This document shows positions 1 through 45,778 of a stretch of DNA of 45,778 nt, one piece after another (the stretch's first letter is position 1; each line of letters opens with the position of its first letter). Origin of the DNA: Bacteroidetes bacterium ADurb.Bin145 (GTDB lineage Bacteria > Bacteroidota > Bacteroidia > Bacteroidales > VadinHA17). The stretch lies in assembly GCA_002070505.1 (NCBI GenBank), contig MWDJ01000026.1, forward strand, positions 1-45,778, in the 5' to 3' direction. The position numbers and the translations under genes were made by a program. The notes below the pieces were generated by a model, which worked only from the letters and a program-made list of their open reading frames with translations, was not told the origin of the DNA and did not search any database.

Positions 1-1
1 C

Positions 2-595
2 AATAACCAGATCCCTACATTTGAAAATAAAGCGGAAGCTCTTCACTATTTCCCGATGTTCAGGACATGGTTCGGACTGGTTGGCCTTTGCAAACTGCCG
101 TGGAACGATGTCGAACCTGAAAACAATGCTCAGACTGACGAACCGGCTAAGGTCCCCGAACATGTCGATAATTATGTAACAATATACAAAGCTGTAACAG
201 GGCGGGAGTTCAGCAAGGAAAGGCTTGTCGAAGACTCCGAAAGGGTATATAATTTCCAGAGGGTTTTCAATATAAGAAGAGGCTACGGAAAAAGGATCAA
301 CGACAGGCAGCCATACAGGGCAGCCGGGCCGGTGACAAAAGCTGAATATGAATCGCGTGCTGAGAGATATGACAGGCAATTAAAGGAATTGGTGGGAGTC
401 GATCCGGAAGGAATGACAACTGAGGAAAAAATGAAGATACTCAGGAAATACCGCGAGGACCAGTATGAAAAACTCCAGGATGCAGTGTACAAGAGAAGGG
501 GTTGGAACAGCAACGGTGTTCCAACAATTGAATTTCTCAGAAAAATAGGAATGGATTTCCCCGAAGTAATAGAAGTGGTTGAAAAATATCAATAA
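2..595 (+). CDS. aor: Aldehyde:ferredoxin oxidoreductase (tungsten), C-terminal part
   Basis: The reading frame is open from base 2, so this is the 3' end of a gene that starts outside the window; about 197 C-terminal residues are present. AOR enzymes oxidise aldehydes to acids with a tungsto-bispterin and a [4Fe-4S] cluster in the cytoplasm, reducing ferredoxin. Seen: a GLCK segment (codons near 86-97), which fits the C-terminal cysteine ligand of the cluster, and a tail with RGWNSNGVPT, typical of the last AOR domain. The family motif DxxGL(C/D) reads GLVGLC here, so the Asp is Gly. Next downstream are tungstate/molybdate uptake and molybdopterin genes, which supports a W or Mo enzyme. The exact substrate cannot be told from this fragment. 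Confidence 0.85.
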   Translation, partial: NNQIPTFENKAEALHYFPMFRTWFGLVGLCKLPWNDVEPENNAQTDEPAKVPEHVDNYVTIYKAVTGREFSKERLVEDSERVYNFQRVFNIRRGYGKRINDRQPYRAAGPVTKAEYESRAERYDRQLKELVGVDPEGMTTEEKMKILRKYREDQYEKLQDAVYKRRGWNSNGVPTIEFLRKIGMDFPEVIEVVEKYQ

Positions 596-600
596 ACAGG

Positions 601-620
601 CTGCAAAGCATAACTTGCAG
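601..620 (+). terminator. Small hairpin after the oxidoreductase gene
   Basis: A perfect 6-bp stem (CTGCAA / TTGCAG) with an 8-nt loop starts 6 bases after the oxidoreductase stop and is followed by a short T-rich stretch (GTCGTTTTG). It could be a weak terminator or an RNA-processing hairpin that separates the enzyme gene from the transporter genes. The U-tract is poor, so read-through is likely. Confidence 0.35.
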
Positions 621-653
621 GTCGTTTTGTACGTATAATAATATATAGGCTGT

Positions 654-1634
654 TTGAAGAGGTCTGCCATTCTGATTTTTTTAGCTGCCTGTTCACTCGC
701 GGGTTGCCTGTCCCGGACGAATAAAAGAACAGGAGAAATCATCATTTTCCATGCCGGCAGCCTTTCAGTACCTTTTAAAGAGATCGCTGATATCTATCAG
801 GAAAGGAATCCCGGCATCAGGATACTTTCTGAACCAGCCGGCAGCCTTGTCTGCGCCCGTAAAGTGACAGAACTGAAAAGACCCTGTGATATAGTTGCTT
901 CTTCAGATTATTTTGTCATCGATGAGCTGCTGATACCCGAATATGCATCGTGGGCAGTAAGCTTCGCAGCAAATGAACTGGTGATTGCTTATCAGCCAAA
1001 AGCAAAGTATTCAGATGAGATCACCTCTGAAAACTGGTACAATATTCTTATGAAGGATGATGTTATTTTCGGGAGGTCTGACCCTGATGCCGATCCATGT
1101 GGTTACAGAACGGTAATGCTCTTTAAACTTGCGGAGAAATATTACAACATTACCGGACTTGCTGAAAAAATTTTATCGAAGAACAGGGAATTCATTCGTC
1201 CGAAAGAGGTTGATCTTGTCGCTCTCATCGAATCAAATGCAATTGATTACATGTTCCAGTACAAATCGGTTGCAATACAACACAGACTGAATTATATATC
1301 ACTGCCATCTGAGATCAGCCTGGGCAACCCTGCTTATGACTCTTTGTACAGTTCTGTATCACTTGAAGTTACAGGAAGTACACCGGGAAGCAGGATAAAT
1401 GTCAAAGGCGGATTTATAAATTATAGTCTGACTGTTCTAAGGGACGCTCCCAATGAGGAGGCTGCTCTAGATTTTGTATCTTTCCTGCTCAGCCCGGATG
1501 GTATGGAGATATTCAGGAAGAACGGGCAGGAACCGTTAACGCATTTAATAAGTGAACAAACTGACCGGGTACCTGAAAAACTCAGGAAATACCTGGGATC
1601 AGTGAAAGAAGAACCTGCTGATGATAAAGAATAG
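654..1634 (+). CDS. wtpA: Tungstate/molybdate ABC transporter, substrate-binding lipoprotein
   Basis: Periplasmic oxyanion-binding protein that delivers tungstate or molybdate to the permease encoded next. The 326-residue protein starts at a TTG codon; this start keeps an intact lipoprotein signal with lipobox LAGC (Cys18), so it is preferred although TTG is unusual. The segment FHAGSLSVPF right after the signal is the anion-binding start seen in archaeal-type WtpA/ModA proteins, and a second binding-type stretch (DPDADPCGYRT, near residue 145) fits the same family. The stop overlaps the permease start by 14 bases, so the genes are co-translated. Choice between W and Mo cannot be made from sequence, but the AOR gene upstream favours tungstate. 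Confidence 0.88.
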   Translation: MKRSAILIFLAACSLAGCLSRTNKRTGEIIIFHAGSLSVPFKEIADIYQERNPGIRILSEPAGSLVCARKVTELKRPCDIVASSDYFVIDELLIPEYASWAVSFAANELVIAYQPKAKYSDEITSENWYNILMKDDVIFGRSDPDADPCGYRTVMLFKLAEKYYNITGLAEKILSKNREFIRPKEVDLVALIESNAIDYMFQYKSVAIQHRLNYISLPSEISLGNPAYDSLYSSVSLEVTGSTPGSRINVKGGFINYSLTVLRDAPNEEAALDFVSFLLSPDGMEIFRKNGQEPLTHLISEQTDRVPEKLRKYLGSVKEEPADDKE

Positions 1635-2430
1635 TCCTTTCAACTGGATACTGCTGATCCTCTCGTCGCTGGTGCTGCTCTTCATCCTGGCACCGCTCAC
1701 AGGCATGTTCCTCCATACCGAAGGATCCAAACTGCTTGAGACTGTCTCTGATAAGGATGTTCAGCATAGTATCTGGCTTACCCTCTGGGTCTCATTTACC
1801 GCGACCTTCTTTTTTGCCCTCGGAGCAGTGCCGCTTGCATGGGTGCTGGCAAGAAAGAAATTCCCTCTTAAAGGTTTAGTGCAGGGAATAATCGATCTTC
1901 CTGTAGTTCTGCCTCATACTGCGGCGGGAATTGCAGTGCTCGGATTCATCTCCCGCGATGGTTTTCTGGGTAAAGTAGCTGATTCTGTAGGCCTTACTTT
2001 TATCAACCGTCCGGCCGGAATTGCCCTTGCAATGGCATTTGTAAGCCTTCCTTTCCTTATTAACTCGGCACGTGACGGGTTTGCTGCTGTCCCCGAACGT
2101 CTTGAAAAAGCCGCACTGACACTAGGTGCGAGCCAGTCAAGAGTATTTTTCAGCATCTCACTCCCTCTTGCATGGCGTAATATAACATCAGGATTCGTCC
2201 TTATGTTTGCCAGGGGAATGAGCGAATTCGGAGCTGTTGTCATAATCGCCTATCACCCGATGATAGCACCCGTTATGATCTATGACAGGTTCACCTCTTT
2301 CGGACTTAAATACGCCAGGCCGGCTTCTGTAGTGTTCATTATAATTGCACTGGCAGTGTTCATAATACTCAGGCTGATCCCTGCAGGAAGAAATCATCTG
2401 AATTCCCGCCCGCATGCTGAAAATGATTGA
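1621..2430 (+). CDS. wtpB: Tungstate/molybdate ABC transporter, permease
   Basis: Inner-membrane permease of the binding-protein-dependent oxyanion importer. The 269-residue protein has five to six hydrophobic segments. Near residue 160 is the cytoplasmic coupling loop of binding-protein-dependent permeases (AALTLGASQSRVFFSISLPL, the EAA-loop pattern with its conserved Gly), which docks on the ATPase. It overlaps wtpA upstream by 14 bases and the ATPase gene downstream by 17 bases, a tight translational arrangement that supports one complex. ModB, WtpB and TupB permeases look alike; the assignment here rests on the neighbouring binding protein. Confidence 0.87.
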   Translation: MIKNSPFNWILLILSSLVLLFILAPLTGMFLHTEGSKLLETVSDKDVQHSIWLTLWVSFTATFFFALGAVPLAWVLARKKFPLKGLVQGIIDLPVVLPHTAAGIAVLGFISRDGFLGKVADSVGLTFINRPAGIALAMAFVSLPFLINSARDGFAAVPERLEKAALTLGASQSRVFFSISLPLAWRNITSGFVLMFARGMSEFGAVVIIAYHPMIAPVMIYDRFTSFGLKYARPASVVFIIIALAVFIILRLIPAGRNHLNSRPHAEND

Positions 2431-3481
2431 TGTCAATAAGAAGCTGGGCAATTTTGCTCTTTCAGGGATCAATCTCGAAATCCCTGAAGGTGAATATTTT
2501 GTTCTTCTCGGCAGGTCAGGTTCAGGTAAAACACAACTCCTGGAACTGATAGCCGGACTGTATGCCCCGGATTCAGGTGAGATCAGAATAGCAGGAAAGG
2601 ATGTCACAAGAACAAGGATACAGGACCGTAATATCGGACTTATGTTCCAGGATTTTGCTGTTTTTCCGAATATGACGGTATCAGGGAATATCTCTTTCCC
2701 CTTGCGCTGCAGGAAGTACAGTCATGCAGATATCAGTAGAATGGTGGCGGAGGCAGCAGAAAAGCTTAATATTGATCATCTCCTTGACCGTTTAACTAAT
2801 AATCTGTCATCAGGCGAGTTGCAGCGTGTAGCTCTCGCAAGGACACTAATAACATCTCCGAGGCTTCTTCTCCTTGATGAGCCAATGGCTTCAGTCGATG
2901 CAAGCCTGAAGGATGATATAAGAAGAATATTCAGGCAGCTGAACAGGGAGGGATTAACTATTTTACACGTGACCCACGATTACAGGGAGGCAATAAGCCT
3001 TGCTGCAAGAGTCGGGGTCCTTCATAACGGCCGCATAATTCAGGAAGGGAAACCCGGTGAGGTTTTCAGGCGGCCTGAGAATGAGTTTATTGCACGATAT
3101 GCCGGTATAAGGAATTTTTTCCGTGTAAAGCTATATGCTGAAGATGGTTCCTGGAATGCTGTAACAGGAAATAAGATGGTAATCAGTATCCCTCCCGACG
3201 AATACCCGGTGGAAGGACTTCTGGCTATAAGGAGCGAAGAAGTGAAAATTTTGAATATATTGTCAGCCGGGAATAGTCAGAAGAATATGTTCCGGGCTGT
3301 TGTAAGGGAAATCTACCCCTCCGAAACAGGGATGGAAATAATCCTTGATGCTGGCGAGATGATACACGCAGATATTACTATGAATGAATTTACGGAGTTA
3401 AATATCAAAGAGCTATCAGTAGTTTGGATAACCTTTTCTTCTGAGGCTCCGATAGTTTTCTCAGGAAAGGAACTGATATGA
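2414..3481 (+). CDS. wtpC: Tungstate/molybdate ABC transporter, ATPase
   Basis: ATP-hydrolysing subunit of the oxyanion importer, 355 residues. Seen: Walker A GRSGSGKT (residues 33-40), Q-loop MFQDF (near 77), signature LSSGE followed by LQRVALARTL (a variant of LSGGQ), Walker B LLLLDEP and switch His in HVTHD. The C-terminal part after about residue 235 matches in position the MOP/TOBE-like regulatory domain common in ModC and other importer ATPases, where bound oxyanion can shut transport. Start overlaps wtpB by 17 bases; the stop overlaps the moeA start by 4 bases (ATGA), tying uptake to cofactor assembly in one transcript. Confidence 0.88.
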   Translation: MLKMIDVNKKLGNFALSGINLEIPEGEYFVLLGRSGSGKTQLLELIAGLYAPDSGEIRIAGKDVTRTRIQDRNIGLMFQDFAVFPNMTVSGNISFPLRCRKYSHADISRMVAEAAEKLNIDHLLDRLTNNLSSGELQRVALARTLITSPRLLLLDEPMASVDASLKDDIRRIFRQLNREGLTILHVTHDYREAISLAARVGVLHNGRIIQEGKPGEVFRRPENEFIARYAGIRNFFRVKLYAEDGSWNAVTGNKMVISIPPDEYPVEGLLAIRSEEVKILNILSAGNSQKNMFRAVVREIYPSETGMEIILDAGEMIHADITMNEFTELNIKELSVVWITFSSEAPIVFSGKELI

Positions 3482-4653
3482 TAAGTTTTGAAGATGCCTT
3501 AAGCATTGTTATGGCTTCTGACAGGAGTGTCGGGACAGAGAAAATACCTTTTACCCGGGCTTTGGGCAGAGTAATTGCCTCTGATGCATTAAGTGATATC
3601 GATATGCCTTCCTTCGACAAATCCTCGATGGACGGATTTGCTGTGAGAAAAGCTGACATGCACCTTGATCTTGAAGTAATTGAGACCATCCCTGCAGGCA
3701 AATCCCCGAAAAAGAAAATCGGGAAGGGGCAATGTTCAAGGATCATGACAGGGGCAATGGTGCCGGAAGGGGCCGATCGTGTTGTTATGGTTGAGGATAC
3801 TGAAACTCTTTCCACCGGATTGATCAGGATAAAGAATCCATTCAGCAAGGATAATATATCTTTCAGGGGTGAGGATGTGAAAAAAGGAGATATAGTTCTC
3901 AGGCAGGGGCGAATGATCAAGCCGGAGGATATTGCTGTACTTGCTTCAACAGGTAATACATCGGTTGTTGTCAGCAGGATGCCCGAAATGGGGGTAATAA
4001 GCACAGGCAGCGAACTTATTGAACCGAATGCAATCCCTGCGGGCTCACAGGTAAGGGACAGTAATTCATACCAGCTTATGGCCCAGATTGAAAGAGCAGG
4101 TGCATCAGGGAAATACTATGGAATAGTAAAAGATGACGAAGAAGAAACTCTTTCAGTTGTAAGAAAAGCAATTGATGAGAATGATATAGTGATACTTACA
4201 GGAGGTGTATCTATGGGTGATTTTGACTTTGTTCCTTCCGTTTTTAGGAAGGCCGGGGTAAAAATTCAGTTCGACAGGATCGCTGTTCAGCCAGGTAAGC
4301 CTACAACATTTGGCATACATCCTGATGCCTTTGTCTTCGGACTGCCCGGAAACCCTGTGTCATCATTTATGCAGTTTGAATTGCTTGTAAGACCATTGAT
4401 ATACAAAATGATGGGATTCAACTGGAATCCACTCCCAATCAAACTGCCTCTCAGGGAAAAATACATAAGGAGGTCTTCGGAGAGAATGGGACTCATACCT
4501 GTTGCAATAACTGAAGATAATATGGTAGTTCCGGTTGAATTCCACGGCTCGGCGCATATTTCAGCAATCCCTTTTGCCGATGGAATAATCATGATCCCGG
4601 CCGGAAAGGATACTTTGGAGAAAGGAGAGTTTGTAAGTGTTAGACCGCTTTGA
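3478..4653 (+). CDS. moeA: Molybdopterin molybdenumtransferase
   Basis: Inserts molybdate (or tungstate) into adenylated molybdopterin, the last common step of Moco/Wco synthesis in the cytoplasm. The 391-residue length is that of bacterial MoeA. Seen: N-terminal SSMDGFAV, a motif typical of the family; the MPT-binding MoCF domain with LTGGVSMGDFDFV near residue 240; then QPGKPTTFG and FGLPGNPVSS, all standard MoeA signatures; a C-terminal beta-barrel domain IV. It overlaps the transporter ATPase by 4 bases and moaA by 17 bases. In organisms that use tungsten the same protein family serves Wco, so metal choice is not shown. Confidence 0.93.
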   Translation: MISFEDALSIVMASDRSVGTEKIPFTRALGRVIASDALSDIDMPSFDKSSMDGFAVRKADMHLDLEVIETIPAGKSPKKKIGKGQCSRIMTGAMVPEGADRVVMVEDTETLSTGLIRIKNPFSKDNISFRGEDVKKGDIVLRQGRMIKPEDIAVLASTGNTSVVVSRMPEMGVISTGSELIEPNAIPAGSQVRDSNSYQLMAQIERAGASGKYYGIVKDDEEETLSVVRKAIDENDIVILTGGVSMGDFDFVPSVFRKAGVKIQFDRIAVQPGKPTTFGIHPDAFVFGLPGNPVSSFMQFELLVRPLIYKMMGFNWNPLPIKLPLREKYIRRSSERMGLIPVAITEDNMVVPVEFHGSAHISAIPFADGIIMIPAGKDTLEKGEFVSVRPL

Positions 4654-5437
4654 CAGATCTATAGATTACCTGAGGTTATCAGTAACCGACAGGTGTAACC
4701 TGCGGTGCATTTATTGCATGCCGGCAGAAGGCGTTCCCCTGGTCAGACATAAGGATATCCTTACTTACAATGAGATAGCGGAATTCACAAGAATAGCTGT
4801 CGGGAAAGGCATTACGAAAGTAAGGATAACAGGGGGGGAACCTCTTGTCCGAAAGAATATTACTATACTTGTGAGGATGATTTCAGACATACCAGGCATC
4901 AGGGATCTCTCAATGACTACAAATGGAGTCCTTCTTAAGGAGCATGCTGTTGATCTGAAAGAAGCCGGTCTGCACAGGGTAAATGTCAGCCTTGATTCTG
5001 TTGATGAGGGAAGATTTACTGCTATCACAAGAGGAGGAAATGTCAAAGATGTGATTGAGGGTATCGATGCTGCAATCAATGCGGGGTTAACACCGGTGAA
5101 GATCAATTGTGTAATAAAAAATTCCACAGAAGAAAAAGATGCGCTGGAGGTTACTGAATTCTGCCATAGAAAGGGATTGGAAATAAGGTACATCCGTCAG
5201 ATGGATCTTGTAAAGGGTCATTTCTATCCTGTTGATGGCGGAGATGGAGGCAGATGTCAGTCATGCAACCGTTTGAGACTCACCGCAAATGGAATGCTGA
5301 AGCCATGCCTTTTCAGTGATATTGAAATAGATATCAGGAAAACCGGTTATGAGAAAGCTATTCTGGAAGCTATTCAGATGAAGCCTGAATGCGGAATAAG
5401 AAATCTGACCGGGAGTTTTTATAATATCGGAGGTTGA
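4637..5437 (+). CDS. moaA: GTP 3',8-cyclase, shortened form
   Basis: Radical-SAM enzyme that with MoaC converts GTP to cyclic pyranopterin monophosphate. Starts with GTG inside moeA. Seen: radical-SAM cysteines C20, C24, C27 (CNLRCIYC); GGEPL; the second cluster triad C207, C210, C224 in the CxxCNRLRLTANG pattern; and the conserved C-terminal Gly-Gly. At 266 residues it is clearly shorter than the usual roughly 325. The loss falls between the strand near residue 185 and the second cluster, where only about 20 residues remain. Both clusters and the GG tail are kept, so it is probably functional. Overlap with moeA and close spacing to moaC show an operon. Confidence 0.9.
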   Translation: MLDRFDRSIDYLRLSVTDRCNLRCIYCMPAEGVPLVRHKDILTYNEIAEFTRIAVGKGITKVRITGGEPLVRKNITILVRMISDIPGIRDLSMTTNGVLLKEHAVDLKEAGLHRVNVSLDSVDEGRFTAITRGGNVKDVIEGIDAAINAGLTPVKINCVIKNSTEEKDALEVTEFCHRKGLEIRYIRQMDLVKGHFYPVDGGDGGRCQSCNRLRLTANGMLKPCLFSDIEIDIRKTGYEKAILEAIQMKPECGIRNLTGSFYNIGG

Positions 5438-5439
5438 CA

Positions 5440-5886
5440 ATGAAAGAAACGACTCATATTGATAAAGACGGCAAAGCCCGTATGGCGGATGTCGGGGATA
5501 AGAAAGTCCAGACAAGGATCGCAAAGGCCCACGGTAGAATACGCCTTGCTCCTGATACTATTAAAATGATAGTCGAAAATCAGCTTAAGAAGGGTGATGT
5601 GCTGACTGTAGCACAGATTGCAGGTATCAATGCTGCCAAGGAGACCTCTGCACTTATACCGTTATGCCATAATATTGTTCTGGACAGTATACTTATAGAT
5701 CTGGTGCCTGAAAAGAACGGTATAGAAGCTTTCAGTGAGGTGAAATGCACCGGTAAAACCGGAGTTGAAATGGAAGCTCTCACTTCAGTCGCTGTTGCCT
5801 TGCTTACAGTTTATGATATGTGCAAGGCTGTTGATAAGTCCATGATCATAGAAAAGATTGAACTGACTGAAAAGAAAAAACTATGA
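5440..5886 (+). CDS. moaC: Cyclic pyranopterin monophosphate synthase
   Basis: Partner of MoaA: rearranges the 3',8-cyclo-GTP product into cPMP. Seen: THIDKDGKARMADV at the N-terminus (family pattern H-D-x-G-x-A-x-MVDV), then AAKETSALIPLCH and EMEALTSVAVALLTVYDM, the standard MoaC core. Length 148 residues from the ATG at 5440, which has GGAGG about 7 bases upstream; a TTG two codons earlier (5434) is open but less likely. The start lies 3 bases after the moaA stop, and the stop overlaps the next gene by 4 bases. No moaD, moaE or mobA is visible in the window, so those must lie elsewhere if present. Confidence 0.94.
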   Translation: MKETTHIDKDGKARMADVGDKKVQTRIAKAHGRIRLAPDTIKMIVENQLKKGDVLTVAQIAGINAAKETSALIPLCHNIVLDSILIDLVPEKNGIEAFSEVKCTGKTGVEMEALTSVAVALLTVYDMCKAVDKSMIIEKIELTEKKKL

Positions 5887-6398
5887 ATCTGCCAGATAAA
5901 TTTGAAGTTCTTGTAATAACGCTCAGCGACAGGGCATTCAGGGGTGAATACAGTGATCTGAGCGGTCCTGCAGTAAAAGAAAGGCTGAAAGAATTCTTCC
6001 GTTCAGAAGGATGGACCGCTGATTTTAAGATGGAACTTATTCCGGATGACGCCGTCAGGCTGAGGGATATTCTGGTGAACGCTTCAGAAAATTATAATAT
6101 CATAATAACAACAGGAGGGACAGGTATTGGTCCGAATGACATAACCACCGATACGGTGCGGCCTCTCTTATCGAAAGAAATCCCTGGGATCATGGAATAT
6201 ATAAGGATCAGATACGGTTCTGAAAAACCTAATGCCCTGCTTAGCAGGAGTATTGCAGGAATTATCGGGAAATCACTTATTTACACTTTGCCCGGATCAA
6301 TGAAAGCCGTTGATGAATATATGGATGAGATACTTAGAACCCTTAAGCATACGATCCTTATGCAGCATGGGGTCGATGCTCATGGGAAACATCAATAG
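5883..6398 (+). CDS. moaB: Molybdopterin adenylyltransferase (MogA/MoaB family)
   Basis: Adenylates molybdopterin so that MoeA can insert the metal. The 171-residue protein is a single MoCF-domain protein with TTGGTGIGPNDITTDTV (near residue 77) and LPGSMKAVDEYMDEIL near the end, both family hallmarks. It lies last in the W/Mo operon, overlapping moaC by 4 bases, and its 3' end overlaps the convergent plug-protein gene by 7 bases. MogA and MoaB cannot be told apart reliably by eye, so the symbol is a best guess. Confidence 0.88.
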   Translation: MNLPDKFEVLVITLSDRAFRGEYSDLSGPAVKERLKEFFRSEGWTADFKMELIPDDAVRLRDILVNASENYNIIITTGGTGIGPNDITTDTVRPLLSKEIPGIMEYIRIRYGSEKPNALLSRSIAGIIGKSLIYTLPGSMKAVDEYMDEILRTLKHTILMQHGVDAHGKHQ

Positions 6399-7681
6399 GA
6401 CAGGCGGTTGAGCGTGTTGGCGGAGCCGGTTGCTATCAGCCTGTCGTAACGGTCACCCGGGCCCCTGTAATAAACAAGTACCATATAGTCGTTCTCGGTC
6501 TCGTAATAGCTTCCTTCGAATTCCGTGGAAAGGAGAGGAGCTCCGGCTTTATCTTGCAGGGAATATTCATAATTGTACCAACCCTGTTTGAGAAGCATTG
6601 TACATTCAAATTTCCTTGTTATCTTGTTGAAATTCATTAAATTATCACTTCCGGCCGACCAGCCGTTCATACTTCCGGTCACATAGACTTTGTTACTTAC
6701 CGGTACATTAGTTGAATTCAACGTGAAGTAAACGTAAACATAATCTGCATCTATATCTGCTTCTTTACCCTGGCTGGTGGCGATATAGTATTTTCCGTTA
6801 AAATCCTGGTAATAAAAATATGGCTTAAGCCGCCTGCTCTCCGAAGGCTTAAGATAGAAATGATAGTTCGGGGGGATAAAGTCAATGCTTACAAGATTCT
6901 CTGAAAGATATTTAATGCTTCTGATGTCGAAATACCTGAATTCATTTCCGGCTACAAAGATGTTCTTGTCAGATAATGAATTGTATATAAGCTGACTGCC
7001 TCCTGATATTTCAGGCTGAAGGTTCTTTTTGGCATTATCCCATCTGCCGTTCTGAAGGATGAATGAGAAGATATTCCTTGCCGGATCGATAATGTTCAGT
7101 CCGGATATATTTACCGTGAAATCAATCTGCTGTCCTGCATTGTCAGCTGTTGTCATAAGAGGTCTGTGCATTTTGATATCGATCCTTGAATCATCTTCCG
7201 TAACTATGAAACGCTGTGTTAGAATCGGATTTTCCTGATCATCTGCCGGATAAACATAAAGGATATAATTGCCTGATCGTTTTAAACGTACCCGGTCGTT
7301 AGGAAAAAGCAGTTTGTAGTGGAAATAATCAACTGTTGTATTGAAAGAAGGCCTGAAATCCTCTATTGGGTTTTCGGGGAATCCTTCAAGGTACTCGTTT
7401 GTGAAAATATCTGATCTCTGCCAGTTTCTGTCGCAGTGGAAGAAGGTGTAATAATATGTCTCATTGTTATCATCAAGCAGATCAAAATGGAGTTCAAGTT
7501 TGTCTGTACCATTCAGTTTGAGCACCGGGTAGGAAAGATTCCACCCCTCCCTGTAAAGCTGAACGCTCTTGATACGCTTGTCGAAAACACCGTTTGAACT
7601 GTACAGTGAATCCCTGTCAATACCATGTAATTGAAATACAGATAACAGTATAAACGAAGTTATTGTCAGGATTCTCTGCAT
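6392..7681 (-). CDS. Type IX secretion system plug protein (DUF5103)
   Basis: A 429-residue secreted protein with an N-terminal hydrophobic signal (residues 1-20). Its start (SLYSSNGVFDKRIKSVQLY) and the later beta-rich repeats (HFDLLDDNNETYYYTFFHCD, then AGNEFRYFDIRS) match my recollection of the DUF5103 family, known as the plug that closes the SprA/Sov translocon of the type IX secretion system in Bacteroidota. A carbohydrate-binding-like end with MNGWSAGSDNLM is also visible. It is transcribed alone toward the molybdopterin operon, from a promoter divergent to the nqr operon. Role in secretion is known for the family and inferred here; no other T9SS gene is in the window. Confidence 0.78.
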   Translation of the reverse strand: MQRILTITSFILLSVFQLHGIDRDSLYSSNGVFDKRIKSVQLYREGWNLSYPVLKLNGTDKLELHFDLLDDNNETYYYTFFHCDRNWQRSDIFTNEYLEGFPENPIEDFRPSFNTTVDYFHYKLLFPNDRVRLKRSGNYILYVYPADDQENPILTQRFIVTEDDSRIDIKMHRPLMTTADNAGQQIDFTVNISGLNIIDPARNIFSFILQNGRWDNAKKNLQPEISGGSQLIYNSLSDKNIFVAGNEFRYFDIRSIKYLSENLVSIDFIPPNYHFYLKPSESRRLKPYFYYQDFNGKYYIATSQGKEADIDADYVYVYFTLNSTNVPVSNKVYVTGSMNGWSAGSDNLMNFNKITRKFECTMLLKQGWYNYEYSLQDKAGAPLLSTEFEGSYYETENDYMVLVYYRGPGDRYDRLIATGSANTLNRLSY

Positions 7682-7709
7682 AGGGATTGAATATCTGGAT
7701 AATTGTTAA

Positions 7710-7741
7710 CAAAAATAGTGCAAAATTGTTATTCTGGTCAA
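7710..7741 (-). promoter_or_regulatory. Bacteroidota-type promoter for the plug-protein gene
   Basis: On the minus strand, TTG (7741-7739), a 21-base spacer, and TATTTTTG (7717-7710) match the Bacteroidota sigma consensus TTTG / TAnnTTTG. The -7 element lies 28 bases before the start codon at 7681. Position and sequence both fit; no transcript data support it. Confidence 0.55.
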
Positions 7742-7750
7742 TACTCATGA

Positions 7751-7778
7751 TTGGATGTAATAACCTTTGTTATTTTTG
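7751..7778 (+). promoter_or_regulatory. Bacteroidota-type promoter for the nqr operon
   Basis: TTG at 7751-7753, a 17-base spacer, and TATTTTTG at 7771-7778 match TTTG / TAnnTTTG. It would give a leader of roughly 120 bases before nqrA. The same -7 octamer is used by the divergent plug-protein promoter, so the two face away from each other within 70 bp. Confidence 0.55.
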
Positions 7779-7837
7779 CAACTGATATCTTTTTTTATGC
7801 TTGCAACTTTGAGGAATCTGAATAACGGTATTTCTCT

Positions 7838-7859
7838 CCTCCGGATATTATCCTGGAGG
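7838..7859 (+). promoter_or_regulatory. Hairpin in the nqr leader
   Basis: A stem of CCTCC/GGAGG extended by GGAT/ATCC, with one bulged T and a 3-nt loop, lies in the predicted untranslated leader 47 bases before the nqrA start. It has no U-tract, so it is not a terminator. It may affect mRNA stability or be bound by a regulator; function unknown. Confidence 0.3.
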
Positions 7860-7905
7860 TCAATCATAATGAAAGATAAATCTGTCATAATTAACTATAA
7901 ATCAC

Positions 7906-9258
7906 ATGCCTGTATCCCTAAAGCTTAAGAAAGGATATGATATTCCTATAGATGGGGCTGCTGAAAAGGTTCTTTCAGGGGATGTCAATCCTTCGAAATT
8001 TGGCGTTAAACCGGTAGATTTCCCGGGGCTTATACCAAAGCTGAATGTGAAACCGGGTGAACAAGTCAGGGCGGGGAGTCCTCTTTTTCACAATAAATTA
8101 AATCCTGATATCCTTTTCACCTCACCTGTAAGCGGGAAAGTGTTATCCATTGAGAGAGGCGACCGCAGAAAAATACTTGAGGTGGTCGTGGAAAAGCAGG
8201 GAGATGATTATATCAGTTTCGGGAAAGCAGATCCTTTATCACTCTCACGCGAGGAGCTTATAAAGCGCCTGATGCAATCAGGCTTATGGCCTGCTGTAAG
8301 GCAGCGTCCCTACAATATCGTTGCTAAGCCTTCTGACAGTCCGAAAGCTATATTCATATCTGGATTTGACACAGCTCCACTTGCCCCGGATCTGAACTTT
8401 GTAATTGATAATTCTCCTGCCGGGTTATTCCAGACAGGGATCAACGCATTAACGAGACTTACAGGAGGCAAGGTACATCTGGTGCTCAACGGTAAGGCTG
8501 ATTCATCACAGGTGCTGAAAGGAACTGCCGGTGTTGAGATTTCATATTTTTCCGGACCTCATCCTGCAGGGAACGTGGGAATTCATATACATCACATCGA
8601 TCCTGTTAATAAAGGTGAAGTTGTATGGACAGTTAATCTGCAGGATATAATCGTTATCGGCAGACTATTCTCGGAAGGCATATATAAACCGGAAAGGATT
8701 ATTGCCCTCACTGGCTCAGAGGTAATACATCCGAAATATTATAAAATGCTCCAGGGTGCATCTGTAAAAACTTGCACCGAGGGTAATATAAAACCTGGGA
8801 ATGTAAGATATATAAGCGGAAATGTCCTTACGGGGACCAGAATCGCTGATGAGGGATTCCTCGGGTATTACGATTCGCAGCTCACTGTGATTCCTGAGGG
8901 TGATTACTTTGAGTTCTTTGGATGGGCAGTTCCCGGAGCCGGAAAGCTCAGCTTTTCAAAGACTTTCGCCTCAGCGTTTTTACCTAAGAAACTTTACAGG
9001 GCTGATACTAATTTTCACGGAGGTGAAAGGGCCTTTGTTATGACAGGCTTGTATGAGAAAGTATTGCCGATGGACATTTATCCCATGCAGCTTTGTAAAG
9101 CCATACTGGCTGAGGATATAGACCTGATGGAGAACCTGGGCATCTATGAAGTGGCGGAAGAAGATTTTGCGCTCTGTGAATTTGTATGCCCTTCAAAGAT
9201 CGAGATACAATCGATAATACGGAAAGGTCTGGATCTGATGATTAAAGAAATGAGTTAA
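7906..9258 (+). CDS. nqrA: Na+-translocating NADH:quinone reductase subunit A
   Basis: Peripheral cytoplasmic subunit of the six-subunit Na+-pumping NADH:ubiquinone/menaquinone oxidoreductase. At 450 residues it has the usual length. Seen: N-terminal LKKGYDIPIDG; a biotinyl-like beta-hammerhead region (KPGEQVRAGSPLF, then TSPVSGKV, residues 50-90); and a C-terminal region (MDIYPMQLCKAILAEDI, later CEFVCPSKIEIQ) shared with RnfC. First gene of nqrABCDEF-apbE, preceded by a promoter at 7751-7778. The order is the same as in Vibrio. Confidence 0.95.
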   Translation: MPVSLKLKKGYDIPIDGAAEKVLSGDVNPSKFGVKPVDFPGLIPKLNVKPGEQVRAGSPLFHNKLNPDILFTSPVSGKVLSIERGDRRKILEVVVEKQGDDYISFGKADPLSLSREELIKRLMQSGLWPAVRQRPYNIVAKPSDSPKAIFISGFDTAPLAPDLNFVIDNSPAGLFQTGINALTRLTGGKVHLVLNGKADSSQVLKGTAGVEISYFSGPHPAGNVGIHIHHIDPVNKGEVVWTVNLQDIIVIGRLFSEGIYKPERIIALTGSEVIHPKYYKMLQGASVKTCTEGNIKPGNVRYISGNVLTGTRIADEGFLGYYDSQLTVIPEGDYFEFFGWAVPGAGKLSFSKTFASAFLPKKLYRADTNFHGGERAFVMTGLYEKVLPMDIYPMQLCKAILAEDIDLMENLGIYEVAEEDFALCEFVCPSKIEIQSIIRKGLDLMIKEMS

Positions 9259-9279
9259 GAATCTGAGAAATATACTGTA

Positions 9280-10455
9280 ATGAATTCCTTAAGAAACAAG
9301 ATAGATAAACTGAAACCGCACTTCTCCGAGGGGGGGAAGTTCGCAAAGCTCAGATCCGTTTTCGAAGGATTTGAATCTTTTATGTTCGTCCCTGATAAGG
9401 TTACTCATACGGGATCTCATATCCGCGACAGTATAGACCTGAAACGGACCATGACAGTGGTCATTATCGCATTGGTTCCTGCACTGCTTTTCGGAGTGTT
9501 TAATGCAGGTCTGCAGCATTTCAGATCGATTGGTGCCGACGCAACGGTGCTAAGATGTTTCGGATTCGGATTTCTGAAGCTGCTTCCACTAATAATTGTA
9601 AGCTATGTCACTGGTCTTGGCATAGAGTTCATTGCTGCACAGATACGCGGTCACGAAATAAACGAAGGTTTCCTTGTGACCGGCTTGCTCATACCCCTGA
9701 TAATGCCGATAGATGTTCCTTTATGGATGCTTGCCCTGGCAACGGCTTTTGCAGTAATCCTGGGTAAGGAAGTTTTCGGCGGAACAGGTATGAATATATT
9801 CAACCCTGCACTTCTTGCCAGAGCCTTCCTTTTCTTCAGCTATCCGGGCTGGATGACAGGCGACCAGGTATGGACAGAAGGACTGAGGAACGGGAAGAAC
9901 ATCATTGATGGTTTTTCAGGGGCAACACCGCTCTCGCTTTGTGCTGCGGGTGAGACAGCTAAGCTTCCGTCATTCATGGATATGTTTACAGGAACGATAC
10001 CGGGGTCAATTGGTGAGACATCTGTGATTGCGATCCTGCTTGGTGCCCTGATACTTATTATTACTGGCATTGGCAGCTGGAAGATTATTGTCAGCGTATT
10101 TGCCGGAGGACTGGCGATGGGATTGTTTTTAAATGCAGTGTCAGTCAATGCCTATATGGAGCTGCCTTTCTACTATCATTTTGTAATGGGAGGATTTGCT
10201 TTCGGGGCTGTCTTTATGGCAACTGATCCTGTTACAGGTGCTCAGACTGAAAAGGGCAAGTGGATCTACGGGTTCCTTATCGGGTTCCTTTCGATCCTGC
10301 TCAGAGTCCTTAATCCGGCTTATCCTGAGGGTATGATGCTGGCAATCCTCCTGATGAACCTGTTTGCTCCGCTGATCGACTATTTTATAATCGGGTCAAG
10401 CATAAAAAGAAGGCTTAAACGCGCTAAACCCGCACTTAACTTACACGCAAAATGA
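9280..10455 (+). CDS. nqrB: Na+-translocating NADH:quinone reductase subunit B
   Basis: Membrane subunit carrying covalent FMN and riboflavin, central to Na+ translocation. 391 residues with about ten hydrophobic segments. The flavinylation motif SGAT is at residues 213-216, so Thr216 is the expected FMN attachment site, filled by ApbE encoded at the end of this operon. Other family features: TGLLIPLIMPIDVPLWM and GGTGMNIFNPALLARAFLFF. It starts 21 bases after nqrA, and its end overlaps nqrC by 4 bases. Confidence 0.95.
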   Translation: MNSLRNKIDKLKPHFSEGGKFAKLRSVFEGFESFMFVPDKVTHTGSHIRDSIDLKRTMTVVIIALVPALLFGVFNAGLQHFRSIGADATVLRCFGFGFLKLLPLIIVSYVTGLGIEFIAAQIRGHEINEGFLVTGLLIPLIMPIDVPLWMLALATAFAVILGKEVFGGTGMNIFNPALLARAFLFFSYPGWMTGDQVWTEGLRNGKNIIDGFSGATPLSLCAAGETAKLPSFMDMFTGTIPGSIGETSVIAILLGALILIITGIGSWKIIVSVFAGGLAMGLFLNAVSVNAYMELPFYYHFVMGGFAFGAVFMATDPVTGAQTEKGKWIYGFLIGFLSILLRVLNPAYPEGMMLAILLMNLFAPLIDYFIIGSSIKRRLKRAKPALNLHAK

Positions 10456-11153
10456 AACAGTTCAGTAACCGCTATATTTTTATTTTCTCCACTGTTATGG
10501 TTGTGGCTGTAGCATCTTTATTATCTCTCGCTGCCACATTATTTAAACCGGCTCAGGAAAAGAACCTCGAGATTGAGAAAAAACGCAGCATGCTCGAATC
10601 CATCGGAGTGTCAGCCACCCGTAATGATACGGAAGAACTTTATGACAAGTATATCACGGAAAGTTTTGTTCTGAACTACAAAGGCGATCCTGTTGAGGGT
10701 GTTGACGCTTTTACCGTGGTTCTCAGAAATGAACAGAAAAAGAAGATCGAAGAACAAGACCTTCCTGTATTCAGGGCATTCCCTGATGATGGTGAGAAAG
10801 TCCTGATACTTCCGGTAGAGGGTAAGGGATTGTGGGGCCCTATCTATGGGTACGTATCGCTAAGGTCTGACCTGAATACGATCTATGGTGTCAATTTTGA
10901 TCACAAAGGTGAGACGCCCGGACTAGGAGCAGAGATTAATACAACACGCTTTGAGAGCATGTTTAAAGGTAAAAAGCTTTTCGAGAACGGGAAGTTTGTT
11001 TCGATAAAAGTTCATAAAGGAGGTGCAGATCCTAATGATATTCATGGTGTTGATGCTATTTCAGGTGGCACCATAACCAGCAGGGGCCTTGAAAAGATGC
11101 TCTTTGACTGCCTTTCAAAATATAATGACTACTTCAATAAAACCAGGATATAG
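10452..11153 (+). CDS. nqrC: Na+-translocating NADH:quinone reductase subunit C
   Basis: Membrane-anchored periplasmic subunit with a covalently bound FMN. 233 residues: one N-terminal transmembrane helix (about 8-30) and an FMN-binding domain with GETPGLGAEI. The attachment motif, normally SGAT, reads SGGT here (residues 204-207), so Thr207 is the likely FMN-linked residue with Ala changed to Gly. The position and the following TITSRG fit the family, so it is probably still a target of ApbE. It overlaps nqrB by 4 bases and ends 2 bases before nqrD. Confidence 0.94.
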   Translation: MKQFSNRYIFIFSTVMVVAVASLLSLAATLFKPAQEKNLEIEKKRSMLESIGVSATRNDTEELYDKYITESFVLNYKGDPVEGVDAFTVVLRNEQKKKIEEQDLPVFRAFPDDGEKVLILPVEGKGLWGPIYGYVSLRSDLNTIYGVNFDHKGETPGLGAEINTTRFESMFKGKKLFENGKFVSIKVHKGGADPNDIHGVDAISGGTITSRGLEKMLFDCLSKYNDYFNKTRI

Positions 11154-11155
11154 AT

Positions 11156-11806
11156 ATGAGTAATATGGAAAAGGAACCCATGTTCTCCATGAAGAACATC
11201 AAAACATTGACGGGACCATTGAATAAAAATAACCCAATAACGGTGCAGGTGCTTGGGATATGTTCTGCATTGGCTGTCACAGTGAAGCTTAAACCGGCAA
11301 TCGTTATGGCACTGTCGGTAACAATAGTTGTTGCTGTTTCAAATCTGGTCATCGCAGCTATGCGTAAGTATATCCCGGACAGGATAAGAATCATAGTTCA
11401 ACTTGTTGTGATAGCTACTTTGGTCATCCTGGTTGATCAGTTCCTGAAAGCTTATGTCTTTGATGTAAGCAAGCAACTCTCGGTATTTGTCGGACTGATA
11501 ATAACCAACTGTATAATAATGGGAAGGCTGGAAGCATTTGCCATGGCAAATAAACCGTGGCCTTCTTTTATCGACGGACTGGGGAATGGAGGAGGATACG
11601 GAATAATCCTGATAGTTGTAGCCTTCATAAGGGAATTGCTCGGATCCGGCACCATTTACGGGTATCCGGTAATTGAGAAGCTTGGGATCTATAAAACCGG
11701 ATACGAGAATAACGGAATGGTAATCCTTCCTCCGATGGCGCTCATCCTGATTGGTTTGATAATCTGGTTCCAGCGCAGCAGAAATAAAGAACTAATTGAA
11801 AAATAA
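11156..11806 (+). CDS. nqrD: Na+-translocating NADH:quinone reductase subunit D
   Basis: Integral membrane subunit homologous to NqrE and RnfE. 216 residues, about six transmembrane helices. Cys36 (QVLGICSALAVT) and Cys119 (IITNCIIMGRLEAFA) are the two conserved half-membrane cysteines which, together with two from NqrE, bind the intramembrane [2Fe-2S] cluster. Starts 2 bases after nqrC. An extra N-terminal stretch of some 20 polar residues precedes the first helix. Confidence 0.95.
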   Translation: MSNMEKEPMFSMKNIKTLTGPLNKNNPITVQVLGICSALAVTVKLKPAIVMALSVTIVVAVSNLVIAAMRKYIPDRIRIIVQLVVIATLVILVDQFLKAYVFDVSKQLSVFVGLIITNCIIMGRLEAFAMANKPWPSFIDGLGNGGGYGIILIVVAFIRELLGSGTIYGYPVIEKLGIYKTGYENNGMVILPPMALILIGLIIWFQRSRNKELIEK

Positions 11807-11818
11807 CAGTGAGATAAT

Positions 11819-12436
11819 ATGGAAAACCTGTTGAACATATTCATTAAGTCGATTTTCGTCGACAACATGATATTCGCATTCTTCCTCGGGATGTGCTCAT
11901 ATCTTGCTGTCTCAAAAACAGTTAAAACATCTATCGGGCTGGGCGTTGCGGTTATTTTTGTTCTGTTGATCACAGTGCCTGTTAATTTCCTGATTGAAAA
12001 ATATATTCTTAAGAAAGGAGCACTGATATGGCTTGGAGAAGGATTTGCAGATATTGACCTCAGCTTCCTTACTTTTATGATCTTTATTGCAATAATTGCT
12101 GCAATGGTCCAGCTGGTAGAGATGGTAGTCGAAAAATTCAGCCCCGCCTTGTATAATTCCCTAGGGATCTTCCTTCCGCTTATTGCTGTTAACTGTGCAA
12201 TACTTGGTGCATCATTGTTCATGCAGGAACGTGAATATGAAAATGTTCTTGAAGCTTCAGTATTTGGCGTTGGATCGGGTATAGGCTGGTTTCTTGCAAT
12301 AGTGGGGATAGCTGCAATAAGGGAGAAGATGCGCTACAGTAATGTTCCGGCACCTCTGCGAGGGCTGGGGATTACTTTCATCCTCACCGGACTAATGGCA
12401 ATTGCCTTCATGGGATTTATGGGAATTAAACTATAA
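11819..12436 (+). CDS. nqrE: Na+-translocating NADH:quinone reductase subunit E
   Basis: Integral membrane subunit, inverted-topology partner of NqrD. 205 residues, about six transmembrane helices. Cys26 ([13 protein letters not shown]) and Cys126 ([10 protein letters not shown]) complete the intramembrane iron-sulfur site. It starts 12 bases after nqrD and is followed 16 bases later by nqrF. Confidence 0.95.
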
Positions 12437-12452
12437 TTGATATCATCTTGTA

Positions 12453-13706
12453 ATGGTCTTAGCTGTCACTACTCTCGGAACAATATTATACAGCATAATT
12501 GTCTTTCTGCTGGTCATTCTTTTGCTTGTTGGACTTCTTTTATTTGCCAGAGATAAATTATCTCCAAAAGGAGATGTAGAGCTTCTGATAAATGACCGGA
12601 AAATAACTGTATCACCGGGTTCTAACCTGCTGACAACTCTTTCATCAAATAGTATTTTCCTTCCATCAGCCTGTGGAGGAGGAGGTACATGCGGTATGTG
12701 TAAATGCCAGATACTGGAAGGTGGTGGATCGATACTGCCAACAGAAACAGGATTCTTCACAAGGAAAGAACAGCATGACCATTGGCGCCTGGGTTGTCAG
12801 GTCAAAGTGAGGGAACCATTGAAAATAAAACTCCCGGAAGCAGTTCTCGGTATAAAGAAATGGGAATGCGAAGTTGTTTCTAACAGGAATGTGGCCACAT
12901 TCATAAAGGAATTTGTTGTCAGGCTTCCTGAAGGAGAAAAACTTGAATTCGAACCGGGAGGGTATATTCAGATTGATGTGCCGCATTATGAGGTCAGCTT
13001 TAAGGATTTTGATATTCAGAATGAATTCAGACCAGACTGGGATGCTTACAAAATGTGGGATCTTGGTATTAAAAACAGAACAGAAACATTCCGCGCTTAT
13101 TCAATGGCCAATTACCCTGCTGAAAAGAATCTTATTAAGCTTAATATCAGGATAGCTACCCCGCCATGGGATAATGTGAAAAAACAGTTCATGAATGTAC
13201 CTCCGGGAATATGCTCATCCTTTATATTCTCAAGGAAACCGGGTGATAAGGTAATGATATCAGGGCCTTATGGGGAGTTTCATATTAAGAAAACAAACAG
13301 TGAGATGATCTATATCGGTGGTGGAGCAGGTATGGCACCACTGAGATCCCATATTTTCCACTTATTCCATACTCTTAAAACTTCCCGGAAAGTATCATAC
13401 TGGTACGGGGCGCGTTCGTTGCGCGAAGTTTTTTATGAAGATGAGTTCAGGGCAATTGAGACGGAATTCCCGAATTTCACTTTCAATCTTGCATTATCTG
13501 AACCTCTGCCTCAGGATAACTGGACCGGCTACACCGGGTTCATTCATCAGGTTCTTTATGATAATTATCTCAGCAAGCTTGATGAACCTGAGGATATTGA
13601 GTACTATTTCTGCGGACCTCCTATGATGAATAATGCTGTCGTTAAGATGCTTGATAACCTTGGGATACCCGCAGAGAATATTTCGTTTGATGATTTCGGA
13701 ATATGA
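12453..13706 (+). CDS. nqrF: Na+-translocating NADH:quinone reductase subunit F
   Basis: NADH-oxidising subunit: electrons enter through FAD and pass to a [2Fe-2S] ferredoxin domain. 417 residues. Seen in order: one transmembrane anchor (about 8-31); ferredoxin domain with cysteines C74, C80, C83 and C115 (CGGGGTCGMC); FAD-binding RAYSMANYP; NADH-binding YIGGGAGMAPLRSH; CGPPMMNNAV near the end. These are all the expected functional motifs. The apbE gene follows after 36 bases. Confidence 0.95.
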   Translation: MVLAVTTLGTILYSIIVFLLVILLLVGLLLFARDKLSPKGDVELLINDRKITVSPGSNLLTTLSSNSIFLPSACGGGGTCGMCKCQILEGGGSILPTETGFFTRKEQHDHWRLGCQVKVREPLKIKLPEAVLGIKKWECEVVSNRNVATFIKEFVVRLPEGEKLEFEPGGYIQIDVPHYEVSFKDFDIQNEFRPDWDAYKMWDLGIKNRTETFRAYSMANYPAEKNLIKLNIRIATPPWDNVKKQFMNVPPGICSSFIFSRKPGDKVMISGPYGEFHIKKTNSEMIYIGGGAGMAPLRSHIFHLFHTLKTSRKVSYWYGARSLREVFYEDEFRAIETEFPNFTFNLALSEPLPQDNWTGYTGFIHQVLYDNYLSKLDEPEDIEYYFCGPPMMNNAVVKMLDNLGIPAENISFDDFGI

Positions 13707-13742
13707 TTTCTGAGCAAACTTCTAAATAGAAAGGTATCAGTA

Positions 13743-14759
13743 ATGAAAAAAAGTCTGACCGGCACTCTTATCATAATGTTGATCATTTCTTTATCCTGTA
13801 AGGAGAAGGAATTAACTTTTTCTGATTTTAACGGATTCACCCAGGGTACAACTTACAGTATAACTTATGAAAATCCCGGCAATATCAGTCCCGAGGAACT
13901 TCAGTTCAAAGTGGAGACTATCCTTTACAGGTTTGACATGTCGCTTTCCTTGTATCAGGATTCATCGATCGTTACAAGGATAAACCGAAATGAAAATGCT
14001 GTTCCCGATTCTTTTTTTATTGATGTCTTTTCTCAGTCAAAAAAGATTTGGGAACTCACCGGTGGGGCTTTTGATATTACGATTGGTCCCCTTGTTAAGG
14101 CATGGGGTTTCGGACCTGATGAAGTGAGAGGATTTAAGGAATCAGCCAGGGACAGCCTGCTCGCACTTGTAGGGATGGAAAAGGTCAGCCTTAAAGATGG
14201 TATTATTATAAAAGAAGACCCTCGTGTAAGTCTCGATTTCAATGCTATTGCCCAGGGTTATTCAGTAGACGTAATTGCCCGTTTTTTTGACGGACTTGGA
14301 ATTAAGAGATACCTTGTTGAGATAGGAGGGGAAGTGAGAGTGAAAGGAGACAGGGGTGGAAGATCATGGAGAATTGGAATTGACAGACCGGAAGATAACA
14401 ATATGATTGCCGGACAGGAACTTCAGGCGATAATCAGTCTTAAAGACAGATCTCTGGCGACATCAGGTAACTACAGGAAATTCTATGTTGAAAACGGAAT
14501 TAAATATTCCCACACGATTGATCCGAAAACAGGTTACCCTGCAAAAAACCAGTTATTAAGTGCCACAATCCTTGCAAACGATTGTGCGACCGCCGACGGA
14601 GTGGCAACAGCCTGTATGGTGATGGGCAAGGATAAAACAATTGATTTTCTTTCGAAGCACCCCGAATTTGAGGGATTTCTTGTTTATTCAGATGATTCAG
14701 GGAACTTCAGGACCTGGATGTCCGAATCCCTGAAAAAGAATATTTCAGAATCAAACTAG
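13743..14759 (+). CDS. apbE: FAD:protein FMN transferase (lipoprotein)
   Basis: Attaches FMN from FAD to threonines of NqrB and NqrC on the outer face of the inner membrane. 338 residues with a lipoprotein signal (Cys19 after IISLS). Seen: GGAFDITIGPLVKAWGFG, DFNAIAQGYSVDVI, LVEIGGEVRVKG and the signature SHTIDPKTGYP, all typical of ApbE. It lies 36 bases after nqrF on the same strand, so its job here is almost certainly flavinylation of this NQR. Its 3' end overlaps the convergent small membrane-protein gene by 4 bases. Confidence 0.94.
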   Translation: MKKSLTGTLIIMLIISLSCKEKELTFSDFNGFTQGTTYSITYENPGNISPEELQFKVETILYRFDMSLSLYQDSSIVTRINRNENAVPDSFFIDVFSQSKKIWELTGGAFDITIGPLVKAWGFGPDEVRGFKESARDSLLALVGMEKVSLKDGIIIKEDPRVSLDFNAIAQGYSVDVIARFFDGLGIKRYLVEIGGEVRVKGDRGGRSWRIGIDRPEDNNMIAGQELQAIISLKDRSLATSGNYRKFYVENGIKYSHTIDPKTGYPAKNQLLSATILANDCATADGVATACMVMGKDKTIDFLSKHPEFEGFLVYSDDSGNFRTWMSESLKKNISESN

Positions 14760-14986
14760 AAGTTTTTTCCGCAGGTCACACAACTTCCGGAACCTTCAAC
14801 GGGATTACAACCCATGTCCTGCTGCCGGGCACATTTGATTCCCAGTTTCTGCATTTCCCTGTTATGACCAACATGAGTTTCGGGAAATCGCCCTCCGGGT
14901 TTTATCAGGATCCTTATCCCGAGAAGAGCAAAAGCTAGGAGTAGAATCAGTGCGCTTATTATCAGTAACTTGATAAACATTGTCAT
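14756..14986 (-). CDS. Small membrane protein with four cysteines (possible NQR accessory)
   Basis: 76 residues: one transmembrane helix (about 5-24), a basic-proline linker, then a short soluble tail with C52, C60, C69 and C72 and the phrase FPETHVGHNREMQK. The plan of one helix plus four cysteines resembles NqrM, the small protein needed for Na+-NQR iron-sulfur maturation in Vibrio, but the cysteine spacing differs and no sequence match is claimed. It lies directly after apbE in convergent orientation, overlapping by 4 bases. A second Met at residue 3 could be the true start. Function is inferred from location only. Confidence 0.6.
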   Translation of the reverse strand: MTMFIKLLIISALILLLAFALLGIRILIKPGGRFPETHVGHNREMQKLGIKCARQQDMGCNPVEGSGSCVTCGKNF

Positions 14987-15096
14987 TATTTTTACCTGTC
15001 AGCCAAAGATAATTATCATTTCTTCTTAATTTTAAACAACAACCACGTTATTTTGTTTATTGTTTGTGGATCAGATAATCATTAACAGGAGATCTA

Positions 15097-17508
15097 ATGA
15101 AAAAGCAGGTTAAGATTCTTAATACTCCGCTCAGCAGTGAAGAAATCCTGGCCGATTTCAGGCTTGCAAGCCTCAGCAGGCATCTGAGCATTATTGGCCG
15201 TCGTGAGGTACTGTCCGGAAAAGCAAAATTCGGGATCTTCGGTGATGGCAAGGAGATCACCCAGATAGCTATGGCGAAGCAATTCAGGAATGGAGACTGG
15301 CGGTCGGGATATTACAGGGATCAGACATGGATGATGGCAATGGGTCTTTATAATTCTCTCGAATTCTTTCATCAGTTGTACGGGAATACCGACAGAAGTG
15401 TGTTTACAGGCAGCGGGGGCCGCGTTTTCAATAATCATTTTTCAGTACCTAACATAAATACTGACGGAAGCTGGAAAGACCTGATGAAACAGAAGAATTC
15501 TTCATCAGATATTTCACCTACTGCAGGGCAGATGCCAAGATTACTGGGATTAGCCTATGCATCAAAGCTATTTCGTCAGAATAAAGATCTGGAAGGATTC
15601 ACTACCTTATCGCTGAAAGGTAATGAGGTAGCCTTTGGTTCAATCGGCGATGCAAGCACCTCCGAAGGTCATTTCTGGGAAACGATGAATGCTGCGGGTG
15701 TCCTGCAGGTGCCAATGGCTGTTACGGTATATGACGATGGTTATGGTATATCGGTTCCAAAAGAGTACCAGACGACAAAGGGAAGCATTTCAGATATTCT
15801 GAAGGGATTTGAAAGTGAAGAGGGCAGACCGGGAATAAAAATATACAAAGGTAAGGGATGGGATTATCCGGGACTGCTGAAACTATATGAGGAAGGTATT
15901 GAGGTTTGCAGAAAGGAACATGTACCGGTACTTTTTCATATTGAGGAGGTCACCCAGCCGCTTGGTCATTCTACCTCCGGTTCTCACGAACGCTATAAAA
16001 GCCCGGAGAGAATTAAATGGGAGCAGGATTTCGATCCAATAAAGAAAATGAAGGAATGGATCATTGGTCAGAATATCTCAACTGAAGAGGAACTGGCTAA
16101 TATCTCTTCAGAGGCTGAAGAAGAGGCAAGGGAAGCAAGAAAAAAAGCCTGGGATATGTTCCAGGATCCTGTCAGGGTAGAGCGTGATGCACTTGCAAAG
16201 ATCATCCGTAACCGTACCTGTCGTTGTAATGAGGAAGTCAAAGAAGCATCAGTCGATGAGATAACGGAAGAGCTGCTTAAGGTTCTTTCACCTATCCGAA
16301 AGGATAATTTTCAGGCTGCACGTAAGATACTTCGAAATATCTGTGGGACATGTCTTAAAGCAGATAATCTCCGGATCGAGCTGAACGGATGGCTGAAACG
16401 TAATTATGCTGATGCGAGTCATAGTTATGATGCTTATCTGTACAACGAAACCCCCACTTCGGTAATGAATGTTAAACCGGTATCACCTGTCTATTCTGAA
16501 AGTTCTCCTGAAGTTCCCGGAAGACAGATTTTGAGGGACAATTATGATAAGCTTTTTACAAAATATCCGCTGCTAGTTACTTTTGGTGAGGATACAGGAC
16601 ATATCGGAGGTGTGAACCAGTCGCTTGAAGGACTGCAGAAGAAATTCGGCGAGTTACGGATAACAGATACGGGTATCAGGGAAGCTACTATCCTTGGCCA
16701 GGGGATCGGATTGGCTCTGAGGGGTATGCGGCCTATTGCCGAGATCCAGTATCTTGATTATCTCATGTACGCTTTGCAGATCTTAAGTGACGACCTTGCA
16801 ACAACACATTACAGGACAGCCGGCAGAATGGTTGCTCCTCTGATAATATCCACAAGAGGCCACAGGCTGGAAGGTATGTGGCATTCCGGATCTCCCATGA
16901 GTATGCTGATCAACTCTGTAAGGGGCGTTTATGTATGTACACCGCGCGACATGACAAGAGCGGCAGGATTTTACAATACACTTCTGGAAGGTAACGATCC
17001 CGCTATTGTAATTGAACCACTGAACGGTTATCGTCTGAAGGAAAAAATGCCTGACAATATCGGAGAATTCAGGCTACCCCTTGGAATCCCGGAAATCATT
17101 AATACCGGGAATGACCTTACCCTGGTTACCTATGGTTCAACTGTCAGAATTGCCATGGAAGCGGTAAAACAACTGGCTGCCCATAAGATATCTGTTGAAC
17201 TAATAGATGTTCAGACACTTGTGCCTTTCGATCTGAAAGGCATCATCCTCAATTCACTGAAAAAGACAAACAGGATACTCTTCCTCGATGAAGACGTACC
17301 GGGAGGAACAACTGCCTTTATGATGCAGCAGATACTTGAGACACAGGGGGGCTGGAATTTCCTTGATTCACCACCCAGAACTCTGACTGGCAAGGAACAC
17401 CGGCCTGCTTACACAACCGACGGGGATTATTTTTCAAAACCAAACGAAGAGGATGTCTTTGATGCCGTGTATGAGATGATGAAGGAAGCATTTCCTGAAA
17501 AATACTGA
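15097..17508 (+). CDS. 2-oxoacid dehydrogenase E1, fused alpha and beta subunits
   Basis: Thiamine-diphosphate enzyme that decarboxylates a 2-oxoacid and hands the acyl group to a lipoyl E2; branched-chain 2-oxoacids are the likely substrate class. 803 residues. Alpha part (about 1-340) carries the ThDP motif, GDASTSEGHFWETMN, with Gly184-Asp185 through Asn198. Beta part (about 475-800) has TFGEDTGHIGGV and PIAEIQYLDYLMYA. Between them is a linker of roughly 130 charged residues with CRCN and CGTC. GGAGAT precedes the ATG by about 8 bases. The fusion is common in Bacteroidota. No E2 or E3 gene is nearby, so the complex is completed elsewhere. Confidence 0.88.
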   Translation: MKKQVKILNTPLSSEEILADFRLASLSRHLSIIGRREVLSGKAKFGIFGDGKEITQIAMAKQFRNGDWRSGYYRDQTWMMAMGLYNSLEFFHQLYGNTDRSVFTGSGGRVFNNHFSVPNINTDGSWKDLMKQKNSSSDISPTAGQMPRLLGLAYASKLFRQNKDLEGFTTLSLKGNEVAFGSIGDASTSEGHFWETMNAAGVLQVPMAVTVYDDGYGISVPKEYQTTKGSISDILKGFESEEGRPGIKIYKGKGWDYPGLLKLYEEGIEVCRKEHVPVLFHIEEVTQPLGHSTSGSHERYKSPERIKWEQDFDPIKKMKEWIIGQNISTEEELANISSEAEEEAREARKKAWDMFQDPVRVERDALAKIIRNRTCRCNEEVKEASVDEITEELLKVLSPIRKDNFQAARKILRNICGTCLKADNLRIELNGWLKRNYADASHSYDAYLYNETPTSVMNVKPVSPVYSESSPEVPGRQILRDNYDKLFTKYPLLVTFGEDTGHIGGVNQSLEGLQKKFGELRITDTGIREATILGQGIGLALRGMRPIAEIQYLDYLMYALQILSDDLATTHYRTAGRMVAPLIISTRGHRLEGMWHSGSPMSMLINSVRGVYVCTPRDMTRAAGFYNTLLEGNDPAIVIEPLNGYRLKEKMPDNIGEFRLPLGIPEIINTGNDLTLVTYGSTVRIAMEAVKQLAAHKISVELIDVQTLVPFDLKGIILNSLKKTNRILFLDEDVPGGTTAFMMQQILETQGGWNFLDSPPRTLTGKEHRPAYTTDGDYFSKPNEEDVFDAVYEMMKEAFPEKY

Positions 17509-17599
17509 AAGGTATCTTCCCTGAAGTAAAAATTATATCAGATTGTTTCTACTGGCATGAATTATGTTCGTTTAATTAAACTAATGTTAAAATTGTCAG

Positions 17600-17646
17600 A
17601 AATTACTGCTAATTTTAAATTACTGCTTATCTAATTTATAAATTTG
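17600..17646 (+). promoter_or_regulatory. Direct repeat and -7 element upstream of algH
   Basis: The 11-mer AAATTACTGCT occurs twice, at 17600-17610 and 17617-17627, 17 bp apart. Eleven bases after the second copy is TAAATTTG (17639-17646), a match to the Bacteroidota -7 box, 27 bases before the ATG. No -33 TTG is at the right distance, as expected if a regulator binding the repeats replaces it. Sequence-based guess only. Confidence 0.4.
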
Positions 17647-17673
17647 TAATCTTAAGTACATCATAAAGGATTT

Positions 17674-18267
17674 ATGGAACCTGAAGTAGATTTATTTACG
17701 ATTCAGCCAGAGGACAAGATCCCGGAGAAAGGTAAGATCCTTATCTCGGAACCTTTCCTTCCTGATACTTTCTTCAACAGGACCATAGTATACCTGGCTG
17801 ATCATAACAGCGAGGGTTCCGTCGGATTCATCCTTAACAAGAAGCTTGACATAAGGGTTTGTGATGCTATCTCGGGTTTTGACAAATGGGAGGAGTATCT
17901 AAGCATGGGAGGTCCTGTGGCACCCGACACATTGCATTATCTTCATAACCAGGGCAGTAAGATCCCGAAGAGTGTCTGGGTGGATGATAATATTTACTGG
18001 GGAGGAGATATAGATTTCATTCGTGATCTGATAAATGCAGACAAGCTCAGCAGATCGCAGATCAGGTTTTTCCTTGGTTATTCAGGATGGTCAGCGGGTC
18101 AGCTTGAAAGGGAACTTAAGGAGAACTCCTGGGTGATCGTAAAAGCCAAAAGCACCATAGCTCTCGAAAGTTATAACTTCGATAATACCTGGAAGAGAGT
18201 CCTTCGCAGCCTTAACAGCAAATACAGGATGTGGGCTGATTTCCCGGAATCTCCGGATATGAATTAA
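17674..18267 (+). CDS. algH: YqgE/AlgH family protein
   Basis: 197 residues, full family length. Seen: GKILISEPFLPDTFFNRTIVYL and VGFILNKKL near the start, YLSMGGPVAPDTLHYLH, then RFFLGYSGWSAGQLERELKENSW, all diagnostic of the YqgE/AlgH family. The fold is known, but its biochemical role is unclear; in Pseudomonas AlgH was linked to alginate regulation, which need not apply here. Its stop overlaps the convergent holA stop by 4 bases. A possible operator and -7 box lie just upstream. Confidence 0.9.
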   Translation: MEPEVDLFTIQPEDKIPEKGKILISEPFLPDTFFNRTIVYLADHNSEGSVGFILNKKLDIRVCDAISGFDKWEEYLSMGGPVAPDTLHYLHNQGSKIPKSVWVDDNIYWGGDIDFIRDLINADKLSRSQIRFFLGYSGWSAGQLERELKENSWVIVKAKSTIALESYNFDNTWKRVLRSLNSKYRMWADFPESPDMN

Positions 18268-19274
18268 ATGTGTAATATCTTAAAGACCAATTCTTTAAGG
18301 AGGTCGCCCGGTTCGCTGCTAAGATCTCCGAACCCTTTGCTTTTCATATCATAGGTCCGCAGCAGGCTAATTATCCTTACAGTTTTTGAAACATCATAAA
18401 TTGATGCTGACGTCTCATAATCCCTTACAAAAAACGGATTGATCTTCAAAGCAGCTGCAACATTATTTTTCGATTTATCGGTAAGGTAGTGATATGTAAG
18501 CAGTTTACTGAAATAGCTGAAAAGCGAAGCGATTGTGAGAGTGAGTGGATTATCTTTTGGGTTATTTGCGAAGTGATGAACTATCATATTGGCTTTCAGA
18601 ATATTCCTTTCCCCGACAGCTTTCTGAAGTTCGAAATTGTTATAATCCTTGCTTATCCCTATATTTTTTTCGATCAGGGCTGTGGTTAAAGCCGGTTTTC
18701 CGGCTGGAAGGGTAATAATAAGCTTTTCAAGTTCATTGACAATTTTATGCAGGTCGGTCCCAAGATACTCTGTTAGCATTGCACTCACATTCGGATCAGC
18801 TTTTATGCCTTTAGTCATAAGATATCTTTCGATCCATCCAGGAACCTGATAATCACGTAGTCTGGCAGATTCAAAATAGACAGCATGGGAGTCAAGGGCC
18901 TTGTAAAGCTTCGTTCTCTTGTCGAGTGTTTTATATTTATAATTTATCACAAGTATTGTTGAAAGCAGGGGTTTTTCGACATAGCCGGCCAGGTCTTCTA
19001 TCTTCCTCAGTGTCTGAGCTTCTCTGACGATCACAACCTGGTGACTGGACATCATGGGGAAACGCCTTGAAGTTTCAATTATTCCGGGGACAGAAATATC
19101 TTCTCCATATAATACAAGCTGGTTGAATGACCTTGCACTTTCGTCGAGGACATTCTCTTCAATAAAGTCAGTAATGAGATCTATATAATATGGTTCTTCT
19201 CCAGCCAGGAAATAAACAGGCTTGTAAATCCTTTTTTTAAGGTCGGAGATTATTTCATCGTAAGTGACAGGCAT
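18264..19274 (-). CDS. holA: DNA polymerase III subunit delta
   Basis: Clamp-loader delta subunit: opens the beta sliding clamp at the replication fork. 336 residues. Seen: N-terminal YKPVYFLAGEEPYYIDLITDFI (family pattern P-x-Y-x-L-x-G-x-E), LRKIEDLAGYVEKPLLSTILV, and the C-terminal helical collar with LKINPFFVRDYETSASIY. It starts directly after the stop of the AMP nucleosidase gene, so the two are probably co-transcribed. Confidence 0.9.
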   Translation of the reverse strand: MPVTYDEIISDLKKRIYKPVYFLAGEEPYYIDLITDFIEENVLDESARSFNQLVLYGEDISVPGIIETSRRFPMMSSHQVVIVREAQTLRKIEDLAGYVEKPLLSTILVINYKYKTLDKRTKLYKALDSHAVYFESARLRDYQVPGWIERYLMTKGIKADPNVSAMLTEYLGTDLHKIVNELEKLIITLPAGKPALTTALIEKNIGISKDYNNFELQKAVGERNILKANMIVHHFANNPKDNPLTLTIASLFSYFSKLLTYHYLTDKSKNNVAAALKINPFFVRDYETSASIYDVSKTVRIISLLRTYDMKSKGFGDLSSEPGDLLKELVFKILHI

Positions 19275-20045
19275 TTAAAACTTAAGGTGTTTGACTGATA
19301 TCCCGTTATCTTTTATTTCTCTTAAAGCATCAATCCCAATCCGAAGGTGTGTTTCAGCGAATCTGCTTGTAACTCTTTTATCACTTGCAGCTGTTTTAAT
19401 ACCAGCTGAAATCATTGGCTGATCGGATACCAGGAGCAGAGCCCCTGTAGGTATCTCATTTGCAAATCCGACAGTAAAAATTGTTGCAGTTTCCATATCT
19501 ATTGCCATGGCACGGGTCTTCAGAAGATACTTTTTGAACCTGTCGTCATATTCCCATACTCTCCTGTTAGTGGTGTAGACTGTTCCGGTCCAGTACTCTT
19601 TTTTAAAGCGTGTGATAGCAGCTGAAATAGCACTTTGAAGCTTGAAGGCTGGAAGGGCTGGCACTTCGACAGGAAGATAGTCATTTGATGTACCATCGCT
19701 TCTGATTGCTGCAATAGGGAGTATCAGGTCTCCGACCTTGTTCTTTTTTTTAAGACCTCCGCATTTGCCAAGAAACAATACCGCATTCGGACTGACTGCA
19801 CTCAGGAGATCCATTATTGTGGCTGCATTTGGACTTCCCATCCCGAAGTTTATTATCGTGATTCCGTCATGAGTTGCAGATGGCATGTTCTTGTCCTTTC
19901 CTTCAACAGGAACTCCATGCCAAAGGGCAAATAAGTCGAGATAATGGTGAAAATTGGTCAGCAGGAAATATTTACCAAAACTATCAAGGTTCTTGCCCGT
20001 GTATCTCGGGAGCCAGTTATTAACAATTTCTTCTTTGGTCTTCAT
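19275..20045 (-). CDS. amn: AMP nucleosidase (short Bacteroidota form)
   Basis: Predicted to split AMP into adenine and ribose 5-phosphate. 256 residues with the PNP/UDP phosphorylase fold: INFGMGSPNAATIMDLL, FLGKCGGLKKK and AIDMETATIFTVGFANE are the substrate-binding stretches. It is about half the length of E. coli Amn because the extra N-terminal domain is absent; short forms of this kind are usual in Bacteroidota. A general nucleoside phosphorylase activity remains possible. It lies upstream of holA and divergent from the nuclease-like gene at 20116. Confidence 0.82.
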   Translation of the reverse strand: MKTKEEIVNNWLPRYTGKNLDSFGKYFLLTNFHHYLDLFALWHGVPVEGKDKNMPSATHDGITIINFGMGSPNAATIMDLLSAVSPNAVLFLGKCGGLKKKNKVGDLILPIAAIRSDGTSNDYLPVEVPALPAFKLQSAISAAITRFKKEYWTGTVYTTNRRVWEYDDRFKKYLLKTRAMAIDMETATIFTVGFANEIPTGALLLVSDQPMISAGIKTAASDKRVTSRFAETHLRIGIDALREIKDNGISVKHLKF

Positions 20046-20073
20046 ATGTGCTGAGCTGAATAAATTATCTCAA

Positions 20074-20081
20074 TATCTTTG
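20074..20081 (+). promoter_or_regulatory. Candidate -7 promoter element
   Basis: TATCTTTG fits TAnnTTTG and lies 35 bases before the ATG at 20116. No TTG at the -33 position. It helps place the start of the next gene inside the intergenic gap rather than within the AMP nucleosidase gene. Confidence 0.35.
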
Positions 20082-20115
20082 TGATCAGTCCGGAAGTAAT
20101 TTGTGTAATAAATCT

Positions 20116-20634
20116 ATGCCACTTCCGGAATATCGTAATGATATAAGTATTACTTGTCCTCAAAAGTACAAAACAAAGTTGAAAGAGTTAAATCTCCCTG
20201 CATATTCGTTCAGAATTGCCACACAAAATGGTAAAGAGATGATATTCGATCCGATGAGAAGAAAGTATGTAAGGCTTACTCCCGAGGAATGGGTGAGGCA
20301 GAATTTTGTTCAGTATCTCGTTCATGAGGGTAAATATCCTCTGGGACTGATAGGCACAGAGGTTTCATTCGTTTTCAACAGGTTGAAGAAAAGAGCCGAT
20401 ATTCTCGTGCATAACCGGATGGGAGAGCCTGTTATGGTTGTCGAATGCAAATCCCCTGATGTCAGGCTTGATGATGAAGTATTCGATCAGATAGCCACAT
20501 ATAACCTGCAGTTCAGGGTCCCATATCTTGTTGTCACAAATGGGATGGTCCATTATGCCTGCAGGTTTGATACTGCTGAGAATAAGTATAAAGACCTTCT
20601 TGCGATTCCTTTTTACAGCGAACTTATTGTTTGA
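20116..20634 (+). CDS. Solitary type I restriction HsdR N-terminal domain protein
   Basis: 172 residues from the ATG at 20116; the frame stays open further upstream but that would run into the divergent AMP nucleosidase gene. The protein matches the HSDR_N nuclease fold: IFDPMRRKYVRLTPEEWVRQ at the start, Glu82, Asp95 in RADILV and Glu110-x-Lys112 in VVECKSP, i.e. a complete PD-(D/E)xK set, followed by FDQIATYN and YLVVTNG. The helicase and translocase parts of HsdR are absent and no hsdM or hsdS is near. This stand-alone form recurs in Bacteroidota; its role is unknown and restriction should not be assumed. Confidence 0.82.
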   Translation: MPLPEYRNDISITCPQKYKTKLKELNLPAYSFRIATQNGKEMIFDPMRRKYVRLTPEEWVRQNFVQYLVHEGKYPLGLIGTEVSFVFNRLKKRADILVHNRMGEPVMVVECKSPDVRLDDEVFDQIATYNLQFRVPYLVVTNGMVHYACRFDTAENKYKDLLAIPFYSELIV

Positions 20635-20640
20635 ATTGTT

Positions 20641-21636
20641 ATGATAAGAGTGACCTGTGCAATAATCAGGAATGAGGAGAATGAGGTACTGATCGTTCAA
20701 AGGGGAGAGAATAGTGATCATCCCTTCAAATGGGAGTTCCCGGGTGGTAAAGTCAATGACGGAGAAACTGATGAGGATTGTATTATCAGGGAGATCCGTG
20801 AAGAATTGGCGATGAATATAGTAATATTCAGAAAACTTGAAAATGTAGAATATGATTATGGCAGGAAGCATATCCTCCTGGTCCCGTTCATTTGCGATAC
20901 GCTTGATGAATTACCTGTTCTTTCTGAACATATCTCTTTCAGGTGGATAGATCCGTCCCTTTTTCCCGAAATTGATTTTTCGGAGGCGGATGTTTTAGCA
21001 GCCAGTATTTTTACCAGGGAAACAGTTGGCAATGTGCCTGAAAATCTGCAAATATCACCGGATAAGGAACAAATGGTTCCGGATGAAGAACTTCAGGAGA
21101 TGATCACAAGGATGTCAATGACAAAACAGGTGAACTGGATCGCCATTTCAGCGAAAGATAATCCGGCTGTTCTGAAGAAACTGATTGAATATTCTTATTC
21201 AGCAGACAGGAGGCTTGCAGCACATTCTTCATGGAGCCTGACGAAAGTCTTTGATCTGAATAAGGATCTTATCACTCCTTTTCTTCCGGCCATTATCGGG
21301 TCGCTGCAGAAAGTCAAAAATGAAAGTGTCGAACGATCTTTCCTGAAAATAGTGTCTTTAAGTGAGATAAGAGATCTGAGTGAGAAATATCACGGGATAC
21401 TGGCTGAACATTGTTTCAATCGTCTGCGATCGGGTTTCTCTGCTATTGCCATCAAAGCATATTCGATGGATATCATTTACAAACTGGCACTTATCTATCC
21501 TGAACTGGTAAATGAACTGGCGGCTTCAATGAGTATGCTTAAGGATGATAAATCAGCAGGTATCATTGCAAGGAGTAGAATAATACTTAAGAAGCTTGAT
21601 CGCCTTGATCAGGGGAAAGGATCTGATGATGAATAA
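20641..21636 (+). CDS. NUDIX hydrolase with C-terminal helical-repeat domain
   Basis: 331 residues. The N-terminal 130 form a MutT-like NUDIX domain with a full box at residues 36-58 (G36, E42, R50, E51, E54, E55), expected to cleave a nucleoside diphosphate-X compound such as an oxidised dNTP. Residues about 150-325 are all-helical, with HEAT-like units (DNPAVLKKLIEYSYSADRRL, then LITPFLPAIIGSLQ, then YPELVNELAASMS), a fold used to bind proteins or nucleic acids. It starts 6 bases after the nuclease-like gene, so a two-gene operon is likely. Substrate and repeat partner are unknown. Confidence 0.82.
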   Translation: MIRVTCAIIRNEENEVLIVQRGENSDHPFKWEFPGGKVNDGETDEDCIIREIREELAMNIVIFRKLENVEYDYGRKHILLVPFICDTLDELPVLSEHISFRWIDPSLFPEIDFSEADVLAASIFTRETVGNVPENLQISPDKEQMVPDEELQEMITRMSMTKQVNWIAISAKDNPAVLKKLIEYSYSADRRLAAHSSWSLTKVFDLNKDLITPFLPAIIGSLQKVKNESVERSFLKIVSLSEIRDLSEKYHGILAEHCFNRLRSGFSAIAIKAYSMDIIYKLALIYPELVNELAASMSMLKDDKSAGIIARSRIILKKLDRLDQGKGSDDE

Positions 21637-21643
21637 TTTACTT

Positions 21644-22612
21644 CTATTTCCTGCTTTTGATAAATTCTACAATTTTCTCAGTTAATCCCTCTTTCAGGGG
21701 AAGGTTCGGATCAGTGTATGTGGCAAGGTTTTTCTGTCTCTCACTATCTGCCTCCTTCAGGATGTGATTCATCTTATCAATTATCAGCAGCCGGGCATCG
21801 GGTTTTGCTGCTGAAAGTAATTTAGCATCATCGACAGTAGTCTGAAGGTCAGTAGCTCCCTGGATGATCAGTACCGGTATCTTCAGTTTCTTTATTTCAG
21901 CGGCCGGGTCATACTTAAACCAGGAGATCATATATGGCTGTACACTTGGGCGGTACAAACTGAGCAGAAGAGGATTAAACTGTTTAACCATTTTTCCTGC
22001 CCTGAGGCTGTCAGTGATCCTGTCCGACTCCTGGAGCAGCTGTTCAGGCACCTGACTCTGCAACTGTTCCCTCAAAACTGTATAGATTGGTCTTCCGGCT
22101 CCGGCTACCGAAATTACTTTAGATACATTTGTTAGGTTGGCAGCAGCTATCCCGATCAGAGAACCTTCGCTATGGCCCAGGATTATTATTGATGAGAATC
22201 TTTTATCTTTCCTTAGGAATGAGATAAAATCAACAACATCATTAATATATGTCTCAAATCTGAGTTCACTTTCGCTTTTAGCAGCAGACTGGCTCCTGGC
22301 AATACCTCTTTTATCGAAGCGGCAGGAAGATATCCCGTTCCGGGCAAGGCTTTCAGCCAGAAGCTTGTAGGTCCCGGCTTTAACACCAAGTGGGCTGTTT
22401 CCATCCCTGTCTGTGGGTCCTGATCCGGCAATTATCAGAACTATAGGGCTCTTTTTTATCTTGTCAGGGATACAGAGTGTTCCGCTAAGGTCACCTGTTT
22501 GTGTCTTAAGAATGAATTCTGTTTCGGTAAACGTGTAGATCTTTTTTCCCCTGGCTTCTGAACTGACAGGTAATGAGATTAGAAAAGCAAGGATGTATAA
22601 TATATGTTTCAC
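21644..22612 (-). CDS. Secreted alpha/beta hydrolase
   Basis: 322 residues from a GTG at 22612. This start gives a clean signal peptide (HILYILAFLISLPVSSEA) and sits 18 bases after a -7 box (22631-22638); an ATG at 22705 is in frame but lies upstream of that promoter and would bury the signal. Seen: SGPTDRDGNSP near residue 64, nucleophile elbow GHSEGS with Ser148, an Asp in GATDLQT and a His in DKMNHIL, giving a full triad. It fits serine esterases or peptidases of the dienelactone hydrolase-like type. Substrate unknown. The gene is convergent with the NUDIX gene, 7 bases apart. Confidence 0.82.
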   Translation of the reverse strand: MKHILYILAFLISLPVSSEARGKKIYTFTETEFILKTQTGDLSGTLCIPDKIKKSPIVLIIAGSGPTDRDGNSPLGVKAGTYKLLAESLARNGISSCRFDKRGIARSQSAAKSESELRFETYINDVVDFISFLRKDKRFSSIIILGHSEGSLIGIAAANLTNVSKVISVAGAGRPIYTVLREQLQSQVPEQLLQESDRITDSLRAGKMVKQFNPLLLSLYRPSVQPYMISWFKYDPAAEIKKLKIPVLIIQGATDLQTTVDDAKLLSAAKPDARLLIIDKMNHILKEADSERQKNLATYTDPNLPLKEGLTEKIVEFIKSRK

Positions 22613-22630
22613 TTTGATTTGATTTTCACC

Positions 22631-22638
22631 CAAAGTTA
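22631..22638 (-). promoter_or_regulatory. Candidate -7 element for the alpha/beta hydrolase
   Basis: On the minus strand the octamer reads TAACTTTG, a match to TAnnTTTG, 18 bases before the GTG at 22612. No -33 TTG at the usual spacing. It decides the start of the hydrolase gene. Confidence 0.4.
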
Positions 22639-22761
22639 GAGATTTTTGATGTATCGTCTGCGAAAATTTCAAGTCTTGCAGATCCCGCAGATAAGCACAG
22701 ATCAATTCTTTTCACCTTTTCAACTTCTTTATTACTTTTACCCTCTCTAGATTCAGATATC

Positions 22762-23376
22762 ATGAAAATAATTGATACCAGAGGTAAAAAGTGCCCTGTT
22801 CCTATAATCGAGGCAAAGAAAGCCCTGAAAGAAGCATCAGAAGGAGAGGTCTTTATTATCCTTACAGACAACAGGACCTCATTTGATAACCTATGCCGGT
22901 TTCTAAAAGATAATAAAGCTACTTTTTCTGTTGAAGAGGAAAAAGATATATGGCGTCTTACAGTAACAAAAGGGGCCATACCTGTTCAGGAGAAGGTTGA
23001 TGAGTTATATTGTGATACAAAGATACCTCATCTCTCTAAAGGTAACTTTATAATTGTTTTTTCTTCAGAAAGAATGGGGGAGGGCGATGATGATCTCGGG
23101 AATCTGTTAATGATGAATTTTATTAAGGCCATAAAGGATCTTGAGATCCTGCCCAGGCAGATGCTCTTCTACAATTCTGGTGTGAAACTTGGAGCGGCAG
23201 ACTCTCCTGCTTCTGCTCATCTTAAAGATATCGAATCAATGGGTGTTGAACTTTTTTTCTGTGCCACATGCTCAGATCATTATTCTTTGAGAGATAAGAT
23301 CAGTTTAGGTTCTATGAGCAATATGTTTGCAATAGCCCAGATGATGGCTTCAGCCGGTTCTGTTATAAAACCTTAG
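22762..23376 (+). CDS. yedF: Sulfurtransferase-like selenium metabolism protein YedF
   Basis: 204 residues in two parts. Residues 1-70 are a TusA/SirA domain with CPVP at Cys11 (DTRGKKCPVPIIEAKKAL). The C-terminal half is a DsrE-like domain (FIIVFSSERMGEGDDDLG, then FFCATCSDHYSL). This fusion is the type called YedF, usually found with selenium genes. selD follows within a few bases on the same strand. The chemistry is not settled; selenium delivery is inferred from the family and the neighbour. Confidence 0.88.
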   Translation: MKIIDTRGKKCPVPIIEAKKALKEASEGEVFIILTDNRTSFDNLCRFLKDNKATFSVEEEKDIWRLTVTKGAIPVQEKVDELYCDTKIPHLSKGNFIIVFSSERMGEGDDDLGNLLMMNFIKAIKDLEILPRQMLFYNSGVKLGAADSPASAHLKDIESMGVELFFCATCSDHYSLRDKISLGSMSNMFAIAQMMASAGSVIKP

Positions 23377-23394
23377 TCATTGAATCCTGATGTT

Positions 23395-24435
23395 ATGAAA
23401 ACAGATCTGCTTCAGTTCGTTGACAGCGGAGGTTGTTCTTCAAAGATATCTCCGAAAAAACTTGAGGAAATCATTAAATTTCTTCCTGTTCCGGATGATC
23501 CTGATATACTTGTCAATATCGAGACACATGATGATGCCGGGGTTTATAGGATAAATGATGAGCTTGCTCTTGTTTTCACTACTGATTTCTTTCCTCCTCT
23601 TTGCAGTGATCCCTACGAATTCGGGCAGATAGCTGCTGCGAATTCAATCAGCGATATCTACGCCATGGGGGGCGATCCGGTGCTGGCTCTCAATTTAATG
23701 ATGTTCCCCTCTGACAAGCTTCCAATGGATGCATACGCAGCAATCCTGAAGGGCGGGTACGACAAGGCTTCTGAAGCCGGTGTTAGGATAATAGGAGGAC
23801 ATACGATTGATGATCCGGTGCCAAAATACGGAATGGCCGTTATAGGATATGTACATCCCGGTAAGATCGTAACAAATGCCGGTGCAAAACCTGGAGATTT
23901 AGTTATCATTACGAAACCTGTGGGGACAGGGATTATACTTGCCGGATTAAAACTAGGGATAGCCTCAGCTTCGGAAGCTGCTAATGCAATGGAATCAATG
24001 AAAGACCTTAACGGAAAAGCTACTCTGATCATGAAGAAATATGACATAAGAGGGGCAACCGATATCACGGGTTACGGACTTTCCGGTCATCTTCTCAAAA
24101 TGGCAAAAGCAAGCAACGTCAGTATCTCAGTCGATCTGAAACGGGTACCCTTGTTTCCCGGAGTCAGAAGACTTGCTGAAACCGGTTGCATACCCGGAGC
24201 CTCATTCAGGAACCTCGATTATGCTGAAAATGATATTTTATTCGATAATGAGCCAGACTACGATATGAAAATGATCGCTTTTGATGCACAGACATCAGGA
24301 GGTCTTGTAATAAGTGTTCCCGAAGAAAAGAGTGAAAAGCTTCTGGGAGATCTGTTGGCATCCGGGCTCCCTTATTCTTCAGTGATAGGCAGAGTGTCGG
24401 AGAAGAAAAGTAAATACCTGATACTTCAGGGATAG
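23395..24435 (+). CDS. selD: Selenide, water dikinase
   Basis: Makes selenophosphate from selenide and ATP for selenocysteine or selenouridine synthesis. 346 residues from the ATG at 23395; a TTG at 23380 is also open. Active-site region: GGCSSKISP with Cys14 and Lys17. In E. coli the same region reads GCGCK, so the catalytic Cys and Lys are kept and the second Cys is Ser. Other family parts: ETHDDAGVYR, VFTTDFFPPLCSDPYEFGQIAAANSISDIYAMGG, and IGGHTIDDP. It forms a pair with yedF 18 bases upstream. No selA, selB or tRNA-Sec is in the window. Confidence 0.92.
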   Translation: MKTDLLQFVDSGGCSSKISPKKLEEIIKFLPVPDDPDILVNIETHDDAGVYRINDELALVFTTDFFPPLCSDPYEFGQIAAANSISDIYAMGGDPVLALNLMMFPSDKLPMDAYAAILKGGYDKASEAGVRIIGGHTIDDPVPKYGMAVIGYVHPGKIVTNAGAKPGDLVIITKPVGTGIILAGLKLGIASASEAANAMESMKDLNGKATLIMKKYDIRGATDITGYGLSGHLLKMAKASNVSISVDLKRVPLFPGVRRLAETGCIPGASFRNLDYAENDILFDNEPDYDMKMIAFDAQTSGGLVISVPEEKSEKLLGDLLASGLPYSSVIGRVSEKKSKYLILQG

Positions 24436-24500
24436 ACAAAAAACTGAGTAAGTATTCACTTTTAAATAAAAGAAAATTACTTTTATAGTAAAATTCGTTT

Positions 24501-24578
24501 ATGTCAGGTATGCCGGAGCCGGTAACCCGAGAAAACTTTTACAACGAAGAAGGTATATCTGTATCGTCGTTTGAATAA
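24501..24578 (+). CDS. Possible 25-residue small protein
   Basis: A short frame begins at an ATG at 24501 and encodes 25 residues with a polar, acidic end (TRENFYNEEGISVSSFE). It fills part of the 179-bp gap between selD and the esterase gene. No ribosome-binding site or promoter is clear, and the composition could be chance or a gene remnant. Listed for completeness with low confidence. Confidence 0.15.
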   Translation: MSGMPEPVTRENFYNEEGISVSSFE

Positions 24579-24614
24579 ATTATCAACAAATAACCAAACT
24601 TAAACTCATAGCAT

Positions 24615-26183
24615 ATGAAAAAGATTCATCTCTTATTGATCGTTTTAATCTGCGGACAATTATATGCCCAGAAACCATCCGGCACTGCAGGACAGTCGCC
24701 GCAACCAGTTACTTTTACAACACAGCAGGACCATCAGAATATGATGGATCAGCTGGGAATTAAAAGTGTTCGTCCCGGACCAAGCGGTAACGAATCTGCT
24801 CCCAACCACGCAAACTATGATGAATCTGTAGCAACACCGTACCCTGATCTGCCTGACCTTTTAACACTTAAAAACGGGAAAAAGGTTACAACTGCCGATG
24901 TATGGTGGAAACAGCGTCGCCCGGAGATCAAGGAAGATATGGAACGTGAAGTTTACGGACGTTTACCAAAATATATCCCTCCGGTAAAATGGACAGTAGA
25001 CATTTCTGAGAGAGAGATGATCGGATTTACACCTGTTATAGCCAAGAAGCTTACAGGCCATGTAGATAACTCGCAATGCCCTTCAATAGAAGTGAATATT
25101 GAGATGGTGCTTGTTACGCCTGCCAATGCGCCGGGTCCTGTTCCGGTGCTGATGATGTTTGGCGGAGCCAGCCTGCCTGCTCCGGCACAGCCGAATCCTG
25201 CTGAACTTGAAGTTATAAACAGGGCTTTCAGGAAGATATTGTCTGACAGTGACCCGGAAGTAAAAGCAATTCTTGACAAATACCTTGCCTATTCTCCCAT
25301 AGCTCGTGCTGCTTCCGCATCTCCATTTGGTCAGATGGGACCGCAGACAAATCAGAATGCTGATCCTCCTTCCACACAGCAACTTCTTAATGCAGGCTGG
25401 GGTTACGCAATGATAAACCCCGGTAGTATCCAGGCCGATAATGGCGCAGGTCTTACAAGGGGGATCATAGGTCTTTGCAATAACGGACAGCCAAGAAAGC
25501 CCGATGACTGGGGATCGTTAAGAGCATGGGCCTGGGGTGCTGCAAGAGGTCTGGATTATTTGGAAACAGATCCTGCTGTTAATGCAAAACTGGTTGGAAT
25601 AGAGGGTGTTTCGAGATACGGTAAAGCAGCCCTTGTGACACTTGCTTTTGAAGAACGATTTGCAATGGCCCTGGTAGGATCGTCAGGCAAGGGAGGAGCT
25701 ACATTGCATCGCCGTGTTTACGGTGAAGCAGTTGAAAACCTTACTGCTGCAGGCGAATACCACTGGATGGCAGGGAATTATATTAAATACGGTGCCTCAG
25801 AAGGAAAGACTGGAGTGGGTAATGCAGGTCAGCTTCCCGTTGATTCACATAGTCTAATCGCGATGTGCGCTCCAAGGCTGACATTCATCAGTTACGGGAT
25901 ACCTGAAAAAGGAGATGCCAACTGGCTTGACCAGAAAGGCAGCTATATGGCAACAGTTGCTGCCGGTGCTGTATTCAAACTGCTGGGTGCAAAGGATCTG
26001 GGCGTTTCAAATGACTATAAAACAGAGGTTAAACCTCCTGTCAACACGGGACTGCTTGATGGTCAGCTTGCCTGGCGTCAGCACGACGGTGGACATACCG
26101 ATGCCCCGAACATGAAATACTTCATCGAATGGGCCAATAAATTCATCGGACATAAACCTCCCGCTCCGCCTGCCGGAAGATAA
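24615..26183 (+). CDS. Glucuronoyl esterase (CE15 type), secreted
   Basis: Expected to cut the ester between glucuronic acid side chains of xylan and lignin alcohols, outside the cytoplasm. 522 residues with a signal peptide (1-18, ending QLYA). Seen: catalytic Ser333 in GVSRYGKAAL, the GSSGKGGATLHRR stretch after it, and His494 in DGGHTDAPNMKYF, the pattern of bacterial CE15 enzymes. Residues 20-70 are a low-complexity linker rich in Pro, Gln and Ser. A lipoprotein hydrolase gene follows after 23 bases. Family is clear; natural substrate is inferred. Confidence 0.85.
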   Translation: MKKIHLLLIVLICGQLYAQKPSGTAGQSPQPVTFTTQQDHQNMMDQLGIKSVRPGPSGNESAPNHANYDESVATPYPDLPDLLTLKNGKKVTTADVWWKQRRPEIKEDMEREVYGRLPKYIPPVKWTVDISEREMIGFTPVIAKKLTGHVDNSQCPSIEVNIEMVLVTPANAPGPVPVLMMFGGASLPAPAQPNPAELEVINRAFRKILSDSDPEVKAILDKYLAYSPIARAASASPFGQMGPQTNQNADPPSTQQLLNAGWGYAMINPGSIQADNGAGLTRGIIGLCNNGQPRKPDDWGSLRAWAWGAARGLDYLETDPAVNAKLVGIEGVSRYGKAALVTLAFEERFAMALVGSSGKGGATLHRRVYGEAVENLTAAGEYHWMAGNYIKYGASEGKTGVGNAGQLPVDSHSLIAMCAPRLTFISYGIPEKGDANWLDQKGSYMATVAAGAVFKLLGAKDLGVSNDYKTEVKPPVNTGLLDGQLAWRQHDGGHTDAPNMKYFIEWANKFIGHKPPAPPAGR

Positions 26184-26206
26184 ACTATGATTCAAAACTT
26201 GCAGAT

Positions 26207-27046
26207 ATGAGAAAGGCTTTTCCATTCCTCCTGCTTCTATTATTCCTGGGATCCGGATGCAAGAGCCAGGAGTATAAGTATCTTAATTACAATGGTACAG
26301 ATGCTCCTTTATCTGCTGAAAGCGGGATTAATAGCCCTGTAATAATTAAAATACTTTACGATAACTATGTGCATGTTGAAGGTTTTGAGGCGGACTGGGG
26401 CTATTCAATTTTAATTGATGGACTGGAAAAGACCATCCTGTTTGACACAGGTACAAAACCTGAAGTATTTGAAGCAAATTTTAAGAAAGCAGGTATTGAT
26501 GCTGGTGGGATAGACTATCTCGTATTCTCTCACGAACATAGTGATCACACCGGCGGTCTGAATGCCTTTATAAAAATGAAGACCGGTATTCCGGTCATCA
26601 TACCTCATTCTTTTACCGGGCATTTTAAAAGCAGTCTGGTGAAACACGGACTGGAACCACTTCTCGTCAACGAACCTGCTAAGATCTGTAACAACCTGTA
26701 TACTTCGGGTGAGTTTGATTATGAGATCGCTGAACATGCACTTATCCTTGATACAAAAAGCGGCCTTGTGGTGATGACCGGCTGTTGTCATCCCGGGATA
26801 ATCGATATGCTCAAAAAAATCAAATCAGATTTCAATAAGAATATCTATATGGTTTTTGGCGGATTCCATCTGCTGGAGAAATCTGACAAGGATATGGCAT
26901 CAATAATAAGTGATATGAAGAGACTTGGGATTGTTAAATGCGGGGCGACACATTGCACCGGGGACAGGCAGATCCAGCTCTTCAAGGAGGCTTTCGGGAA
27001 GGATTACTTTGAGCTGGGAGTCGGGAATGTGATCAGGATAGATTAG
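26207..27046 (+). CDS. Metallo-beta-lactamase fold lipoprotein
   Basis: 279 residues with a lipoprotein signal (Cys18 in GSGCKSQ). Metal-binding motif HEHSDH is in VFSHEHSDHTGGL, and MTGCCHPGII and GATHCTGDRQ are later metal-site stretches. This set is typical of the MBL subgroup that contains the archaeal dihydropterin-ribofuranosylaminobenzene phosphate synthase, whose bacterial members have uncertain substrates. Starts 23 bases after the CE15 gene, so probably one operon; the envelope location makes a pterin role unlikely. Confidence 0.82.
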   Translation: MRKAFPFLLLLLFLGSGCKSQEYKYLNYNGTDAPLSAESGINSPVIIKILYDNYVHVEGFEADWGYSILIDGLEKTILFDTGTKPEVFEANFKKAGIDAGGIDYLVFSHEHSDHTGGLNAFIKMKTGIPVIIPHSFTGHFKSSLVKHGLEPLLVNEPAKICNNLYTSGEFDYEIAEHALILDTKSGLVVMTGCCHPGIIDMLKKIKSDFNKNIYMVFGGFHLLEKSDKDMASIISDMKRLGIVKCGATHCTGDRQIQLFKEAFGKDYFELGVGNVIRID

Positions 27047-27146
27047 ATAAGGCGCAGAGGCACAACGTCACAGAGACTCTAAGGCTTTACGGCATTATAT
27101 TATTTATGTTCAAGGGAGTTGTGAACCTGACAAGATCATAAATTAT

Positions 27147-27197
27147 TTGTAACAAAAACGTAACCGGCTAAAAGGTAATTATTAAGACATTAGTAAG
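27147..27197 (+). promoter_or_regulatory. Pho-box-like array of 11-bp-spaced repeats before pitA
   Basis: Five 7-mers start exactly 11 bp apart: TTGTAAC (27147), ACGTAAC (27158), TAAAAGG (27169), TATTAAG (27180), TAGTAAG (27191). Four of five have TAA at positions 4-6. The array lies 70-120 bases before the pitA start. A similar array with the same period, consensus and last unit lies upstream of the beta-helix lipoprotein (35666-35726). Seven-base repeats every 11 bp are the binding layout of PhoB/OmpR-type regulators. A weak -7 match (TAAATTGG) is at 27217-27224. Confidence 0.6.
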
Positions 27198-27266
27198 TAA
27201 TTTCGCGCTGAGATTATAAATTGGCATCAGTTACATATTAATAAAACAAACCCGCACGATTAAGGA

Positions 27267-28256
27267 ATGACATTTCTGGTTATAGTTATCACCCTGGTCC
27301 TGATCTTTGACTTCATTAACGGGTTCCATGATTCGGCTAATTCAATCGCCACAGTTGTATCGACAAAAGTTCTCTCGCCCTTTTCAGCGGTTGCATTAGC
27401 AGCAACTTTTAACTTTGTGGCTTTCCTCATTTTCCCTCTCAAAGTAGCACATACAATAGGAAAGGGTGTGATTGATCCTGATATCGTAACACTGAACCTT
27501 ATCATATCAGCAGTTTCAGCAGCTATTATCTGGAATTTGATCACCTGGTGGCTTGGACTTCCCTCCAGTTCATCGCATACTCTTGTCGGAGGTCTTGTAG
27601 GTGCAGCGATAGTAAGCAGCGGATTCAATTCAGTAATCTATGCAGGCGTTATCAAGATAGCTGTATTCATTGTTGTTGCTCCCTTGCTGGGAATGTTCAT
27701 GGCGTTTGTGATTTCAATAATAGTACTTCATATAGTAAAAAGGCATTCACCCTTTGTCGTTGACAAGCACTTCCGGAGACTGCAATTGCTTTCTGCATCA
27801 GCATTCAGCCTTGGACACGGCGGCAACGATGCCCAGAAATCAATGGGTATTATATGGGTTGCTCTTATTGCTACAGGATATGCGACAAAAGATACCCCAA
27901 TACACCTTTGGATAGTCCTTTCGTGTCACGCTGCAATAGCTTTGGGAACCCTTTTCGGCGGGTGGCGTATTGTTAAGACCATGGGGCAGAAAATAACGAA
28001 ACTCAAGCCATTCGAGGGATTCTGTGCTGAAACAGCAGGAGCCCTGACACTTTACGGGGCAACTGCATTTGGAATTCCCGTGAGCACAACACATACAATA
28101 ACAGGTTCAATAATCGGCGTTGGCGCAACAAAGAGAGCGTCGGCAGTTAAATGGGGAGTTACAACAAAGATTTTCTGGGCATGGATACTTACTATTCCGG
28201 TATCCGCTTTAATCGGGGCTGCAATATTCTGGTTTGTTCAATTAATAACCGGGTAA
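27267..28256 (+). CDS. pitA: Inorganic phosphate transporter, PitA family
   Basis: Cation-coupled phosphate permease of the inner membrane. 329 residues and about ten hydrophobic segments. The two inverted PD001131-type signatures are visible: FINGFHDSANSIATVVSTKVL near residue 12 and GHGGNDAQKSMGI near 185. The protein is shorter than E. coli PitA (about 500), like many Bacteroidota forms. Downstream and convergent, 5 bases away, lie the PhoR/PhoB-like genes. The repeat array upstream suggests control by that regulator. PitA proteins can also take up sulfate (CysP) in some bacteria, but the context favours phosphate. Confidence 0.9.
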   Translation: MTFLVIVITLVLIFDFINGFHDSANSIATVVSTKVLSPFSAVALAATFNFVAFLIFPLKVAHTIGKGVIDPDIVTLNLIISAVSAAIIWNLITWWLGLPSSSSHTLVGGLVGAAIVSSGFNSVIYAGVIKIAVFIVVAPLLGMFMAFVISIIVLHIVKRHSPFVVDKHFRRLQLLSASAFSLGHGGNDAQKSMGIIWVALIATGYATKDTPIHLWIVLSCHAAIALGTLFGGWRIVKTMGQKITKLKPFEGFCAETAGALTLYGATAFGIPVSTTHTITGSIIGVGATKRASAVKWGVTTKIFWAWILTIPVSALIGAAIFWFVQLITG

Positions 28257-28261
28257 TCAAA

Positions 28262-30028
28262 TTACTTCTTATGCTTAGGCAATGAGAAGAGGAATTCTGT
28301 TCCTCCTCCTGCTTTGTTTCTGACTATAATTTCTCCTTTATGGAGCAGAATTGCATTCTTTACTATTGAAAGCCCAAGACCAGTTCCCCCGCTTTTCCTT
28401 GACCGGCCGGAGTCAACCCGGTAAAAACGTTCAAATATACGTCCCATATGTTCCTCAGGAATTCCTACGCCATTATCGGAAAATGAAAAATAGTAGAATC
28501 TTTTATCCTGGTTATAAACAAATATCCTTATTAACGTATTCTCTCCTGCATAATTTATTGAATTCTCTACGAGATTCTGAAATACAGACAGAATAAGCGA
28601 TTTATTGCCACTTACAGTCACTTCATCTCCTAAGTCAGATTCTATTCTGATCTTCTTTTCTCTTATGGCTGATTTAAAATTCTCACCTACTTCTTTTATG
28701 ATCTTATTGATCTTTACTTTTTCAGGAAGGAATGAAGCGCCGGCTTCTTCAATCCTGTTAAGTATTGAAATATCATTTATAAGTTCCGTGAGTCTGTCTG
28801 TCTGTGCCATGGCTCTCGTCAGGAAATATTTCTGTTTCTTAGGTTCTATCTCGTTGTCATTCAGCATTGTTTCAATATAACCCTTAATTGAGGACACCGG
28901 CGTCTTGAGCTCATGAGCAATATTTGAAGTCATCTGCTGCTTTATAATCTTATTCTTTGAAATTCTTGTAATATCATTAAGAATGACCTCAAAGCTTTTA
29001 TCGTGAAAGATCACACACTGAACAGAAAAAAAACGTCCATCCTTACTGACCTGATATTCAAGTTTCGGAAGGTCAGCATCAGTAATGACAATCTCAGAAT
29101 TCTTATTGAGGAATTCGGTAATCTCACCAAATTCCGGTAATTCAAGGAAATTTGCCGGGAATATTTTGAGATCTCCTGTTATCATATTCATAAGCTTGAT
29201 GAAGTGATCATTACTGAAGTTAATTTCCTTCTCTTTTGAGAAAAACGCAACACCTTCATTAAGGGCATTAAGGTGATTTGATAGCTTTTCCTTCTCAATC
29301 GCAAGATCATTTTTCGCTTTCAACAGATTATTGTATATCCCGAGAATTTCCGATCCGATTATACCAAGCTCATTTTTAGGAAAATCTGAAATGAAAGGTT
29401 TATCACTTCTCAGGCTCAAAGCGAAATCTTTCAGCCGGGTGACTGATTCTCCAAAACGGTTGGTAACAAAAAGCAGTACTATTCCTATTAGTATAAAAAA
29501 AAGCAGGATAATGAAAAGGAATCGGAGGTTTGCTTTCAGGAAATTAACGACATTAACGTCATAGATCAGGGCAGCTCTCACGTAATACCTGCTGAATTTT
29601 CTGGAATAATAATAATACTCCTCCCTGGTTGTTCCTGATTTTCTTATTGCTGTTCCAAAATCTTCAGAGGACGACTGGATTATTTCCGGACGGTCCAGAT
29701 GGTTATCCATATTTTCATAATCATGTATAAAGCTGTCGTACAGCACTTTACCCTCACGATCGATTACAGATATCCTTAAGTTTGGATGCGGTAACAATTT
29801 GTTCAGCGAATCTATCTGCCTGTAATCATTGGTTATATAAAGAGAATTGATATTGATAAAGTTGTCGACAATACTTGTAATATTTGACAATTCATCATTT
29901 AAGGTCTCTGTCCTGTATTCTTTTTCTCGCCGGTACAGATAAGTTATTATCAGGAGAAGCACCAGGCAAAAGATAGCTGAATAGAAAAGCAGCAGTGTAT
30001 TTCTGAACTGGTTCTTTGAAAATGCCAT
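28262..30028 (-). CDS. phoR: Sensor histidine kinase, PhoR-like
   Basis: 588 residues. N-terminal transmembrane helix (about 11-31), a periplasmic sensing domain (32-168), second helix (169-189), HAMP-like region, a PAS-like domain (about 245-355), HisKA with phospho-acceptor His372 (SNIAHELKTPVSSIKGY) and a HATPase domain with NLVENSINYAG and FSDNGVGIPEEHMGRIFERFY. Architecture fits PhoR of Bacteroidota. It is translated after the response regulator gene, 15 bases away. That it senses phosphate state is inferred from PitA next door and the shared repeat arrays. Confidence 0.85.
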   Translation of the reverse strand: MAFSKNQFRNTLLLFYSAIFCLVLLLIITYLYRREKEYRTETLNDELSNITSIVDNFININSLYITNDYRQIDSLNKLLPHPNLRISVIDREGKVLYDSFIHDYENMDNHLDRPEIIQSSSEDFGTAIRKSGTTREEYYYYSRKFSRYYVRAALIYDVNVVNFLKANLRFLFIILLFFILIGIVLLFVTNRFGESVTRLKDFALSLRSDKPFISDFPKNELGIIGSEILGIYNNLLKAKNDLAIEKEKLSNHLNALNEGVAFFSKEKEINFSNDHFIKLMNMITGDLKIFPANFLELPEFGEITEFLNKNSEIVITDADLPKLEYQVSKDGRFFSVQCVIFHDKSFEVILNDITRISKNKIIKQQMTSNIAHELKTPVSSIKGYIETMLNDNEIEPKKQKYFLTRAMAQTDRLTELINDISILNRIEEAGASFLPEKVKINKIIKEVGENFKSAIREKKIRIESDLGDEVTVSGNKSLILSVFQNLVENSINYAGENTLIRIFVYNQDKRFYYFSFSDNGVGIPEEHMGRIFERFYRVDSGRSRKSGGTGLGLSIVKNAILLHKGEIIVRNKAGGGTEFLFSLPKHKK

Positions 30029-30043
30029 CAGTCGTCAGGTTTT

Positions 30044-30730
30044 TCAGAATTCGAAGTAATAACCATAACCTGTCTTGTTTTTCAGACAGGATCCAAAAGT
30101 TCCAAGTTTGTTCCTCAGCCTTGTTATGTTGACATCAACAGTTCTTTCTGTTACTATCACATCATTTCCCCATACCATACTAAGAATATCATCCCTTGAG
30201 AATACCTTTCCCTGATTTTCAAGAAGGACCCTAAGTATTTCAAATTCTTTTTTGGTCAGTTCTACCTTCTCATCATTAATTATAAGTCTTTTTCTGGCAG
30301 TATCAATTTCCAGCTCTCCAAACCGGAGCTTTGCCTGGGGTTTGATTTTATCAGTTTTTGAACGTTTAAGAACAGCTTTAACTCTGGCTGTTAATTCATT
30401 AACAGAGAATGGTTTAGCTATGTAATCGTCAGCTCCCAGACTAAATCCGGTAAGGATATCATTTTCGGTGTCCTTTGCAGTTAGGAATATTATCGGAACA
30501 TTTACCTGCATTTCATTTCGTAGTTTGTCGGCCATTTTGAAACCTGACATGGCGCCCATCATTACATCAAGCAGGACAAGATCAAAATCACTGATATCTC
30601 TTTTCAGCGCCTCCTCAGCCGAGTGAGCTGTCTCTGTCTGATATCCGGCGTTTCCGAGATTGTACTGAAGGATCTCGCAAAGATCCTCCTCATCGTCGAC
30701 AATAAGTATTTTTTTTGTGCGGTTATCCAT
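30044..30730 (-). CDS. phoB: Response regulator, PhoB/OmpR family
   Basis: 228 residues. Receiver domain with acidic pocket Asp12-Asp13, phosphorylation site Asp55 (LVLLDVMMG), Thr84 and Lys106 (IAKPF). The C-terminal winged-helix domain is of OmpR/PhoB type (FGELEIDTARKRL, later VTERTVDVNITRLRNKLG). It probably binds the 11-bp-period arrays at 27147-27197 and 35666-35726. First gene of a two-gene transcript with the kinase. Identity as a phosphate regulator is likely from context, not proven by sequence. Confidence 0.87.
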   Translation of the reverse strand: MDNRTKKILIVDDEEDLCEILQYNLGNAGYQTETAHSAEEALKRDISDFDLVLLDVMMGAMSGFKMADKLRNEMQVNVPIIFLTAKDTENDILTGFSLGADDYIAKPFSVNELTARVKAVLKRSKTDKIKPQAKLRFGELEIDTARKRLIINDEKVELTKKEFEILRVLLENQGKVFSRDDILSMVWGNDVIVTERTVDVNITRLRNKLGTFGSCLKNKTGYGYYFEF

Positions 30731-30825
30731 CTTTGATATCAGATTGATTATAAGCCACGAGATGTAAAGCTATATGTTATTTGTTATTTATGCAATACAG
30801 CTTTTCATTATAAACGGTTGATAGA

Positions 30826-30866
30826 AATGCCCGTCATATCTGCTAACCATCAGATCAACGGGCATT
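30826..30866 (-). terminator. Hairpin after the first TonB receptor gene
   Basis: A perfect 9-bp stem (30826-30834 with 30858-30866, AATGCCCGT / ACGGGCATT) with further inner pairing (ATCTG / CAGAT) lies between the TonB receptor stop and the response regulator start, both read leftward. It follows the receptor gene by about 30 bases. The U-tract is short, so it may be partial, separating the receptor operon from phoB. Confidence 0.55.
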
Positions 30867-30894
30867 TACAGTCAATTACGCACAGAACACCAAC

Positions 30895-33795
30895 CTAAAA
30901 CAAAGCATAGCTAAATTTCAGGTGGTATGTTATTCCCGGTTCAAGTTTTGTAAAGAACTGATCCGTGGGATTGAAAGATCTGAAAACAGACTCTCTTTTG
31001 TCATTCAGAAGGTTATCAATCTTTAGTCCGATCTGGGCTCTCTTTTCATTTCCGAAAGTTTTACTGAGGCTCAGGTTAAGACTATGAAAGGGCAGGGTAT
31101 AAATATCAGGACGATCTGCAATTCCTACGTACTGCAGGGTAGTGCCCTGTACATTATAATATAATCCGGCTTCAAGATCGGCCCAGAATCCCCTTTCACC
31201 TCCATTGTATGTTATGCCGCTGTTGATTATCCAGGGTGCCTGTCCGGCCATTTCACGATATTTCTCAATCGTCTGTCCTACGCGTGCATTTTCAAGTCTT
31301 GAATAATACTCTGTAAGACTTAATTCTATCCTTGATCTTGTGACCGAAATATTGGAGGTTAAATCAAAGTTGTTCAAAGCAACTGTAATTTCCCCCAGGT
31401 TCTGGCGGAGTTCAAGTTCTAAACCAAGAACCTGTCCGTTACCGACGTTCCTTGGCTGGAAACAACCGGTCTGGGTTGCATACTGGACTATTTCAATTGG
31501 ATTATGGAAATATTTATAAAATCCGCTGATTGAGATCAGCTGATTGTTTTTCCTGAATATTTCCCAGCGAAGATCAGCATTATGTATCTGTGAACTAACC
31601 AGATTACCATTCCAGTATTCTCTTCCGGCAATGTCATCAGCATCTCTGAACATTCCTCCTACAAAGGTACGGCCGCTGAGGGGATCAACGATCTCAGCGA
31701 ACGAGAGTTCCTTGAATGAAGGTCTGGCAATCGTTTTGGCATAAGACAAGCGGATATTCTGGTTGGAAGTAAGGCTGTAAATAAAGTTTACTGAAGGGAA
31801 GAACCCTGTTTCGTCAAGTAATTTAGTATTATCAAGGATTATCGTTCCCTGCTGGTTCTGACCAGTATATCGCTGCAGATAATTCTCGACTCTCAGTCCC
31901 GCAATTGTCCGTAGCCTTTTTGTAAGATTCATTTCAAGAGATAAATAGCCTGAACCGTTTGATGAATTTGCATTGAACTGGTTCGGATTTGAAGGGATAA
32001 ATCCTGGTTCATAAGTCGTTCCGTTCGTATAATCTGTTCCGTAGAGAGGCCAGAGGTTTTCACTCCTGAAAATCTCATCAGGATCACCTGTAAGTGGAAC
32101 GTTCCTTATGTTAAACATGAATTTTCTTATCATGAAATCACGCTCTTTGTAACCATATTGCCCACCGAAATTCAACCTTGCTTTTTCTCCTCTGAACATG
32201 AATCCTTTTGAGACATGAACTACTCCGATGAGATTTATCTCTGACAGGTTTCTCCATATCCTTTCAGGGAATCCTGATTCGGTATTGATGCGGTAGTCGT
32301 TGTTATCGGTGACATATCTGATGAACCGTGCATCGGGATCACTTATTGATGATATTGTCGGAGACAATTTCCAGGTGATATCCCATTTTGATGTATTGAA
32401 GGTGGTTCTTCCATCAATAAGAAGGTTTGTTAATGCACGTTCGCTGTATTCAAGATTGTGCTGAAAACCTGAAAAATTGCTTCCCTGATCAGAACCTGTG
32501 TAATCAAAAATCCCGGCTTTGGATTCACCATTCTGAAGATGCATGATATTAATACGGTATTTTGAATTCCTGGTTTTAACAGCAAAACCCGCAAGTCCGC
32601 TTAATAAGACACTTTTAACCCCGAAGTCACCCTTCTGGAATTCTCGTACTTCAAGATCCATGATATCCGGGTTACTTGAAAGTCCGTAACGGCCATATTC
32701 GGCATCTTTATAGAATTCATTATTGCTTTTATATGAAAACCCGAAATTATATCCGATTGTGATTTTTCTCACCGGTATTTGATTTCCGAATGAACCGGCA
32801 AAGCTGTAATCCATAAGGTTTGTCTGTTTCATTGCCGCCATTGCAGGATTAAAACCCTCAAGTATTTCCCTGTATCTCATCCCCTGTTCCCCTGAAGGAT
32901 TAGCGAGGACTGAAGCGAAGAAGGGAAGGTTTTCCGTTGCAGGTATTGCCCTTGTCCCATCATCAAAGCCCAGGAAATCTGTTTTACCTCCCTTATACGT
33001 CAGAAAATCACTTTTAAAATGAAAGTCCGGATTGTAACTCGAGCTTAGTGAAATATTGCCCTTCTTCTGATCAGGGAAATCCTTGATGGCTATATCAATG
33101 ACCCCTCCTGTAAAATCAGCCGGCAGTTCAGCACTGAATGATTTATGAACGATTATATTATCAATGAGATTAGTGGGGAAAATATCCATTTGCATTGTAT
33201 TTCTGTCCGGATCCAACCCGGGAATATCAACACCATTAAGGATAGTTTTTGTATATCTGTCACCAAGTCCACGTACGTAAACATATTTTCCACCTTCCAC
33301 AGATACCCCTGTTACGCGTTTCATTGAGGATGCAGCGTCGGAATCGCCCATTCTTTTAAAGCTTGTTGCTGAGATACCATCAGTAAGACTGGGTGAATTC
33401 ATCCTTATTGTTGTGATAGCACTTTCCGAGCTTCGGGAAGCGCTTGCCGTTATTGTTACCTCCGATAATCCTATTGTAGATTGTTTGAGCCTGATATTGT
33501 CGAGAAGAGTTACTTCTCCGGGTCTGACCCTTACATTGCTTATTGTCTGTGACTCATAGGAAATATATGAAATCTTAAGATTATATGTTCCCGGGTCTAT
33601 TGAAAGATTGAATTTCCCATCCAGGTCTGTCGTAATCCCTACAATAGTACCTTCAGCTACGATTGTAACACTTATAAGTGCTTCACCGTTTGATTCGTCG
33701 ACAACGGCACCTCTTATGATGCCTTTTTGCGCATTTAAACTGATTGAGATCAGAATAAACGCGATTAGTAGTGTTAAAAATCTGTAAAAGCGCAT
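30895..33795 (-). CDS. TonB-dependent outer-membrane receptor
   Basis: 966 residues. Signal peptide (1-22, ending LNAQ), a carboxypeptidase-regulatory-like domain (about 24-105), a plug domain (about 125-235, with VEGGKYVYVRGLGDRYTK) and a 22-strand-type barrel ending in KFSYALF. It imports an unknown ligand across the outer membrane. No SusD gene is adjacent; instead a beta-helix lipoprotein gene precedes it by 83 bases on the same strand, with a small hairpin between. The promoter of that pair has a Pho-box-like array, so phosphate-starvation import is a working idea. The ligand is not shown by sequence. Confidence 0.85.
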   Translation of the reverse strand: MRFYRFLTLLIAFILISISLNAQKGIIRGAVVDESNGEALISVTIVAEGTIVGITTDLDGKFNLSIDPGTYNLKISYISYESQTISNVRVRPGEVTLLDNIRLKQSTIGLSEVTITASASRSSESAITTIRMNSPSLTDGISATSFKRMGDSDAASSMKRVTGVSVEGGKYVYVRGLGDRYTKTILNGVDIPGLDPDRNTMQMDIFPTNLIDNIIVHKSFSAELPADFTGGVIDIAIKDFPDQKKGNISLSSSYNPDFHFKSDFLTYKGGKTDFLGFDDGTRAIPATENLPFFASVLANPSGEQGMRYREILEGFNPAMAAMKQTNLMDYSFAGSFGNQIPVRKITIGYNFGFSYKSNNEFYKDAEYGRYGLSSNPDIMDLEVREFQKGDFGVKSVLLSGLAGFAVKTRNSKYRINIMHLQNGESKAGIFDYTGSDQGSNFSGFQHNLEYSERALTNLLIDGRTTFNTSKWDITWKLSPTISSISDPDARFIRYVTDNNDYRINTESGFPERIWRNLSEINLIGVVHVSKGFMFRGEKARLNFGGQYGYKERDFMIRKFMFNIRNVPLTGDPDEIFRSENLWPLYGTDYTNGTTYEPGFIPSNPNQFNANSSNGSGYLSLEMNLTKRLRTIAGLRVENYLQRYTGQNQQGTIILDNTKLLDETGFFPSVNFIYSLTSNQNIRLSYAKTIARPSFKELSFAEIVDPLSGRTFVGGMFRDADDIAGREYWNGNLVSSQIHNADLRWEIFRKNNQLISISGFYKYFHNPIEIVQYATQTGCFQPRNVGNGQVLGLELELRQNLGEITVALNNFDLTSNISVTRSRIELSLTEYYSRLENARVGQTIEKYREMAGQAPWIINSGITYNGGERGFWADLEAGLYYNVQGTTLQYVGIADRPDIYTLPFHSLNLSLSKTFGNEKRAQIGLKIDNLLNDKRESVFRSFNPTDQFFTKLEPGITYHLKFSYALF

Positions 33796-33829
33796 AATTG
33801 ACTGTTAATTTCCTGTTATTTAATTTATA

Positions 33830-33857
33830 GATCCACAGGTCATTGTTCCTGCGGATC
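33830..33857 (-). promoter_or_regulatory. Intercistronic hairpin between lipoprotein and TonB receptor
   Basis: GATCC-CAGG pairs with CCTG-GGATC around one A-C mismatch and an 8-nt loop. It sits just after the lipoprotein stop, within the 83-bp gap. There is no U-tract after it, so it may be an attenuator or processing site that sets the ratio of the two products rather than a full terminator. Confidence 0.35.
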
Positions 33858-33878
33858 TGAGTTTAAAAATATTGAGTA

Positions 33879-35609
33879 TTAAAATCCATTCAGAGAACCT
33901 GAGACTGCAGTCCACGACCAACCTGTAAATGCGGATGCATCAGCTCCTACAGTGTTTGCACCTGCATTGACAGATATAGTAAATGCACTGCTGCCATCTT
34001 TAAAGAAATCGGTAAGCGTTGTTCCGGCAGGGATTGTTGCTTCCATATTACTGAATGTGCAATTATAATATGTCGGGACTGAATCAAAATCCTGACCTGC
34101 CTTAAGTCCGAAGAAATAAACCTTATCGATATCAACATACGAATCCGAGGCATTATTTGCATCATCAAGGTCAGCTATCCCCTGGGCATTGCCTGCATAA
34201 ACAGTCCCGTTTTTAATAGTGTGTTTAGCTACCATTGTTCCTTCCGGTCCGTCAAGCTCCAGGCACTCGTCACCGGGATTAATTATTATAAAATTGTCAA
34301 GTGTTCCGCCCCATGACTGATCAGTATCTATAGCATCGTCTCCTGTATTCCACACAACAACGTTCTTAACATTTACTGTTCCTCCGAACCATTCAATCCC
34401 GTCATCATCGTTCGATACAATCTCAATATTTTCAATAATAGTACCTGATCCTACGCCTCCAAGAGTAAGCCCGTTTATCTCATTACCTTCTCCGATATTC
34501 GCGCCACCGTGACGAATTGAGATGTATTTCAGGACACCTGAGTTGTCGGCAGGGTCAGTGCCACCGTAAAGCCCGTTAAGGTCGGAAGCAGGGATCCCTT
34601 CAATCTGCATAGCTTCAGCTTCGGCTGAAACCGGTGCTTTACCAAGGATCAGAAGACCTCCCCAGAGGCCGCTAATGTTTGGTTCGAGATTTGGACTTGC
34701 AACTTCTCCCGGAAGTATCTTATCGGCTACAGAAGTGAAAATTATTGGTGAATCCACTGTACCTTCAGCCATAAGTTTTCCGCCACGGGCGATCATCAGA
34801 GCCGTTGCATTTGCTTCAGATCCTTCTCTTCCTTTTATTATTACACCGGGCTGAATTGTCAGTGTAACTCCTGACACAACAGTAATGCGTCCTTCCAGTA
34901 TATATATCTTGCCTGTTTCCCAGGTTGTATTTGTTGTAATATTAGCAGTTACAGATGTTGTCGGGAATGGGAGTACGTTGACGACAGCTGTACCCTGTCC
35001 GGTTTTATTATTATTATCTGTTGTTGTTATAACTACTGATCCTGCTCCTGTTTCTCTTGCAGCAGTGTATGTGACTATAATATTCCCTGAGGTGGCTCCT
35101 GCAACACCGTCGGTCTTAATTACTGCTGTTCCTCCGGTTACAACAAGAGAAGAGGATTTATAACCACCCTCCGCAGTATATGGAAAAGTAATATCCACGG
35201 ATTTCAAGACTACTACCTCACTTGTCGCGGGATTCGTTATCTTAGGGGCACCTTCTTCAAAAATACTCAATACCGCTGTAGCTGACTGAGACTGACCTTC
35301 ATTATCAACTAATGTAAGGACGACTGATCCGGCACCTGTAACGGAGCCTGCTGTAAAAGTCACAACAATGTTACCGTTTTTGGAACCGGCTGATGGAGCT
35401 GTCTTAACAGTTGCAGTTCCTCCTGTTGCCGTGAGTGAAGAGGATTTGTATCCTCCCTCTGCATTGAAACCGAATGACAGATCTACCGATTTACTTACTT
35501 CAACATTGGTGCTTCCAGGGGTAGTAATAACAGGTATTTCATATTCTTTTTTACAACCTGTTATACTTATCAGGGCACCCAGGACCAAAAAAATCATAAT
35601 TTTTTTCAT
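33879..35609 (-). CDS. Surface lipoprotein with Ig-like repeats and beta-helix domain
   Basis: 576 residues. Lipoprotein signal with Cys19 (SITGCKKEYE). Two related beta-sandwich repeats follow (about 35-117 and 129-213), each with AEGGYKSSSL and TGAGSVV. Then a right-handed beta-helix-like region (about 225-520: GVTLTIQPGVIIKG, LWGGLLILGKAPV, SNDDDGIEWFGGTVNVK) and a short C-terminal tail. Acidic-rich loops (DDDG, GDECLELDG) could bind metal or phosphate-linked ligands, which is speculation. It is the first gene of a pair with the TonB receptor and is preceded by a -7 box and six repeats. No exact function known to me. Confidence 0.75.
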   Translation of the reverse strand: MKKIMIFLVLGALISITGCKKEYEIPVITTPGSTNVEVSKSVDLSFGFNAEGGYKSSSLTATGGTATVKTAPSAGSKNGNIVVTFTAGSVTGAGSVVLTLVDNEGQSQSATAVLSIFEEGAPKITNPATSEVVVLKSVDITFPYTAEGGYKSSSLVVTGGTAVIKTDGVAGATSGNIIVTYTAARETGAGSVVITTTDNNNKTGQGTAVVNVLPFPTTSVTANITTNTTWETGKIYILEGRITVVSGVTLTIQPGVIIKGREGSEANATALMIARGGKLMAEGTVDSPIIFTSVADKILPGEVASPNLEPNISGLWGGLLILGKAPVSAEAEAMQIEGIPASDLNGLYGGTDPADNSGVLKYISIRHGGANIGEGNEINGLTLGGVGSGTIIENIEIVSNDDDGIEWFGGTVNVKNVVVWNTGDDAIDTDQSWGGTLDNFIIINPGDECLELDGPEGTMVAKHTIKNGTVYAGNAQGIADLDDANNASDSYVDIDKVYFFGLKAGQDFDSVPTYYNCTFSNMEATIPAGTTLTDFFKDGSSAFTISVNAGANTVGADASAFTGWSWTAVSGSLNGF

Positions 35610-35646
35610 ACTTTATCAATTTAAATTTTTCCATTCTTTCACTGGT

Positions 35647-35654
35647 CAAAAGTA
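35647..35654 (-). promoter_or_regulatory. -7 element for the lipoprotein-TonB operon
   Basis: On the minus strand this reads TACTTTTG, a full match to TAnnTTTG, 38 bases before the start codon at 35609. There is no TTG at -33; instead the nearest repeat unit of the array ends 11 bases upstream, the layout of an activator-dependent promoter. Confidence 0.55.
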
Positions 35655-35665
35655 GGTTCACATTG

Positions 35666-35726
35666 TTACTAAATGATTAAGGGTAGATTACGGTTTGGTT
35701 ACAAAACAATTACAACATATTTACAA
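35666..35726 (-). promoter_or_regulatory. Pho-box-like array of six 11-bp-spaced repeats
   Basis: Read on the minus strand from 35726: TTGTAA, TTGTAA, TTGTAA, CCGTAA, CCTTAA, TAGTAA. All six units start exactly 11 bp apart (plus-strand positions 35721, 35710, 35699, 35688, 35677, 35666) and all carry TAA at positions 4-6. The array ends 11 bases before the -7 box of the lipoprotein-TonB operon. The unit and period match the array before pitA. This is the layout of PhoB/OmpR-type operators, and the PhoB-like gene is 5 kb away. Confidence 0.7.
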
Positions 35727-35823
35727 TCGGGGTAACTACCTGGAATTTCCGGAATGAGTTTAGGGGACAGGATCGCATTTGTACAGCTTTTTGTAACTTG
35801 GAAGCCAAAATCATCAGGTATTC

Positions 35824-36510
35824 ATGATAAGGACCTTTCTTTTTACCGGCTTGCTGTTAAACGTTACCTTTACTTTGGTATCACAGAGTGTTTTAAATCC
35901 AAATTACGGGTTGAAGAGTCACGAGACGCTTGTCATTAACCGGATAGATGCAGCATCAGAATCAACGACTATCCATCTGACGATTGAAAACCGGATCGAA
36001 GGAGGGACGTTTTGTGCGGACAGGAATATATACATAGTTCATCCGGACGGGACCAGGGCGAAACTTATCTCATCTGAAGGTATCCCGGTCTGCCCGGAAA
36101 GCCATAGATTCACATCAATAGGAGAGAAGCTGGATTTCACCCTTACATTTCCGCCTATTAAGCTTAGCACAGACTGGATTGACCTAATAGAAGACTGCAG
36201 GGATAACTGCTTTTATTTTTACGGGATAACCCTCGACAGTGATCTTAACAAAAAGATAGATGAATTATTCAGATTTGCTGAAAACGGGGAATCATTTAAA
36301 GCGCTTGACGGGTTTATTGAACTTCTCAGGGAAACAGACAGCAGGAACAATGGAATTGAAGGCTTGTTATATGTTAATATAATTAAGCTGGCAGGTGACT
36401 CTGGCAATCCAGAACAAGCAGCGGAATTTTATAAAAGGCTCAGATCATCAGGTGTCCCGGGTCTTAAGCATTACCTTCAATACCTTAACGACCAGGGGAT
36501 AAAATATTAG
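35824..36510 (+). CDS. Secreted protein of unknown function
   Basis: 228 residues. N-terminal signal (about 1-20, FLFTGLLLNVTFTLVSQ). The first 130 residues are beta-rich with conserved-looking Cys pairs (FCADRN, VCPES, CRDNC) and no motif I recognise. The C-terminal 90 are helical and resemble a TPR-like pair (LFRFAENGESFKALDGFIELL, then NPEQAAEFYKRLRS). It is divergent from the Pho-box promoter, so it may share the regulatory region, but no clear -7 box precedes it. Function unknown. Confidence 0.7.
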   Translation: MIRTFLFTGLLLNVTFTLVSQSVLNPNYGLKSHETLVINRIDAASESTTIHLTIENRIEGGTFCADRNIYIVHPDGTRAKLISSEGIPVCPESHRFTSIGEKLDFTLTFPPIKLSTDWIDLIEDCRDNCFYFYGITLDSDLNKKIDELFRFAENGESFKALDGFIELLRETDSRNNGIEGLLYVNIIKLAGDSGNPEQAAEFYKRLRSSGVPGLKHYLQYLNDQGIKY

Positions 36511-36542
36511 TCACAAAACCATACGGTGTTACAATTTGCCCG

Positions 36543-36760
36543 GGGTCCCATCTACGTTGCTAAACACCTTGTAATCAACCGCCGAGCGGTTCAATCCCAA
36601 TAACCACAGTCCCGTCTGCGGTAGGGTAGCTAAAAGGATGTCAACCCCGAAGTGGGTTGAATAGACTAAATAAATGGGTATTCATCCTTTATTATTCAAC
36701 CCGCTCCGGGGTTGACATCCCAACGTAGCAATTTACCCCGGATGGGACCGGGGACATTAG
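36543..36760. repeat. REP-like palindrome cluster in a gene-free tract
   Basis: The 427-bp gap 36511-36937 has no gene. It holds (a) a 15-bp hairpin AACCGC-CGA-GCGGTT at 36577-36591; (b) two 28-bp arms, 36636-36663 and 36693-36720, that are inverted copies with 26 of 28 identical bases, each arm itself folding into an AACCC...GGGTT mini-hairpin; (c) an outer pair sharing GGTCCCATC, near 36546 on the plus strand and near 36744 inverted. This is the layout of paired REP elements (BIME). Similar AACCC...GGGTT hairpins occur next to the transposase at 45063-45077. Confidence 0.7.
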
Positions 36761-36885
36761 ATTTTATTGCCTCCGGCAATGTGACTATTCAACCATTTGT
36801 TCTGAATGAGACAGGGGATATAAAGTTCTATTGAGTTTGGTAATGTAACTAGCCAGCATTAACCCGGTATGGGACAGCGGATACC

Positions 36886-36917
36886 AAAAAAAAGGTGCCT
36901 TTTTGAGGCACCCTTTT
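36886..36917 (-). terminator. Intrinsic terminator of the FadL-type gene
   Basis: GGTGCC (36894-36899) pairs with GGCACC (36907-36912) around a 7-nt loop. On the minus strand the stem is followed by eight U residues (A-run at 36886-36893), 26 bases after the porin stop. Strong classical terminator; the A/T arms could make it work in both directions. Confidence 0.85.
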
Positions 36918-36937
36918 AACAGCAATCGGATTATTTC

Positions 36938-38515
36938 CTAGAAACTGAAGTCGACTCCAACGCCGATCAGCATAGTTTTTTTCTTGTAAGTCTCATTCGG
37001 GAGCATATTGATAGCCCCGAGTTTATGATTTACATCTTTTGAATCCTTTACATAGGCTGTATAGCTGCCGCCTATGTTTATACGGATCATGTCGGTCAGG
37101 GAAACTGCACCTCCGATACCGAATGTGTGTGTTGCAAGGCCATAAGTAAGGTCACTCTGGTATTTGCTGTTAACACCCTTGTTAGCGTATGAGTAGCCAC
37201 CGCTTACGAGGAACATGTCAGTTAATTTATATTCAAGACCGGCCTGAAATGACATTCCGTTCTTATCCATTATTTCACTATTGGCAATATGGATTGTAGG
37301 AGTTGTAGCATCAATATCGTGGTCTATTTTATGACCGTAGTCAGCTGATTTGTCGAAGTAGTAGTTACCACCCAGAGCCAGTTTCAGATTTGAAAGCTGA
37401 AGTTCAGCTCCGACGGTCAGCAGTGCAGGCATATCATTTCTGATTTTTTCACCATCGGGGAACATTGTTATAGGTGTTCCGGTTGCAGTATAGCCTATCA
37501 TCAGGTCGGTAGTTGTTTCGTTCTGCAGCTCAAGCTTGGTAGCCATTTCGTATTTGACTGCTATGTTGAGGTTTTCTACAGGTGTAATATTGACGCTGAA
37601 GAACGGAGTAATACCAGATCCGCTCTGTACTACATCAGCTGCCTGATCTTCAAGAAGGTTTGAATTAAGGGCATATTTTGTGGAAGCGGCATTGAAAGCA
37701 CCCACGGCAATGGCATTTGTAAAACCTGTCGGGTCAATGCCCAGAGAGATAAGTCCGGCTCTTACAGATGCACTTATAGGATCATTGGCTCCTACAAGGC
37801 CACCGGTAATTGCAGCCTGAAGGTTAGTTGCTGATGTACTTGCAGTTGCTGAAATACCGTCGAGTATCACAGAAGCATCGGTCCAGCCGGATGCAATATT
37901 AACCTGGACATCTTTCAGATAACCTTCATAGGTATTTTTTGCTGTTACATAACGTAAACCGGCTGCAACAGAGATAAAGTCATTTATCTTATAAGCCAGG
38001 CCACCCTGGAAGCCCAGGAATGTTGATGAGCCTTTAAAGAATACATCCATGCGGTAGGCTGTGGCATTGAAAGGAGCTCCGGCCAGCATCGGGACCAGGT
38101 CAGACTGAGACATCTCAAATGAAGGGAGACCGTCTTCATAAGTAGCTCCGCCGCCGCCGCCGATAGGATTAAATCCGGCAAAAATAGCCAGTTTGTCCAT
38201 CTTATAAGCTGCATAAACAGACGGAAATAAAGGTGCTTTTACAGTTCCTTTATATAATCCGTTGTTAAGATAAGGATAATCACTTTCTACTTCTCTTGTC
38301 TGCCAGATACTCTGGTTGGATAGTGAAAGATGTAATCCATTATTCATTTTCATTAATCCGGCAGGATTGTAATAAGCTGCATCGATCTCAGTCGATGCAT
38401 TCCTGGCGGGAAGGCGTACCCATGCAGCACTCTGGTTAGTATTGGTGACCAGTCCGCCGGCCAGCAGGCTGCCTGCGATCATTGTTCCGATAATCAACGT
38501 GAATAGTTTTCTCAT
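36938..38515 (-). CDS. FadL/OmpP1/TodX-family outer-membrane transporter
   Basis: Outer-membrane beta-barrel for uptake of hydrophobic compounds. 525 residues. Signal peptide (1-20, MIAGSLLAGG), then NTNQSAAWVRLPARNAS and the family hallmark DAAYYNPAGL near residue 48, and a C-terminal phenylalanine (GVDFSF) as needed for barrel assembly. The barrel part includes an unusual loop (about 210-285) rich in Ala, Ser and Gly. It stands alone with its own promoter (38603-38632) and a strong terminator. Ligand unknown. Confidence 0.87.
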   Translation of the reverse strand: MRKLFTLIIGTMIAGSLLAGGLVTNTNQSAAWVRLPARNASTEIDAAYYNPAGLMKMNNGLHLSLSNQSIWQTREVESDYPYLNNGLYKGTVKAPLFPSVYAAYKMDKLAIFAGFNPIGGGGGATYEDGLPSFEMSQSDLVPMLAGAPFNATAYRMDVFFKGSSTFLGFQGGLAYKINDFISVAAGLRYVTAKNTYEGYLKDVQVNIASGWTDASVILDGISATASTSATNLQAAITGGLVGANDPISASVRAGLISLGIDPTGFTNAIAVGAFNAASTKYALNSNLLEDQAADVVQSGSGITPFFSVNITPVENLNIAVKYEMATKLELQNETTTDLMIGYTATGTPITMFPDGEKIRNDMPALLTVGAELQLSNLKLALGGNYYFDKSADYGHKIDHDIDATTPTIHIANSEIMDKNGMSFQAGLEYKLTDMFLVSGGYSYANKGVNSKYQSDLTYGLATHTFGIGGAVSLTDMIRINIGGSYTAYVKDSKDVNHKLGAINMLPNETYKKKTMLIGVGVDFSF

Positions 38516-38602
38516 AAGATAGTTTTTAAGTTTAAACCTAATGACCTATGCATAAGTGTTTACATAAGCCCCATACTTTTTTCAAAACAGTAAAAAACGG
38601 AT

Positions 38603-38632
38603 CAAAAGTATGCATTTATTTGAATTTTGCAA
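38603..38632 (-). promoter_or_regulatory. Bacteroidota-type promoter for the FadL-type gene
   Basis: Minus strand: TTG (38632-38630), 19-base spacer, TACTTTTG (38610-38603), an ideal match to the -33/-7 consensus. It predicts a leader of about 80 bases. The rest of the 227-bp gap 38516-38742 shows no other feature. Confidence 0.6.
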
Positions 38633-38742
38633 TAGGTCTAAAATATTATATTGATATCTAAACATTTGTAAACCTTAAGGGAATCCGTTCGAAAATAGAT
38701 ATTTATATTCAGAGTAGCAACTGTTAAAAAACCAGAACAGAA

Positions 38743-40968
38743 TCAGAAATTTGCAGAAAGCCTCAGGCTGCAATTCCTCTGAGGCTGGATATCTCCCGGT
38801 CGTCCCATGTATTCCGTATTGGTAATATTCTTGACCGCAAGTGAGAATTTAAGTCTTTCATTCAGACTATAACCTGCCATGACATCAATCAGGAAATACC
38901 CGGTATTATGACCGAGCCAGTATTCATAGAAACCGGGTAGGAAAGACTCCCTTGTTATTGGATTCACAAAAGCATCATCAATATTCAGGATCTTTGATTT
39001 AGCATATAAGCTTATCCCGGCTTCAAATTTTTTCCAGTCAGCGTCAAAGGAGATCTTTGCTGAATGTTTTCTCCTGTATTTGAGATATCTGTTTTCATTA
39101 TGAGAGGCTTCGATGTCGACCGGATTGATAAATGAATAACCCCCTGTAATTGTGGTATTGACCTCCCCTAATGATCCGGTGATGACAAATTCCGCCTCTG
39201 TTCCCATTATCTGTGATTCTTCCCTGTTGGTAGCCATAAAACCGAAACCTTCTTCGGAGCTGACCATAATGAATTCAATAAGATCAGAATTACGCATGAA
39301 AAAGAATGATAGATCAGCCTGTCCCGAGAAATTTCCGAAAGAGATTCCCTGTTTAAGTCCAACTTCAGCATTCCATCCGGATTCAGGACGGAGACCAGGG
39401 TTTTCAATGATCCGGATAGATCCGATAGTAGTCGCAGCAAATTTCTCAGCCATGGCGGGGAACCTGTATCCCTGTCCAAAGGAGGCTCTCAGGTAAGTGT
39501 AGTCTGCAGCCTGCCAGTTTAGCCCGGCCCTTAATATAGGCACAGTCCTGTCATGTATGCCGTCAAGCGAATAACTTTCAACACGTAAACCGGCCACAGC
39601 CTTCAGGCGCGACAGTGGATTGAATTCAGCCTGTGTGAATCCTGCAAAGGTAAATGAAGTATGATCGTTGAAAAACCTGGAATTCACCTTACTGTAGTTC
39701 TCAGAAATACCCGCTGTGAGATCAAGGTAACTTAGTAACCTGTACCTGAACTGGTACTCAGAGTACAGTGAGACAGCATCGCTGTTTTTAGTGATATCAT
39801 CGGGCAGCCGGTTGGTTGTCGATTGCATCCGGACCTTCAGGTCGTGACTATAACTGTTGCTTTTTTTCAGGGAGATAAACGGATCGACAGTAAGGAAGGT
39901 CCCATGGTATTCCCTTGCAGTCGATTCTGATTGTTTCAGGGCTCCATACTCTGCATCTTCCCAGAGGACGAAATCTCTCTTCTCATTATAGCCTGCATTA
40001 AGATTCATACCGTATGTAAGACCATCGACCTTCCCGTTGAAATGCTTTAACTTAAGATTGACCCTTCCTAATGTTTCATCATTCAATCGGCGGTATCCTT
40101 CATCAAGAAGCAAATGTCCGCTTACAGCTAAATCCGTCTTTCCGAATTTCTGGAGATGGGAGACTGATGTGCTCGAGAATTTCTGCGGGCTCTTCCACCA
40201 TATCCAGTTATTGTTCCCTGGTTTTCCATAAAGTCCGACTTCAGTAACAATCTTACTTACTGGTATATTGGAAGCATCTGATGTTCTGAAATTAATTACA
40301 CCGTTCAAAGCTGAAGACCCGTAGAGGACAGAAGAAGCTCCTTTGATAATTTCAATCTGTGAAATATTTTCCAGAGGCAGATACTGCCATTTTATATTGC
40401 CGGCGTCTGCTGAAAGCATTGGTAGTCCGTCAATAAGTGCCAGAACACGGCTTCCGGCGCCATAACTGAATCCGCTACCTCCCCTGATAGAAGCCTGGCC
40501 GTCAAGCACTTCTATTCCGGTGGTTTTATTGACAAGTTCCTGTGGATCAGTAATATGGTTGGCAGCAAGGAAAGATGTTTTGATTATATCCATCGACACG
40601 CTCAGTTCTGCGATCTTCTGTTCAGTTTTATTTGCACTTACAACAATCTGATCTATTTCCCGGAGTTTTGTCGAAAGGGCAATGTTAAGGTCAAGTGTAT
40701 CTCCTTCGTTCAGAGTTATATCGCGGCTGATGCTTTCATATCCCACCAGCTGGAATATAATGTTCAGATGCCCCGGGTTACTTATTATTTCATAACGTCC
40801 ATCAGGGTCGGTGATAGTACCGGAATTCCTTCCGTAAATTACATAGACACCTTCCAGGGGTTCACTGGTGAGCTTATCAGACACTTTACCCCTTATAACT
40901 CCTCCGGGATCAGAAGTATTTAAAGATATTCCAAGAATAAGACCTGCGATAAATACCAGATGATGCAT
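38743..40968 (-). CDS. TonB-dependent receptor (BtuB/FepA-like size)
   Basis: 741 residues. Signal segment (1-17), a carboxypeptidase-regulatory-like domain (about 24-105, IRGKVSDKLTSEPLEGVYV), a plug domain (about 115-235, with SIRGGSGFSYGAGSRVLALIDG and IEIIKGASSVLYGSSALNGV) and a barrel ending in LRLSANF. Import substrate unknown. It is the last of three minus-strand genes: its start shares one base with the stop of the lipoprotein gene upstream, which in turn overlaps a carbohydrate-hydrolase gene, so a sugar-related ligand is possible. Confidence 0.87.
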   Translation of the reverse strand: MHHLVFIAGLILGISLNTSDPGGVIRGKVSDKLTSEPLEGVYVIYGRNSGTITDPDGRYEIISNPGHLNIIFQLVGYESISRDITLNEGDTLDLNIALSTKLREIDQIVVSANKTEQKIAELSVSMDIIKTSFLAANHITDPQELVNKTTGIEVLDGQASIRGGSGFSYGAGSRVLALIDGLPMLSADAGNIKWQYLPLENISQIEIIKGASSVLYGSSALNGVINFRTSDASNIPVSKIVTEVGLYGKPGNNNWIWWKSPQKFSSTSVSHLQKFGKTDLAVSGHLLLDEGYRRLNDETLGRVNLKLKHFNGKVDGLTYGMNLNAGYNEKRDFVLWEDAEYGALKQSESTAREYHGTFLTVDPFISLKKSNSYSHDLKVRMQSTTNRLPDDITKNSDAVSLYSEYQFRYRLLSYLDLTAGISENYSKVNSRFFNDHTSFTFAGFTQAEFNPLSRLKAVAGLRVESYSLDGIHDRTVPILRAGLNWQAADYTYLRASFGQGYRFPAMAEKFAATTIGSIRIIENPGLRPESGWNAEVGLKQGISFGNFSGQADLSFFFMRNSDLIEFIMVSSEEGFGFMATNREESQIMGTEAEFVITGSLGEVNTTITGGYSFINPVDIEASHNENRYLKYRRKHSAKISFDADWKKFEAGISLYAKSKILNIDDAFVNPITRESFLPGFYEYWLGHNTGYFLIDVMAGYSLNERLKFSLAVKNITNTEYMGRPGDIQPQRNCSLRLSANF

Positions 40969-41381
40969 TATTTCGGTTTGAATGTCATTCTGATCTTATA
41001 AACTTTCGCCGGATTAGTCCGGTCGGGTGCTGAAGTGGTTATTTTAAACGACTGGGATGTCAGCTCAACCACTTTACACTTGAAGTATATCGGCTCGGTA
41101 TCAGGTTTTATCATTATATCTGTTTCTTTATTATCAGTGAAGTACCATATGCCGGTATAGTTTCCGAATGTTCCTGTACCATCCTCCTTGAATTGTGCTT
41201 CTCCCTTGAAATTCTCCAGTACTCCGCCCGGGCCTCCTGCATCTATCCCGTCAGCAAGCAGCGAATCTGTTACCCAGATATTTGTTGTAAGCAGTTCGAA
41301 GCGCTCAGATTTACCATCTTTATTGCACGAGAAGGCAATAAAAGATAATAAGATAACTGTCACTAATGCAAAGTTTCTCAT
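40968..41381 (-). CDS. Lipocalin-like lipoprotein
   Basis: 137 residues with a lipoprotein signal (Cys19 in FSCNKDG). The rest is an eight-strand-like small barrel (LTTNIWVTDSLLADG, FKEDGTGTFGNYTGIWYFTDN, IRMTFKPK), the pattern of the lipocalin-like domains common in Bacteroidota lipoproteins. Start overlaps the upstream hydrolase gene by 4 bases and its stop shares a base with the receptor start, so the three are co-translated. It may hand a ligand to the receptor; that is inference. Confidence 0.72.
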   Translation of the reverse strand: MRNFALVTVILLSFIAFSCNKDGKSERFELLTTNIWVTDSLLADGIDAGGPGGVLENFKGEAQFKEDGTGTFGNYTGIWYFTDNKETDIMIKPDTEPIYFKCKVVELTSQSFKITTSAPDRTNPAKVYKIRMTFKPK

Positions 41382-42730
41382 AATGATCTTATTTTAATGT
41401 TCTTAAATGAAACTTTATCCCCGTGATCCTGAAGAAGTATCCTGCCTTCCTGTACTTCCCCGAAACCCGGGGAGGTTTTAAATTTACTTTTTGCCACTAA
41501 CTCTTTCCAGGCATCTGTGCCTCTTTCGTATTCCACTGTCATCATCCCGTTAAGCCAGTGCTGTACCTTATTTCCATTAACCACAATAGTTGCCCTGTTC
41601 CAGATATCAATACCATTATCCCTTTTATTTTGCGGTGCAATAAGGTCATAAAGACCAGCCAGGGTGCGGTTACCTCCCACACCCGCTTTTGCATCCGGAT
41701 GATTACGGTCGTCGAGCACCTGATATTCACATCCTATTGATGCCAGTGATCCATTATCACTTTCAGTATCAACAAAATATTTGATACCGCTGTTAGCTCC
41801 TTTTGCATATCTGAAATCAACTATCAGTTCGAAGTTACTGAATTTATCAATGCTGACGATATCTCCTCCGCCACCCTGGGCTTTTGTTTCCGGGCTCACT
41901 GAAAGAATGCCGTCGTGTATTTCCCATCCCGATACCGGGAAAGTCTTTGTCCTGGCGTTCATCCAACCCTTTGATGTTGTTCCGTCAAACAGAAGTCTCC
42001 AGCCTTCCTTTTTCTCTCTTTCAGTAAGAGTATTATCAAGGAAGCTTGTCTGGGGGATGATATCTGAATACGGGGTAGCGTATTTTGAGAGATTTTCTGT
42101 CATTATCCTGATATTCTTCCATTTAACCTGCAACCCTGCTTTAGATTTGTCTTCCCCGATTGAATGAACCTGAAGAGCAATGAATCCTGATGGTGTGAGA
42201 TAATCAACTACATCAGCGCAGGGTATTCCGTTCACCCATGTCCGGATTGAATTCCCGATAGCTTCCAGCCTGTAATGGTTCCATTCACCGGGCCTGAAAG
42301 CTTTTCTTCCCTTAGGATTATTGTCCAGCGTGTACATCCATCCACGCCGTGCTTCATCGTAAATACCTCCTGACCAGGCTCTTTCTGAAGGATCAATTTC
42401 AACCTGGTATCCATGAACCCTTCCATTCTGATATTCAGCCAGGCTTTCGCTTCTGAACTGAACACCGGAATTAAGCTGGGGATCGATCCATGTATCGAAT
42501 TCCAGAATGAAGTCCCCGTATTTCTCTTTGGTGCATAAAAACGAATTAGGGGAGTTAAGCACTGTAGTGCCGGTTACGATCCCTTTTTCAAGGATAAAGG
42601 TGGCTGTACCGTTTATCTGGGTCCAGGCATTAAGATCCTTACCTGCAAGTTTTTTCCATTTACCCTCAGCGTATTGTCCGGTAAGAAGGGTGATAAGGAT
42701 CAGACTGAAAAAGAATGAAATTCTCCTCAT
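41378..42730 (-). CDS. Tandem 3-keto-disaccharide hydrolase-domain (DUF1080) protein
   Basis: 450 residues with a signal peptide (1-21). Two concanavalin-like DUF1080 domains: about 24-215 (SGVQFRSESLAEY, VHGYQVEIDP, RPGEWNHYRLEAIGN) and about 236-450 (EGWRLLFDGTTSKGWM, NSGIKYFVDT, GCEYQVLDD, ILLQDHGDKVSFKNIKIR). Single-domain members hydrolyse 3-keto-glycosides made by glucoside 3-dehydrogenases; doubled proteins are less studied. It starts the operon with the lipocalin-like lipoprotein and the TonB receptor. Divergent from it is a GH105-type hydrolase gene, so the site handles plant-type or host glycans. Confidence 0.84.
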   Translation of the reverse strand: MRRISFFFSLILITLLTGQYAEGKWKKLAGKDLNAWTQINGTATFILEKGIVTGTTVLNSPNSFLCTKEKYGDFILEFDTWIDPQLNSGVQFRSESLAEYQNGRVHGYQVEIDPSERAWSGGIYDEARRGWMYTLDNNPKGRKAFRPGEWNHYRLEAIGNSIRTWVNGIPCADVVDYLTPSGFIALQVHSIGEDKSKAGLQVKWKNIRIMTENLSKYATPYSDIIPQTSFLDNTLTEREKKEGWRLLFDGTTSKGWMNARTKTFPVSGWEIHDGILSVSPETKAQGGGGDIVSIDKFSNFELIVDFRYAKGANSGIKYFVDTESDNGSLASIGCEYQVLDDRNHPDAKAGVGGNRTLAGLYDLIAPQNKRDNGIDIWNRATIVVNGNKVQHWLNGMMTVEYERGTDAWKELVAKSKFKTSPGFGEVQEGRILLQDHGDKVSFKNIKIRSL

Positions 42731-42865
42731 AATATTAGTTTCAAGAATGTATTTCAGGGTACAAGATAAATAATTTTGATGTTAAATTTTTTCAGACAGG
42801 ATTAATAAAATTGTTTAAGAAATCAGAATTTTAGTCCGGTTTCGAGAATCATAGTCTGAGTTTAA

Positions 42866-42873
42866 TAACTTTG
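42866..42873 (+). promoter_or_regulatory. Candidate -7 element for the GH105-type gene
   Basis: TAACTTTG matches TAnnTTTG, 20 bases before the start at 42894. No TTG at -33. An 8-bp palindrome ACTTAAGT follows a few bases later. No counterpart was found for the divergent operon in this 163-bp gap. Confidence 0.4.
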
Positions 42874-42893
42874 ATTGACTTAAGTTAACTATT

Positions 42894-44759
42894 ATGAAAA
42901 ATTCAGGAAGCAGATCAATCTCTTTAATACTGGTCTCATGTTTTATAATTCACACCGGTGTCTTCGATTCATCTGCCCAGCCGGTGGTGGGTCTTGATAA
43001 CTGGTTCAACCGGGAGACTAATGCAAAAACAGGTCTTCCATATCATTATCTCTGGAGTGATAAGGAGTGGAGCGGTTATTCGAGGTTTGGGGAAATATTT
43101 GAATCGAGAGGGGCAAAGATAAGAACAGTTGAAAAACCGACTGCCTCTGTACTTGATGATCTGGATATTTATATAATAGTTGATCCCGACACGACGACCG
43201 AATCGAAGAGCCCCAATTATATACTTCCTGAGGATATAAAAGCGATTAAGCAATGGGTAAGGAAAGGTGGTGTCCTTGCTGTTTTTGCCAATGACGGGCC
43301 TAACTGCGAGTTCACCCACCTGAATCAGCTCATGAAGAATTTCGGAATGAAGTTCAACCATGTAACCCTTCACCCGGTCACAGGGAAGGAATTTGAGATG
43401 GGAGCCTGTACCAATTTGCCAGCACATCCTCTGTTCAGGGATGTTTCCAAGATCTATATCAAAGAGGTAGCGGACATAAAATTATCAGGTAAAGCCAGGG
43501 CTATCCTGACTGAAAAGAATAAGGTGCTTCTTGCTGAAGCCAGGATCGGGAAGGGTTATGTATTTGCAATAGGCGATCCCTGGATCTATAATGAATATAT
43601 CGATCATGACCGGCTGCCGGAGGGCTTTATGAACAGGAAAGCTGCAGAGAACCTGGTTGAGATGCTCATCGGAAATACGGGAAAGCCTGTTATCAGGAAA
43701 GAGATCACTAAAGAACAGACCTTGAATGAGATGATTCTGGCAAACAGATATTTCATTGATAAATGGCCGGATGTGGGAAAGACAATAATCACTGACAGGG
43801 AGCGTCCAAGCAATATATGGACACGCGGTGTTTATTATGAGGGCCTGATGTCGCTTTATAAGATCAAACCCGATCCGGAATATCTGAATTATGCTGTCTC
43901 CTGGGGCGAGTTTCACAAATGGGGCCTGCGAGACGGTATACAGACAAGGAATGCCGACAACCAGTGTTGCGGACAGACATACATAGACCTGTATCTGATG
44001 GATGAGACAAAGACCGAAAGAATCCGGGATATTAAGGCATGCATAGATAATATGCTTTATACCGACAAGATCGATGACTGGAACTGGATCGATGCTCTTC
44101 AGATGGCCATGCCCGTCTTTGCCCGGATAGGTTCAATCTACAAAGATGATAAGTATTTTAACCGCATGTACGAAATGTACCTTTACACAAAGCAGTTGCA
44201 TGGCTCGGATGGTCTTTATAATACCATGGATCATCTGTGGTGGCGGGATGCTGATTTTGATCCTCCTTACAAGGAACCAAACGGGGAGGATTGTTACTGG
44301 TCGAGAGGCAACGGATGGGTGCTTGCAGCATTGGTGAGAACAATTGATTTTTTACCCGCTGACAGCCCCTATAAAACAGAATTCCTGACTGTTTACCGGG
44401 AAATGGTCGATGCTCTTGTCGCCTGCCAGAGAGACGACGGCTTCTGGAATGTGAGCCTTCATGATGATTCAAACTATGGCGGAAAAGAGCTGACAGGGAC
44501 ATCTTTGTTCGTATATGGCATTGCCTGGGGAATTAACAATGGCATACTCGACAGGGGAAGGTATGAACCTATTGTCAAGAAATCCTGGAGAGCACTTGTT
44601 GAAGATTGTGTTCATCCCAACGGATTTCTGGGCTATGTACAGGGAACAGGAAAACAGCCGTCCGACAGTCAGCCTGTAGGATATGAAAATGTTCCGAATT
44701 TTGAGGATTTCGGATTAGGGTGTTTCATTCTGGCCGGTTCAGAGATGTACAAATTGTAG
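42894..44759 (+). CDS. Unsaturated uronyl hydrolase (GH105/GH88 type) with N-terminal amidotransferase-like domain
   Basis: 621 residues. Signal peptide (1-29, ending SSAQ). Residues 30-262 form a flavodoxin/GATase-like domain of DUF4350 type (LDDLDIYIIVDPDT, KQWVRKGGVLAVFANDG, IGKGYVFAIGDPW). Residues about 272-621 form an (alpha/alpha)6 barrel with Asp400 in WIDALQMAMPVFA, the catalytic-acid position of GH105, and GTSLFVYGIAWGINNGIL and FGLGCFILAGSEMY at the end. GH105 enzymes remove unsaturated galacturonyl or glucuronyl ends left by polysaccharide lyases. It is divergent from the DUF1080-TonB operon. Exact substrate unknown. Confidence 0.86.
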   Translation: MKNSGSRSISLILVSCFIIHTGVFDSSAQPVVGLDNWFNRETNAKTGLPYHYLWSDKEWSGYSRFGEIFESRGAKIRTVEKPTASVLDDLDIYIIVDPDTTTESKSPNYILPEDIKAIKQWVRKGGVLAVFANDGPNCEFTHLNQLMKNFGMKFNHVTLHPVTGKEFEMGACTNLPAHPLFRDVSKIYIKEVADIKLSGKARAILTEKNKVLLAEARIGKGYVFAIGDPWIYNEYIDHDRLPEGFMNRKAAENLVEMLIGNTGKPVIRKEITKEQTLNEMILANRYFIDKWPDVGKTIITDRERPSNIWTRGVYYEGLMSLYKIKPDPEYLNYAVSWGEFHKWGLRDGIQTRNADNQCCGQTYIDLYLMDETKTERIRDIKACIDNMLYTDKIDDWNWIDALQMAMPVFARIGSIYKDDKYFNRMYEMYLYTKQLHGSDGLYNTMDHLWWRDADFDPPYKEPNGEDCYWSRGNGWVLAALVRTIDFLPADSPYKTEFLTVYREMVDALVACQRDDGFWNVSLHDDSNYGGKELTGTSLFVYGIAWGINNGILDRGRYEPIVKKSWRALVEDCVHPNGFLGYVQGTGKQPSDSQPVGYENVPNFEDFGLGCFILAGSEMYKL

Positions 44760-44778
44760 AGGAATCTTTTAAGAATGA

Positions 44779-44807
44779 GTCAATCCTGCGGTTCACGAAG
44801 GATTGAC
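44779..44807. repeat. Palindromic intergenic repeat after the GH105-type gene
   Basis: GTCAATCCT (44779-44787) pairs perfectly with AGGATTGAC (44799-44807) around an 11-nt loop, starting 20 bases after the stop codon. No U-tract follows. The surrounding words GAATC and GAGGGATCTCC give it the look of a dispersed palindromic repeat; it could also help stop transcription. Confidence 0.5.
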
Positions 44808-44870
44808 GAGTGAGGGATCTCCATTTATGGCAGGGGATATGATTCTAAGGGGTGCAGGATGGTACAAGTT

Positions 44871-44919
44871 GTGAGTAGTGAGAAATGAGTGGTGAGCGAT
44901 GAGCAATGAGCAATGAGTC
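44871..44919 (+). repeat. Degenerate heptamer repeat (TGAGCAA type)
   Basis: About seven copies of a 7-base unit built on TGAG follow one another (TGAGCGA, TGAGCAA, TGAGCAA, TGAGTCA and weaker copies before). It lies in the gene-free stretch 44760-45154 and codes for nothing visible. This stretch otherwise holds the palindrome at 44779 and the left hairpins of the transposase unit. Confidence 0.5.
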
Positions 44920-45062
44920 ATTCGGCATATATAAGTATAATCCCATAGTTGTGACGAAGAATTAGCACCATTTCTTTTGCATTCTGCATGAGCCGCTGCC
45001 AGGCGGCCGGATATGAATAATCCCCAGTCAATCTGGGGGTAAGGAGCCACCACAAGATATAT

Positions 45063-45077
45063 AACCCTGAAGGGGTT
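45063..45077. repeat. REP-like hairpin
   Basis: AACCC-TGAAG-GGGTT: a 5-bp stem with a 5-nt TGAAG loop, between the left inverted repeat and the transposase start. The same stem occurs in the arms of the palindrome cluster at 36643-36658. Confidence 0.55.
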
Positions 45078-45154
45078 TAATGTGTTGGAACTGATAATCA
45101 CTTTTTGTATTTTTGGTTTTTATCGCTGCATTATTAACTAAAAATTCAACAACT

Positions 45155-45601
45155 ATGTCAAGTTATCGCCAACTTCTCTATCACATTGTGTTCAGAACAC
45201 AGGATAGTCAGCCAACACTAAGGAGAGACAATACTGATAATCTCTATGCGTACATTACAGGAATAATTAAGAACAAGAACAGTCACCTGTACCGTATTAA
45301 TGGTGTGGAAAACCATCTTCATATCCTGACTGATATTCATCCATTAGTTTCGCTGGCTGATTTTGTCCGGGAGATCAAAGTATCGACATCAATATGGATG
45401 AAAGAAAGTGATCTGTTTCCATCATTTAAGGGATGGGCTGAGGGATATGGGGCGTTTACCTGTTCATATAATGATATGGGGAAGCTTATTGAGTATGTAA
45501 AGGATCAGCAGGAGCATCACAGTAAGAAGTCATTTGAAGAAGAATACAGAAGACTCCTCATGGAGTCGGGGATCAGGATAGATGAAAGATATTTTCCGTA
45601 G
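45155..45601 (+). CDS. tnpA: Y1/HUH transposase, IS200/IS605 or RAYT-like
   Basis: 148 residues from the ATG at 45155; an upstream ATG at 45113 is in frame but lies between repeats and adds an unlike N-terminus. Family features: SSYRQLLYHIVFRTQ at the start, the HUH metal motif HLH in GVENHLHILTD, and a catalytic Tyr candidate in MGKLIEYVKDQQEHHSKK. The length is that of intact single-domain Y1 transposases. Flanking hairpins are present, so the unit may be active or recently so. It cuts and joins single-stranded DNA at hairpins; no accessory tnpB is present. Confidence 0.87.
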   Translation: MSSYRQLLYHIVFRTQDSQPTLRRDNTDNLYAYITGIIKNKNSHLYRINGVENHLHILTDIHPLVSLADFVREIKVSTSIWMKESDLFPSFKGWAEGYGAFTCSYNDMGKLIEYVKDQQEHHSKKSFEEEYRRLLMESGIRIDERYFP

Positions 45602-45611
45602 GATACATATT

Positions 45612-45695
45612 CAGCTCCTTCAGAGCTGAGCATTCGTAGGTAGCAACCTACCCCCAGATTGACTGGGGGTTATTCACATCAAGCTCTTTCAGAGC
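45612..45695. repeat. Right-hand hairpin cluster of the transposase unit
   Basis: Four hairpins in 84 bases: CAGCTC-CTTCA-GAGCTG (45612-45628), GTAGGT-AGCA-ACCTAC (45636-45651), CCCCCAG-ATTGA-CTGGGGG (45651-45669) and GCTC-TTTCA-GAGC (45683-45695). Read on the other strand the first and last have TGAAG and TGAAA loops, like the hairpin at 45063. Stems differ while the loops stay alike. Confidence 0.55.
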
Positions 45696-45708
45696 GGAGT
45701 AGCTATAG

Positions 45709-45778
45709 TGGTCTAAAAAAACTGGACAGGAATTTAATAACTTTAAAATTTCTGCCCTATGAAAAAGTCAAGACGAAA
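45709..45778 (+). mobile_element. Left end of an IS3-like insertion sequence (partial)
   Basis: A terminal-repeat-like stretch beginning TGG and containing CTGGACAGG runs from 45709 to 45730, typical of IS3-family left ends. A reading frame starts 29 bases later at 45759. The element runs off the window, so its right end and target duplication cannot be seen. Confidence 0.6.
45759..45778 (+). CDS. IS3-family transposase OrfA, first codons only
   Basis: Only MKKSRR and one partial codon are visible. This basic start, right after an IS3-like terminal repeat, is typical of the helix-turn-helix OrfA protein of IS3-group elements. The gene continues outside the window. Confidence 0.5.

Follow-up and report, generated by a model that had tools for sequence, protein, structure and literature searches.

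The window, a stretch of 45,778 nucleotides from Bacteroidetes bacterium ADurb.Bin145, carries on its minus strand a tandem array (35661-35726) that is very probably the Pho box of this lineage and a candidate binding site for the response regulator PhoB. A first-pass annotation had proposed a Pho-box equivalent for Bacteroidota at this place, and the conservation of the array before orthologous genes, the recognition of PhoB by a curated model and a held-out test on pst operons all suggest that it was right in substance. Read directly from 35726 down to 35661, the array consists of six units of 11 bp each (TTGTAAATATG, TTGTAATTGTT, TTGTAACCAAA, CCGTAATCTAC, CCTTAATCATT and TAGTAACAATG, in this order), which follow one another with an exact 11-bp period, and TAA occupies positions 4-6 in every one of them; this reading and the simulations described below bear out the array as first annotated. 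Directly 3′ of the sixth unit come TGAACC and then TACTTTTG (35654-35647, minus strand), a -7 promoter box with which the end of the array is in register. The five regular putative Pho-box units (35672-35726) start 80, 69, 58, 47 and 36 bp before the end of this box, and the last four of them form the core that is kept in the family. The sixth unit, TAGTAACAATG (35661-35671), lies in the -33 region; it is degenerate in the family orthologues and poorly kept across the family, and its place holds a CTTTACA-type unit in most Flavobacterium promoters. No TTG was found about 17-23 bp before TACTTTTG by direct reading, in agreement with the earlier description of a -7 box lacking a -33 TTG; both the naming of the box and the judgement on the TTG rely on a -33/-7 promoter consensus that we take as given.

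The array is far beyond chance. Nowhere else in the window does TAA recur four or more times in a row at a fixed period, whichever period between 5 and 30 is taken, and among 300 simulated order-2 Markov windows none had more than four in a row at a period of 11 (a length reached in 2 windows) or more than five at periods 5-30 (reached in 3 windows). When the 214-bp intergenic stretch was shuffled 20,000 times, the longest TAA run was four, in 6 shuffles. The array thus shows the tandem direct repeats with an 11-bp period that mark a Pho box, and it has the fixed place of one, just upstream of the -10/-7 box and replacing the -35/-33 element, with the promoter boxes recognised by sequence only.

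Downstream of the array lies an operon on the minus strand, which begins with a lipoprotein gene without a Pfam match (33879-35609) and continues with genes for a TonB-dependent receptor (30895-33795), a PhoB response regulator (30044-30730) and a PhoR sensor kinase (28262-30028). A Pit-type phosphate transporter gene of the PHO4 family (27267-28256, plus strand) converges on the operon. The lipoprotein might be a beta-helix protein, by analogy with the IPR011050 label of F. johnsoniae FII. Both regulators pass the NCBIfam cut-offs for Bacteroidota (332 bits against a cut-off of 270 for PhoB with NF053854, and 619 against 500 for PhoR with NF053855), so that what had been noted as a PhoB-like gene nearby is confirmed by a curated model. 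The window PhoB shares R193, T194, D196, R201 and R203 with E. coli PhoB, and N replaces H198 and T replaces R200; we presume all of these residues to be DNA contacts of the E. coli protein. As a label for PhoB elsewhere NF053854 was rejected, its cut-off being passed among 198 genomes of the phylum only in the window's own, and PhoB in other genomes was therefore labelled by neighbourhood and BLAST. At the closest orthologue locus (L194), the order lipoprotein-receptor-PhoB-PhoR also stands behind an array, and elsewhere among the relatives phoBR is found close to pit, phoU or porin-pst genes. The window's own genome (a draft, 92.5% complete) holds three PHO4-family genes, and no PstC over the cut-off was found in it, although PhoBR is present; a weak PstC match at 1768-2256 of the window was judged by inspection of its neighbours to be a permease of the molybdate/tungstate type. 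Divergent to the operon, a gene at 35824-36510 (plus strand) encodes a 228-aa protein without a Pfam or NCBIfam match, relatives of which (50-63% identity) occur in phoBR/receptor neighbourhoods at five loci (L181, L187, L194, L198 and L200).

A search of 59 genomes of the family yielded eight near-full-length orthologues of the lipoprotein besides the window's own (59-74% identity), and the 11-bp array stands at the same distance from the -7 box before all eight, three of which (L035, L036 and L038) come from one genus and are nearly identical. Each of these arrays has three or four in-phase units with a strict TAA, plus variants such as TTGTTATC, and the four units conserved in the family approximate YTGTAAY, WTGTAAY, YCTTAAT and CTTTAACC, the last of which begins 28-29 bp upstream of TAnnTTTG; the window array is longer by one unit upstream and one in the spacer. 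Two neighbouring phases to the -7 box hold 33 of the 36 TAAY units in the nine family promoters, window included. We also looked at 21 more distant lipoprotein homologues. Fourteen lie close behind a gene on the same strand, so that their own upstream DNA is no test, and one (L040) gave no gene. Among the six that seem to lead a transcription unit, the array is clear in two (L052 and L053), borderline and barely above 40 shuffles in two (L047 and L051), and absent in two (L041 and L042).

Relatives of the lipoprotein occur in 19 of 20 genomes of the class. In F. johnsoniae CI04, which stands in for strain UW101 (93% in a GldM piece; UW101 is missing from the 80 loci sampled), the genes for a porin, PhoR and PhoB are divergent from those for the receptor and the lipoprotein (L250 and L401), as in Fjoh_0542-0546. 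Our sample of the Flavobacterium group comprised 30 genomes, namely 20 of Flavobacterium, one [Flexibacter] sp. and nine of one further genus, whose GldM (checked in one genome) is very similar to the GldM in the PDB; they were drawn from those 80 loci and from the 198 genomes of the phylum. A single receptor match was obtained in each, and the array precedes the receptor gene in the same register in all 30, with four or five in-register TAAY units in 28 and two units in the other 2, and at most three in other phases. In the 27 promoters that were counted by phase (three of the 30, without TTTG in the allowed range, were dropped), the array phase holds 104 of 194 TAAY and two other phases hold 49 and 24. 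Outside Flavobacterium, two to six units precede TTTG at eight loci (L241, L242, L243, L245, L246, L247, L248 and L249), and the two phases account for 30 of the 40 TAAY counted in ten class promoters, in three of which (L240, L247 and L248) the script probably mis-set the -7 box. The annotation had made its case depend on conservation upstream of orthologous operons, and this is what we find in the eight orthologues and in the 30 Flavobacterium-group genomes, though not before all more distant homologues.

The held-out test concerned pst operons. pstC was found in 117 of 198 genomes of the order, and 60 upstream stretches were taken from the best-scoring among the matches listed, not at random, 59 of which were long enough. 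They were scored with a matrix of 68 units trained only on lipoprotein/receptor promoters. With a bonus for TTTG in register, the best score was at least 14 on the pst strand in 39 of the 59, compared with 6 on the opposite strand and 3 in shuffled DNA. With the bonus left out and the count made by promoter, a score of at least 10 was reached by 35 of 54 pst promoters and by 7 of 69 other genes (Fisher P 1.6e-10), and a score of at least 14 by 31 and 6; in the other five stretches no operon could be assigned. Among those seven other genes, at least three (L465, L488 and L496) appear to belong to a pst operon and to have been overlooked by the script, judging from their size, strand and place. 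The remaining 19 pst promoters scored under 10, perhaps as a result of a promoter outside the stretch, a differing motif or differing control. In the clearest case (L467) the units read TTGTAACAATT ACTTAACACCA TCTTAATATTT TAGTAACAAAT TAACTTTATCTTTG. We inspected 29 pstC loci, and in three (L422, L431 and L441) pstC comes right after a divergent gene, with four units in register in all of them; a fourth candidate of this kind, L420, was discarded when a longer stretch (L448) showed same-strand genes before pstC. The array is thus found upstream of pst and other phosphate genes, as expected of a Pho box. At two loci (L477 and L480), strong arrays lie on the strand opposite pst, before genes of 740 aa and 271 aa, which are possible further Pho genes.

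These counts also bear on the idea that the phased 11-bp TAA steps work as a promoter element of the curved-DNA or UP-like kind, without a dedicated regulator. Such an element would fit the AT-rich, helically phased sequence adjoining the -7 box, but the units are oriented and specific, keep their register to the -7 box over families and are far commoner at pst genes than at other genes of the same stretches, and we regard this explanation as extremely improbable.

The Pho box probably takes a shorter form before Pit genes. Upstream of the Pit gene of the window lies a putative two-unit Pho site, TTGTAACAAAA ACGTAACCGGC (27147-27168, plus strand), followed by a degenerate -7 box, TAATTTCG (27198-27205, plus strand), which reads TAATTTTG in four relatives. 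Four of five units at 27147-27197 are in register and only the first two, TTGTAACAAAA ACGTAAC, are conserved, so the five-unit reading of this site was rejected and the total of "eleven units" in the first-pass annotation was an overcount. The two-unit site (WTGTAACAAAAACKTAAC) precedes 7 of 11 further Pit genes, the second copy of the window's own genome among the seven, and is absent from the other 4; at eleven other PHO4 loci (L161-L171), which lie outside this count, no convincing site was found. Seven of the eight sites, counting that of the window, have a -7-like box whose end lies 46-49 bp downstream of the start of the second unit, and such a box is absent at the site L156.

A model using sequence only (R1), built from nine promoters and run with strict filters on the 59 family genomes, placed 13 of its best 20 non-training matches (E below 0.02) before lipoprotein/receptor or pst operons: two before fragments of a trained orthologue, nine before operons with a second type of lipoprotein (38-45% identity, with the receptor in front) and two before pst operons. 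Nine of the 12 genomes with the second lipoprotein type have an R1 match, including G054, where the operon falls on two contigs; G051 has a weak match (E 0.47), and none was found at this lipoprotein in G037 and G058. The other seven of the best 20, three of them seen only as ORF maps, were not tied to phosphate, and one (L191) precedes a GH95 gene. In the window's own genome R1 gave three matches with E below 1, namely the array, the Pit site and one near a PemK-like gene (C27:42690, E 0.07) that was taken as chance. A scan of the same genome with a two-unit pattern was too weak to use (16+21 matches versus 14+12 in the reversed control).

With the family matrix the scores of Flavobacterium promoters are poor, so a second model (R2) was made together with a unit matrix of broader scope. 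R2 was run on ten genomes and 22 non-training matches were inspected, most with weak E values (0.0006-0.29). Five of the 22 precede a DUF47-Pit operon (in three genomes, with Pfam run on one of them) or, in the cluster of F. johnsoniae CI04, the porin and the lipoprotein, and one (L398) precedes an unlinked lipoprotein of the same kind as that cluster's, which we would guess is perhaps FIII. Ten are intergenic without a known phosphate role, before genes for GH1 glycosidases, a helicase that is DEAD-box-like by eye, an XRE regulator and others, and six lie inside genes. The array-like sites before GH1 glycosidase genes (L399, L405 and L413; GH1 assigned by Pfam on L399 and L413) come from two Flavobacterium genomes and one genome of another family (G184). 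In three Flavobacterium genomes (L396, L407 and L408), a similar intergenic 11-bp array lies about 1.2 kb before a 594-aa gene, by eye an aspartyl-tRNA synthetase, and is followed by hairpin-like sequence; it is possibly the promoter of a small RNA.

The array can be compared with four known systems. The E. coli Pho-box unit is CTGTCAT, which the array units, reading TTGTAAY or CTTAAY, fail to match. The E. coli box, its unit printed as CTGTACTA, is described as 8-bp direct repeats that recur every 11 bp, with 3-bp linkers between them, and lie 10 bp ahead of the -10 box (PMC1906773); direct repeats with this period and a PhoB-family regulator are common to both systems, whereas the units here are TTGTAAY or CTTAACA, are often more numerous and face the Bacteroidota -7 box TAnnTTTG. 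The cyanobacterial SphR box, at least three CTTAACCT repeats with 3-bp linkers (PMC1906773), has the sequence nearest to our CTTTAACC and CTTAACA units, but belongs to another phylum and promoter type, and its description in the available portion of that source gives no -7-box register. The DAP-seq motif of Riemerella anatipestifer PhoP, whose top conserved letters are TTTAACA (583 peaks; PMC9603813), resembles our units and comes from a host in the Flavobacteriales; as far as the accessible text goes, it was published without an 11-bp array or a phosphate-gene code. Within the literature covered, CTTAACCT and TTTAACA are the nearest published sequences. In F. johnsoniae, PhoR and PhoB of the PhoBR/PUSIV cluster (Fjoh_0541-0549) adjoin a receptor and the FII lipoprotein and are induced by low phosphate (PMC8115612); the cluster shares these four kinds of gene with the window operon, in which, unlike there, the lipoprotein leads and phoBR follows on the same strand, and the main text of that paper contains neither "motif" nor "pho box" and leaves the operator undescribed. 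B. fragilis PhoB is reported to bind a 512-bp pstC promoter fragment, with the site unmapped (PMC3547664), and putative Pho boxes are marked before plcP genes of marine bacteria including Flavobacteria (PMC4796936), a consensus for them not being met in the part of that paper at hand. A search of the open-access full-text literature found no Bacteroidota Pho-box consensus, in line with the annotation's view that none was established.

OmpR-family regulators generally bind such spaced repeats, and most genomes hold many of them, with at least 13 candidates. Another member of this family, not PhoB, could therefore bind the repeats, phosphate genes being merely among its targets, and the Riemerella motif has indeed been likened to that of ArcA (PMC9603813). 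However, the sites cluster at pst, Pit, porin and phoBR-linked operons, and genes of these kinds are reported to respond to PhoB or to phosphate shortage in B. fragilis and F. johnsoniae, which makes a regulator other than PhoB very unlikely.

Our best reading is that the Bacteroidota Pho box consists of tandem TTGTAAY- or CTTAACA-like units, each starting 24/25 + 11k bp upstream of the -7 box end. The sequences show 11-bp direct repeats whose core is TTGTAAY or CTTAAY in the Bacteroidales family; in Flavobacterium and others the core is xxTAACA. The arrays usually have three to six clear units and stand before lipoprotein/receptor and porin-pst operons, a good many of which adjoin phoBR, and Pit genes carry a two-unit form. 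Under low phosphate, PhoR would phosphorylate PhoB, dimers of which may bind head to tail along the repeats, the promoter-nearest unit substituting for the missing -33 contact and RNA polymerase being recruited at the -7 box. The operon promoter may also raise PhoBR itself, because phoB and phoR come next after the receptor gene on its strand, at intervals of 164 and 15 bp. A bound protein covering the -33 region could also block polymerase, and the array might then be a PhoB operator that represses the operon rather than activating it. Against this, Fjoh_0545/0546 of the related F. johnsoniae operon are reported to rise by 8.0 and 9.9 log2 upon phosphate depletion (PMC8115612), and a promoter without a -33 element would need an activator; we consider repression very unlikely. 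Whether activation by PhoB follows one code throughout the class Bacteroidia is a bolder proposal, to which we give slightly less than even weight: PhoB would act on two to seven tandem 11-bp units in the register of 24/25 + 11k bp from the -7 box end, and the mode of control would depend on how many units there are and how far they reach, arrays that extend to the -33 region giving strong induction of pst and lipoprotein/receptor operons and two more distant units serving Pit.

Bacteroidota are major bacteria of gut, soil and ocean, and their phosphate response has been measured, whereas its operator was not found in print. Since relatives carry the same kind of pattern before phosphate-uptake genes, phosphate-controlled genes could be predicted from sequence, and a consensus with a fixed promoter register would make the Pho regulon readable in this way class-wide. 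It would also link PhoB to lipoproteins and receptors of the low-phosphate response that are still uncharacterised, and would bear on how a response regulator works at promoters that have no -35 element.
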